64,000 bases of DNA from Rusavskia elegans (taxonomy: Eukaryota > Ascomycota > Lecanoromycetes > Teloschistales > Teloschistaceae): contig SAUG01000107.1 in the NCBI GenBank assembly GCA_011316305.1, positions 17,690 through 81,689 on the forward strand, written 5' to 3'. A program made the translations under genes and the position numbers. Shown here piece by piece: positions 1 through 64,000 of the stretch. The notes under the pieces were generated by a model. It saw only the letters and a list, made by a program, of their open reading frames with translations. It was not told the DNA's origin and made no database searches. Every line of letters starts with the position of its first letter. The stretch's first letter is position 1.

Positions 1-950
1 AGATAATAAATTCAATATAGTAAATTATTAAAATATAATATTTCTATAGATTAAAAAACGTTATATTCGAATCTAGCTATAGCTATAGATATAGTTTAAA
101 TTATTAAATAATAAAGGAAATCTTGTATAGATTATTATAACTAGATCCGAATTGCTATAAAAGTAAAATTATATTATTACAAGGTATTTTTATTATAAAA
201 ATAATTAAAAAGAAAATATTTAAATGTGTTTAATAATTATCTTAATAACTAGTAAAAGAAGTTATCTAGAAGAAATAAAGAGCGATATATATAGTAAAAA
301 TAGTCGATAGTACCAATAGATAGCCGTCCGCTAAAAGTTCCCGTTATAAAGGTCGGCTATAGCGGCTATAGACGGCTATAGACGGCTATAGATAATTAGT
401 TTCGTTTAACTAGCTAATTTTCCAAAATATTTCTATAGAATCGTAGACGTAATATATTAAACCTCTGCAATATATCGCTTGCATTTTTGCTGATATTAAT
501 CCGCTTTTAATATTATCGGCAAATTTAATTGGAATTACTAGCGCGCGATATTAAAATCCTGCGTATAAAATCCGAAGATTATAATATTACTTTTAATACG
601 GTATATCTACTGTTCGCTATATAGTTCGAAGTAGATAATAGTAAAAAGATAAAAATTATTAGCGAAATATTACGATATTCTATTTTTCTAATCGAAGATT
701 ATAGCTGCCGAATTTATATTAGAAGCTGTTAGAAAAAACGTTACTATAAATTATAAAACTCGTATATATCTAGAGTTTTAAAAGATCTAATTTAGATATA
801 TACGCGGGATTTATAATAATAGTAGATATCGAAAAGTTATATAGCGTTAAAGAGTTATAAGATTTATATATAAGTTTAGGAAAGCTCGCGTAAAACTCTG
901 ATTGATCAGGTTTATATAATCTGGTATAATCAGTTGTTTAACGGAAAAAA
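1..950. repeat. AT-rich, RIP-like relic block
   Basis: The block is very rich in A and T, with abundant TA, ATA and TATAG steps and no open frame of useful length. This is the usual look of repetitive DNA mutated by repeat-induced point mutation (C to T at CpA). Base composition changes sharply to normal genic DNA at about 930-960. No transposase or reverse transcriptase motif can be recognised, so the original element is unknown. Confidence 0.6.
353..392. repeat. short tandem repeat, about 10-bp unit
   Basis: About four consecutive copies of a decamer close to CGGCTATAGA lie inside the AT-rich block. They are the only GC-containing periodic stretch in it. Confidence 0.6.
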
Positions 951-1285
951 GTAGAGAAAGCCGCAGCCCGCCCGACGATAGGTAGATGAAATTTTTTGGC
1001 ATATGCGGCATCTGCTGCGCCTGCACCTAAAAGGGTTTTGCTGATGTTATTATACCAGTTGCTCTGCCATTCGTTTAAATCCGGCGAACTGCAGCTCGAG
1101 TCGTACAACGCTTGATCTTTTTTGGTCAGTCCCAATGCAGATCAGACCATCTACAAAGATCGTATGTCAGCCTCGTTGTTAAGACGGTCCGCTCGGGTAA
1201 GACTACGTTTTTCAACTTCACGGCATTTCCTTGCAACCGGCATTTTTGTCTTCATTGGATTCTGCGAGAAGGCTGTCAATTGACA
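951..1285. other. leader region of the HET gene
   Basis: This is the transition from AT-rich relic to genic DNA. A 65-codon minus-strand frame (938-1135) has protein-like composition, but I do not recognise it and it has no partner exon. I see no other gene. The HET promoter must lie here. Confidence 0.4.
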
Positions 1286-3320
1286 ATGGAGTATAGGCCT
1301 CTGGACCGAGAAAATGATGAGATAAGACTTCTGAGTATCCTCCAAAGTACTCACGATGGACAGCGACCAGGATTTTTGCGAGATGAAGAGGCAAGCGATC
1401 CGCAAGACCTGATCGAATGCCAGCTTCATCACTATACTTTTCAAGGGCCGCAGCCAGCGGAGACGTCAAATGAACTACTTTACCATATTGAGCAGCCTGC
1501 GCTCGATTGGAATTGCGAGTACGATTCGTCAAGCTTCGAACGTCCAACCACGTGGCGCTACTTGTGGGGCGACTACGTAGCCCTGTCCTACGCATGGGCT
1601 GACCCCAGCGAAACAGGATATATCCTTCTCAATGGCAATCGGATGAAAGTAGGAAGAAATCTGGAGTCAGCTCTTCGTGTTCTACGCGATAAACAGCCCA
1701 TGAGGACTGGATGCAAAGTATGGATCGACGCGCTGTCGATAAATCAGCAGGATGTCGGTGAACGTGAACAGGAAGTGAAACGTATGTATCGCATTTACAA
1801 AGGCGCGTGTGCTGTGATAGTCTGGCTTGGATCGGAACCCGAAGAGAGCAATAAAGCGATGGAATTAATCCGTGTCTTGTCGCAGGCATGTGAAAGTGGT
1901 AAAGACCGGGTGCTAGGAGATTCATTGCGCGAGCATCCGGACCTTCTGGGTAAAGGCTCGTGGCGAGCTTTGAGTCAACTTTTGAGTAGGCCTTACTGGA
2001 ATCGTTTGTGGATTCTACAGGAAGTTGCACTTGGAAAACATCAAACTGCCATTCTGTGCGGGCACGCGGCCGTTACTTGGCAACAACTGTTTAGTGCAGT
2101 ATACACGTTCGGTACTTATAACATTGATGTGATGTTCTCTTTAGTCGAGCGCGAGACCAAGGAGGCGGGCATCACGACTTCTGGTCTGAATCGAAACAGG
2201 ATCATACATCTCAACGACGAGCAATATGTTCAGAATGGAGGGGCTGAACCGCAAGTCATGTGTATGCTGGACCTAGGTCGCAAGTCTCTCTCAACCGATT
2301 CAAGAGACAAAGTCCATGGTTTACTAGGTATGATGAAGGAGTCCGTTGTTTCCCGGATCAAAGTTGACTACAATGCCGATCTGGCCGAAGTCTTCACGGA
2401 ATTTGCGAGAGCATTTATATCTGCTGGTAGGTAAACCTTGATCTACTTTCTAGAAACATCCCAAGGATTGACAGTACGAAGATAACAGCCTCGAAATTCT
2501 CGAACAATGTACTTGGCACGAGAGACATATGCCTTCGTGGGTACCGGACTGGACGGATATGGATCACTATCGCCTTTACAGCGGTCGATCCAACTATTAC
2601 GCCACAAAATCCCTGGCCGCCCACTACCGGTTTTCAGTCAATCAATACCAAGCTATGTCGCTTTATGCAAGAGCCGTGAGGATTGATAGAATTGATGGGC
2701 TTGGTCGGAGCTATTACGAGCAACAACCTAGCAGTACAAAGCCAACAGATGGAATCACTCAATCAACGGGAGTCCTCAACGGTTACTCTTCGGACGTAGG
2801 CCTTCGAGAAGCTGTCTGGCGTACGTTCGTAGGCAATCGCACGCCGACAGGTAAACCTGTTTCTCAAGATTATCACCTCCTGCTTAGCTGCGTTCCGGAA
2901 GCGGGGGAAAAAGCAGAAAGGAGCTGGAGAGGTCTGAAAGCTTTCAGCCGCCTCGTCAACCAAAATTCTGATTTCTGCGTCGCTGGGAAAAGGCTTCGTT
3001 CTTTCTTTCCAAGCGATCGTACTGTCGTCGACAATCCCAGAGCCGCACGAGACCCTATGGAACAGATGTTTCGGTATCTAAGGACGCGACGGTTGATAAC
3101 TACAGCGACTGGGTTGCTTGGTATTGCGCCTCATAAGTCGCAGCGAGGGGATTGCATTTTCATAATTCTAGGTTGCAATGTCCCACTCGTATTGCGACCG
3201 TTGGGTGGGCAGTATTACAAGGTGGTCGGCGGCTGTTATTTGCACGGATTCATGGAAGGGGAAGCAGTGAATGCTTTATCTTTCGGTGTACTCCACACTG
3301 AAGAGATCATACTGATCTAG
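1286..3320 (+). CDS. HET-domain (heterokaryon incompatibility) protein
   Basis: Two exons, 1286-2430 and 2489-3320, give 658 aa. The 58-nt intron has a GTAAAC donor, a TTGAC branch site and an AACAG acceptor. The frame is open further upstream, but the start at 1286 gives the usual HET opening (MEYRPL..., then EIRLL). The core is present: VALSYAW, then WIDALSINQQD, then the YWNRLWILQE segment. Exon 2 opens into LEIL and SWVPDW, the standard middle part of these proteins. HET proteins trigger cell death after fusion of incompatible strains; the domain is TIR-like. This gene appears intact. Its partner or allelic trigger cannot be inferred from the neighbours. Confidence 0.9.
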
Positions 3321-3444
3321 TCTCCCCTACTCACTTTGTTTTACCATTTGAGTAGATGCCGTTTTGTCTCACCTCTCCAATTAAGACACTGTATTGAGAG
3401 GTCGGCGTGATTAGCGCTTTTTTTAGTAACGCGACACGCTGGTA

Positions 3445-3974
3445 TACAACAGAGTTTTCGGAAAGTTAATTGCAAGCCCAGCCGTTTTGGTGGGGCCCCT
3501 ACCAAAAATCGATTTAAATCTATAGTATTTTACTCAAATAAATACGATCGTAATAAATCGAAATTTATAGATAAAGAGGTTTTACTAGATTTTATTAGGT
3601 CTACTAGCTTTTAACTTTTTTAGAGTCGATTTAGTTAGTATTTTAAGGGGTTTAAAATAAGGTATTCGAGATCTTAGAAGTAAAAGGAGGTTATCTACCC
3701 GTTATCTACCCGTTTACCCGCTAAATCCTAGACTCGCGTTAAATCCTTCCCTCTATACCGCGATCTTTCTATTTAATAGACCTCTAATTATCTAGTTCTT
3801 TTTAAAAGGATATAGATATTTAATAGAAGATATTTTATTAAAATTAATAAAGATTTCTACGTTCGTAGCGTTAAGTAATTAACGTGTACTCTAAGCTTAC
3901 TCTAGGCGCTAAATACGCCTAAAACTGCCGCAAACGGCTAGGCTTGCAATTAACTTTCCGAAAACTCTGTTGTA
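3445..3974. mobile_element. MITE-like element with long terminal inverted repeats, copy 1
   Basis: The left end (3447 onward, CAACAGAGTTTTCGGAAAG...) and the reverse complement of the right end (to 3972) match over about 40 bp with very few differences. TA dinucleotides flank both sides (3445-3446 and 3973-3974). The interior is AT-rich with no coding frame, so the element is non-autonomous and probably RIP-mutated. TA target duplication is known for Tc1/mariner/pogo (Fot1-like) elements; assignment to that group is inference. A diverged second copy lies at 33100-33616. Confidence 0.85.
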
Positions 3975-4196
3975 AAGTTTCAAATCCGCACATGGGGGGG
4001 CTGTCTGGGGAGGGAGACCCGAAATCTAGAGAGACATATTTCAAGTTCGAAACAGCAAATCAGGCGTAAATTAAAACTTCTCGAGTATCGAACTGTTGTT
4101 GGATAAAGATACTTCAATCGAATACCACCGTTGACTATGAAAGTGACATAACCTTCGGGCTCACTGCGCCACATGTCAAAATCAGTGTTTCTTTTC

Positions 4197-7100
4197 TTAC
4201 GATATCCACTTTACATGCTCTAGTCCGCTTCTTTCTGCAACCACTCTTCCCAACGTAGCAAGCGTGCTCGCTCCCTGTATCTCGAAAACGGCAACCTCGG
4301 CCCTCAACTCCTTTTTGATCCAGTTCCTCAGTTCGACTGCTAACAACGAATCGATACCATAGCTTTGGATGCGCCGATTGATATCGACCTGCTCAATGGA
4401 GGGCGGAATATTTGGTACGGTCTTCGCCATCTTCCTGACCACAGCTTTGATTACCACCGTCGCAGCTTCGGGAAAGGAAGTGGCATCTGAGAATAAGATA
4501 CGGAAGTAGCGATCGTCGTTTTCGGCTCCAGTATCGTCTGAACCAGCAGAATGGCTTTGATACACCAGGTGACGGAACAACGGATGTCGGGCTAAGTTGA
4601 TACCATGGAGTCCGCCGTCCGTAGCGCTACGAACGCCGACACCTATAGCCATTTGACTCTCAGTTGCCGTTGGAATCCGCGACTCAGTATCGCAGTAGTA
4701 ATCCAGAATGCCAAAGTATCTAGTTCTGGCAATTGGTTGCAGCGTCCCGTAAGTCAGAACTCGTTGGAGCGATTCCGGGTTCTCGGCCAGAATCCCATCG
4801 TCGATCATGGCGCCCAAGTTCAACGAGACGGTTTTGTCGCCACAGGCTGCCATGCGCCAACGCGCAAAGGCATCTTCATAGGTATTACCAGCATTATAAT
4901 TTGCTTGGCCACGTAACCCTACGAGGCCGGACGCGGAGCTTAAAAGGATGAAGAAATCCATACCGCTGGGGAGTATCGTGTGCAGGTTGAAGGACCCGAT
5001 TGTCTTGCAGGTGACGCCGGCCTGCCAATCGCCAAAGGTCATGTCTTGGAATAGAACATCCTGTTTGCGCTTGTCAGCAGTGTGCTTGAATACATTTCAA
5101 CATTACCAGGTTCGACGCACCCTTGCAACCATTGATGCTTGTATACAGCCCTTGACTGGCGGCATAGCATGAGTGATGCTTCCAAGGACTCGGTACATCA
5201 CTTCGATGTTGGTAATATCACAAGCAGGCGCTTCTACACGAACGCCCTTACTCGTTAGCTCCTCAATAAGTACCTTGTCTTTGCCACCCTTTACGCCAGA
5301 GCGAGAGAGCAGGATCAGATTCCGAGCATTGCGGGCCACCATCCATCGAGCTGTGCTACGGCCCAAGCCTCCGAGTCCTCCTGCAATCACATAAGTAGCA
5401 TTAGGATCAAGGTTCATTCCCGTGGTACTGTGAAGGGTCGTCTGGCCGAGTGTTTGAGTCAGCACGATGATTATCAAGAAGAAAAGAGTGGAACCGTGGA
5501 TATCCTACCGGTATCTGAGCATCCTGTGAGACTGCCAGCACGAACTTTCCTGCATGTCGACCACTGGACATAAGGCGAAAGACTTCTCGACAATCGGAAA
5601 TGCTGTAAACATGCAGAGGCCGCTGGATATGAAGCTGCTTCTTTGCAAACATGTCCATCAGCATCTTGAGATCTTCGTTCGCTTCCAATGGCCGTTCCTT
5701 GGCAAATGTAGCCATATCGAAACCTATGAAAGCGGCGTTCTTGGCAAATGCAGACATTGGTAGATTGGAGTTGGCAGCGATGTCCTTCTTACCGATCTCG
5801 ACGAAGCGGCCATAGGACGCAATACATTCCCACGAAGCCACCATAGCTTCACCAGCTAAAGAGTTGATCACAACGTCGACACCTCGGCCTTTGGTTACAC
5901 GCTTGACGCCGTCCGCAAAGCTCAAATTGCGACTGTCGAATACATGCTCTTCCGAAATGCCGTATTCAGCTATAAGCAGCTGTTTCTTGTCCGATGAGCC
6001 AACAGTGACAAGCACCGTGGCATTGAACATCCGAGCGATCTGAATGCAGGCCTGCCCCGTTCCGCCCGCACCAGCGTGGATTAGAATGGTCTCTCCAGCT
6101 CGCAACCTCGCCACACGGCAAATGACCACCCAAGCGGTGCTGAACTGGGCTGGTATGGCTGCGGCTTCGGTAAAAGGCATGCCTTTAGGGATCTTGACTG
6201 TTGCCGAGCTCAACCCCCTTGCAAACGTTTTGAAGCACCCCTGAGTAGCCATCACTACATGGTCCCCCAGCGTCAGAGCTGTTCCTGGGTCAACTCGAGT
6301 CACTGTGCCGGCGCATTCTAAGCCAAGGTTGGAGCTTGAAATTTGGGCAAGAGCAACTAGAGTGTCTTTGAAGTTCATCCCTATTGCCTCGGTCCGAATC
6401 TCGACTTCGCCCTCAACAAGTGGTTTGGGGAACTCTTTGTCTTCGACAAAATGCAGTGTGTCCAAAAGTCCGGGCGAGCCGACAGTAAGCATGACTGGTG
6501 GTGCAGTCTGTACTGTTCTGAGGCTCGAACGCTGCGGCAGTGATCTAGCGTGCAGCTCCCAGCCAAGTTCATTGCGGTGGACAAGTCGTGGGATGTAAAG
6601 CACTCCGTCAATTTCAAAGTATTCGGGTTCATCTTTACCGGCGTCGGGATCCGGACTGAAGTGATTTTTGTCCAGTACTCTCGTGAGTAGCTGTAGCTGT
6701 CGGTCCGTGATATGCCTTTGAGATTCGAGGAACACGGTCGTAAATCTGTAGTCATCGCGCTCATTACGCAAGACACGAGCCAAACCATCTACAATCGCAA
6801 GCTCGGGCTTTCGTGGCTGTCCTGGCTCCGAGGTGCCGACCCAGACTATGTCGGAGGCAGACACAAGAAGGGATTGAAGCAAGGGGTAAGTGGTTTCGGA
6901 CATGTGGTACAGGAATGGCTGACCGAACTCAAGCAGGACAACAAATACAATATCATCCTTAACCTGCGTACCGGCAGCTTGGTCAAGACTGAGGACATCG
7001 ATGCGACGATCCGCATATCTCTCCAGAAAGCCTTCAGCGATTCGTTTCGCAAGTCGGATTTGAGGATCGGAGGCACGATTGATGATAAGTACAACCTCTT

Positions 7101-10100
7101 TTTCTTGCCAATGCTGTGTAAGATTGATTGACATACTGTTTCTCCGCAGCACCGTGAGGCTTTCGGAACTCCAAAAAGTATCGAATGGTAATTCGGAGCC
7201 AGAGCCGGAGCTTAAACCTTTCTTGCCAGCCCAACTCTCTCGCCACTTGGCCCACTTGTTTGCGCTTTCGCCTTGCCAGCCAAATAGGAGCCAAGAATCG
7301 AACTTAACAAGCTTTGACATGTGCTCTAGCACGACTTCGACGTCTGCATCCTGGCAACACAAGTCTGGCGCGACTATAATATCATACGCTTCAGCTTCGA
7401 ATCCTTGCTCCACAGGATCACTTTTGATATCTAGAAGACCAAACGTTACGTGCGAGTAGCGTGCGAGCAGGGCACGCATAGACTCGAGGTTGGAGCTGGA
7501 TGTGCTAGTGTAGTGGTAAGAGAGGAGTCCTATATCCAACCGCTTCGTGAGGCCATCGAATGATGGGTTTCGTGTATTTTCCGTGCTACCAGCACCAATC
7601 TCCAGCACTCTTATCCCGGGAATCTTGTAAGCCAGCACATCTAAGTAGTCCTCGAAGCTGGACTCCGCATCTCTGAGGCCAGCCAATCCCTGCCCAGCTT
7701 GGAAGATGTCCAGATCAGGCTTGTACTCGACATGGAAGCAATCCGGCCACACTTGGTCCACGTTATCCTCGTCATTCGTAGCGCTCCCGGCAATGACCGT
7801 AAGTTTCAACCCTTTGACCTGTGCTAAGACGCGAGTTTGAGCATTGTCCATACACGTGTAATCGAATTCCGCGCCACGTAGATTTTGAGCAGTCATTCGG
7901 GCACAAGCTTTGATACTAGAGGCCCCGGGATAACTTAGCCCATCCCGGCTGATTTTCAGATACCCGAGCGAGTTGGGTACCATTGTCTGGATACTCCTGT
8001 GACCACCTTCGGTCAGAACACCGACCGACATCTGGAGAATTGCATCCAGGGTGGTGGGGTGTACAATATGTGATTGCGGGTACTCTGACTCGGGCCACTG
8101 AAATATTTGGATGTCTCCTTTTGCTTGCTGGTTCTTGCTCAAGGCTGCATTGTAGATTCGCTTGAATGAGGGACCTATCTGGTATCCGCTTTGGGAGAGG
8201 TTCTGGTAGAAAAGATCTCTATCCATTGGCTCTTGACAATACCTGGTCATGTTGGCCTGAGTCTTACGACACGCTTCTAGCTCCTCCGAGGCCTCCCTAC
8301 CTCTATCAACCTCCCCCTGACTCATGCCGTACTGTACACGCACAAAGCCTCGGCAGGATTCATGCCACTGATGCGTATCGTAGGCGCACAGCCTGAATTC
8401 GGACCACTGACTGACAGGGTACGACAACCTTTTCGAAAGACGTAAGGAAAATTGGGTTTCAAGGCCTGCGGCATCCTCCGGAATATTCAGTGGCTCCAAG
8501 AATTGAACATCCTTCAATTCAATTCCCTGAACCTTTTGAGACTGGTCGGCCATCTGGTAAGCTGCTTCAATTGCCATTACGAGTATACCGGCCCCTGGGT
8601 AGATTCTGGCGCCATTGATTACATGATCTTCCATCCATGGCATTTCACCAACTCGGAGACGGTTGCGCCATCTTGGCTCTAAGGGATTCCAATCCGGGAC
8701 AGGTTTACCTAAGAGATCTAATTTACCCTTTGACTGGGTTCGGAAGTTGTTGCTGAGCCGGGTTTCGTACCAATAAGATTTGGAATGGTCGAACTGGTAT
8801 TCTGGTAGATTAGGCAACACCATCAAATCCTGGAGGCGAGTGTCCTTTGGCAGACAGACCTTCACCAGGTCAATCGGGTATCCAAGGCATTTCAACTCGC
8901 CTACTGCTTCCATCGTCGACTTTAAAGCGGACGATCCTCGTCTTAGGATAGATATATAGCCAATACTGCCCGATCGACGCTTGTCGGTAAGTATATCCCG
9001 GACTGGTCCTTGCAGCGCAGCATGAGGTCCGACCTCCACTAGCTGATGGAGGTTCAATCTATCTCTGTGGCTCAAATCCAGCTTTTTCCGATCTTTGGTT
9101 GATCCTTCATTTATCAAGTGGCCCAACGCTTCAGAGAACTTCACAGGAGATACCATATTCGCCACCCAGTACTCAGGTGACTGCAGGTCGGCTGCTTTCA
9201 CCCTGTTTCCGGTCACAGTTGATACCATGGTTTTGCCGCTTGAGATGGTGGCGCCTTTCTCAATGTCCTGGATCATGAGAAGATAATCCTCCCTGACTTG
9301 TTGCATTTGTGGTGAGTGATAAGCGACATCTACCTTGAGCTTCCGAGCGAAGGTTCCCCTTTCGTCCATCATAACACGCAGGGCATTGATTTGTACAACA
9401 GAACCTGACAGAGTAACGTTTCTCGCACTGTTGATACATGCAACTGTCAGATTGCAAACGCCGAATCGGGTGGCAACAGCATCAATGTGAGGCTGCACGT
9501 CCGCGTGCGACAGGCCAACCGCAACCATACCCCCCCGCGTTGACAAGTCTTTCGCAAGACGAGCGGACACGACTCCTCGGAAATAGGCAACCTTCATCGC
9601 GGCTTTCGCCGAGATTGAGCCATGGCTGTAGGCAGCCGCGATCTCTCCAGAAGAATGTCCAACGACGACGGTAGGCTGAATTCCAAAGTCATCCAGCAAG
9701 TCGATCAAAGCGAGCTGTACCGCGGTACATATTGGCTGGCTGTAATCTGGGTAGTGCAAGTTTGTTTGTTCGGCCTGTTTGCACAATTCCTTTTCCAAAC
9801 GCCAAGGGCAGCCATACTCCTGGAGATACAGCTCAGCGTTTCGCAAGCTCTTTGCAAAGACCGGGAACACGACAAGCTCGCGGCCCATACTGGGCCACTG
9901 AGCGCCTTGCCCGGTGAAAACAAAGCCTAGAGCAGGTTTTGAGGTAGCAATTTGTGCTGGCGACACAACGGCGTCAAGCCTTTGTAAATCTTTCATGGAC
10001 TCTATGACCGCGAACGATCTTTGAGCTAAAGCGGTGCGCCTACCATCGAGCGTATAGACAAGATGATTGAGGTAGTCCTCAAATCGCCCTCCCGAAATCG

Positions 10101-11941
10101 TAACCCCTGTGAAGTATGATTTGTACGCCGAAATCTGTCGTTTCATGCCTAACTCGTCCCGTGATGAAAAGAGTAGTATTCTGGGTATCTGTACCAGCTG
10201 TTCTTTGCTATGCGTGTTGAAAGTTGCTGGTGAAACGCTTGGCTTCGAGGCGACCAAGATCTCTGGCTTCCGAATTGTTGTGTGATTACCCATCAGTCGA
10301 CGCCCTTCGAGGTAATGTAAAGTGTCGTCTAATATCGCATGCTAAAGGGACTACTTAACAAAACAACAAGGAGGCAACTGGTAGCAGACTTACAGCATTC
10401 GTTCCCGCATAACCAAAAGAATTAACTGACGCTCGGCGGAGACCTTCACAAGGCCACTGAATCGCCCCCAAAGGGAACTGTATCGTCGGTAAGTCACGCC
10501 ACGTCAGAGCAGAGAACGTGCAAACATTACATTGATCTTCAAAAACTCGGCATCAATCTTTGGGTTCACTTGTTCGAAGTGAATGTTTGGTGGAATGACT
10601 CCTTTTTCAAGGACCAGGATCGTTTTGATAACCGAGGCGATCCCACTACAGCCTTCGAGGTGACCGAGGTTACTCTTGACCGCACCAATCCAAAGAGGGT
10701 CCTTTGTCGTTCGTGCCTTGGAAAAAGCAGAACCAATTGCATTTGCCTCTGCTGGGTCCCCAATGGGGGTCCCCGTGCCATGTGCCTCGAAGTATCTTGT
10801 CGGCAACATACTTAAGCCTGCGCTGGTATACGTTTCTTCGATCAGTGTTTTCTGTGATGCGAAGCTTGGCTGTGTGATGCCTGGAGTGTTGCCATCCTGG
10901 TTACAGCGCGTATTACGAATGACCGCTCTGATTGTATTCTGATCTCGCAAAGCGTCCGACAGACGTTTCAGTACGAGGATGCCGATGCCTTCTCCCCTAC
11001 CATATCCCGTACCTCGATGATCAAAACTGTAGCATTCGCCGTCTGCGGACAGCATGTTCATGTTCGACAGACTATACATGTAGTCTGGCGAGAAGATCAG
11101 ATTGCTACCGCCAACAATACTCTGTCAGAGATTAGGAGAGACATCAAATAGTTCCAGAAAGCTATGTTGCCCGAGCTTACCATGTTGACGTCGCCATTAC
11201 GAAGATCTTTACATCCCAAATCCAATGCTACAAGACTACTCGAGCATGCTGTATCGATATTCGCGCTATTCCCTTTGAAGTTGTAGAACCAGCTGATACG
11301 GTTGGCATTCAGACAAGGTTGTACCCCCAAAGCAGTGGTTGTACCACATTCTTCGGAGTCTTTGAAGCTGAGAAGCTGCCAGTCATTGGTGAAGGCGCCA
11401 GTGTACACGGAAGTCTTTGAGCCTGTGCTTTGGCTAGACGGTATGCCAGCTATTGATTTTTCCCAAATTAGTTCTTTTCGGTCATATGGTGGCTTGCGGC
11501 TCTTACCATTTTCGAGAGCCTTGTACGTGTATTCCAAAAGCTTGCGCTGCTGAGGATCCATAAGCATCGCGTCTGTCGAAGAGACGGAGAAGAAAGGTGC
11601 ATCAAAGGCAGCAATGTCTTGCTGCAGAAAATGCGCTTTTCTTATTGGTACCTGCACGAGGTCGAATTGGTGTCTCGATTGGGTCGAGGAATTCTCACAT
11701 TACTTACCTGTCCTTTCCTGTTTTGGTCTGGATGATACATGCCAGAAATGTCCATTCGGCTTTTGGGGAATTCGGTAGTGGTACCACGCCCAGTCATGAG
11801 AAGCTCCCAGAACGCGTCCGATGATGTAGCCTCTCCAGGAAACCCGAAGGAAAGACCTACAACCGCCACGGGCTCAACCAAGTTTCTGTCTACGAACCCC
11901 TGTTGGCCGTAATCCCTTCCTTCGGAGGTACCGTTTGCCAT
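4197..11941 (-). CDS. highly reducing polyketide synthase (KS-AT-DH-(degenerate MT)-ER-KR-ACP)
   Basis: Eight exons on the minus strand (11941-11708, 11651-11507, 11449-11181, 11121-10531, 10477-10394, 10341-5509, 5441-5121, 5060-4197) join in frame to 2446 aa. Each intron has GT-AG ends. The KS has DTACSSS with Cys near residue 195, EAHGTGT and NLGHLEG. The AT has GHSSGE (Ser near 671). The DH has HxxxGxxxxP and a downstream LDA. The ER carries HAGAGGTGQ. The KR has GGLGGLG plus the Ser/Tyr pair in LSSAS and QANYN. The ACP Ser is in YGIDSLL near the C-terminus. The methyltransferase region is short and its SAM motif reads EIGAGSTEN instead of ending in GG, so C-methylation is doubtful. There is no release domain; a hydrolase must act in trans. 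The expected product is a reduced polyketide acid. Confidence 0.93.
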
Positions 11942-12810
11942 TGGCAGCGCTTCGTTTATCCTAGAGCTAAGTCCGGTAAATGTACAGTGCTCGTAACGTG
12001 CCTCTCAGCTGAAAGACCGTTGCCAACTGGACGATGTAGCGCTCTTCTACCTCGGGACTAACCAATAGTATTCTCCGAGGGGCAAATAAGGGTGCAAGGC
12101 CAGTTTCTATATCTAGTAAGCTTGACGTCAGAGAGTGAGCCTGGAGACAGACGAAGCAGAGGCAGCAAACATTTCAGAGAGCATTGTTCATATAACTTGA
12201 ATGACAGGATATGTGGAAGAAGGATAACGCTATATGATAGGCGCGGGAAAGCGCCGAGGCACAAAGGATCAACGTGCCACATATGCGCACCTATTCGTCC
12301 CTATCCCACGTACAAGGACACCGAAGTGTGCATTGCGAGGATTTATGGTTCAAGGCAACACGAAGAGGATCCGGTGTAACATAGGGTATTGGAAAGACGG
12401 TCTTCCGACAACCAATCGCAAGCGTCCAGTCAGGAACCTGTCATACTGTACCTACACGTCATCACTTGTAAGGTTCCCAAGGCGATGGCATGCGAAGCCC
12501 AGATTTTCCAACCCGGAAGCATGGATACCCGTCTTGCCTGATTTCCTGTTTTGGGGCTGAAAAACACCTGCCAGTGTAACTGTGACCCTGTCAGTGGGTC
12601 AAGGCATACGCTGCAGCTAGAGCACTCAGCATGCGTTTGACGCAACAAATATGCCCAGTCAAATCCCGAGACCCGATTGTACCTTAGTGCCATGCACATC
12701 ATCGTGGAGACGCCGAGACGGTGAGCCCTCCTCATTTATTGAGCCATTTCCATCAGTACATCCTCTGCGTTGATCTTGATGGGTAACTGACCGGGTCAAC
12801 GAATTTCGTC
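11942..12810. promoter_or_regulatory. divergent promoter between PKS and FSH hydrolase
   Basis: This 869-bp region separates the 5' ends of two divergently transcribed genes, so both promoters must lie here. Co-regulation is plausible from the layout. I could not identify a specific transcription factor site. No coding exon is recognised. Confidence 0.5.
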
Positions 12811-13609
12811 ATGCATTTTCTCTGTCTCCATGGAATCGGCACAAATGGCCAAGTGCTCGAAACCAACTTTGGTCCGTTTTCTCCCCCCAATAATCCATGG
12901 TCCTGCGACTGGGCGTTGGTGTTAACCAAGATCACGCAGCCCCTATACAGTATGAATTAGACCAAAGCCATACATTTGAATTCCCGGAAGGCTGTATGAT
13001 CACTCCAATCTCAGCGGGTACGTCTTTCTGATGACTTGTCCACGCTACAGGCACGCGTCATCCAGAGCTCAACGAGTGGTAGATATAAAAGCATACTATC
13101 CAGCAGAAGACGAATATTTCCAATATTACGACTCCAAATCCGCCCCAAGTCTAACCCTCGCTCTGGCACAACTCGAGAGCTACATCCAGACAGAAGGCCC
13201 GTTCGATGGTGTCCTCGGCTTCTCGCAAGGTGCCTCTCTTGCTGCAGCTTACCTAGTTCGCCTAAGCCGAGACTTCCCATCCAGGCCTTTACCATTCAGA
13301 TGTGCAATATTCTTTTGTGGCGGGCCCCCTTTCGACCCACAAGCGCTCGAACAGATTGAGATGAGACTCATTGATGCAAAGGAGACAGGACCGATCCTTC
13401 GACTACCTACAGCGAATATCTGGGCCCGAAATGATGAGATTTGGCCAGGGGGCGGCGAGAAATTGAGCGACCTATGCGAGGATACAGACAAGAATGTGTA
13501 CGTACACGAAGAAGGACACAGTATCCCCGGTCCGAGAGCAAAGGGGGCTGTGCAGGGTTGTGTAAGAGCGATTCGGAGGACGATCGATCGGGCTGAGATG
13601 ATGCAATAG
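12811..13609 (+). CDS. FSH1-family serine hydrolase (probable polyketide release enzyme)
   Basis: Three exons (12811-12871, 12940-13017, 13083-13609) encode 221 aa. The first exon gives the family opening MHFLCLHGIGTN, which a model starting at 13031 would miss. The nucleophile elbow GFSQGAS is in exon 3, and the catalytic His is likely in the EEGHSIPG segment. The introns are 68 and 65 nt; the first uses a less usual GTCCGT donor, chosen because it restores ETNFAPIQYELD. FSH proteins are alpha/beta hydrolases. LovG of this family releases the product of the reducing PKS LovB. Placement head-to-head with a PKS lacking a release domain supports the same job here, by inference. Confidence 0.88.
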
Positions 13610-13642
13610 CGGCCACGGCCGCATTGAGCTTAGAGTCCATCT

Positions 13643-14185
13643 TCATAGATGACCTTTTGCTCTCCGCCTCATGTACAGGCTTTTGCCTTCTGCGAACACT
13701 CTTCCATGGCCGTCACGGATCTCCCCGTTCAGCCACGTCCTTCTTCCTTCGGGCTCTTTGCCAATGCGAGCGGTGCACAAAACGACGGTTGGCGTTCTCA
13801 GCGGATGCTTGAACGAGACTCCCAACTCAGCTGTGATGAGCTCGTCTCGGTCCAAGAAATGGGCCATCAACTGTCCGAAGGTCTCATCGAACATCAAGGT
13901 AATGATGGAGCCGTGACAGACTCCGGCGATGCCGTTCACACCAGAGCCGAGGGAGAAGAGCATGTAGACCGAACTACCGAGTATTTGAGAGCCGGGAGAG
14001 GATCTCACAAAGCTCTTGCAGGCCCTGATTGTACTTGAGTTGTTAAGGGAGATTGCCAACAGGCTATTCTCGCCGGCTTGGCCATTCGGAACGCGGGAGA
14101 AAGTCTGGACAGGTTGGAGGCAGGGGTCGGCGGCAAGGTCATTGCACCATGGCAAGTTGAAATCGCCTTGGAGCTCTTCCGGCAT
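13643..14185 (-). CDS. hot-dog (4HBT/PaaI-like) thioesterase family protein
   Basis: Single exon, 180 aa. The hot-dog signature is visible as GVCHGSIITLMFDETFG, the equivalent of the GG(A)...DE helix of acyl-CoA thioesterases, followed by beta strands such as VSFKHPL and EGKSLYM. Family members hydrolyse acyl-CoA or acyl-ACP thioesters, or act as non-catalytic acyl-binding proteins. It is convergent with the FSH hydrolase, with only 33 bp between the stop codons. It may edit or offload acyl chains for the PKS, or be unrelated to it. The substrate cannot be read from sequence. Confidence 0.75.
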   Translation of the reverse strand: MPEELQGDFNLPWCNDLAADPCLQPVQTFSRVPNGQAGENSLLAISLNNSSTIRACKSFVRSSPGSQILGSSVYMLFSLGSGVNGIAGVCHGSIITLMFDETFGQLMAHFLDRDELITAELGVSFKHPLRTPTVVLCTARIGKEPEGRRTWLNGEIRDGHGRVFAEGKSLYMRRRAKGHL

Positions 14186-14919
14186 GGTGGGAGTGGGGTT
14201 GAAAGACTCTGCTGTCGACCTGAGGTTTCTGGAGTGCGGAAGAAGTTATGGGTTGGTTATTGTATCGTTGCCTAGAGTAGGATTAAGATCCACGACTTGA
14301 TCCACCTGACTGAAACGGGCGGCTCCCCCCCGTCTCCGGGCCGACGCTAGGCAAATATGCCCGTAGCCCCGTACGTGCTTGCATGAATGGTGGCGCTTAT
14401 CAGGTGGCTAAGAGCCAATGAATTCCACTCCTCCCTGAACATGCTGCGTTCAAGCAAGCTCCATCACTGGTCAAGGCAACTACGCCTGGCGTCAATCATC
14501 GCCCGATAGGGACGTCCCCCGGCCCCCACCAGCAGCGACGGGGTGCATGACGGCAGGGATGCAGACGGATCCGCCACAACAATGCTCTCGATCTGCAATA
14601 AACCGACAATCCCGGAACAGAGTGCAGGCTCAGCCCCAGCGTAAGACATCAAACGCGGAAGCTCTACGGATCCGACATTGGTCCGGAGCCCGACCCGCAT
14701 GCTGATCAAGGCAATTCGAGCAAAACGCACCAACCAGCACAGAGAAGGTGGTGCGCATGTCAATCCTCCTGGCCCAACGCACCTCCCCGGCGTAATGGAT
14801 GATGGATCGGTCAGGGTCAGCTCAGTTCCTCCCTGATAAATCTGAACCATTACCTGACGGTCAGACGTGTAGGAACACCGTATCGTACCTTGCTTTGGTT
14901 TGATTGAAGCCCAGCTACA
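14186..14919. other. intergenic, divergent promoters
   Basis: 734 bp between the 5' ends of the thioesterase and the rhodopsin-like gene. A 217-codon minus-strand frame (14464-15117) overlaps the start of the next gene and has no family features. No other gene is seen. Confidence 0.45.
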
Positions 14920-16002
14920 ATGGCAATGCACGCGCCAGTGAACAGCGCAGGCGCCGGTATTCTTGCTCAATACTATATTCTGCTGTCCATTGCGGCAGGC
15001 TTGGTTGGCCTGAGGTGCTATGGTCGCATACGTTTCCAAACGGGATTGGGCTGGGACGATATCTCCAGCGCTGCCGCCTTGGTATCTCCCTTCACTGGGT
15101 CTTGAACTTCTGCTCACTCGGTCAGATTTTTCTCCTCATTGGCGCCGTGTTAATCACAATCGAGGTTGCAAACGGCCTCGGTATACATGCTTACGACTTG
15201 TCCGATCCCGAAAGCACTGAGCTCGAAATTTTGAAATACAATACCTTCTTTCAGATGGCAAACGTGCTGTGTGCATTGGTCACCAAAATATCCATAAGTC
15301 TCTACATCCTCCGCATCAAGAACAACCGATCATTACGTATACTCCTGTGGGTCCTCATGGTCTTGATGTCCCTGGCAACGGTCGCTGTCATTGCAGTCCT
15401 CTCCGTCTCCTGCATCCCGCTCCAAGCGCTGTGGACCCCATCGCTCCAACCGCACGCGAAGTGCCTCCCTTTGAAAACAGTCTACAATGTGGCCTACGTT
15501 CAATCCGGATTTACCATCGTCATCGACCTCTTCCTGACGTTATCTCCCATTGTAATTTTGTGGAACGTGCGGATAAAGACCGTGAAAAAGATACGAATAT
15601 GTATCTTGATGAGTCTCGGCTTGGTGGCCACCATCTCCAACGCGCTGCGGAACGCCTTCCAGTCTGGACTGACATCTAAGGATCCCACGTGTGAGTTTGT
15701 TCATGGCCGTCGCTGCACCAGCGAGTCTCTCTTTTAACATTTTGACAGATGGCACGGTCAAAGTGACAGTGATAGCGATACTTGAGCTCTCGTCAGGGAT
15801 AATTGCGGCTTGTATTCCCGCTTGTATGGCTTTCATTCCTTTTCGAAAGAACAAAGAACGTCAATGGTACTCCCTTTCGAAGACCAAACGTACACAAAAT
15901 ACTATGGACGACCCCGTACAGAGAGAAAGACATGAGGACACCGAGAGAGTTGGAGAGTTACACGAGCTTCCTAAACACAGGGCCCTTGGTAGCGCCTGGT
16001 GA
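14920..16002 (+). CDS. fungal rhodopsin-domain (SAT5/PTH11-like) integral membrane protein
   Basis: Three exons (14920-15081, 15126-15690, 15749-16002) encode 326 aa. Introns are 44 and 58 nt, the second with GTGAGT and TTGACAG. The hallmark GWDD after the first helix is present, followed by long hydrophobic helices (IFLLIGAVLITIEVANGLG; ILLWVLMVLMSLATVAVIAV; and others) consistent with about seven spans, then a basic tail with RKNKERQW. This large Pezizomycotina family is of mostly unknown function, and some members sit in secondary-metabolite clusters. Alternative: an unrelated neighbour of the polyketide cluster. Confidence 0.85.
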
Positions 16003-16464
16003 TCTGAGACTCTGTATATATGGCAATGTCATATAAAGCCTCCTTGGGTTCTCCCGCCATGCCGGTATGAAAGTGGCCACAAGTAAAGCCGTCTCTAATG
16101 GCACATAGATAGAGGCGGCTTCGAGGGCCTGACTCCTGTTGACTCATTTTATTCACGCCCTTGAAGAGTGTTCTTATAAAATTCGGGTGCTTAAGGCATG
16201 TAGACCAGCCCCGTCTAAGGAGGGTAGTCGAGCCCCAGATCTACAGCACACAGCAAAAAGGCAGCAATTAATGCACGAAATCGGGATGGCTGTTCCTGCG
16301 GTTCCCCCCACCCTCCGCGCGGCGTTCAGCCGTCAGTATAGATTTCCATTTTCCCCCCACCTTCATCACTTTCCCCACCTACTAATATTGATAAGCTTTT
16401 CTGAAGACCTCCAGACGTCTCCCTTCCTTCCGTCGAGTAATCACCCATCGCCTCAACCTCAAGG
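16003..16464. other. intergenic, promoter of the oxygenase gene
   Basis: 462 bp containing a pyrimidine-rich stretch (about 16320-16460), typical of a fungal promoter or 5' leader. No other feature is seen. Confidence 0.45.
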
Positions 16465-17656
16465 ATGCCTACCAGGGAACATTTCGCCAGATACCCACCC
16501 TTCCCCTCCGACGTGCCTGTCGTTCAACTTGAGTGCTTATCCTTCACTAAGCTGCTTGCCAATGATGCGGCCGAATGCAAGCGGCTGTTCCAAGCATGTC
16601 AAGACATCGGCTTCTTCCTCATGAATCTGCGCGGGACTGACGAGGGCGAAACGATGCTGAAGCATGCGGAAACGGCATTCACGTTGACCGACCGGATCCA
16701 TAAGCTTGACCAAGATGAGCTAAAGAGATATGCGTTCAAGCCTCCCGCGGATCTATTTGGGTACTTGTTGTTTTTATTAAGTTAACGCTGACCTCAATCA
16801 TACTCTCTGCCATCTCTCCATGTACATATCCTCCGCCAAAACCATGGACTGATTCAATTACTACACTAGCTACAAATCCGTCGGCGACATGAAACTCGAA
16901 GACGGTTCACCCGACCGCATGGCCTTCTACAACCTCAGCCAAGACGACATCCTCGGCAACAGCCCTTCCCGGCCAGCGCCTGCCGTTGTCGAAACCCACC
17001 GTCCCGAGTTCCGCGCCTTCTTTCACCACGCCCACCTCATCCTCTCCCGCATCCTCTCCCATCTGGACGCCCCCTTTGGCCTAGAAGACGGGACGCTCAT
17101 CTCGCTCAGCCCCCTCGAAAAAGCCTCCGGCACCTCCCTGCGCCTACTAAAAGCTCTCCCCTCCGCCTCCGGTTCAAAAGCGCGGACCGACCTCGTTGGC
17201 CACACAGACCTGGGTTCCATCACCATGCTGTTCAACGTCGTCGGCGGGCTGCAGATCCTTCCACCCTCTGCCCCCGAAATGCCTGCAGACTCCGATTGGC
17301 GCTTCGTTCGACCGATGCCGGACTGCGCGCTCATCAATCTGGGCGACGCGATGGTGCAGTGGAGTGGTGGTGTAGTTCGCAGTAACATGCACCGAGTTGC
17401 AACGGCGCCCGGGGCGCAGAAGGGTGTTGAGAGGTTAAGTGTTGCTTACCTGCTTCGGCCCGCGTTAGAGACTTCGATGCAGAGGCTGAAAGGGGGGAAT
17501 ATCATTGCTGAAGATGGAGAGGATGATTTCATTAGTGCGAGGGACTGGGAGAGGATGCGGGCTGCGCAGATTGTGAAGGGGGAGAATAAGCCGGGAAGTA
17601 TTGGTGGGAAAAAAGGAGCTATTATGGTAGCGAGGGGAGAGGTGACAGCTAGTTGA
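16465..17656 (+). CDS. 2-oxoglutarate/Fe(II)-dependent oxygenase (isopenicillin N synthase-like)
   Basis: Two exons (16465-16760 and 16870-17656; 109-nt intron) encode 360 aa. The N-terminal DIOX_N part contains VPVVQLECLSF and CQDIGFFL. The jelly-roll core holds the iron triad: GHTDLGSITML (His and Asp) and SNMHRVATAP (second His). The 2-oxoglutarate-binding Arg is in ERLSVAYLLRP (RxS). Such enzymes hydroxylate, desaturate or cyclise small molecules in the cytosol. Its position at the end of the PKS block suggests a tailoring role, which is inference. It could also be a general oxidoreductase. All catalytic residues are present. Confidence 0.87.
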
Positions 17657-18236
17657 GACTGTCTTCTGAGAAATAGATCTGCTAATGTAGTGGAGTACAT
17701 TGTATTATAGGAAACCATTTCTCGCTATTCAGTTAAGCTTCTTCGTGTTTTCTAGAGTTTGTTATAATGTAAATCTCCAGAAGACCTCTAATACCCACTA
17801 GTATCAAAGCCATTGTGGGCCTCGTTTTGGTTGTGGCTTTGAGAATCCTTCACACAACGATGGACAAAGCATGGAATATTAATCGAAACAATTCCCACGG
17901 GAGCCTTTCTCCCAAGCTCTCGACAGGAAGCGTAAAATATTACAACATGATTGATATGGCCACAGCCTTTCTGCGTGAATCAGCGTCATCGAATAATAGC
18001 TTATCGAGACTTCAACCTATCCTTGTGTTGGTTTTAACTAGAGACAGGGTAGTGGATAGCTGAGCCCGTGGAAAACAAGGAAAGGAGAAAGTATCCTTTC
18101 CTGTTGTTCTAGCTGGAGCTGGAAATCCGCTTTCGCAGTTTGCAGAGCTTCTTCCATGTGTTGCTTCTCAGCTTGTAGCTCTTTTGGGTTGTGTGTATAA
18201 GCTTCCTTGTCCTTCTTGCTGTTCTGCAATGACTCG
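17657..18236. other. intergenic / possible 3' coding relic
   Basis: No confident gene. On the minus strand, 18038-18230 encodes a charged, coiled-coil-like stretch (KELQAEKQHMEEALQTAK) in a frame different from the short ORF ending at 18237. It may be that ORF's tail after a frameshift. Confidence 0.3.
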
Positions 18237-18563
18237 TCACCGCTCAGGCGGTAGTGAAACTGGTAAAGTAACAACGCTACCATCTGCGCGGACGAAGTAA
18301 GCAACCAAGAATGACAGATCAAGGCACGCAAGAAGCAGGACAGCGTCGGGAACAGCAGCGAATAGGCCCATGTAGTAAAGAGTATCATTCATCGGCCATC
18401 TAAGTTTCGTACCATACATATGTGAAAGCAGATAGAGTTCCTTACCAGACAGTTCTTCACAAACGGCGCGGCGGCGAACGATCCATGCCAAATGAGAGCA
18501 TGATAACAAGGGTTGGAAAGAAGGGTTATCCAATCCTATCACATCATCCTCTGACAACTTCAT
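18237..18563 (-). CDS. hypothetical protein
   Basis: A 108-codon frame whose ATG overlaps the stop of the SGNH esterase. It contains two hydrophobic stretches (LFAAVPDAVLLLACLDLSFLVAYF). I do not recognise the family. After its stop, a different frame continues with a coiled-coil-like segment to 18038, so the gene may be frameshifted or have a further exon. It could also be non-coding. Confidence 0.3.
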   Translation of the reverse strand: MKLSEDDVIGLDNPSFQPLLSCSHLAWIVRRRAVCEELSGKELYLLSHMYGTKLRWPMNDTLYYMGLFAAVPDAVLLLACLDLSFLVAYFVRADGSVVTLPVSLPPER

Positions 18564-19736
18564 CCTCCTGCCGGCCTATTCTGTTGTAAGCTCTCTTGAA
18601 GCATACGCTTCACAGCTTTAAAGCCAGCCGATCTCGGGTGAAACGATTGCGTTGCAAATTCGGGAAGCACGAACTGACGCGTACGAAAATGAGGCACAAA
18701 GTCCTCCTCCCTCTTCTGCGGACTATCCTTGGCGATAGTGGCAAAGAACCACACCGAAGGATCCCTGAGGCTGGTTACTCCCGGCTCACAAAAACGATGG
18801 CCGTCAAAGAGACCATATGTTTCGCCGTTGCTGTTCGTCAATCTATCTGGATTGATTGCGATGAGACGTGAACCTTGGGACCAGGAGGCTTTTCCTTGCT
18901 GCTTGCGAATGTAATTCTGGGCGACCTGTTCCAGCCGTGTATTCAGAGCATCGGCCAGGCTGTTGAGCTTTCCGCGCAGGGTACGGGTAAGCCTGGGATT
19001 CACGAGGGCGAACGTTTTTCTGTCACACTCGGTGGTGTCGGCGTTGAAAAAACGATGATAGAAAATGTGGTAAAGCTGATAATGCCTGTCGTCCTTCATC
19101 CTTGCGAATATTTGGTCGTATACTGCATGGATGTCGGTCTCAAACCTGGTAGCAGCCAGTAAAACTTTCGCTTTAGCAAGTGTCTGATCACAGTCGCCAG
19201 GAAAGTATTGTGCTTTGACGAGGCACTCGATAGCGATGTCGGAAAACCCAATGTCGTTGCCCCCGAGCGTCATGACCATGAAGTCGTCTCGGTCCTGCGG
19301 GACTAAATCTCTGGCTTGCGCAAGGGTAGTGGGGGAAGTACCACCAGAGCAAGCGATAAAGTCCAGGTTGTTGGTTACGTTGAAGGGGAATTCCTCCTCC
19401 ATTTGAACGGCATAGGAGCCAACGTTACGAGCACACTTCTCATCCGTGTCATAGTCAGTTCCGGTTCCTGGGCCGGCCGTATACGAATCGCCCAGTGCAA
19501 CCCAATTGACCGGCGGTTCGTGTGGTGTGAAGAGGTCATCAACCGGGACGAATGGATTGTTGTTGGCCTGCCTTTTTTTGAGAACATCGTTTGGCAGTGG
19601 GTGTAAGGTTCCAGCATCTACCTGTGTTAGTGGAATCCTTGTCACTTTTGTGGCGAAGCCACTTACCGGCCAAGCTGTCAAAAATACTGATCAGGATCCA
19701 CACGACTCTCTTCCAGGTGGGAGCAGGGATCATCAT
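18560..19736 (-). CDS. secreted SGNH/GDSL-type esterase
   Basis: Two exons, 19736-19667 and 19617-18560 (49-nt intron, CTAAC branch, GTAG acceptor), encode 375 aa. The first exon supplies a signal peptide (MMIPAPTWKRVVWILISI...). A Kex2-type KKR site near residue 37 could release a propeptide. Block I is ALGDSYTAGPGTG with the catalytic Ser; the oxyanion Asn is in LGGNDIGFSD; the catalytic His is in SFHPRSAGF near the C-terminus. The family hydrolyses lipids, cutin-like esters or polysaccharide acetyl groups outside the cell. The natural substrate is not predictable from sequence. Confidence 0.88.
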
Positions 19737-21275
19737 GGCAAGACGGCAAATTTACTCGAGCGATAGTAAAGTCAAAGAGCTTGTTTAGGAGATGATGTTC
19801 TTCAATGCTTGTGCAGTATGAAATTCACGGTGGGAAGAGGAGGGACGGGACTATATAGCAAATTTCGGGCACCAGCCGTCTGCTCCACGTGCTTACACAA
19901 GCTCGGCTCTTTGAGTTTTGCACAGTGTTCGCGATCTGGCGCATGGTCTGTAAGATTCTCGACCTTTCGGACTACCCGCACAATTACTAGAACAAAGCAA
20001 TGCTACGCTCTAAAGCCATAAGTATCACTGTCATACTACTGTCGTAAGCTGAGCATGGTGGCTAAAGGAGCAACCTCATTCCATGGCGCGGTTCGAGGTA
20101 TCGTACGGAGGTCCTGGACGAGAAAGGCGAAGCGGCCGAAGGGACATTCTCTTCTTTTGAACGCCAAGCTAGCCTTTTGTGAGTTGTCCCGTAAGCGAAG
20201 CAATCACGAACTAGATCAAGCGAGTGTGTGTAGGGACAAGACCAATCATTGGCCGGATACAAATCTTGGCAGTCAGACTTCGTCGAGCTAATCCGTACCG
20301 AGGCGCAGTGTCGGCAGGCTGTAAGCTGTCGTCCTCTCAAGCCTGGGCACGGGTATTTATTGGGGCAGAGATGTTGTTATCAAAAAGACGATTATGTTTC
20401 GTTCTTCGATCGTGGATTTAGGCCGAGCATGGAGGATGTTTCGTTTCGCAAAGATTCGTTCCCAGCATTCACTACCCTCTGATCCAATTTTCACTGTTTA
20501 TTATCTTTCAGATCGAACTACTATCATCCGCCATGAAGTAAAATAGTACCGAGTCCTTACCCACATTCTACCCTAAGTTGGATTCTGAAAGGATTCTGGA
20601 TGGGCACCACCATTCCAGTGATTGCCGCTAATTTGTCTCTCCATTGAGTCGGTTCTCATTCGAATTTTGTTCGAACGACTCGATATCACCTCGTATAACC
20701 GTTCAACCTTAGTTTAGGTACAGGATCAGCCATGGCTGAGGTCCAGCTCTTGAGCAAGGATAAGACGGGCTTGAAAGAGCTGGAATAAATGACGGAGCTA
20801 TGGATAAAGCAGATCGCCATGATCGATAGCGACTTCTGCGAGAAGGATAACATTCATCATCTTCTAGAGAAGCTCTTCCCACAAAAGGAGAGTCTGACGG
20901 AAGGACATGTTTTTTGGACGGAGAAGAACGATCTGAGCGAGGTTGCGTGGTTCAATGCAGTCAAACATGTAAGACAAGGAGGTCGCCTATTCACCGCGCT
21001 CAGTCACCAGATGAGGGCCGGGTAGAATCACAGAGGTAGACGGAGGAATAGCACGCAGCAACTTTTCGATCGCTTGAAGCTGGCCCATGCCTGATGAAGA
21101 AAACCATGGAACTCGCTTACATACAAGGTACATTCTAGTTGAAGCACTTCGATTGCAACAATTCTAGAAGAGGGAAGTCTTGATTTGAGATTCTTAATGT
21201 AAGTCAGGGTGATTGGTGCAAGTTCATTACATCAAGTTCCCAGCCACAACAAGAGAATTATCCCAGCAAGTGGTT
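19737..21275. other. intergenic, no recognised gene
   Basis: About 1.5 kb with only short frames. One at 20789-21025 (78 codons, plus) follows a separate 18-codon ATG frame directly upstream. It has protein-like composition but no partner exons or family features. The promoter of the SGNH gene must lie at the left end. Confidence 0.35.
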
Positions 21276-23889
21276 TCAATCAACACACCACTTCCTGTTA
21301 CCAGGCGCATACTCCTCAATCTGCATGTAAATACCCCTATACATGCGCCTGATATAATTCTCCAATGTTTTGAACCCCATCTCATCCGCGCTATTACCGC
21401 TTGTGGCAAGCACATTCACTGCACTGGGACTTCTCGAAGGTCGCTCTATTTCAAGATAAAGACTTCGAAAAGCTTCCTGGTAGACTGGACTGTCCAGCGC
21501 TGTGTCGGTGGTCGCAAGCTCTTCCACTGCTTGAGCGGCAGCTGATAAAGCTAACTCCTGGGCGAGGACATATGCTGCTTAGCAGATTTGATTCATTTCA
21601 GAAGGTAGGTGGCCGAAGACGACTTTTGTTTCGACGTTCACGCACAGGCGATCCTCTTGTTGCGACTGCTGCTCGCTCTTCGCTTCGGTTGGGAGAGCAC
21701 CGTAAGATTTTCCCCGCTCGGGAGTATTCGAGCTTGTGTCACGATATAAGACCCATGGATTTTTGAGTTTGGAGATGGAAGCATACAACTCTTCTAAGTC
21801 AGGAAGCAGGTCCGAGGTGTTATCTCGACCGTGGCCCAGCTGGTACCAGCTTCCCTGGCGACCTTTCAACAATAGACGGTACCTGTCATTGTTATATTTA
21901 GGCAGAGAGTCGAAGCCAGCCAAAACCTTTGGTAAGCCATTCGCACACTTTACCATACTGATCCGAATTCCGGCCAATTCAGCGACAAGGCCCTTTGTAT
22001 TGCCAACCTTGGCTAAAAAGGCTCGATTTTCCGACTCGCCTGGCACCAGCCAGGCGAAAGATATGTTTGTGAAGAGTAAAGACCGAGGAGCTCAACGGAG
22101 GCCACGCCGATTGAGTTTCGGCGCCGTGTGGAAAAGAATGTCTTCATCCACACCAGACGGAGAGGTAGCTATCATTCGCCAGAGTACAATCATCCGTTTC
22201 CTTGGGCTTGCATGCCAGTATCCGACTAAGATCTAGAGCCACGAGCGTGGCAATGATGAGCGGCTCATCTGAAGGAACCGTAACAGATCGGTACAACAGT
22301 CCTTTTAACACATCCTTGAGTTGAGCGCCATGGCTCTCGATACTTGCAATATCGAATAAATGTGTGAAGGTATTGAGTCTCGCGATTATACAATCTACAA
22401 TACCTCGCCATTGGATGTCGGTTGCGGAGACCTCGAAAAGATGATTATACAATGACCATAGCGGTAGCGCAGTCTTGGTGAACTGGAACCATAATTTATT
22501 CTTCTTGGCAGGTAAAGCGCCCTCTTGTAAAGTCCAGAGCCTTGTCATCCAACGGGAGGTTGCGACCCGAAGGCACGCCTGAATGACGCTGACACGGCCT
22601 TCGCGATGTGAGATGAGACCTCGGTCCAGTACTAGAATTACAGACGCCCTTTCGTATGTGCGGTACATCTGCATCAGTGCCATCTTTTGAGCCTCTTTTG
22701 ACTGCACTGGACAGCACAGAGTGTCACACCAAAGTAACATCTCAGACGCATTTTCTGGATGGTCTGAGGCAGAATTCCTTGGCAGATAGTCGAAATCCAG
22801 ATTATCGACCAACGCCTTCACCCTTGAAAGCTGGCAGCGGGGCAGAGCAGTCGCTTTGGGATTACCTAGGCCGTCTGCCCAAACATGAGACAATGCCACA
22901 TAGCACGTGGAGTCTGTTGAGGCGATTACTTCAACTGTCATCTCATCGATGTCGTGTTCTCCTCTGATACGTAGCAGCGGCAGGCATCCCTTTTCCAGAC
23001 AGTCTGCCAGCAGCTTCTCATCAACATGGAGGAGCTTACACGCACAGGAGTCACTGACATGGTGAGGGACTTGGCGTGAGGTCGCCGAACCTTCAAGTCG
23101 ACATGTCCATTCGTCACAAGAGGCATGATTCGATTGAACACCATCCACGTGAAGGCAGACTGCAACAAAGCTCAAAGCTTGCGGAGATGATCCAAAGGCT
23201 TGAATCAACATCTCTATCTTGCTTGGACAGCAGCCGCTCCGATCAAGCAGTAGGGACTTCTGGAAATGTTTGCCGATAGCTGTGCGCCATTCTACAGGCA
23301 TCAGGGACCGGCTGGGACTATCTGTCCATGCGACATCGCAGGCCTTGCTCACAGCGTACTCAAGAAGTTCTGCCACAGAAGCGAGATGGAATTTGAGATC
23401 GTTGTCGAGCGTAGGATATCCCACGGCCAGGCAGGCATGAGTCAGATTTAAGCATCTAGCCATATGCTTGTATACAGCCGGGATCGAAGCTTCATCTTGC
23501 TTAATCTGGACTTCACGTTCCTGAAGCCGAGATAAGAGGTTTGCCGTTGTAACGATACTTTTCTCGACTCCGTTGTCCATTGAACCGACAACGAAGTCCT
23601 CATGGCGGTATATGTCCTCTAGCACTTCATGTAGAAGTCCGAAGAAGAGCCAATTTTGCAAGAAAGGTTTCAGTTCAGCTGGCGACATTTCGGCAAGAAA
23701 ACTTCTGTGAGAAATGCTCAATGAAGCGAAATGGAAAGTATCATCAACCTCTAAATTTGGCAGACCCAGCCTATGTGGGTAGTCTAAGAATGGCCCTTTG
23801 TCGTATTCGTACCGACATAGATAGGGTATGGTAGGGAATATCGGCGTTGTTTGCAGGATTGGTTGTGTTGGTAGAGGGAGATGCTCCAT
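21276..23889 (-). pseudogene. HET-domain gene broken by a frameshift and two stops
   Basis: An intact 581-codon frame (23889-22144) carries the HET core: YVALSHVWADGLG, LWCDTLCCPV, then WMTRLWTLQEGALP. The family's next block (ILF..APKL..GLRWAPRSLL) lies directly downstream but one frame off (shift near 22150) and is interrupted by TGA at 22092-22094, exactly where the conserved Trp of RWAP should be. The frame then runs to TAA at 21579-21581 and continues in the same frame to 21276. One shift and two stops in the last third indicate loss of function. A truncated 581-aa product remains possible. Confidence 0.75.
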
Positions 23890-24512
23890 TCTTGGGGTCT
23901 CGCCTGATATGAGCCTAACAGATGAGCCAGCCTATGTTTCTGATAGCTGCGTCCACGAATGAGTGTTTTCGCACGTAGTAATCTGGGTTCAGGACCTGTT
24001 CGATGTATCTGCTAAGTTCTTGGAGAGATTGATAGCCCTTGCATGTAAGTCAAAACCATAGCGACATACATCCAGAAGCGTTGTGGCGGAAACATTTGGT
24101 CTCCATCTTTCACAGGTAGCTTTCGCAGATTATCATCCACCTGTTTTGGACTTTTCCTCCCTTGCAGAGTTGACAAAGAGTTTGGGACTGCATCTGGTTT
24201 ATTTTGATATGCAGAGTGTGTACAAAGCAAAGTTTAGTAGGGGACACGGATATCTCCTCCAGAGCGACTCCGTCCAACTGGCTTGAAGTCTATATAACGA
24301 TGATCTATTCCGAAGGCTGCCAAGGCTCAAATATGGCTTTTGAGAACCCGAATGATAGTTCTTCGCTCATGTTACATGGTGCAGTGCTGCTTTGATGCCG
24401 AGCCTCATGTAGTGATGTCATACTCATCAGATCATCGCCTGACCGCAGAAAAGAATTCTCAGGGACATTCCCACAAAACAGCGTGATTTAACTCAAATAT
24501 AGCAAAGTCACC
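23890..24512. other. intergenic, no recognised gene
   Basis: 623 bp between divergent genes, so it must hold the 5' regions of both. Short frames on both strands show no family features. Confidence 0.4.
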
Positions 24513-24920
24513 ATGGAAGGACGCTGCCAATGCGGCCTCATCAAATTCACCACTCCTCTCCCCCAGCCTCTTAAGATCTACATCTGCCACTGCACCGAAT
24601 GCCGGCATCAAAGCTCCTCCGCTTTCGGCATAACAGCCATGTTCCCACAGTTCTCGATCCCCGTTCCTTCTTCCAGTGCAATAGGGATATATACACGCCG
24701 AACAGCATCGGGGAGGGAGCTGATGTGCTCGTTCTGTACGAAGTGCGGGAGTAGATTGACGCATCGGGTGGAACGAGAGGATACGCTGAATGTGAAGGGT
24801 GGATGTCTGGATGGTTTGAAGGATCTGAAAGGGGCGGTGCATATCTGGTGTGCGGAGGCTATTATGGAGATACCGGCTGGAGTGGAGAGGTATGATGGGG
24901 ATCCACCAATGGATGCTTGA
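24513..24920 (+). CDS. GFA (CENP-V/GFA domain) zinc-binding protein
   Basis: Single exon, 135 aa, the normal length. The zinc-binding pattern of the glutathione-dependent formaldehyde-activating family is complete: GRCQCG at the N-terminus, CHCTECR about 20 residues later, and CSFCTKCGS in the second half, followed by GGCLDGL and HIWC. Despite the name, most fungal members have no proven activity. It stands alone between a broken HET gene and an NLR, with no sign of co-transcription. Confidence 0.85.
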   Translation: MEGRCQCGLIKFTTPLPQPLKIYICHCTECRHQSSSAFGITAMFPQFSIPVPSSSAIGIYTRRTASGRELMCSFCTKCGSRLTHRVEREDTLNVKGGCLDGLKDLKGAVHIWCAEAIMEIPAGVERYDGDPPMDA

Positions 24921-25276
24921 CTCGGGGTAGGAACATATGCAAACACGAGACAGTCATGCCATCTAGTCGCAAGAGGCGGACAGACCTGCCATCAAATATA
25001 ATTTCAGTCAGCGTCTCGCTATGATCGGATATGGATGTCGAGGTAATCGTGAATAGCACTACAAAGACCGCCTCGTATACACTAGAAGTGGTGAACTCAA
25101 CCCCTTGATACTGCCTTATGTCTTTTGCATATAGTAACCTCCGAAGACGATTATGCTTCGTTAGTTATGTAAAGGTCTTGCCTGTGCGGTAGTGCGAGAA
25201 AGTTATAGGCCCTCTTACAGCAACTAGTAAAGGCTATGGTCTTGTTTCTGGTGAGCGTAAAATCGACGTCCTTCCA
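24921..25276. other. intergenic, between two 3' ends
   Basis: 356 bp separating the convergent ends of the GFA gene and the NLR. Nothing recognisable is seen. Confidence 0.4.
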
Positions 25277-28200
25277 CTAATAATCGCTCCTGAACGACAA
25301 AGTGGTCTCGAGGCTCGCTTGGCGATTCGGACTGTGCGACAAGCTTTCTGCCTGAGTCCCCGAAGTGTCCGAGATATTGGTAAGTGGAAGATCCTTGACA
25401 TCCTCATCGCTATCGGTTGATTCGCCTTTGGACTCTCCAAGCCCATATGACTGACCCCCATCACTTGGAGTTTCCGCTTTCGTTTCTTTGATCCCTGTTG
25501 CATGCTCTTCCAAAAGCTTCAGTATCCCTTCCTGCCTGAATGCGCGGGCTGTACCATTCGCTGATTTGAACCTCGATCCCTCGACCTCAAGAGCTGCTCC
25601 GTTTGCGAGTAAGATCTCGACTGCTTCGGTGTGCTCCTCAGCGCAAGCAGCCATCAGTGCTGACCCAAGAAGATTCCCTGGTCCGACTTTGTTGACCGTG
25701 GCCCCATGACGGAGGAGTATCTTGATGATCGAAGTGAAACCTTCCCGAGAGGCTGCATATAAGTATGTCCCATCGATCAGACTATCCGCATCGATGTCTT
25801 GCGCTGCATTCTCTGATATTGCCAGTAGTTGCTCGACCTGCTCTTCTAATCCGAGACGACAGGCTACGTGTAATGGAGTGGTACCCAAGTTGTCCGGTGT
25901 GAAGCAGTCGATCCCTCTGTTCAGTAAAGCAGCGACCATATTTGTGTGCTTGCTTCTCAATGAGATCTGCAACGCGCCCGAACAATCGTTGAGTTTCGCA
26001 TTAACGTCTGCTCTGGCGTCCAGAAGAACTTGCAATGCCTCCTGTTGATTAGCGTTCACTGCAAGTAAAAAGGGCGTCCAACCTTGATGATCTCGGGATT
26101 CAAGCTTCGAGCCATTTTCAAGTAGCAGCCTGATAATTTCAACAAAGCCTTCCTTTGATGCGACATGCAAAGCTGTAGTGCCTCTGTCGGTCGCCAAATT
26201 AGGGTCGGCGCCTGCGTCGAGAAGAACTTGCACGGCTTGCTGTTGGTTAGCGTTCACAGCTAGTAGAAGTGGCGTCCAGCCTTGAGAATCTCGGTGCTCA
26301 ATATTCGAGCCTTTTTTGAGCAGTGCCCTGATATTTTCAATGCAGCCTCGGTTGGAAGCGAGTTCCAGCGCTGTCTCGCCTTCGGTGGTCACCAAATTAG
26401 GGTTGGCTCGTAGCTCGAGTAGCATTGAAAGGATATCTCCCTTTTGAATTGAGGCGTAATGGACTACGCCGCAGCCTTCTTTATTGAGACAATTCAGGTC
26501 CAAAGACTCGTGCTGGGCAACAAGGTCTCTAACCTCTTCCCATCTTCCGTTGGTAAAGGCATTGATGAAAAGATCCTGAACATCTTTTGCGCTCTCTTCC
26601 GAATTGGACGTACGTTGCCTGTCGTTATCACGTCCGTGTCTTTGGTACCTCCATTCTGCCAAGGATTCTTTCAAGCCACGGTGATCGATGAACTCGATAA
26701 AATGCTGAATCTGGTCTTCCTGGGCTGGAAAAGAGTCCATGTACCGTCTGAAAGAACACAGATCAATCTGATCTTCTTGCAGATCAATTTGCGCCCTTGC
26801 GTCCCATTCCGCTCCTGCATTAAGCAAACAATTGGCCACACTCCAGTTCCCACAATACAGTGCCAGATTCAGGGGTGTAAGGACAGCAAGAGATTCTCCT
26901 TCGGCCGCACAGTATATCTCTGCTGTTATCTGTCGATTTATATCTGCGCCATATCCCACAAGCATTTCTGCCAGAGCAAGGCTGCATTCCCGGTCGTCGT
27001 TGTCATCGTCATAGACTACGAATGCTTTCGCCACTATGTAAGAATTCTTATACCCGTCGCTAATAGCCAGATGGAGAGGCGTTACACATTGACCTTTTGA
27101 TAGCTCGGTAGCATCTGGACTTGCACCTTCTTCCAGTAGCCTTGCGGCTTGGCTGATCAAACCTGTGGCCGATGCAAAGTGTAGCGGTGAAGGCAGGTTG
27201 AGGATCCGGGAATCAGGAACGTGGCCGTGGCGTTCGCTTAAACATGTTTGGCAAGCAGCCCAGAGCTTGAATCCACAGCACGGAGGCGTGGCGAGAAATT
27301 TAGACAAGGATGACCCACAATCTTGTTCAGCAGTCTCGGCATCCATTATATCATCAATTAGCCTTGATCCGATATATTCATAGATTGGGTGCTCTAACAA
27401 GAAAACTTTGACATCCCTCCAATTCGTGCATGAAACATTGTTGAAGTGACTATGCAATATGTAGGTTAGGCAGGTATTGATGAGGTAGATCTCGTCCTCT
27501 GGGCGGACCAAGTAGTTTCGAGCCACAGAATGCGAAAGAGCCCCCGCGTCCATACGAAGGAATTCTACAACACTAAAGTGAGCAAACTGCAGCTGGTTCG
27601 TATCATGATTCACCCTGACCAAACAACCCAACCAGCGAAGGATCTGATCTTTCTTTGGGAGGACTTCTTCCGTTGGCCAGACGTACTCATCCTCGATACA
27701 AATTGCTTCGCATAAAGCTTCAATGGAGAGTCGCCGCTGACCGGATACAAGGCGTTGGAAGTGCCCAATCTTGCCTCTCGATGAAAAGAGAATCCATTTC
27801 AGAAGACGCTGGATATATTTCGGAGTTTGCCCACGATAGTTGCTATCGATAGTTTCCAGGATCCGGACGTACGTTTGTGGAAGATCAGGCGGGAGCTTCC
27901 CTAAGGCTTGTCGTATTTCTGCGTCGTTAGGTAGTCGCTGAAGGTAGTCAACCTGGGCACGCACCCACATAAACCTATATCCATGGTAAGCACGTCAGGC
28001 TTGAGATTGCGGCACTCTTGGATACAAAGTCTGTAGCATGAAACCAACATGATAAGACATCAATAGAACAATCGCGAATATGTGATTGGGTCACTATAAG
28101 GTAAAGGAGCAACGTACATCCCATTGGCCTCATCCACCAACGTATCAACGACTTCGGTCTTCAGTATTTCGCTTCTGATGTCGATCTTTCCTAGCCAAGC

Positions 28201-29799
28201 GTTTACAAACAGTCTAAGGTCTGCAGACGTGGCCGCAACAGAGACGGTGTGGAAATGCATAGAAGTGAAGGCCTCTCTGATGTCATACTCGTCACGACTG
28301 AATATCAAGGTCCGGATCGATCCTTCCTTGACATCATTGAGTTTGGCAACGGCGTCAATCAGAATCGTTCGATCCGGATTAAATGCAGGCCCGCATTCAT
28401 CTAGCCCATCGATCATGATAAAAGTTTCTGAGAAATGTCGTGATAGGTCTTTTAGTTTCCCCAAGAGTTCGTCATCTGGGGGCGGTAGAGCTGATGATCC
28501 CCAGGCATGATGGTGCGCATGCAGTTCCATGAACTCCGCAAGAGCATCGGAGTTCTGACATGCAAGTTGGCGTACGAGAGAGCCCAAGACATTGGATGGC
28601 TTGTGGCTGTCTTTATCATCGTGTCGAACGTAGAAGTATGCTGTCCCAACAGAGTTGCTGCGTTTGCGATTCAAGACCTCGTCAACGACGAGCGTGCTCA
28701 GCGTCGTCTTTCCTGCGCCAGGGATACCGTAGATCCATAACGCAGCGTTCGGGCTTTCCAACCAATGAGTCATCTCAGGCAGATCGAAAAGCCATATTCC
28801 AGTACCATCTTGTCGCTCCCGCGCAAATGCTCGATGCTTTAGGGCTGGGTTTACCGGCGATAACCAGGACAAAGCTTTCTCTAAGTATTCTGTTAGTCCT
28901 AAAAGAGACCATAAGCTCTTCTGGGGAGTATTGTCATGCAGAATGGTACTTCTTTCATAGGCTCGCGGCATTGAAGTCGTGATTGGTCTCGGGAAGATGA
29001 TTTTCCGTCATCGGACTCAAAACGAGAGTCTTCGTCAAGGGTTGAGTGAACGAGGGGGTTTGAGAATTTAAACCCACCTTGTTCTTGACTGAGCTGTAGC
29101 TTCAGCATCGTCTCTTGCTTGGCCCGAATCTCCGCCAAGTATTTGTTGGAAAGCTCTGTCTCTCGTAGTACGGAGTGTACACCAGCTATTCCCGTACTGG
29201 CAAGTGCAATTGTGCAGGTCGCTTTGTGCCGCTCAAGTTTACCGATGAGCTCCAAGGTTTTCGATTTAGCCAATGGCCACTTGAGGTCCTTTGCTTTGAG
29301 GCTTCGTAGTCTGGCGCTGAATTGTGATTTCTGGTAACCAGATAGCGATACAGTATCGCTCGAATTGCCAAATTTGTTCAAAATATCCTGTATCTGTCCA
29401 AGTGTCTTTTGACATTCGTAGACAAAGCTAGGGGTTCCAAGAGTGTCTGCCGCAGGTGACGCCGAATCCTTGGACACTGAACTTGAGTGTTAGCAGAATA
29501 TACTGGCTTTGATACATCAAAGAAGAATGCTGTGTGGCTAGGGCGCGCCTTTTTGCTCAAGACATTTCTATTGGCAATGCCGAAATTACTTGAGCTCCAA
29601 ATATCTACTTACTTGCTTGAAGCAGTTTACCAAGTCTGTCCAGAACACCACATAGGACGCTGACTTCGGCCATCAAGCTTCGAACATCCTGTGGACAATC
29701 CTTGACGACCTTCAAGTACTGATAGCCTTTGGTAACCACAGTCTCAGCCAAAGTTGCGACAGCGATAACAGACGCTACGAAAGACAGAGGCTCTGCCAT
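25277..29799 (-). CDS. NLR-type protein: HeLo-like N-terminus, NACHT, ankyrin repeats
   Basis: Four exons (29799-29613, 29476-29078, 28961-28118, 27974-25277) join in frame to 1375 aa. Introns 1 and 3 are clear (CTAACAC branch; M|F junction in NGMFMWV). Intron 2 (28962-29077) is the least certain. The N-terminus MAEPLSFVASVIAVATLAE resembles fungal HeLo-like/STAND N-terminal domains. NACHT: Walker A GIPGAGKTT near residues 274-281, Walker B FIMIDGLDEC. After a winged-helix-like linker come ankyrin repeats from about 745 to 1300, two of which are nearly identical. The tail is Ser/Asp-rich. Such proteins are viewed as fungal innate-immunity or incompatibility receptors whose N-terminus executes cell death; the ligand is unknown. 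The start at 29799 was chosen over 29829 because it gives the family's MAEPLS opening. Confidence 0.88.
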
Positions 29800-32052
29800 T
29801 GTGGTTGGATGATCTGCCTTAATGATCAAGAAAGCACAGAAAAATAGAGCACGAGAGCTGTCGGCAAGATGATAGCTATGATACCCGTTTGGAGGTCATG
29901 AGTACTATAACAATAGATTGTTAAGAAAGGGTATATGAAAGGGGACTCCTTGCAAGCAACAAGATCAAGGCAGAGTCGTAGAAAGTTGCAGTGAGCCTTG
30001 TGTGCCTTCCGAGTCGAGGCTGGCTCAGCTCATGCATGTCGCTGCACTGTCAGCCAATCACATGCAAGAGCCACCACCCAGGCAAAAGGCAATCTGCTGC
30101 ATGAAGGCATGCGCTGGCGGCAAGGCACCAGAGGGTACTCTAACCGGGGGAAATTGTGGAGCCATGGCCTGTGAGTATTGGATAAACTCATATACTGTGT
30201 CCCAAAAATGCGCCTCTCTTACAGAGTATGAAAAAGACTCGCACAGAAGCTTCGACGCCTTTGAACCCAGGCTCTGGCAGAAGCTCCACTGACCGCAAGA
30301 TTCAAACATTACTCGCGGCAAATTGCATTGGAGCCTGACCGAACATGAAAGTGGTTGACGTCCGCAAAGGATTCCAGGGGTAACAACAGGCGACAATGGT
30401 GACAGTTACCTTGCGTCATTGCTGAATAACCCTAACCCTAATCGATTTCAGCCGGTGCTGATGCACGTAAACACGCAGAATCATCACTGAGAGCCATTTC
30501 AGGTGTGTTGGCTTCGTCACTTGAGTCTACAACGGGGACCGACATACGCCCTGCGGTATTGACGGAAGGGAACATCTCGGCGAGCCACGCTGCTGGGGGC
30601 CTGTCACTAGGAATTTTGTTGCGACGTTCTTTCACGCCAACATTGCTGTGCGACGGACACCACCACTGCATGGTGAAAGCTCTTCAGGAGTACCATGGCA
30701 GCAAAGCATTGGTATCTCAGGATCCTTGTACATGCACCCCATGGTGCCCCTGATACAACAACACCCCCAGCCATGCGGCCGCTGCTCTACGACAAGCCAT
30801 ACTAAAAATCCCAGTGAACAGGCGTCAGCGCAGAAGCTCAGACCAGCTCTGAAATTTCATCCTCTCGAAATCGTATCGGTATCGTCGTGAAGCTCTGGTG
30901 GTGATAGACCCGGACTTGTAGGGAGAAGGAGATGCGCCGAGTCACGAAAGTCAAGCACTGCTGTTCTATCTACGCTGATATTGCTTGATATATGAGCGTA
31001 CTGACGATGAGGTCTTGAGTGGACTTGGGTTATCGCGGAGACGATCTGTCTAATATAAAGTTCACTGATTGCCCAAGAAAGGCTCTGCGACGTATGGTTG
31101 GCAAGTCAGATCAACGCCCGATTATTGTAGACGTTCGGAGGCGCATATAAATGTCCCCTCAAGTGCTGTCCGGTGCGATCAGAGACAGCGCCGATTAGTT
31201 ATAAGACACCTTCCTATTAAGTGCGGATTTGGTTAAAAACGGCACAATTGTACCCCTATCAGCTTGATCTGTTGAAGACGTATGAGTACTTCAGTTGAGC
31301 GTACTGTAGAGAATATAACAAGAAGTAAGCCGCAGTATATCTCATTCACGTTCATGAATCTCTGCCATTGCTGCCCGAGCATTCGGCGCACTATTGAGGG
31401 TCGACTTTGCCGAAATTGCACTTCCGACTTCGCTTTTGGTGAATGCACCCCGTTTTTATTCCATTGTGTATACCTCGTCTGAACTACCTACTGATTCTCA
31501 CAAACAAGTCTGTCAACGCTACGTGCCGTTTCCCCAACGGCTCCGCAAGGTTTTCGATCAAAAAAATCACTGCTTCTTCGTCTCTCACGATATCTGGGGC
31601 GTCCTGCTGGCCTGGCATGATCCATAGAGAGCACACCGTGGAAGCGAATACATAGATATCCCTCGAGAGCGAGCGGACCTCTCCGCATCCCACTGTCGTA
31701 CCGAAAGGGTCGGTCAGAGTGATAGTGCCTGTGAATGGCACAACCAAGTATTTCAGTATACAATAGGCCTAATTTACGGAGTAAGCTTGCAAAGAGCTGA
31801 ACAATGAGGAGTACATTATAAGTAGGAAGGATCATCGAGATAGTCTCGGGTCTTGAGATGGGCTGCCCTGCTTTAGCCTTCTTTTTCAGCCTGCCTACTG
31901 TGTAAGGGTGACAAGCTGTATTACAGTGGCTTCTCGCGGCCTAATCGCCAACTTTCGGCCGAAGCAGATTGGCAAGTAGCCTGAGTACACCGATATCTAT
32001 AGAACGAATATAACTCAGACCCCCGATTGAAGACCTTTGTGGTTACCTTACC
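29800..32052. other. gene-poor interval, no recognised gene
   Basis: About 2.25 kb. Short frames on both strands (for example 30438-30671 minus and 31484-31747 minus) have protein-like stretches but no family I can name and no consistent exon partners. They could be relics of decayed genes. A telomere-like motif lies at 30428-30441. The NLR promoter is at the left end. Confidence 0.4.
30428..30441. repeat. interstitial telomere-like motif
   Basis: AACCCTAACCCTAA, just over two units of the fungal telomere repeat. It may be a short interstitial telomere remnant or a telobox-like regulatory site. Confidence 0.5.
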
Positions 32053-33028
32053 TCACACAATATCAATCACATACGTACCATCACCCATATCTTCAACATA
32101 CTCATCCTCCTCGAGTTGATCTAACGAATCACCAGCAGTCGTTTGCAGCCACCCTATCCTACGGTACTGGCCACGCTGGGCTCCTGTGGACTCATTTATC
32201 AGACTAGTAGGCGTCAAACGGTCCGCTCGGTCAGGGTGATTGTGTCTGTAAGGGTCTGCCTCGGTGGATTGATACAACTTTGGCAGGAATTCGCAAAAAT
32301 ACGTCTTGCAGTTGCTCCGGCTCGGATCCTGATACCATCTTACATCGTCTAAAAAGGTCGAGGGCAAGTTTTGGCTCCCCTCGTAGGTGCCCATCCTTAG
32401 TGCTCGAAATTGGACATGATCCTGCTGCCAGCTAGGATTGCCTTCGCTGGGTTCTGAGAGTTTGAGTCGAGATATTGGTGCCCGGATCCTAAGGTAACCG
32501 CCTTGAGATGGGTCCGCAGTCTCCGTCAGGACATGGCACACTATGATCAATATGGCGAAATGGTCGCTTGCGACTCTTGGTCTAGATCGAGGTCTCAATC
32601 GACGTACCGATCCATAAACGCAAGCAGTCGGATAGCCGTCTTCTCGGACCGAGTTGATAGACCAAGAAGTCACAACACACCAATTGCTCTTCTCAGTCTC
32701 GCAGTATCGACCTTAGGCTCTTGAGAATATCTGTTCTATATCTCGTCGGACAGCATGGTACATAAATGGCATCCAGCATATGAAGATTCACTGAGGCTTT
32801 GGATCGTGTAGTGAATCGATAAAATGTACGAGGCCTTGCCATTGTCGGGTTGATGGCATCGCTTGGCCCAGCTAGGTCTTCCTGTTTATTCCCTTTGAAG
32901 GCTGGACAGGTGATCGGCTGAGGGAAATAGCTCTTTCCCCGCAGCTGCCTTGAGCGTTGAAGTAGATTAGGCTCCCTTCCATGGAGGAATCTCGGGTTGG
33001 CGTCCAAAGACTGTGGGTCAGGCTCCAA
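32053..33028 (-). pseudogene. C-terminal relic of a HET-family gene
   Basis: The frame 32673-32053 (206 codons) has the layout of the C-terminal third of HET proteins: TSWSINSV in place of PSWSWASV, then GGYLRIRAPISRLKL, a Cys-containing middle, and a typical end IGWLQTTAG...LEEDEYVEDMGDGTYVIDIV. No HET core is found upstream. The 33028-32693 frame cannot be assigned, and the TIR element begins at 33100. This looks like a 5'-truncated relic. The possibility that it belongs to another family with similar C-terminal strands remains open. Confidence 0.5.
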
Positions 33029-33099
33029 AGCTTGATGTTTAGATTCCTCGAGAGACTGAGACAGATCGGCGTCAACATCGGCGTGGTCCTTCGGCAGAC

Positions 33100-33616
33100 T
33101 ACAACAGAGTTAATTGCACGACCGGTCGTTTTGGTGGACCCCCACTAAAAATCGATTTATATCTATAGCGTTTTACTCAACCAAATTAGATCGTAATAAA
33201 CCGAAACTTATAGATATAAATATTCTACAGGATTTTATTAGGTCTACTAACTTTTAGCTTTTTTAGAATCGATTTAGTTAGTATTTTAAGGAGTTTAAAA
33301 TCAGATATTCGAGATCTTAGGGGTAAAAAAGGGTTATCTACCTGTTATCTACCCGTTACCCCGCTAATTTCTTAGCTCGTACTAAGTCCTTTCTTCTATC
33401 CCGCGATCTTTCTATTTAAACGACTTCTAATTATCTAGTTTTTTTAGAAGGACGTAGATATTTAATAGAAAAGGTAGTAATAAAATTTTTAAAGATTTTT
33501 ATATTCGTAGCGTTAAGTTATTAATATATACTCTAAGCTTACTATAGGCGCTAGATACGCCTAAAACTGCCGCTAACGGCTGGGCTTGCAATTAACTTTC
33601 CGAAAACTCTGTTGTA
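33100..33616. mobile_element. MITE-like element with terminal inverted repeats, copy 2
   Basis: Related to the element at 3445-3974 along its whole length: same ends (CAACAGAGT... and ...ACTCTGTTG), same flanking TA, same AT-rich interior with blocks such as the GTTATCTACC doublet. About 10 bp of the left inverted repeat are missing (AGTTAATTG directly after the first bases). Differences from copy 1 are mostly transitions, as expected for RIP. There is no coding capacity. Confidence 0.85.
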
Positions 33617-34696
33617 TCAGTCTTATACTATAAACCCGTATAAAGATCAAATAGGATGTCCGTATAGAGTCTAAATCTATAGTAGCCGCTTCAGTATTCG
33701 CTATTGCCAAAAGTATAGCTCAGATGGCGTCTCTGGAGAAAGTGTCCTTTCCATCTATTTGCTTTCAGAGATCTGTAGGCAAAGCCAATATAAATTATAT
33801 ACGGTAACCTTGGCCGAGGCCGACATGGTTGAATCTGCGCTGTTCGAAGTGATGTTGTCCCCTATCTTCCTGCCCTCTCGAATGTATTCTCATTGAAACG
33901 TTGTGGAAGGGTCCCGACACGACAAACACCACGAATATTGGGATGCCTGAGTTGGAGAAGATTTGCTTAGTCATATCTTGATCAGCTCGGTGGGTGATAT
34001 ATCGACCTGTGCTATCCCCTTCCTATCTTACCCTGAGAGCCCCTGAGAACAGTTCGCAGATGCACTCGAGATTTGTGCATGTGCTGCGATGACTTCGCAA
34101 CCAAAAGCCCAGAAGCTCGATTTGCACAGCATGCTCGTCAGGGAATAGCAACGGAATACCGTGTTGCGCCTTTGACATGAAAGCTGACGCTCCATCCTTG
34201 GACGCGCCCGGCCATTCCCGAGATGAGGTTTCAAGTTCCTCCATCCGGATAGTCGCAGGATTCGAATTTTTTAATTTCGTGCGTCCTTCGCCTTCCTTCG
34301 CCTTGCGCTTCTTCAGTCCTTACGAGCTGTGATTCGTCACTCTACTGGGCTGTGTTGGAGTGTTTCATGTTTTAGCTACAGGCTTATGCAAGCTATGATC
34401 CGTAGTGTCAGGCACGGCTCAGCTCTCAGCCGCATCGTGACATGGAAAGAAGAGCACTCCCAAAGTCTATATTATGTGCCCCAGCTCCCACAGCTGAGGG
34501 CTCGTACAAGAGCTGTCGCTGTCCTTTCCTTACTTTTGCGCGGAAAAGTGTAGATCTAAAAGTCGGTCTTTCTCGCATACCAGATTGCTGTACGACGGCT
34601 GGTGGGAGCACATATCGACTTCTTTACTTCTGTCCTAGGCTCCTAGCTTCCCTGTCATCTTTAGCCTAGTCGTTTCACCACCCACGCTCCGCCATC
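33617..34696. other. intergenic, no recognised gene
   Basis: About 1.1 kb between the element and the discoidin-type gene. Small frames at 34023-34244 (minus) show no family features. The right end should contain the promoter of the next gene. Confidence 0.4.
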
Positions 34697-35611
34697 ATGC
34701 TCCTGCAAACAACTACCCCTACCCTCGCAATCCTCATCCACCTAACCTCCCACCTGTGCACCAGCCAAAGCATCGGCAAACGCATCAACCAGTTCAACCC
34801 ACAATGGCACTGCAACGTCGACAGCTGGGAATCCACCAAAGAAGACTGCGACAAAGCCATCGACAGCAACGACAACACCTTCTGGCACTCCCAGTACAAC
34901 CCAACCGATGACCCTCTCCCCCATCGCATCACCATCGACATGGGAAAGGTCTACAACGTCCGGAGTATGACATATCTGCCCCGGCAAGACGGCCAGAGCA
35001 ACGGCAACATCGGCAATTGGCGCATCTCCCTCGCGGAAGGAAAAAAAACCAACCGCGCGCTGAACGGCACCTGGGACGACGACTCGACCCGCAAGACGGT
35101 GGATTTCGGGAACGCGACCAAGGCGCGCTATGTGCGACTGGATGCCTTTACTGAGGCCGGAGGCCGAGGCACTTGGTCCAGTGTCGCGCAGATTGACATC
35201 TACGAGGACAATGGTTCCAACACCCCGAATCCTCCATCAAAGTCAAACGCCTCGCGCTTCAGGAACTCTACATCCACGGAACCTACTGCTCGGGTTGCTG
35301 TCGTTGATGGAACAACAGTGACACTGGGCGCAAGACCGACTGGGGGGAGGATGGCTGGTGGTAACAGGAACTCGACCAGGACGATGGGTATGAGTTCGTC
35401 CTCGACGGCGACTGCGATATCGAGTTCTACCACCGGCGGGGATACAGCGACGAGTGCACAAACGACCCCAACGGCCACGTCAGGGGAAGGCAGCAGTGGG
35501 CCGCCGGCAGACTCCAGTGATGCCATGTCAGGGCGAGTCCCAGGTGTCCGCGTGGCCATGGTAGGGCTGGCTGTCGCTGTAGTGATAGGGTCAATGTTCT
35601 TCCAGGTATAA
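34697..35611 (+). CDS. secreted, probably GPI-anchored F5/8 type C (discoidin/CBM32-like) protein
   Basis: Single exon, 304 aa. The signal peptide MLLQTTTPTLAILIHLTS is followed by one F5/8 type C domain (about residues 30-170): AIDSNDNTFWHSQYN, HRITIDMGKVYNVRSMTYLPRQDG, then KARYVRLDAFTEAGG. A long Ser/Thr-rich, probably O-glycosylated stalk leads to a C-terminal hydrophobic tail (VRVAMVGLAVAVVIGSMFFQV), the pattern of a GPI signal. Such domains bind galactose-type or other glycans, so a wall-bound adhesin or glycan-binding protein is likely. No catalytic domain is attached, which is unusual for CBM32-like modules. Confidence 0.87.
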   Translation: MLLQTTTPTLAILIHLTSHLCTSQSIGKRINQFNPQWHCNVDSWESTKEDCDKAIDSNDNTFWHSQYNPTDDPLPHRITIDMGKVYNVRSMTYLPRQDGQSNGNIGNWRISLAEGKKTNRALNGTWDDDSTRKTVDFGNATKARYVRLDAFTEAGGRGTWSSVAQIDIYEDNGSNTPNPPSKSNASRFRNSTSTEPTARVAVVDGTTVTLGARPTGGRMAGGNRNSTRTMGMSSSSTATAISSSTTGGDTATSAQTTPTATSGEGSSGPPADSSDAMSGRVPGVRVAMVGLAVAVVIGSMFFQV

Positions 35612-35788
35612 TCATGAGTGAACGTAGGGGGCCCAGGCCCTGTTGTGGAGCAATTGTATAATACGACTTGATCATCTCTCGTTAGGTTTCTCCTTCCGTC
35701 TACTCCAATCCTGAGTATATAACCAATTTCGCTGCTCCGTGAAACGATTACACTGTCTTGCGTTGAGACCATTCACCGCCTGGTATGC

Positions 35789-38052
35789 TCAAGCATACTT
35801 TCCAGCCGGGTGACGATGCTCTGGCCACTCCCGTCTCACTCGCACCTCTTCGCCGATGTCCAGATAGTATCCATCATCCTGGTTGTTCCTCGGACCAACA
35901 ACGACGCCATTACCGCCATGTTTCGATTGGATCGCTTTCGCCAATTCCATACCATTGAGCAAAGTACCCTCGTTGCCCAAGACATTGAGCAAAGGAAGAA
36001 GCAAGCGTGCAATAGCCAGGAAAGAGTCGTCTTTTATGGCAAACTTCCTGATGGCCAGTATTGCCGACAGGAACAGGACGAGATGCGTGACGATAATGCC
36101 TGCGAAAAGAGCTGCCACATAGTTCCAACGGATCTCGAGATGGCTGCCAAGATATGGCACCAAGCCTGGGACTTGAATGTGCTGGTTCGTAGCCGCCATC
36201 TGAGCTATGGAACCAATGGCAAATTTTGCCATGTTCGCTCCTACCTCCCTGGCGTTGCGGTGATGGATCTCCCATGGCGTTCTGAGTTGATCCGAATGTC
36301 AGTCGACCGATCTTGCTGAACGGGAAGGGAAAAGCGATCTCATCTTATGTTTGGGTATCTGATACACAATTCGCAGTGAAATTCGAAGCTCAGCTGGCTA
36401 CGAGAATGGTAAAAGACTTACTCATACGGGTAGAACTGGTATTGATTAAAGTTGGGATTTCTCACACGGCCTGACCAGCGGCCTTGTAAAGCAATGGATA
36501 CGGCTGCTATGCGAGCCACTTCATCTGGTACAACTTGCCAATCGTGCCATGTGTTGCTCACTTCACTGACTGTTACAGGACATTTGTAAAGTGCCGGTGG
36601 ATCTATCTCGTTGATTCCTCCCGGCCCTGGATTTTTGTAAGCCCACAGCCACACACATCGCGGGCCACAACTGTAGTCGGTATGCTGTGGAGCCTGGAAT
36701 CCCTTGTACATGTAGGTTGTAGCGCTCAACCCCATACTTGATGCTGGGATCGTGATTTCCTTCGTTGAGCTCCCGTCTTCATACGTGAAGCTCGAACCAG
36801 ATCCTTGTCCGTCGACATCGGGTACTTTTGTCTTGTTCTTCACTTGATACACGAGGCAATCCCCAGCAGACGCCGTGATTGTTCGATTGGTGAAAAGTGG
36901 ATAGCTTGCCCCTAGGTCGCCCGGGTTGTACTCTTTGAAGCGGTAGGCGAACTCCGGATCCGTTGCACTGTCAGAACAGTAATAGATAAAATCATGCTGA
37001 GATTTGACCACTTCGTCAATCGTCTTGTAGAGGCCACAATCTGTACCACCAGCTCTCTCCCCGAATAGGTGGGCCCTCGAATGGGCGGTAGCGTTCCCAG
37101 GACATGATGTACCTCGGACGGCGTAGCATCCGAGATATGACGCATTGACTGTGCCGAAGCCAGTATATGTATCGTTGAAGCTCCTTCCGTCCACCATATC
37201 GAAGGTCAACGTAATCAGAGCAACTGAGATTTGCGCAAGCTGGTGGAAGGTTCAGCGAAGCACGATGGCTGTGCCTGCGAAAGCGCCTACGATGTTCAAA
37301 GCTATCTAGAGAACAATCGTGTCAGCGGTTACTTGGACATTCACACGAGGAGTGCCGCCCCTGAGTCCACTTGGCTGCACCCATAGGCCAAAATTCCCAC
37401 AGATTGACGGAGTACCATAAAGACACGGGCACTGCCGCCACCGGCTAGGAAGTCTTGAGGATAGCTCAGGGCATTGACAGTACTCACCCATACAGTACAG
37501 GCAACAATGGTCCATGGGCTTGAGGAGAAGGACTCTATGGCCAGCAAGAATACCTTCCACAGACTTTCGATGCCCAGAATGAGGTCGACTTTCCGGACGT
37601 TGTGCCTTTTGTCGGCCAGTATCCTCCATCGCAAACCTTTGGCAGACTCTTTGAAAGCTTCCTGCAGCTCAATGAGCAGGGTATCCAGCTAAGTCAGTCA
37701 TGATGGCGAGTTTTACGAAGAAGTTAATACCTAGGCCCACACTCAAACCAGTAACGATAACGTTGAAGATATTCTTGTCGGTGCGTGTGAAGTTGCCTTT
37801 GTTCTGGTAGATCCAGACGACTGACATGAGGAGGATGGAGAGAAGCACGGTAACAAGCCAGCGAATGGCCTGGGGAAGTAATAACGACCAGGTTTGTTGC
37901 CGGTAGTCGAGGTTCTTTGAACTGACCGTCGGTGGGGCTTCATGTACAGCAGGCTCCTCTCTCGGATGAGTCCAAATGGATCCGGAGGGCGAGGTAGCGC
38001 GAGAATGCAGGGAGATGTATTCGGCAGACGGACTGTCTCGACGTCTGGCCAT
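35789..38052 (-). CDS. multi-pass membrane protein of an uncharacterised fungal family
   Basis: Five exons (38052-37717, 37661-37488, 37305-37291, 37239-36422, 36281-35789) join in frame to 611 aa. The third is a 15-nt microexon encoding IALNI, needed to restore a continuous helix (VACTVW-IALNI-LAQISVALITLTF). Predicted order: cytosolic N-terminus with Ser/Pro; two helices (WLVTVLLSILLMSVVWIY and IFNVIVTGLSVGLGINFF); the motif RWRILADKRHNVRKVDLILG; a Cys- and N-glycosylation-rich extracellular loop of about 250 residues (SCGPRC and YYCSDS); and a last helix (YVAALFAGIIVTHLVLFLSAI) before a cytosolic tail. I recall this layout from unnamed Pezizomycotina proteins, but no function is known to me. 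The 182-nt intron 2 is the least certain. Confidence 0.75.
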
Positions 38053-38904
38053 GGATGGGAATGGTGTAGAAGGTCAAGGGAGCAGGAAATTTGACGAGCA
38101 GATGTTCTGGAGCGACACCTCTCGGGGAAAAGGTAGGCCCCAGGGCAGTCGCCGCCATGTTATAAAGCTCAGCAGGTCGAATCATGTCCCCAGCTGGGAT
38201 TGATGGTGGTGTGCTCGACTGCGAATCAAAATGGTCGCCGGTCAGTCGGAAGCAAAGATGCATGTCCCAGAAGAGCAAGTCGGTATAGGGTGAGGATTTC
38301 GGATGCACTATTATTGGGTGAAGGCTGGCGAGGAAGCCAAAGCTGCTGCATGGTATGAAGAAGTGTTATGGGATCTATGAAGGAAAGGGTGTGTATCTGC
38401 AACCAATGGATAAAAGGTGATCGAGTCAACTTACGGACATTACGTCAACGGTACTGAGTACGACATGGGATGAGCCATACGATCTGGACTCGGGATCTTG
38501 GGGGCGGAATAAAAGCCGCTGATCCCTGACTGAGTGCCGATTGCAAAGTGCCTTACTATTATCGATAAGACCCCACCTCTAGAGCAGATTAGGGTTAAGC
38601 GGAGAGGTGGAGCTGAGCTGGCTATTCGCAGCTTCAGCCCAACCGGGCGGTGGTCCGGAGATAGAAGGCATGGCTGAGCGCACACCGCGAGCTATTTTTA
38701 TATGTAATAATTGATCGTGATCCCAGCTCTTCCATTTTACCACTGAACCTGTCTGACTCGTACCAATTGTCAATTGTACGGAGTAAACAGCCTTGACTTG
38801 TCTTCCCACTTCGCATAAAGTACGTGTCAACATACAGCATCACCTCAAATACCTACCAATATCAAACCCGTTACTTGCGCTGGATTTGACGTCGACAGCA
38901 CACC
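38053..38904. other. intergenic, divergent promoters
   Basis: 852 bp between the 5' ends of two membrane-protein genes. A TTAGGG-like motif sits at about 38588-38597. No gene is recognised. Confidence 0.4.
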
Positions 38905-39667
38905 ATGTCCCTCCCAGACCCCGCGGGTTTCGCCGTCCGCCGAAACGGTACCTGCCTTTCAGACGAGGTCGACTGCGGCCGCACCGTTGCTCCTTTTCGC
39001 GCATGCTGCCCGGCACGCGCCTCGTGCCCCAAGCAATACAACGTCGATTGTTGCCCCTCTCCTGCCAACTGCACTTCGACCCTGTTGCAGAACCCGACCT
39101 GTGCCAATAAAACATGGAGTTTATATGACAACAACGGTTACTTTTGCTGCGCGCCTGGCACCATTGGCTATAACGCGTCCAGGACATTCAGTGATGGCTG
39201 TGCCAATCCGGGATCGCCGCCTGGGGGAGCCCGCTTGTTGGCTGTCGTTTCCGCAGGGCAGAGTAAGTTCAGGCCATTGATAACCAAAAATTCTGCGAGC
39301 AGGACTGAACAGCGTCTTTCCATTGTTCTCAGCTGCCGCTTCGTCTACCGCTCCCAGCAGCGCCACTTCATCACCCGACGCATCCCCCGAGTCCAGCAGC
39401 TCCTCTTCAAACACTGGGGCGATAGCCGGAGGTGTCATCGGGGGAATCGCTGCTATCCTCATCGCAGCTATCGTCGCATTTTGGTTCTTTCGCAAAAGGA
39501 AGAATAAAGTACGAAGCGATAAAGGTGGTCAATTCGAAAATCGCACGAGGAGCTTCCACGAGATGGATAACACTACTCAGATCCAAAAACCTAACGAAGC
39601 GGACGGCATGCCGTTGTCCGAATTGCCTGCTAGCACGAAACCAGCTCCGACAGGAGAACTACCATAA
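38905..39667 (+). CDS. Cys-rich, Ser-rich single-pass membrane protein
   Basis: Two exons (38905-39262 and 39333-39667; 70-nt intron, GTAAGT...TTCTCAG) encode 230 aa. The N-terminal half has about a dozen Cys (FRACCPARASC, DCCPSPANC, FCCAPG), then a Ser/Thr stalk, one transmembrane helix (GAIAGGVIGGIAAILIAAIVAF) followed by RKRKNK, and a Pro-rich tail. This is the architecture of fungal Mid2/WSC-like surface proteins, though the Cys spacing is not that of a WSC domain. No clear signal peptide is seen, so the start could lie in an upstream exon. A sensor or wall-anchor role is a guess. Confidence 0.75.
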
Positions 39668-39798
39668 CCTCTTTCTTTCATTGCTCCGTCTCAATTAAGG
39701 TGATGAGATTCATCGTAGTACGATTGGCTCAATATAATGCGCATCTGCCTGGGAATTTCTGGATTGCACTCGTCATATTATGCCTTCTCACTTTTCCG

Positions 39799-39959
39799 CA
39801 GCTGTATTGTAATGACTTATTGACATGTTGGTTCTTGGCCTCACTCTCCGCAACCAGTTGCTAGTAGGTGATCTTGGGATCCTGGTTGTTTCTGTCCAAG
39901 GTCGATAAAACTTCACGGGTTTTTCCGGTTTGTTTACGAAGGCTTTCAAAAAGTCCAGT
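39799..39959 (-). pseudogene. relic fragment of the GTPase/coiled-coil family
   Basis: A minus-strand frame reads FESLRKQTGK..., LDRNNQDPKITY, a TAG stop (39861-39863), then QLVAESEAKNQ. It aligns without gaps to the coiled coil of the neighbouring gene at about 41230-41380 (FEMLRKEAEK, MERGQQDLQISY, RQLLADSEERSK). The DNA is also visibly similar. It is therefore a decayed third copy. Nothing corresponding to its GTPase domain is recognised nearby. Confidence 0.65.
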
Positions 39960-40585
39960 GTCTTTGTACCTAAGCGAGGATCCACCCCGGGATTACTAGC
40001 GTATGACGAGGACTTCGGTATCATTTGTGAGTATTGCAATAATGGCTCGGTGAACGCTGGTAAAGAGAAACACGAGATATTTGGGGAACCACACAAGAAA
40101 AGGTGTACATCAGCAACCATTGAGTAGAAGGGGAGCGAGTCAGCCTACAGGTGATACGTCAAATGTGCTACCACAGTTAAGGAAGCTGGGATGATAACTG
40201 CAGGAGAACGTTGTATTACCGGTGCACAAGAGGTTTTGACGGCTGCCTGGAGAGAATATGGGAAATTGGCTTCGTAACGACATTAGCGATCTCACGAAGA
40301 TGTAACGATATCCTCGAGTGCCGGTAACTAACTATTTTCTCGAAGTGTATCCACACTGTGAAAAGGAAGGGAATTCAGAATGGGACAGCATTCGTCATCG
40401 ATGATCTTGGGGATCATAACAAATCACAGCCCTAACCCTAAACTTGCCGGATATCCGCCACGTGATACAGGTAAAAATCTTCTGGCTCCGGGAAGATGGG
40501 TTTGATGAACAACCCAAGGCCGTACCGTACTACTGGAGACGCTTCAGTATTGGGCTATCTCGTAGTACGACAGAATGGAAAGCAG
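39960..40585. other. intergenic with telomere-like motif
   Basis: No gene recognised. A telomere-like CCCTAACCCTAAA lies at 40430-40442. The segment next to 39960 may hold further decayed sequence of the GTPase-family relic. Confidence 0.4.
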
Positions 40586-42280
40586 TCATTGTGCGCGCCT
40601 GGCAGTAATGCTTACGTCTGCCGCCCCAGAGACGGCTATCAGGAGCGGCGCGCCGAGAGCCAGGGAGCGTTCTCTACTGGCTCGCTGTCTCCTAACCGCT
40701 TCTAGCTTCCAGTCTTTGTCATAGTCTGGAGTGTCTGAATGATCAGGGCTGCTGGGGACATCGTCGTCGTTGGCTTCGGCACTGTCTTTATCTTCGTCCC
40801 CACTGTTGGGAATGGTGGAAGGGGTAGGACTGTTGGGAATGGTGGACATGACACTTGGAGAACTTGGAGGGTTGCTAAGTGTATGTGTCAAGTTGGACAC
40901 TTGTTCCTGGAGAGACTCAAGTCGCTGTAACTGTTGAGCAGTATCATCTTCACGTCGTTGAAGTTGCGTCTCGTGTCTTTGTTGTTGAATCTCGTTCTGC
41001 CTCTGGGTGTATTGGTGCTGTGTTCTCTCGCTGTCCAAAGCCATCATGAGTCTCCGTGTATTCTCATCCTGTCTTCTATTGTTCTCGTTGTATTGTCGTT
41101 GCGCATCCTCAGCCAGTCTTCTCTCTTGTGCGAACTTCTCGTCGCGCTCGCGCTCTCTGACCTCGGATTGATAGAGGCGGCGTTCCATATTCTCGTGTGC
41201 TTTGATACCCTGTTGCAACTGTTGCTGTAGCGCCTGTATTACCTGCTTGCTCCTCTCCTCACTATCCGCGAGCAGCTGCCGGTAACTGATCTGAAGATCC
41301 TGCTGACCCCTCTCCATTCTTGATATTATCCCTTGACTCTTTTCGGCTTCTTTACGTAGCATCTCAAACTGCTCCTTGTCTTTTTCCACCAGCGCTTGCT
41401 TCTTTTCCTCCTCAAGCTCTTTCAGTTCCTTGGCGTACTTCTCTTATGACTGTTGTAGCTCACGTTCCACCTCTATCCCAGCGCTCGTGTCTTGCAGACT
41501 CTTGTGTTGGTCGACGAGCTGAGTCTGGATGTCAAGTACTGCTCGTCTCCGGAGGCTTATCAGGTAATCAATGATCTTCAGAGCCGACCCCTTGTCATCA
41601 CTGTGTCGGAAGGTCCGGCTTCCTCTCTCGATCATCAAGCCCCACCAATTTTTGGTCTCCGCAAGCTCCTTCTCGCGCCTGGCACCAGTTGGGGAGGAAA
41701 GACCGGAGTCGTCCAACTTTTCCCACATAGTCGTTGCCAGGATAATATTAGGATAGAAGTTATCTCCGCAAAGCTTTTTGAAGACCGAGAGATTCTTGGC
41801 TGTGGAGCCGCTGAAGCGAACATCGGTGATACGGTGCAGGTATATTATACCAGAGAGTTTGACGTTCTTGCGGTACATGTTTGCGAGGTCTCCCGAAATT
41901 GTCTTCAACACGTCGGTGTCACTTCGATTCGTATCATCGAAGCCTGGAGTATCGAGAAGGAAGACACGCCTTCCACTTGGGTGAAGGAACCCATACGACC
42001 GAACATCGCTAGTACCTGGTGTCATGCCCGGTCAGCGCTGTGCTCCAAGATCGGATTCTGTACGATGGATGGGCTCTGCTTTACATGACTGCAAATGGTG
42101 TCCGATTACAATCTCTGTGTCAACAAGTTTGGAAATGAAGGTGCTCTTCCCAGCTCCAGTGGTTCCCATCACAGCGATGACAACATCGTTATCGCTGATT
42201 CGATTAGCAAAACCGCTACTTATAGGATAGCATCATTCTTACTTCAGAGCCAACTCGTCATCAGGACCGGAGCTAGACAT
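40586..42280 (-). pseudogene. AIG1-like P-loop GTPase with long coiled coil, one in-frame stop
   Basis: Exons 42280-42243, 42194-42085 and 42015 onward encode MSSSGPDD..., the P-loop VMGTTGAGKST, the G3 motif LLDTPGFDDT and the family block GIIYLHRITD...YPNIILATTMWE. The introns are 48 and 69 nt with canonical ends. In the last exon TAA (41444-41446) interrupts an otherwise continuous frame. It continues through about 180 residues of Gln/Arg/Glu-rich coiled coil and a Ser/Pro/Asp region to 40586. CAA to TAA would explain the stop. A 240-residue GTPase without the coiled coil might still be made. The family is common in fungi with unknown roles. It is divergent from the fusion gene at 42710. 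Confidence 0.75.
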
Positions 42281-42709
42281 GTTGGCTGTCCGAAACGAGA
42301 CAGAGGCAACGATCTGAATGGCCTGGAAACAGGGGGGAATGCTATCGAGGGGATGGAGGATGCGGCCTCCTCTGAACCCCTCAATCTGCCGCGGTCAGAC
42401 TGTCGCACGAAGGATCCTTCCAATAGGAGATGGTAACCTGCATTAGCCCTGCTTATCTTGTACACGGTTTGTGCGCACTGCAGTAGTCTGCAGGCATTTT
42501 ATTGGTCGAGCAGAGAGTCGTATGCGAGGAGTTCCAGCTCTTTGGGTGAAAGCGAAGTCTCCGCGTCGACAGGACCGACTAATCGCTTGTATTTTCCGGC
42601 ATTGCCCCGTCGACGCCGGACACTCTCCTCTCTCGGTTTCACCCTACCAAAAAAGAGATTTTCAGACTACTCTTTTCCGCTTGTCTTCCGAATCTTTGAG
42701 TCCCTCAAG
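42281..42709. promoter_or_regulatory. shared promoter of the two divergent GTPase genes
   Basis: 429 bp separate the two start codons of paralogous genes on opposite strands, so the region must serve both. No specific site was identified. Open frames across it lack family features. Confidence 0.45.
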
Positions 42710-45302
42710 ATGAGTGTCCGTCATGCTTTGGACACCATGTGGATGCGCCGAACGCAATCCACGGTGACTGACACCACCGACCCCGAAGGACCGCAAACCG
42801 GTGCCCCACCTTCTCAAAGGACGACTAAACCTTCTCAAAGCAAGGAAAAACCTTCTCAAAGCACGAAAAAGGCGACCGTTGGGACGGATGCCAGTTCCCA
42901 AGACGTCTTCATCGCCGTAATGGGCAGCACAGGATCGGGCAAAAGTACACTTATATCCAAGCTTGCAGGTGATCAAGTCAAAATAGGGCATGGCCTGGCT
43001 TCATATAGGCTTTTGTCCGCTAGCAGCTGTGTAAAGGACTGACTCCTATAGGTACTCAGGAAGTCAGTATACACCACTTCAACTATGATGACAACACCAA
43101 AGTTCATCTCATCGATACCCCCGGATTTGACGATTCAGATAAGTCGGATTTCCACGTTCTGACAGAAATAGCTGCCTTTCTTCAAACATCTTATCAAGAT
43201 GGATTGAAGCTGAATGGCATCATATACCTCTACCGTATTACCGACAACCGCTTGCAAGGCTCTCATAGACGCAGTATGAGCATCTTCCATAAGATGATTG
43301 GTGGTAACGTGTACCCAAATATCATCTTGGCATCCACGAGGTGGGAGCTGGAAGATCTGGCCACGGGTAAAGCAAGAGAAGCTTCGCTTATCGATCAGTC
43401 GGACTTTTGGAGCAAGATGAGACAGGAAGGGTGCCAAGTCCGGCGACACATGAATACCAAGGAATCTGCAATGGAACTCGTGCGTTATTTTGTCAAGCAG
43501 AGAACGGACAAAATAGTCTTAGATCTGCAGGATGACCTCGTGACAGAAAACAAGAAGTTAGCTCACACGGCTGCTGGAAAAGAAGCCTGCAGCCAGCTTT
43601 CCGAGGAGGTCGAGAAGATGAAGCTCCAAGTCGAATATGCCAAGCTCGCCCTACAAGAAGCCCTTAGGAACCACGATAAGCAGGCTCTTGAGCGGTATAA
43701 AGAGAGGGTTGACTGGACCAAAAAGCTGGAGAAGCTCCAGAACGATAACAGGACCTCGGCCCAAAGAATGCAACGAGACTTCGAAGAGGCCACCAAACGC
43801 CACGAAGCAGTCATCAAAGGCTTGATGAATGCACGAAGAGAGTTGGATGAATCGAACAGTAGGAGCGAGAGGAAGCTGGCAAACCAAATGACAAGACAAT
43901 CCGAATCAACGTCATCCTGGTCTCTTCCCATTATCCAAGCCCGCAGGCCGCAAAACCGATCAAACTCACCACTGTCAAGGCTATTTGGATTTACATCACA
44001 CTCACCTACGGGACCCTCGTACCCAGTCTTTGCAACGTCCTCTCGGCCAGTGTGGTCTCCTGAAGTCGTCCAACGTCATGTCCCAAACCCCTCTCAAAAT
44101 AGATGGAGCTCACAGGCAGAAGCCTCGTTTGCAGCTCCGTTCCAATCTACAAGTGGGGCCCTGACCGCTTCGTCTTCCACTGCAAGTCCACAAACTCCGT
44201 CTTTAATTCAAAGAACATCCCGACTCCAGACAAGGACATTAAATGATGATCATTATGACCTGGACGCGATCGTTGATCGGTTACTTGACGTTTGCGGCAG
44301 CCGGGCCGGCAGAGAGGCCCAGCTCCTTGAACAAGAAATAAAGTGGCTCTGCCAGAAGGCCCGGGAAGTTTTCTTATCGCAGCCGATGTTGTTGGAGCTC
44401 GAGGCGCCATTAGAAGTGGGTCCGCATCCTACCCCCATATTTGCCGAGTCATCTCTAATTGGGATGGGAAACATATACTTGGAGATATTCGAGGCCAGTA
44501 CTACGATCTCCTACGACTGTTCGAAATCCACGGCGGATTTCCACCGGCGTCCAACTATCTGTTCCTTGGGAATTATGTTGATGGTGGGAAACAGAGTTTG
44601 GAGACCATCTGTCTGTGTCTTGCTTACAAAATCAAGTACCCGAAGAATTTTTTCATGCTACGGGGAATTTATGAAACCGCTGCTATGAATCGCGTGTGTG
44701 GGTTCTATGATGTGTGTAAGCGTCGGTATAGTATCGGTCTTTGGACAAGCTTTATCGACGTGATGAATTGCATGCCAATAGTAGCCATCATCGGCGAAAA
44801 GATAATGTGTATGAGTGGGGGGATTAGCCCCGATCTGAATAGCATGATTCAGATCCGAAATATTATGCGTCGTACAGATGTAAGTTTGGCTTTCCGTCCG
44901 AACATTCATTCGGGGTTGGAGGATGTGCAGCACCGATTTCACGTCTTGGTACCTTTGCTCCAACTGATATCTCAATGGCAAATGTAACAGGTCCCTGAAC
45001 GTGGTTTGATGTGCGATTTGCACTGGTCCGATCCAGACGCGGCAATCCGGGGCTGGAGCGGAAATGATCGAGGAATCTCCTTTACGTTTGGATCCGACGT
45101 CGTGACGAGGTTTTGTGCAAAGCACGATGTTGATCTTATCGTACGAAGCCACCAGTACACCCCCGAGTTCTTCTGCGACAAAAAGCTGGTAACCGTGTGG
45201 TCTGCTCCCAGTTCTGTGGAGAATTGCCCCAACGCCGCTGCTATTCTATCCATTACTGGAGACTTGATGGTGAGCTTTCAGGTAGGAATGTCCGACTCCT
45301 AG
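42710..45302 (+). CDS. AIG1-like GTPase / coiled coil / PP1-like pseudophosphatase fusion
   Basis: Exons 42710-43004, 43052-44419, 44485-44879 and 44991-45302 join in frame to 789 aa. P-loop [10 protein letters not shown] (72-80), G3 LIDTPGFDD (from 120), [10 protein letters not shown], a coiled coil (about 265-390), then a Ser/Pro linker. The same open frame then enters PP1 ([30 protein letters not shown]); later exons give [35 protein letters not shown] and [10 protein letters not shown]. Catalytic motifs are changed: DIRG for DIHG, GNYVDGG for GDYVDRG, GIYE for GNHE, SGG for HGG, and the Tyr of NYCGEFDN is lost. Only the first Asp, the RG Arg and the His of RSHQ remain. Intron 1 starts AT instead of GT (43005), so expression is uncertain. 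The intron at 44420-44484 is modelled. Confidence 0.8.
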
Positions 45303-47340
45303 TGCATGTGACTTTTTGTGCTAATAGGCGAGCTTTAACTTTTGGTGCCTGAGGAACAAAAGTCAATACCGCGGCAATTATGGAGGCTTCCGCCAGATGA
45401 TGAGTATGAGGGTCCAGAAGACAACTGATCGCGAAATGAATTGGGGGAATTTGGAGCCACAGATAATTCGCACAGTGATGGTGATTTATGGATTTCACTT
45501 AAAGTATTATAGCCTGGAACTGCTATTAGCGATAAGTGCATGGTGTTGTACCTAGCTGGTCCAAGAGTTTCCTCCATAGACGATTCTACTTGACCGTAAG
45601 TAACGCCACAGCCGACAGGATGGAATTTGGTATCAGGAATAATCTCGTGTCAGGAGTTCTTGTCTCGTTGTCTTGCGAATTACATGCTCTGATCACCTAC
45701 TACGACTCTGATATCATCGCACTCGAAGAAGCTGAATAGGTCAATCGGCTCTCCCCAAAGCAATGATTGGGTTACAAACAAGATATGACAATGGTTCAAA
45801 GTAGACCCCATGCATGGCTGGCTCCACCACTCGTTTGCGTACCATCTGTTGCCAAACAGAAGATCCTTACATCTAACTTCCAGATCAACAGTACACATGA
45901 TCCGGTGTCGTCAGTGTCGGTGGAACGACCAACTTGCTGCTAAAGCAGCAGTGTCCGATGCCGCCAGTTTTCCTAGCTACGCCCCTTTTCACAGGAAGCA
46001 GAGCAGCATCCAGGTCGTTTTCCATAGGGCGGCATGTCGCGCTGATTGATAGCAGCACTGGCAGTCGATGCCACTTTTATATCGGATGCGTATCGTCGGA
46101 AGCTCAAAACGAAAGTCCTAAGCACGATTAAGACACCGACGATGATTGCCAGAATAATAGCGCCAAGAGAGAAGCCACAGGTGAGGATCGAGAGGCTAGG
46201 TCTGATAACCCTATCGCCGTTGGGTCGGGCACGATCTAGTACGTTGATCTTGACAAGGAAAAACCCTTGAGAAGTCGACCAGGACATGAGCGTTGAAGCC
46301 ATAGTTAGTGGATAGGAGTAGCGGTATGGTAGCTGTAGCCAGAAAGTGCTGCGCTGTTGGCTGATAGGCAATTATACTCTTGTTTTCTTGCGGGATCTTG
46401 CGACTCGAGTCTATTCGTGGCTGGTAGCCATACAAGTATAGATAGAACTGATGAGTATGTTCAAAGAGGAGAGGAGCGACTGAGGTGTATTCGCAATAAC
46501 AACTGTGGCGAGTATCAAATTGTTCATCGAAACCAGGTTGTTACTCACTCGTTGCCCTAGACCAGTGCTACGCAAGATGTTCCAACTCAAATCCTTCTTG
46601 TTGTCCTGGTTGCAAATGACTTGAAAATGCCGAACACTGAGGCTACAAGTAACTATCTTTCGTCTGGTATTAGTAGATGACTGTAAGAAGGAACATAAGT
46701 GGCAAAGTTGATTAAACCCACATCGTGGGACTTACAGCCCAGCGGTAGGTCGAAGCAGTGTCCCGCCAATGTCGGTTCTGGAGTCGCCGTATTATAGAGA
46801 TCGCATCGTTGACATCCATCTGTGTTAAAGAGTCTGTAAGCATGCAGCCGAGTGAGACAAAAAGATGATCTACGTATATAAGCCAAGGGAAAGGGTTAGG
46901 GCTAGGGCTAGGGATGGGGCCCAAACCCGACAAAACCCTGGAATGCCTCGTACTCATCCTCCCCCTGGAAAACATATATGAGTCAGCTTTAATCTAGGTG
47001 AGCCACAGCGTCTCCACACAAGATATATTGGATCGATGGCTTTTGATACATGTATGGCCACAAAAAGGAGGGACAGTATAACCAGTACGGCTGGAATGAT
47101 TGTTACATGTTTCTTGTTAGAGTTTGGGTCCCAGGAGGATGCGAGAAATTGAAGAACGATGTCCCGGCGGACAATCCATTAACTCAACGATCATAGGATA
47201 CGATCTTGTCATGACTCGAGATAAAGAGCTACCGTACAAAAATGTGTTAAGCGTATTGTGCGGTAAAGATGTGCTATCTGCAGGGTCTGCAGGATGCAAC
47301 TGCAGGACATGAAAGTGCATGACCAATATGGCGAACCGTG
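45303..47340. other. interval with fragmentary membrane or secreted-protein-like frames
   Basis: No complete gene could be built. Minus-strand fragments include a transmembrane-like stretch at about 46010-46300 (LTCGFSLGAIILAIIVGVLIVL), a Cys-containing frame at 46653-46886 (CDLYNT, HCFDLPLGC) that resembles small secreted proteins, and a hydrophobic helix at about 46990-47090 (VLVILSLLFVAIHV). They may be exons of one decayed or unresolved gene. Confidence 0.35.
46893..46914. repeat. degenerate interstitial telomere-like motif
   Basis: GGGTTAGGGCTAGGGCTAGG, about three and a half units of TTAGGG/CTAGGG type, within otherwise unique DNA. Confidence 0.5.
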
Positions 47341-48149
47341 GGACATCTGTTGATATGTAGGTCTGGATGCGCTGGCTATCTGGTCTCTGAGTGTGGGTGG
47401 ATCTTGCTACATACCACATATTCTTATCCTGTTCGATCTTTGGTCAAGCCGATCCGCAATCACGAAATCTTGTCGGTGTCTGACCTTTTCTTGGGCATGA
47501 TCTATCTTGGGCTGTGTTGGTCTCGGCTCTTTGACGGCTTTCAGCGCCTTCATGGAGCTTTCCTTGTTGCCATGTTACCATACTTGTTCAATATGAGAGG
47601 CCAACGTCACGCGAGGCTGGTTTGAGACGAAGGGGTTGATGGGATACACGGTGAATGCCGTTATTTGTGTCTACATACTGGCTCCCACCCTCAAGGTCTG
47701 TTTCATTTCTTGATGATCATTACTGTTTGGCCAGAGCATTGTACAACTTGATCACGGCTGGGTTCTCGGTGTTGGTTGCGGCGTTCTGGTTTTGGCTGTG
47801 CGGGCTTCAGCCTAAGCCGGATTGGAGTCAGTATGCAGGCACGAGTACCAACAGGGATGCACGCGCGGTCAAGTCAGTGAGTTTCCGTCGAACAAACTGT
47901 CATGTTGGGCACGAGTTCTGCCGATCAAGACTCCAAGGTTCTTCTCAGGAGCTGACACCCCTCCCCCGAATTGTGCTTGAAACCGCGAGATTTAATTTCG
48001 GTGTGAGTGCAGGAGTGTACCTTGAGCGTTCGGATAGTCTACGCCGGGCTTTAAGGGATTCGGACTTCACTCAGGATTGTAATGGAGGGAGTGGTGGGTT
48101 ATTAGTGATTCGGTGGCGTATATATCTATCTGTAATGAGATCGAGATGA
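47341..48149 (+). pseudogene. possible membrane-protein relic
   Basis: Two plus-strand frames, 47338-47625 and 47655-48149, contain hydrophobic segments (LFLGMIYLGLCWSRLF and ARALYNLITAGFSVLVAAFWFWL). The second resembles a recurring helix of unnamed fungal multi-pass proteins (RAIYN...FWFW). Frames break without clear introns and the later part is not protein-like. Decay is likely; identity is uncertain. Confidence 0.25.
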
Positions 48150-48407
48150 TTCGACGAGATTTGCAGCTGATCCGGAGGTCTTCGGTCGAGCCCTGGGCCC
48201 GGATCTAAGCAGCTCCAATGATTCGGGCAAGATGTCATCCATGAGTTTTCATTTATCCAACGTCATATCCCGTCTGGTTCCGTCGTATGGAGTTTCGGTG
48301 TCCAGTACATGCCATACACCATCCTGCGCACCACCCCATCTGTGCAACGGCTAAACTTTCTCTATCTCTGGCAGGCGAAACGTCAGTGACTGCGAGTACT
48401 TTGCAAT

Positions 48408-50268
48408 ATGTCCGGTTCCAGCAACAAGCAGTCCAGACCGCCTAGGTGGCTGCGATTCCGCTCCTCAAAATCCTACATCGGGGCCGTAATCTTCGTTGCG
48501 ACCTTTACAGTAAGTCCTCTGAGGTCTTTTTGCCTGCCGCGTGGTACTTATATGAATCCAAGGATGGCGTGGCATACGGAGCCGTAAGCCGGTTAACAAG
48601 TTTGCACAAGGACATGACTGACGTTCCAAGATCCTACCTATCCTTCCATTCTCTCTTCCTGACAGATCAGGTGTTCCCCAGGATAAGGGTAACGAATGCG
48701 AGATCCTATGGCTCTTCAATGAGGACATGAGTTGATATCTCTTAGTGCAACTTTGGATCTCGGCGCTTCTTATGGCTTATGGATTGGCAATGGCGATCGC
48801 ATCTCGTGTGTATAGTGTCCACTTATGGCTTCAATACTGATTTGAGGATAGCCGTTGTCGGCTGGCTAGCCGATCAGGCGTCATCTCGCAAATTCTCCTT
48901 TTTCTCTGGTCTCGCCTTGCTGTTTACATCGACTCTCATGTTTGCTCTTGGGAGAAGTCCAGTAATACTTTTTTTCGCCAGATGTCTTCAAGGGGTTGGC
49001 GCAGCCATCGTGTACACTGTTGGCCTAGCACTACTTGTTGACACTGTCGGCCGGAACGAGGTTGGGGCGTGGATGGGCTCTGCTCTTTCGGGAGTGAATG
49101 CTGGTGTGATGATTGGCCCCTTTATCGCAGGTATCATATTCGCCAATGCCGGATATCTCGCAGTGTTTGCGACCATCTCGGCTGTCATTGGTTTGGATTT
49201 TATAGCGCGCCTGTTCATGATCGAGAAGCGATCGGCGCAAAAATGGGTTGTGGAGGGTGGTTACGGCACATTCTCGCGGGAGTCCAATTCAGAATCTGGA
49301 CCAGTTAATTGGGATACAGTCTCCACCCAAGAAGAAGGCGTTGTTGACAACAGGACTACCGCTCTGCAGGATGCTGCTGAGCATGATACGTTCAACCCTT
49401 CTGACTTTGGAGAGCCTTCCCCGGACCAGCCAATTGACCATCGATACGATTCTAGCGAAGGCCTAGTGAGGTTTCTCAAGACGGCGGCCATGCTGTTGAA
49501 GTCACGAGGATTCTTAGCCGCCATGTATGGGGGCTTCGTTCAAATTACCATCCTCGCCGCCTTTGATAGCATTTTACCGCTCTTCGTGTATAAAGCCTTT
49601 GGATGGGGGTCATCCGGAGGAGGGTCAATCTTTTTGGCACTCACGATTCCTTCCCTGGCCGCGCCCGTCGTGGGTGCAATGTCCGATCGTCTGGGTGCAC
49701 GAGCGGTGGTCCTGGCAGGCTTTGCAATCTCCACGTTGACATTGGCGTTACTAAGTGTAGTGGGACAAGATAGCATTCAACACAAGATATTGCTGTGCAC
49801 CCTTCTTGCTGTTACAGGTAAGTCCAGATCTCTTTGGTAGTAATTCTTGGGACTAATCTTGGCTGACCTGAGATGAATATATAGGTGTTGGAACTAGTAT
49901 GATGCTATTACCTCTAATGGCCGATATGTACTTCATTGTATCCCTGATGGGGGAAGAGCACCCTCTTCTTGTTGGACCCGGAGGAGCTTTCGCGCAAGCA
50001 TATGGCCTTTTTAACGTCGCTATGGCGCTTGGTATGATGCTTGGACCAGCTTTGGCGGGTTTTCTATACGATAGCAAAGGGTGGGAGGAGGCAATGTGGG
50101 CGATGGCTGCGTTCTGCGCCAGTGGTGTTGTGCCAGTCGTACGTTCAATTGCACCTCCCAGCCTCAAAACCTGCCGTCCAGCAGAGAGACACTAACCACA
50201 AGTAAATACAGATCCTTTTCACTGGGAAGAGAAGAGAGCCTACTGCACACGGTTCGGCCGAAGAGTGA
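48408..50268 (+). CDS. major facilitator superfamily transporter
   Basis: Seven exons (48408-48509, 48563-48583, 48631-48688, 48746-48805, 48852-49817, 49885-50138, 50212-50268) join in frame to 505 aa. The 21-nt second exon (DGVAYGA) is required to complete helix 1 (VATFTDGVAYGAILPILPFSLPDRSG). Motif A is VVGWLADQASSR; motif C-type Gly-rich helices follow (GVNAGVMIGPFIAGIIF). A long acidic central loop and the second six-helix half with MSDRLGAR come next, ending in ILFTGKRR. It resembles VMAT/multidrug-type drug:H+ antiporters of the plasma membrane. It may export a product of the P450/NRPS-like cluster 3 kb downstream, but that is inference. All introns are canonical. Confidence 0.88.
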
Positions 50269-50477
50269 CAGGATATTATAAAGTTGTTTATCGGTATCGG
50301 CGAGTTGCCTCTCAAATGGATCATCGTAATGTAATCTGCAGGGCTGGGACCTTTGAATTACAACATGGGAGTACACCTGTTACTGTACTTTGTCACATCG
50401 GGTATAGCGCTAACAGCTCTTGAGAAATCCAAAAAAAACACTTGCAACGCTCAGTACCGACCATTCAAGACCCTACA

Positions 50478-51175
50478 CTATTTCTGTAAGGATGTACCCG
50501 TGCCCCTACTGGAACCTGCTTCAGTCTGCTTATAGGGCCCCTCGGATTGCGCCGCCGATAGCGTATTGATTGGACCTTTGAACCAATGCTCGTCCACCCC
50601 ATCCAAAAGGCAAGACCCACCCAATCACAGACACAGAGGTCACAATCCCCAGACAGATGGGAGAGTAGTTCAAAGTCTGTAGAGTCACTGGGAAGACTTG
50701 CGGAAAAAGTAGACCAATCGAAAGGAAAGTAAGCCAAAGTATAGCGAAGCATCCGATCGGCAGAGACAGACGTCCAAGGTTCCACGAGGCCCGAAGCTCG
50801 ATCTGCCCAGTGTGTGACGAGTGATCAGGACGAATAGATAGCTGATACTTTGGCAGATGACTTTCGTTGCCGTGATGGCGCCAAATGCTACCGATGAACC
50901 CAGAACGGTGCAGCTGACGGTGGCAGCATTGAAACCCACCAAAAGCGCTGCGTTCACTGGTATTCTATTGACACCACCGACCTTCCTGAAGAGTGAAGGA
51001 CCCGGCAAGATTCTGTCCCGCGAGAGTGCGAACGTCACCCGCTGAGCCGATAGTATCACAGTGGCAGTGGCGCAAGTGCAGTCGATATAATTCAGGATGA
51101 GAATGGCGGTGGCGCCGCGAGGGCCGACGACCTGTACGAGGAATTTCGCCCAGTTGTTCGCATAGGTGGCCTTTG
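50478..51175 (-). pseudogene. C-terminal fragment of an amino-acid permease (APC family)
   Basis: Helices typical of GABA/choline-type permeases are readable: LNYIDCTCATATVILSAQRV, FALSRDRILPGPSLF, then NRIPVNAALLVGFN. The frame shifts at about 50815 to continue as NLGRLSLPIGCFAILWLTF and FPVTLQTLNYSPI, and again near 50580 to FKGPINT, ending at TAG 50478-50480. The N-terminal half is absent: the frame meets the 3' end of an epimerase gene at 51176. It is therefore truncated and frameshifted. Confidence 0.75.
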
Positions 51176-52013
51176 TTAAGACTCAATGGCTTCCTTCAAC
51201 CAATCTTCCAACCCGGTAAATCCTGGCTTCTCATATCTCCGGAGCAGCTCCTCAGCTCTTTCCGCATCCGTGATCCTTTTGAGTCGTCTTCTGCCAACGA
51301 CGCCGCCGTCCACGTCAATCTTCTCCATCAAATCCGCCGTGTCGTTGAAATTGAACGGGCCCGCAAATGCCATAAGTCTCTCGCCAACGACATCCTCCTC
51401 CAGTAAAGCCGCAAGGTGCAACAGCGCCGTATGCGTCACATTAATATAACGCTGCGGCGCGAACCGCTCCCTGAGCAGCGTGACCGCCTCCAAATCCCCT
51501 GCCCAAATCTTCTTGTACCAGCCCCCGGTCGACGCTGGCTGCTCCTTGGACAGAATCCTTCCGATATTGCAATTGGGCAACACGGCATTGAAAAATGAAT
51601 GCAGGCTTTTCTTCCCGCATGAAGCGCCAACATTCTTTCTCCGCCAGTGTCTTGCTCGCTGCGTATACGGCCAGCTTCCTGTCCTGGTTGTAGGGCGGAG
51701 GTGCCCACGCGGCTTCGACGTCGGCGCCAATCCATAGAGAGACATCAACATGGAATTTCTTGTTTGTTATCGGTGCTGTCGCCGCTGCGGATAAAGAGGT
51801 ATAGACGAAGCGTTTGACGCTTGGGTTGCGCGCCACCCGGCCACAAGGAGAAAGCCACTGGGACAAGATAGTATCACCGATTCGAGTAAGAAATTCGAAC
51901 GGACAGCACCGATGCGGAGTCAAACGCACGCCCTTTTCGGTACAGCAATTCAGCAAGCGAGGTAGGAAAGCAGAGCGGTGCGCTTCTATGATGGAGAGTG
52001 ACTGGATCGTCAT
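51176..52013 (-). pseudogene. NAD-dependent epimerase/dehydratase (extended SDR), truncated and frameshifted
   Basis: Readable parts are PSVKRFVYTSLSAAA, the active-site YAASK (Y-x-x-x-K), and after a one-base shift at about 51590 (a T5 run) FNAVLPNCNIGRILS, then RYINVTHTALLHLAALLE to the stop at 51176. Removing one T restores the family pattern FIFNAVLPN. The N-terminal Rossmann motif GxxGxxG is missing, and the upstream frame is poorly conserved. It belongs to the cinnamyl-alcohol/ketone reductase-like group. Likely a dead gene; a sequencing error could explain the shift but not the missing N-terminus. Confidence 0.75.
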
Positions 52014-53139
52014 GGTTGCGCCGTTCTGTGGTGGAACGTATGATGGAAGGACGTTGCATTACAGGAGTGGGGGTGGACGAAGGGACCCTGGTTGAGACGG
52101 TCCGTGCATCCCGCCCGCCCGCAGGTGCTCGGGAAGCTCGCTAAAAAGCTTGGCAACCCTCCATCCGTTGATTGGCTGCCTGGGCAATAGCCGAAGAGCG
52201 CCCGAAGCCTATACCTACTACAGACGTCTTCTATAAGTACTTACCTTATCTTAGGTTTTAAGCGTGGTGTCTAGTACGATTTAGAAGTTTTAGAGTAAGT
52301 ACCCCCGCCTAATTAAAGTCTGCTGGGACTATAGCTTACCTAGCGTGGTCCAGCGTGCGGCGAGGGTGAATGTGCGGCGAAGGTGGATGAACCCGAGTAT
52401 TCCCGATATCCGCACCATCGGCTCCTGTACACTCCCTATTGGGAAGTTAGGTAAGCATGTGGCCCCACGTCGCCGAAGCTATATGCATGCTCCACCTTTG
52501 TGCTGCAGAGCAGTAGCGGACGTATCCGTGTCCTGGGTGGATGGTTTTTGCATTTCGGTAACATCGGCCATTCTGGGATGAGATCATTGCGCATCCGTCA
52601 CACTTTCAAATCTGGGTCAGACGCCTGCAACGTCTGACGATGGGCAATGTCAGTATGGAGCATGCTAGGTGCTTCGAGCACCAAGCCGTGACTCGAAAGG
52701 CAGACGTTGACGCTAAGCCTGACCGGCCGATCGAGACCCGCGTATCATGAAAGATAGAGTGTAGCAATGAAAGCGAGCTTCGCTTGTTGCACCGGACAAC
52801 ATCGGAGCTGCATAGCTCAACGGCAGCGTATTTCGAGAATCAGACATCCTCGTTCCAATATCCCTTCGACTGGTCGGCTGGGCATCCGTTACCTCGACTG
52901 CCTGCCGAATCGGAGACCTCACCAGCGTATGGGATAGTTGATCTATACTAATTCCACGGCGTGAAGTGTATTTTCAGCTTCCCTACGGCAGTGCGAATTG
53001 CAATCATGTACCTTGTGGCCCGTATGGGAAACTTACTTTCGGGTGTTACTAACTCCTATTGGTCTTGGGTGAAAGGGCCATAAGGACGGTATGTCGAATT
53101 GGTCTTCTCTGAACAGCCGTCTGTCGTATCACCATTGAT
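52014..53139. other. intergenic, no recognised gene
   Basis: About 1.1 kb. Only short frames are present, none convincing. The promoter of the P450 must lie at the right end. Confidence 0.4.
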
Positions 53140-54947
53140 ATGTTTCTCCAAGATTCTTATCCAGTGACATTAGCGGCTGGAATTCTTGTCGTTGCCTTGT
53201 TTTACCACCTCGTTCTGTACCCTTCGTGTATTTCCCCTTTGGGCAAGGTACCCAACGCCCATTGGTCATCACCCTTCAGTGCTCTTTGGATCCTGGTCAC
53301 GCGTTACAGAAGACAGGAGCTACATGTGGTAAGGCAAGCCCACGAAAGACTGGGTCCAATCGTCAGGCTCGGACCTCGAGACATCAGCATCAGCTGCTTT
53401 GAAGATGGGATAAGAACTGTATACCACGGGGGCTTCGACAAGCCTCCATGGTTTTCCCATTTCAACTATTATGGGTTGGTCAAGGAGTTTATCGTCCTGC
53501 AAGGTCTGGCTGCTGATAATCCTGGTTATAGGTCGGAAAATGCCTTTTCCAGTTTGACCAAGGAAAGTCATAGCACGCACAGACGACGCATTGCTGCCGT
53601 GTACACTAAGTCCGCGCTGTCCAAGTCCCCCCAGCTTGCAGCCGTCACCAAGACCATACTCCTGAGTGGCCTTGTCCCGAGGATTTCGCATGACGCTTTG
53701 GAGTCCCAGCCGACCGAGCTTCTCGAACTCAGCTACTCCATGTGCCTCGATCTTGTCAACGCTTACCTTTTCGGCCAGTCGAATGGTTCCAAATTATTAA
53801 CGCAAGGAGAGGACATTAAGCTGTTTCTTGAACATTACGAGAACCGATACTGCGCCGAGAGCTTCTGGCCTCATGACTTGCCTCGACTTACACAATGTCT
53901 TGCGAAAATCGGGGTCCGCTTACTCCCAGAACGTGCAGCAGCTTCGAAGACGTGGATGGAGTCTTGGATGATGGCCATGTGTAAGGCGGCAGACGGTAAG
54001 ATACACAAGGCCGATCAATCGACTCTGGAGAACCTCGCAGATTTTCCCACCGTCTATGCCAGTCTCAAAGGTGCTAAAGATCAAGACTTCAGTCACCTAG
54101 ATGCCCACTCCAAACAATGTGAGATTGCCAGCGAGCTATTCGACCACATGGGTAAGTATCATCCCTTCAAAGGCGCTTGAGGTACAAAGACCATAGATAT
54201 AAAGCTTCCTCCAGGGAAGTCCTCAGTAAGTCCGTATATCGCCAAGCTGCTGAACAGTATCACCGATGTATATCTTGCAGGTCTCGTTCTCGCCTACACC
54301 CTCTACTATGCTTCCCAAAAGCCGACGGCACAACGCCGACTCCGCGAAGAGATCGCCTGTGCTGCCCCTGGAATGCACCACTCGTCGAATTCAGATTCTT
54401 CCAACGTACAAGACCAGCATCTACCCACTGCAGCAACGCTAGACGAGCTACCATACCTGTCAGCCATCATCTGCGAGTCCCTCCGCATGCGTCCCAACAG
54501 CACACCTCTCCCACGTATCACCCCCGCAAATACACCCGTCAGGCTCGCCGGTATTGAGGGCATCCCGCCAGGCGTGCGCGTAAACGCTTTCCAGTGGTTC
54601 GTGCACAGGGATCCAAAGAAGTGGGACCGGGTGGACGAGTGGATACCGGAGAGGTGGCTGGACGGCGATGGCAGGCTTCTAAAGGGCAGCGGCGAGAGCC
54701 AGCTTTGGGGGTTCTGCAGCGGCCCTAGGATGTGTGCTGGTTCGAACCTGTCTCAGTACCGTCAGTTGCTGCACCCTTGACTCATTGACCAACACGAATG
54801 GGACTAATGTTTTGACCAGTAATGCGGTATATTTTGGCATTGATATTCTCCAACTTCACTGCGCAGCCGGTCCGAACAGAGACTTTTGGACGCCATTCTC
54901 CAGGCTCGCTCGAGGATGCACTCTGGGTGCAGCTTACGCCAGTCTAA
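53140..54947 (+). CDS. cytochrome P450 monooxygenase
   Basis: Three exons (53140-54151, 54215-54760, 54820-54947) encode 561 aa. An N-terminal membrane anchor (VTLAAGILVVALFYHLVLYP) is followed by the proline hinge. Later motifs are ExxR in ESLRMRP, PERW, and the haem-binding WGFCSGPRMCAG with the Cys ligand. The last exon restores MRYILALIFSNFT, the usual tail helix. The I-helix segment reads LAGLVLAYTL, so the usual acid-Thr pair of AGxDTT is missing. This may mean altered oxygen activation or a mis-modelled junction at 54152-54214. ER-membrane enzyme. Its place beside two SDRs and an NRPS-like reductase suggests a tailoring step. Confidence 0.87.
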
Positions 54948-55634
54948 GGTCAGGGATCATATCCCTCAGGTCGAATTATTTAGGTAGAACGGCAGCAACG
55001 CGAACCCCGAATACGTTCGAGTTGTCTTACCAAGATCATACTAACTCATCATCTCCTCCAAGCTTCCTAGCACAGAAGGGTAGCAGAATAAAAGCATTTT
55101 TCACTGACCATTATTCTCTTCTCGAGGGTAAAGATGAGACCGTAGACGTACTCTAGGATCTCTTGCTTTTAGTGATACCCGATTGAACAAGCCGTGAAAG
55201 CTACCTCCATCGCCAGAATCCTATCGAACGAACAGAGATTCAACATGTAGATCGGAGAGATTTCGCTCCGCAACCTGGCCCTGGATCGCTTCGATCTGAC
55301 TCGTTGACATTGAGAATTACCAGATCCAGGTTTTGCAGAAATGGCTCGGCGAGATGCAGAGTGACAGACTGAATGTCCAATCAGCGACGGGCATCTGCAG
55401 TCGGGTAAGTCAATCCAAAAACCCTGGATCAGCACATCCTGGTTTCCCACAAGCCCTGGCCCGTCGGCTCGCCCAGGCCTACTCCATCGTCTACTTCGAC
55501 ATCCTGTGTTCCTCTGCGAGTATCGTATTTGGAGTCATTTGTTCGTCCAACCTTTTGAAGTGGGATTTGCTGCGTCAAATAAACACGCATCTAAGCGGCG
55601 GCCTTCCGTTGGTCATCAGCGCAAGTCAGCGACA
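54948..55634. other. intergenic, promoter of SDR 1
   Basis: 687 bp with no recognised coding exon. It should include the P450 terminator and the promoter of the next gene. Confidence 0.4.
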
Positions 55635-56997
55635 ATGACATTCGCCAAACCAGGTACAAACATAGATCTCCAAAGCTCAAAGGTTTTCGACGTTTCCCAT
55701 GTCGTTGCCGTTGTTACAGGTGGTGGGAGTGAGTGATTTTGCGAAGGCATTCACAAAGTTGAAGAAACGCAAGGCTAACAATGGCCACGAGTAGGTGGCA
55801 TTGGGTTGATGATTATGCAGGTAATATAGACTGAAGACACCGCAACATTTCGAATTGCGACTGACTGACATGATACTTCGAGACACTGGTATCCAATGGG
55901 GCCAAGGTTTATGTCGCCGAGCTTCGTGAGGAGGCACTGAAAGTTGGTAGGTAGAAAAGCATCCTTACAAGACTGCCTGCTCCAGTCTCGTTGCCCCAGA
56001 CCGAGCACCTGAGACTGGTCTTGCGTCTGCAAGCCTTGTCCTGACAGCCGCGCTTAGTGATGGAGCTCTACAATACCGGCCCTGGCCATATCATCCCGTG
56101 AGGCCTCCCATGCTCGGAAGAAAGGACTGCCTTGGCCGGAAGAGGTGTCTGGCTGGTTGCCGTTGACTTTGATGCTGTTCTAGTATCACCACTGATATCA
56201 GTAAGAAGGACGAGATCAAGAAACTCGTGGACAAGGTCTCCAGCGAAGAGCCGAACGGCATCCAGCTCCTTGTCAACAACGCGGGTATCGCACGAGACTA
56301 CGCTACCGAGTTTGCAGGGAATCCAGCTCCCGACTTCCAGGATCCGGTGGCTATTTCCGAGCATTTTTGGAAGTCGGACCCCGTTAGCTGGCAACAGAAC
56401 TTTACAACAAACTGTATGGGAGGATATTTCATGTCCATCGCCTTTCTTCCGCTATTGGCACAGGGATGCGATGTTATACCAGGTTATACCTCCAGCGTCG
56501 TCAACGTCACAAGCAACTCGGCTTTCTTAAAGAACACCACACGCGGCCACATCAGCTACGGGGCTTCCAAAGCTGGTAGGTGTTTGGAAAGGACAGCCGG
56601 ATATAGCCGAGACACGATTCTTAGGCTGATGATTGCCCAGGGTTTGTTCATCTGAGTCGCATGTTGGCGCACTTGTTCTCTCAGACAAAGGTGCGGGTCA
56701 ACATGATTGCACCTGGAACATTCCCAACCGAGGTTCGTCACCCAGTGCCTGACCTGCTTGATCAAGATGTACGCTTACGCTCGCTCTTAGATGACTGCCG
56801 GTGGCTCGGGCCCTGACCAGAAGTCGAAATTGACGAGAGGTGTCACCAACGCCGTAGGTCGAGCCGGGCATGAGATTGACATGGCAGCCACGATTCTCTT
56901 CCTCGTCGGACGGGGTGGCACATTTTATACTGCCCAGACATTGTTCCCGGATGGAGGTGCGGGCTGTCTCGGACCAAGGTGGCAGGTGGTATGCTGA
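55635..56997 (+). CDS. short-chain dehydrogenase/reductase 1
   Basis: Seven exons (55635-55728, 55795-55820, 55883-55946, 56058-56097, 56184-56575, 56641-56732, 56791-56997) join in frame to 304 aa. Cofactor motif VVTGGGSGIGLM is assembled across exons 1-2; NNAG is in exon 5; the catalytic Ser is in VVNVTSNS and the YxxxK in SYGASK. Exon 6 gives VRVNMIAPGTFPTE, and the C-terminus FPDGGAGCLG is typical. The six introns have CTAAC/CTGAC-like branch sites. A functional NAD(P)-dependent oxidoreductase is expected, probably oxidising or reducing an alcohol or ketone in the pathway of the adjacent genes. Confidence 0.88.
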
Positions 56998-57504
56998 CAC
57001 GCGTGCAGGAGAGACCCTCATTGAAGCAGCATCTGTCTAATGACCCACGCGAAAAGGCCTTGAGATGGAAGCTTGGCCTTGTAGTGGGTTGTTTCTTTGC
57101 GAGTTTGGATGACACCTGCGAATCGAAGGAACAGCAGTAGATTACGGTGACCCTGTGGGAGACGATCAAGTTGAGTAGGAGAGGGTTGTTAGAACACGGA
57201 ACAATGCATTCAAGCATGCATCGAGTCATGGTATAGCAATGGTAGAATCGTTCTACACCCCTTGGGAAACCAGTATGATTGTCTGTCGTACTCGTAGAGA
57301 TCTACGCCAAGCTTTTCTCTCCCGAACCTTAATCCTAACAAGGTAAGTACCTGGACCTGATCCCAATCGCGCTTAGTTCACTGTGGACCCTTCCGTTATG
57401 ATGTCATCGGAGAATCTTGAGCCTTACAAGTGTTTGCTCGCAGAAGACGCACAGAAAGCAACATCGGAAAACAGTACGACACGTCCGTGGCCACACCAGG
57501 GATC
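56998..57504. other. intergenic, promoter of SDR 2
   Basis: 507 bp, no recognised coding exon. A plus-strand frame from 57383 overlaps the SDR 2 start in another frame and is not supported. Confidence 0.4.
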
Positions 57505-58575
57505 ATGGCAACAGATAACCCAGACTTCGAGCTGCACTCTCTTTTCAACGTCCGACACAAGGTATGCTGTTGTCCCGCGAGAGCGTTTCGAAGAGGCTAA
57601 CCCTCCGCGTGGGTGGCTTTGATCACAGGCGGGGCCACTGGAATAGGCCTGATGGCCGCACAGGCTCTTGCAGTCAATGGAGCAAGGGTATATATCGTTG
57701 GCCGGACTGAGAGCAAGTTGCGAGCGGCGGCCGACGTGCACGGCCAGAACATCAAGGGTGAGATCATCCCCCTTGTGAGTGATGTGACCAACAAGGAGGA
57801 TATCAAGTATGTCCACATCCTGTCTATCACCATCGACTTCCCAGGCGCAAGACGCAAGGTCTGAATGAGCATGAGTAGAAGAAGCATCCTCACCGACATT
57901 CCAACAGGTATCTAATACAATCTTCTTTACAGACGTCTAGTTCAGGAAGTCGAAACCAAAGAGGAGGCTCTACATATCTTGATCAACAATGCCGGCATCT
58001 ACAGCGCATCTCAGCAACCCAAAGGCGACGATGCGTCCCAAGCAAGGGAGAACCTTTTCGACCCTCCCAATGCCACATTCGAGGATTGGACCGACGTCTA
58101 CCGCACAAACGCCGCCTCGCACTACTTCGTCACGACGGCTTTCCTTCCTCTCCTCGCCCGCGGCAGCGCTCCCGAGCACCCCGGTTACCAGAGCTGCGTA
58201 ATCAACATCAGCAGCATCAACGGCCTCATCAGAACCTCTCTCAGCCACTTTGCGAGCAACGCGGCCAAGGCGGCGACAATCCATGTGACCAAGATGCTGG
58301 CGACGGAGATTGCGAAGATGAAGCTGCACATCCGCGTCAACTCGATCGCCCCGGGAGTATTTCCCTCGGAGATCACCGCCGGCACGGCCAGTTCGAACGG
58401 CAAGAGCATACTGGACGCAGAGTCTTGGCCGGCTGTCAAAGAGATCAGTAGTGGGAGGGTCGGGACCCACATGGATATGGCGACAGCCGTGATGTTCGTG
58501 GCCTGCTGTCAGTACCTGAACGGGGTAATCCTTCCAGTCGATGGCGGATATTTGGTCGAGCATGGAACTCTATGA
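57505..58575 (+). CDS. short-chain dehydrogenase/reductase 2, probably inactive
   Basis: Three exons (57505-57561, 57613-57806, 57933-58575) would give 297 aa. Cofactor motif ALITGGATGIGLM, NNAG and the catalytic Ser (NISSINGL) are present, and the C-terminus LPVDGGYL is typical. Two anomalies stand out. The YxxxK position reads FASNAAK, so the catalytic Tyr is Ser. The first intron, with a good GTATGC donor and a GGCTAACC branch, ends in GG (57611-57612) where AG is expected. A paralogue of SDR 1 by layout and neighbourhood. Either a pseudogene in the making or a non-catalytic SDR with a noncanonical acceptor. Confidence 0.7.
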
Positions 58576-59344
58576 GTCCTGTGCAAAGCTTCGGTCTTGT
58601 CCCAGGTTCTGCTACTGCAACTCCGACACAGACTCCTCGTAGCACGAGTACGGCAAGCCCATGGCGACGTTTCGAGCACATGACGTGCTGCGCTAGTTTG
58701 TTGTGTTGGTGCAAGCATGCTATGCAAGTGGTACACATGTGTCCGAATACCACTCCTTGTCCCTTAAGCGGGCCACTTTTGCGTATTGGGGTGCGGGATC
58801 TTTTCAGGGTCAATCTCGACCACCTGGATTGCGCAGTCATGGCTTGGCGACCTGCGGCTACTGCCAGCGCCGTTGACACTCCTGAGAAGGCATCATTATG
58901 CGCTGAAAAGCGGGGGACCTGTCACGAAAGGAAGTGGATGAGGTTTGAGTCAATCGACCCGATGCCGTAGCGTGGGATTCACTGGGTACTGAGCTGAGGG
59001 TCCCGGTATCCGCTCGATCGGCTCCTCTCCAGTTTGATCCCTGTTACCTCTTTTGGACAACGCTTCATGTACAGTGCTTTGAGTTCAGAGCTTTGTAATG
59101 CGTCGCGAAAGGGATGTGGGATGGCAACCTTGCACTAGGTCTCGTAGCAACGGGAACGTTCAGGATCCAAAGAGTAGTATCCCTCAACAGGCAGCTGGCT
59201 GGTCTCCTTTTTTGACGCTGGTCGTCGGAGTCCTGTGGAATAGCCTTTGCCTTCCTTGGAGCCCCTGGCTTATCATTTGCCTCTATTCTGATACTCAATT
59301 CTAACTGTACAGTCCTTCTCATCCTGTACTCGCTCCTCTATAAC
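58576..59344. other. intergenic, promoter of the NRPS-like gene
   Basis: 769 bp, no recognised exon. Upstream exons of the NRPS-like gene could be hidden here but none was identified. Confidence 0.4.
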
Positions 59345-62300
59345 ATGGAGCATTGCCTGTTTCCCGCCCTCGATTATTCAACAACGACCCATCCAGGCAA
59401 AAGTCAAGCATTGACTTTCTCCCTCGGCGATGAAAGGGCAAAGCACGATGCGCTCCAGAAAGCCATAGGATCGTTGAACTTGTATGAACTTCTCTGGGCT
59501 CTCGTGCTTCGCCTTTATACCGGAAATGACCAAGTCGCTTTTCGCACACAGAGCAAAAGGAGCAACGGTAAACCCCAGACACAATTGGACTGCATCTGCT
59601 CTGCAGCGATATCCAAGTCACAAACAGTTCCCAGCGTTGTGTTTAGCCACACAGATGTTTCATCGGCAGAAGACAGCACCCTATATGAAGCCGCTTGTTT
59701 GTTGAATACAAGGATGCTTTACGCTCGGCCAAAGCCACTACATCTATTTGTTGGCCAAAAGGCAGAGGAAAGGGAAATCCTGGATGAGCATGCACGTGTG
59801 AGATTGCCAACCGCCGTAGCCATTCAACCATTCGCTGAGTTACCTTAGGCGTACCACAACGGCCTTGCAGCAGTTTTTAGCCACTGGAGGATGGAGCTTG
59901 TGCTGGAGATTCATTTCCAAAGCTCCGACTATACCAAGAAGGCGATACTCAACGTTGGGAACACCTGCCGCACCATCTTCCAGAGCTTGTTGGAAAACAA
60001 GACACAAACGATCAGCGAGGTTCGATCCTTGAGCAGCCGTGACTTGGACCAAATCCTTGCGTGGAACAGCGGTGCCCGACCGGGTGTGGAGTCCACCGTC
60101 CACGGAGAAATCAGCCGGCACGTCAGGATTCGCCCTGATGCCCCTGCCCTGCACGCATGGGATGGAAGTTTCACCTATGCTCAGCTTGACTTGGTCTCCG
60201 GAAACGTGGAAGCGCATCTGTACGATCTTGGGATCCGCGTTGGAGAATTGGTGCCGGTGTATTTCGAAAAGTCACTATGGGCTGCCGTGGCAATGCTCGG
60301 CATACTGAGAGCAGGCAATATATATACCTAGCACTGATGTCGTCTTCAATGAACGCTGACCTTCTGCATAGGCGGTGCTTTTGTGCCCTTGGATCCGTCC
60401 AATCCAATCGACAGGTCAAAAGCAATCGTGGCTAGCGTCAACGCACGCTTCGTACTCAATTCGCCGACCTACCGGAGTACCTTTGAGGATTCGGAAGCGA
60501 AGATCGTAGTCGTGGACGATTCTTTCACACGTAAGAGAAGTGTGTCATCTATGCCGTCTGTGGACGTCTCGCCGAATTCACCAGCGTTCGTGCTGTTCAC
60601 CTCCGGAAGTACAGGACAGCCAAAAGGTGTGGTCCAAGTCCACGCTTCAGTGTGCACCATCAGTAGGGCTTATGGGGAGACTTTGTATATTGATCACAAT
60701 AGTCGAGTGCTGCAATTTGCCAGGTATGTGATTCGTCGTGAAAATCGTTGCGCGTCTATCAAGACCGAGGCGCCAGTGACCGAGGAGAATGTAACAGGCT
60801 TCTTGCAGGGGCTTTGGTTGATATACTTCTATGCAACTCGGATTGTACAGTCATTGGATAGATGAGTGAAGGTTCTGACTGACCACGTCTAGCTATGCTT
60901 TCGACGTCTCCACTGTTGACAGTGAGTAAGCTCCTAATCCAGAGCCTACAAATCTTCCGTCGCGACGTGTACCAATACATGCTGACAGGGTCGATTAGTC
61001 TTCAATACTCTCATGCACGGAGGCTGTGTCTGTATGCCTTCCGAGTTTCAAAGAAAGAACGAGATCGTCAGCGTCATCAACGACATGAAAGTCAACTGGG
61101 CAGATATCACGCCCTCTTTCTCCAACACTTTCGCTCCAGAAGACGTCCCGTCCCTGCGCACCATCATACTCGCCGGAGAGGAGGTCAAGAAGGAGCAGGT
61201 GGAGCGCTGGGGGGGCATGGTCCGGCTCATCAACTGTTACGGACCGTCCGAATGCGGAGGATGCACCGCACACGAATACGCTGGCTCTGACAGTTCGCCG
61301 GATACAATTGGCCGTCCGCTACCCTGTTTCAAGTTTTGGGTCATCGCCGAGGATGATGTGAATCGACTCGTCAGCATCGGGGCAGTGGGCGAGCTGCTCG
61401 TCGAAGGGCCCACTGGCTCGTGGCTATCTAAATGACGACTCACGCACGCAAGAAGCCTTCGTTGAAAATCCGGTATGGCTCCCTGCAAACGGAGGAGCAA
61501 GTGCACGTCGCTTTTATAGGACTCGGGACCTGGTCCAGTATAGGACTGATGGCTCCCTCAGGTTCCTAGGTCGGAGCGATACACAGATCAAGATCCGAGG
61601 ACAACGTGTTGAGCTTGGGGAGACCGAGAATCAACTCACGAAATATTACGCCGGGGCAGCAACGTCCATGGTGGCCTTCCCACAGAGCGGCAAGTACGCG
61701 AATCAGCTCGTGGCTGTGATTGAACGGTGCGACAAAGCCGCAAGTCATGACAACAGTGCGGCTATAACGTTCATGAGAGGGAGGCTGCCTGAATATATGA
61801 TTCCTTCCGTCTGGTTGGCCATTGACCGCATTCCTCTGTCTACGTCCATTAAAGTCGACCGGCGACAGGTAGACCACCTTCTGGCCGGACTAGATGCAAA
61901 TGACACCCGTATCGTTCTGATGGGAAGCCAGGAACAAAGTCAAGTTCTTTCACTTCCGCCATCAGACGCCCTTGCCCACGAGATCGGCGTCAAAGTCGCC
62001 GAGTTGTTGGCATCGAGGAATAATGACAGGCTCACATCGTTGATCGGGTACGATTTCCGCCTTGCGGCCCTCGGTTTTGATTCCATTCAAGCTATAACGC
62101 TGAGGAGGTGGATGAAGAAGCGATTCGACGCCAATATCCCGGTCTCTAAACTCACGTCGGACACAATCACCATCTCCGGTCTCGCTAATCTCATCAACCA
62201 CCCTCTGGAGAGTGTACCGACCGTCAAGCTCCTTCAAGAGATCGAGACCATGTGTTCTGGACTGCATGCTTGGAACACCCAGCCTACCGAGAATCCAGTC

Positions 62301-63407
62301 AAATCGACTGGTAGGGCCAAGCTCGTCTTCATCACCGGCGCAACAGGATATCTAGGCCGTGAGATCCTGAACCAGCTCGTTGGCAGCTCTGAAATTGCGA
62401 AGATTTTCGTGCTCATACGTTGCAGCAGTCAGGCACAAGGTTATACTCGCATCGCCGAGGTAGCAGGGGAGGCCATCCAGCGCTGCCCAGGAAGAATGGA
62501 GATCTGGCTGGGAGATCTCCAGCAGGCCAGATTGGGTCTAGCAGACTCGCACTGGAAGATCCTCAGCGGCGACGTAGACATCATCATCCACAACGGGGCG
62601 GTCGTTCGCTGGAACGCAGACTACGAGACGCTGAGGAAAGCGAACGTGCTGTCGACCATGGAAATCCTTAAAGCATTACTCACGTCCCCAGTTGCCAAAT
62701 CGTTCGCCTATGTCTCCGGCGGTCAGCAGCTATCGCCTGGGAAAGACGACGACGCTGCGAATCTCCAGCAGGTCACGGCCTCTAGCGGGTACGCCCAGAC
62801 AAAACTGGCCTCAGAGTTACTCGTCAAGCATGCCGCCGTCAGCCAACTGGGATATCACCACCGCTTCTCCGTCGTCAAGCCATCCTATATCATCGGCTCA
62901 GCACGCGACGGGGTCGCGAACACAACCGACTACCTCTGGAGGCTGGTGGCCGGCGCGATAGAAATCAATGCTCATAACGATACCGAGCCCAACAATTCCA
63001 TCTACTTATCCGACGTCGAGACCGTTGCCCGCTCAACGATCAACGCAGCGATGATGGAGCCTCCCCAGCGCCGCACCGCAAAAGCCCACGTCATCAAGAT
63101 CCTGGATGGCATCACCCTCGCGGACTTCTGGCAGGTCGTCCGTGAAGCCGGGTACCCGCTACGAGCGATGCCGTCGGAACAATGGTGGACCGCGATGCGC
63201 GAGAACGTGCAGAGACAGGGTGAGAAGCATTGTCTCTGGCCGCTGATGTGGATGCTCGAGGACAACAGGCACGGCGGTTTGGCATCCAACCCGGAGGACC
63301 ATAGTAGTGGTGATGCAGACGTCATGCGGTCGTCGTCTCGCGTGAGAGCAGCGGTGGCGAGAAACTTGATGTGGCTTCGGGAGAAGAAGGCCTTGCCTGG
63401 TTTTTGA
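59345..63407 (+). pseudogene. NRPS-like A-T-R (adenylation, thiolation, thioester reductase), one frameshift
   Basis: Exons 59345-59797, 59849-60314, 60372-60723, 60893-60921 and 60999-63407. About 150 N-terminal residues look like the end of a condensation-type domain. Adenylation motifs: LFTSGSTGQPKGV, YAFDVSTVDIF (rebuilt across two introns), NCYGPSEC, YRTRDLVQY...GRSDTQIKIRGQRVELGE and IKVDRRQ. The T-domain Ser is in LGFDSI. The reductase has FITGATGYLG and the YxxxK in SGYAQTK. The product would leave as an aldehyde or alcohol. At 61412 the frame shifts: VEGP must continue as LARGYLND, but two bases are missing. The intron at 60315 begins with GC. Everything else looks functional, so the shift may be recent or a sequencing error. 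Confidence 0.82.
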
Positions 63408-63689
63408 GATGGAGTTTGCTTGTGGCACATTCAGAATGTAGAGTCTTCATTGGGAATCAAGGAAGCGTACAGCAGAGTCTGCAGTAATAAGGAAGAAGAG
63501 TGGCTAAGCTTTTCGATCGGTAGCAACGGAACAAGTCACATGGATGAAAACAAAACTCCAATACTAACCACCAATCACACATTCATAATATCCACCCTAT
63601 CACCTACCACGATCTCCTCCACCATTCCCCATTCAAACGACCAACCCTATCCAGCCCACACCACCCCATCAGCCTACTCAAAACTAGAG

Positions 63690-63735
63690 TCCCCCCCCTC
63701 CCCCTCCCCCTCCCCCGCCCCCTCCCCCACGATCC
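63690..63735. repeat. C-rich CCCCCT microsatellite
   Basis: Repeated CCCCCT units with small variations on the plus strand, simple low-complexity DNA. Confidence 0.8.
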
Positions 63736-63983
63736 CTATTCCCCCTTTCTCCCTACAACCCCCTCCGACAGCACACCCACATCCCAGCTGTTAAACCCAT
63801 GGTCTACACATTCCATCAAACCAAGCCCATCTCCAGTAATAAAAAGCCCCCCGGTCTCGATCCACGACAACAACAACCTACGTCGTCATATCTATTCCAT
63901 CTCATCTTATAGATTGTAGGTATCCGTCACTAAGTCCACCATTGATAAATGAGTCTCGTTTTATTGTTATTATTTAGAAGGTT

Positions 63984-64000
63984 GGGGGGGGGGGGGGGGG
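63984..64000. repeat. poly-G run at window end
   Basis: Seventeen consecutive G bases end the sequence. Homopolymers of this length at an edge are usually a contig-end or sequencing artefact. Confidence 0.7.

What the first reader, a model, noticed from the sequence alone, without database searches (positions are those of the whole stretch)
42710..45302. GTPase-coiled coil fused to a catalytically dead PP1-like domain
The AIG1-like GTPase, its coiled coil and the first ~50 residues of a PP1 catalytic domain lie in one uninterrupted frame (43052-44419), so the fusion does not depend on splice guessing. The rest of PP1 follows in two further exons. Nearly all metal and active-site residues are replaced (PP1 numbering: H66R, D92N, R96G, N124I, H125Y, H173S, Y272 lost; D64, R221 and H248 kept). 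I know of no described fungal protein joining these domains. It could act as a GTP-controlled scaffold or decoy that competes for PP1 regulators.
Basis: partly seen in the sequence, partly recalled or inferred. Interest (0 to 1): 0.88.

Follow-up and report, generated by a model that had tools for sequence, protein, structure and literature searches.

The report
GTPase fused to dead PP1 phosphatase
In orange lichen fungi a GTP-switch protein has gained a copy of the housekeeping phosphatase PP1 that kept its fold residues but lost its active site, possibly as bait or scaffold; the copy in this particular genome itself looks partly broken.

Summary
The fusion is real. A GIMAP-like GTPase, a coiled coil and the start of PP1 share one open exon (43052-44415). 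The rest of PP1 follows in two exons at Glc7's intron positions. Seven of 12 catalytic residues are replaced. Rusavskia elegans has the same fusion and four of the same losses; unnamed protein P0003 has the same junction.

Over most of its history the PP1 part was not neutral debris. Against the genome's own Glc7, silent sites are saturated but pN is 0.24, with no stop in 284 codons. Of 38 non-catalytic PPP-invariant residues 3 changed, of 12 catalytic ones 7 (p=7e-4).

Another fungus carries the same GTPase-coiled coil fused to a dead casein kinase 1.

Best reading: an integrated bait on a GTP switch. Function is inferred; docking-groove residues are not specially conserved.

The parts
42710..43004 (+). 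exon 1 by homology: N-terminal tail and P-loop (GSTGSGKST, residues 72-80) of the GTPase
   Evidence: ATG at 42710; ends as in the Xanthoria relative P0001 (...GHGLAS|CTQEV)
43005..43051 (+). intron 1 by homology (47 bases); begins AT instead of GT, ends AG. Unspliced, the frame stops after 110 residues. A scan (donors 42930-43045, acceptors to 43111, 39 bases or more) found 13 GT-AG pairs that keep the frame; all 13 alter the P-loop/switch I stretch
43052..44415 (+). exon 2: rest of G domain (DTPG at 43114-43125), coiled coil (about 43570-43917), linker (to 44256), first 53 PP1 codons (from 44257); no stop
   Evidence: helices and low-confidence linker by the P0001 model
44416..44474 (+). intron 2 at Glc7's first intron position; donor GTGGGT, but ends AT instead of AG. 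A cryptic CAG ending at 44498 would keep the frame and remove ILGDIRGQ
44475..44879 (+). exon 3: PP1 residues 61-194 with H66R, D92N, R96G, N124I, H125Y, H173S
44880..44990 (+). intron 3, GT-AG, at Glc7's second intron position
44991..45302 (+). exon 4: end of PP1 (to 45281), then a six-residue tail VGMSDS and stop read from what corresponds to Glc7's third intron; same tail in R. elegans
40586..42280 (-). head-to-head partner gene: related GTPase-coiled coil without PP1 (36% identity); in-frame TAA at 41444-41446 where R. elegans P0082 has lysine; inferred start codons of the pair 430 bases apart

Best explanation
An ancestor of the Xanthoria/Rusavskia lichen fungi fused a genomic copy of glc7 (introns included) to the 3' end of a GIMAP-like GTPase-coiled-coil gene. 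The phosphatase part lost catalysis but kept the residues of the fold (supported by sequence; not assayed). The most likely mode of action (inferred) is an integrated bait: a PP1-directed effector, toxin or non-self factor binds the dead PP1, and the GTPase-coiled coil changes nucleotide state or oligomer and signals, perhaps through the head-to-head partner GTPase that has no bait. In the window's strain this pair carries three damaging-looking changes, so the local allele is probably weakened or being lost, as happens often in recognition genes (last clause: general knowledge).
For: One frame across the junction in the three sequences that reach it: window, P0002, P0003. Four catalytic losses shared with R. 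elegans, so loss began before the split. PPP-invariant non-catalytic residues kept 35 of 38 while 7 of 12 catalytic ones changed (p=7e-4); window-Rusavskia differences fall on 0 of 31 invariant and 22 of 152 variable non-catalytic sites (p=0.029), so fold residues seem still spared after the split. No stops although about 8 would be expected for 160 neutral replacement changes. The first 53 PP1 codons differ 18/53 between window and Rusavskia, against 3/73 in the compared part of the next exon (p=1e-5) and 8/101 in the linker (p=8e-5), as a diversifying surface could. The same GTPase-coiled coil in Mollisiaceae P0016 carries a CK1 domain with HRD to HRN and no DFG; P0079 has a HeLo match, a family of fungal cell-death domains (role per PMC12881547 passages). 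Fungal NLRs are reported with putative integrated-decoy kinases (PMC12258605, passages).
Against: No expression, binding or phenotype data. Docking grooves are not specially kept: 13 of 24 positions against 180 of 269 overall (p=0.18); RVxF core 5 of 6 (p=0.67). Window allele: non-canonical donor and acceptor, and a stop in the partner. R. elegans' gene model also skips the P-loop end and about 60 PP1 residues, so its copy may be damaged too. PP1 exons 3 and 4 differ from R. elegans no less than the linker does (3/73 and 11/102 against 8/101, p=0.36 and 0.63). More window-private than Rusavskia-private changes in PP1 (17 against 6, p=0.035), as relaxed constraint gives. The fast N-terminal segment could be relaxed rather than selected; no relative's DNA was available for dN/dS. 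The CK1 parallel is a single gene model. The HeLo match covers 67 of 205 profile positions. In PMC12258605 only one NLR of the 26 in head-to-head pairs carried a non-canonical domain, so the pair analogy is loose.
Confidence: 0.38

Rival explanations
1. GTP-controlled scaffold or competitor in ordinary cell physiology: the dead PP1 sequesters Glc7 regulators or substrates when the GTPase switches, with no role in recognition.
For: Fold residues kept with active site lost; the PPP pseudophosphatase PfPPP8 is a cell-division component (PMC10317984, passages).
Against: Docking-groove positions not specially kept. Narrow distribution: only P0002 and P0003 among the 120 listed of 148 relatives show a PP1 domain. 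An apparently decaying allele is odd for a housekeeping regulator.
Confidence: 0.24
2. Locus in terminal decay: once coding, now a pseudogene in this lineage and perhaps across the clade, with no present function.
For: Intron 1 begins AT, intron 2 ends AT; stop in the partner; window branch 0.61 against 0.15 for Rusavskia; 17 against 6 private changes; PP1 exons 3 and 4 no more conserved than the linker; awkward R. elegans model.
Against: No frameshift or stop in the 2376-base homology-based reading frame; G domain 169/175 identical to R. elegans; invariant fold residues spared after the split, 0 of 31; in-frame cryptic splice options exist.
Confidence: 0.32
3. Two neighbouring genes mistaken for one.
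For: P0001 (Xanthoria sp. 1) ends just before the PP1 part, although on a 7.3-kb contig.
Against: One exon reads through without stop in the window and in P0003, and R. elegans is annotated as one protein; PP1's own start methionine is missing.
Confidence: 0.03

Closest known systems
PP1 catalytic subunit (Glc7), PPP family
   Same: Sequence (about 60-66% to the listed fungal PP1s), intron positions, fold residues
   Different: 7 of 12 catalytic residues replaced; fused behind a GTPase; three-codon deletion at 253-255, one-codon insertion near residue 78
PfPPP8, PPP-type pseudophosphatase of Plasmodium (PMC10317984, passages read)
   Same: PPP domain with losses in the GDxxDRG metal motif; described there as the first PPP pseudophosphatase
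   Different: Apicomplexan cell-division protein; here PP1-derived, fungal, fused to a GTPase
AIG1/GIMAP and Toc34 GTPases
   Same: Best fold matches GIMAP7, Toc34, GIMAP2 for the P0001 model
   Different: P0001 is below the Pfam AIG1 cut-off (22.9 against 27 bits); long coiled coil and PP1
Putative integrated-decoy fungal NLRs (CHK2-like kinases in Sordariales, PMC12258605, passages read)
   Same: Duplicated housekeeping signalling enzyme at the C-terminus of a nucleotide switch
   Different: GTPase-coiled coil instead of a NACHT/NB-ARC protein; catalytic residues lost here
P0016, Mollisiaceae GTPase-coiled coil with CK1-like domain
   Same: Same GTPase family and layout with a dead Ser/Thr signalling enzyme
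   Different: Casein kinase 1 instead of PP1; separate fusion; one record

Membership tests
Active PP1 / PPP phosphatase | Metal ligands D64, H66, D92, N124, H173, H248 | tested here: not met
   Only D64 and H248 kept
Active PP1 / PPP phosphatase | PPP fold residues conserved | tested here: met
   35 of 38 non-catalytic PPP-invariant residues kept
PPP pseudophosphatase | PPP domain lacking catalytic residues, shared by more than one species | tested here: met
   Window and R. elegans share H66R, D92N, R96G, N124I
PPP pseudophosphatase | No phosphatase activity in vitro | not testable with these tools
   needs protein
AIG1/GIMAP GTPase | Pfam AIG1 score at or above cut-off | tested here: not met
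   P0001 22.9 bits against 27; 40 of 61 relatives match at E<=0.001; no match in the own genome
AIG1/GIMAP GTPase | GIMAP/Toc34 (paraseptin) GTPase fold | tested here: met
   GIMAP7 E 7.4e-10, Toc34 8e-8 (model of P0001, not of the window protein)
Integrated-decoy NLR | NACHT or NB-ARC plus C-terminal repeats | tested here: not met
   NB-ARC and NACHT listed only below their cut-offs; none among P0001's six families
Integrated-decoy NLR | Bait binds an effector and triggers a response | not testable with these tools
   -

The most novel reading that the evidence does not exclude
Fungi have a class of recognition proteins outside the NLRs: GIMAP-like GTPase-coiled-coil switches that repeatedly capture a copy of a core Ser/Thr signalling enzyme (PP1 in Teloschistaceae, casein kinase 1 in Mollisiaceae), lose its catalysis and keep its fold as bait, working in head-to-head sensor-helper pairs.
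Probability: 0.18. Interest if true: 0.87.

Novelty: new variant of a known kind. Interest (0 to 1): 0.6.

Why it matters
PPP pseudophosphatases are little known: PfPPP8 was presented in 2023 as the first (PMC10317984, passages). A PP1-derived one, in fungi, fused to an immunity-type GTPase, would add a lineage. With the dead-CK1 relative it gives a testable idea that PP1 and CK1 are targets of effectors or non-self factors in fungi.

Tried and rejected
AIG1 family search of the own genome gave nothing. A search for free-standing dead-PP1 orthologues of 0.55-1.75 times 295 residues showed none by name or rank among the 120 listed of 4809 hits, whose active sites I did not check one by one; a search by R. 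elegans' PP1 part ranked only P0002 itself far above ordinary PP1s, 120 of 4754 listed. Origin from Ppz is not favoured: the Ppz-like gene on C21 aligns without a break over residues 7-271, so it lacks the two introns, and the tree leaves both pseudo-PP1s in an open fork with Pezizomycotina PP1s, on a long stem of 2.58. RIP as the cause is not supported: indices of the gene (0.61, 1.26) are close to the window's (0.72, 1.22). A first conservation test used a calcineurin alignment that ran through introns; it was redone and the p-value for that test fell from 3.2e-4 to 1.4e-4; the figures for it are not used. A first linker count (105/118) overlapped 15 PP1 residues; the recount is 93/101. The intron against PP1 N-terminus comparison with P0003 is not significant (19/53 against 4/20, p=0.26). 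A microcystin-decoy idea (lichen cyanobacteria) was dropped: Y272, C273 and R96, which I recall as toxin contacts, are lost. Structure of the PP1 part was not predicted, because the spliced protein is not contiguous in the window. DNA of relatives was not fetched: the metagenome scans are capped at 0 and I did not try. Papers: searches; no listed title or start of abstract describes a GTPase-PP1 fusion; seven papers were seen as passages only.

Full report
What is there. The window lies on contig C12 of a 44.2-Mb genome. Its closest proteins are from lichen fungi of the Teloschistaceae, Xanthoria sp. and Rusavskia elegans, so the source is taken to be of that group. From an ATG at 42710 a GTPase exon with a P-loop runs to 43004. 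A second exon, 43052-44415, holds the rest of the G domain, a coiled coil, a linker and 53 codons of PP1 in one open frame. PP1 continues in 44475-44879 and 44991-45281, and the frame ends at 45302. An AlphaFold model of the Xanthoria relative P0001 (61 sequences; blocks of the G domain and coiled coil mostly at pLDDT 89-98) matches GIMAP7, Toc34 and GIMAP2 best among solved structures. The PP1 part matches PP1-alpha with E 4.9e-125.

Origin. The genome's own Glc7 (contig C52, 294 codons to this point) has introns after residues 60, 194 and 294; the fused copy has the first two at the same codon boundaries, and its stop codon lies in what corresponds to the third. So a genomic, not a processed, copy was captured, without PP1's own start. 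A tree joins window and Rusavskia copies (100/100) on a long stem in an open fork with Pezizomycotina PP1s; their exact place is unsure.

Conservation elsewhere. R. elegans P0002 (686 aa) has the whole order GTPase-coiled coil-PP1; P0003, an unnamed protein (sources lgn, ena), reaches from the late G domain into PP1 in one frame and ends in intron 2. Among 120 listed of 148 relatives only these two show a PP1 domain. Identity between window and R. elegans is 169/175 in the G domain, 108/116 in the coiled coil and 93/101 in the linker. In PP1 it is 35/53, 70/73 and 91/102 in three segments, plus a three-codon deletion in the window; about 60 PP1 residues are absent from the R. elegans model and were not compared.

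Dead but with fold residues kept. Of 12 catalytic residues H66, D92, R96, N124, H125, H173 and Y272 are changed; R. elegans shares H66R, D92N, R96G and N124I, has Y272F, keeps H125, and lacks H173 in its gene model. Against Glc7, silent sites are saturated (pS 0.88) while pN is 0.24, with no stop in 284 codons and two indels, both in threes. Neutral change would give about 0.052 stops per replacement, about 8 for 160. Using seven PPP paralogues of the same genome, 3 of 38 invariant non-catalytic sites changed, against 78 of 206 variable ones (p=1.4e-4) and 7 of 12 catalytic ones (p=7e-4). Between window and R. elegans no invariant non-catalytic site differs (0 of 31, against 22 of 152, p=0.029), while 2 of 11 catalytic ones do. 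This is the pattern of a pseudoenzyme held for its shape. Part of that history may have been as an active enzyme; only the last comparison speaks for the time after catalysis was lost.

Docking surface. Of six core RVxF residues (recalled) five are kept, of 24 groove positions looked up (recalled) 13, against 180 of 269 non-catalytic residues overall; neither differs from expectation (p=0.67 and 0.18). The groove does not by itself argue for regulator binding.

Results against a working protein here. By homology to P0001 intron 1 should begin at 43005; the bases there are AT, not GT. Intron 2 should end at 44474; the bases are AT, not AG. Unspliced, exon 1 stops after 110 residues, and exon 2 runs out of the PP1 frame to 44688. 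In-frame alternatives exist: 13 GT-AG pairs for intron 1, all of which alter the P-loop/switch I stretch, and an acceptor at 44498 that removes ILGDIRGQ. The head-to-head partner GTPase has a TAA at 41444-41446, where the R. elegans protein has lysine. R. elegans' model also omits the end of the P-loop exon, and its partner protein P0082 starts after the P-loop; this may mean damage there or poor annotation. In the PP1 part the window has 17 private changes and R. elegans 6 (p=0.035), and exons 3 and 4 are no more conserved than the linker. The local allele is therefore probably impaired, while the ancestral gene was under constraint.

A fast segment. The first 53 PP1 codons differ by 18 to 19 residues between any two of window, R. 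elegans and P0003, as much as each differs from Glc7 (16 to 19), although the compared part of the next exon differs by only 3 of 73. This is more than the linker, 8/101 (p=8e-5). It may be diversifying selection or loss of constraint; DNA of relatives is needed.

The wider family. The GTPase-coiled-coil family is modular. Of 61 listed members of 430 residues or more, two match a protein kinase. I scanned 29 of them singly, which adds one HeLo, one SH3 and one PP1 match (P0002). P0016 (Mollisiaceae) carries at its C-terminus a full CK1 domain (E 1e-100 to CK1 epsilon) in which HRD reads HRN, the DFG is gone and the glycine loop is lost. P0098 has an N-terminal kinase with HGDLNSNN and DFG intact, so not every such kinase is dead. 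Two unrelated dead Ser/Thr enzymes on one GTPase scaffold is the strongest hint of a common principle, but it rests on one gene model for CK1.

Mechanism. Shown by sequence: fusion, conserved layout, loss of catalytic residues, kept fold residues. Inferred: the dead PP1 is bait; the GTPase-coiled coil is a switch; the partner gene is a helper. Integrated decoys are discussed for Sordariales NLRs, where head-to-head pairs occur but only one of 26 paired NLRs bore an extra domain (PMC12258605, passages). By analogy I prefer a bait role (0.38) over a locus without function now (0.32) or a housekeeping scaffold (0.24). Novelty: known kinds (PPP pseudophosphatase, integrated bait) in a combination that none of my eight paper searches showed in a listed title or start of abstract.

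Noticed in passing
window 40586-42280, minus strand: Partner GTPase-coiled coil with an in-frame stop at 41444-41446; R. elegans has a neighbouring protein P0082 without it.
   Followed up: yes
protein P0016 (Mollisiaceae sp.): Same GTPase family fused to a casein kinase 1 domain lacking the catalytic Asp and DFG.
   Followed up: partly
window 44257-44415: PP1 N-terminal segment is as different between the three fusion proteins as each is from Glc7, unlike the next exon.
   Followed up: partly
protein P0079 (source lgn): Partial HeLo match in front of the same GTPase, a possible link to fungal cell-death domains.
   Followed up: no
window 1-4000: AT-rich stretch (41% GC) with a TpA/ApT ratio of 1.05 against 0.72 for the whole window; possible old repeat.
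   Followed up: no
G000:C51:219098-219976 (L015): Third GTPase-coiled-coil match of this genome, 34% identical; no PP1-part match was reported on contig C51.
   Followed up: no
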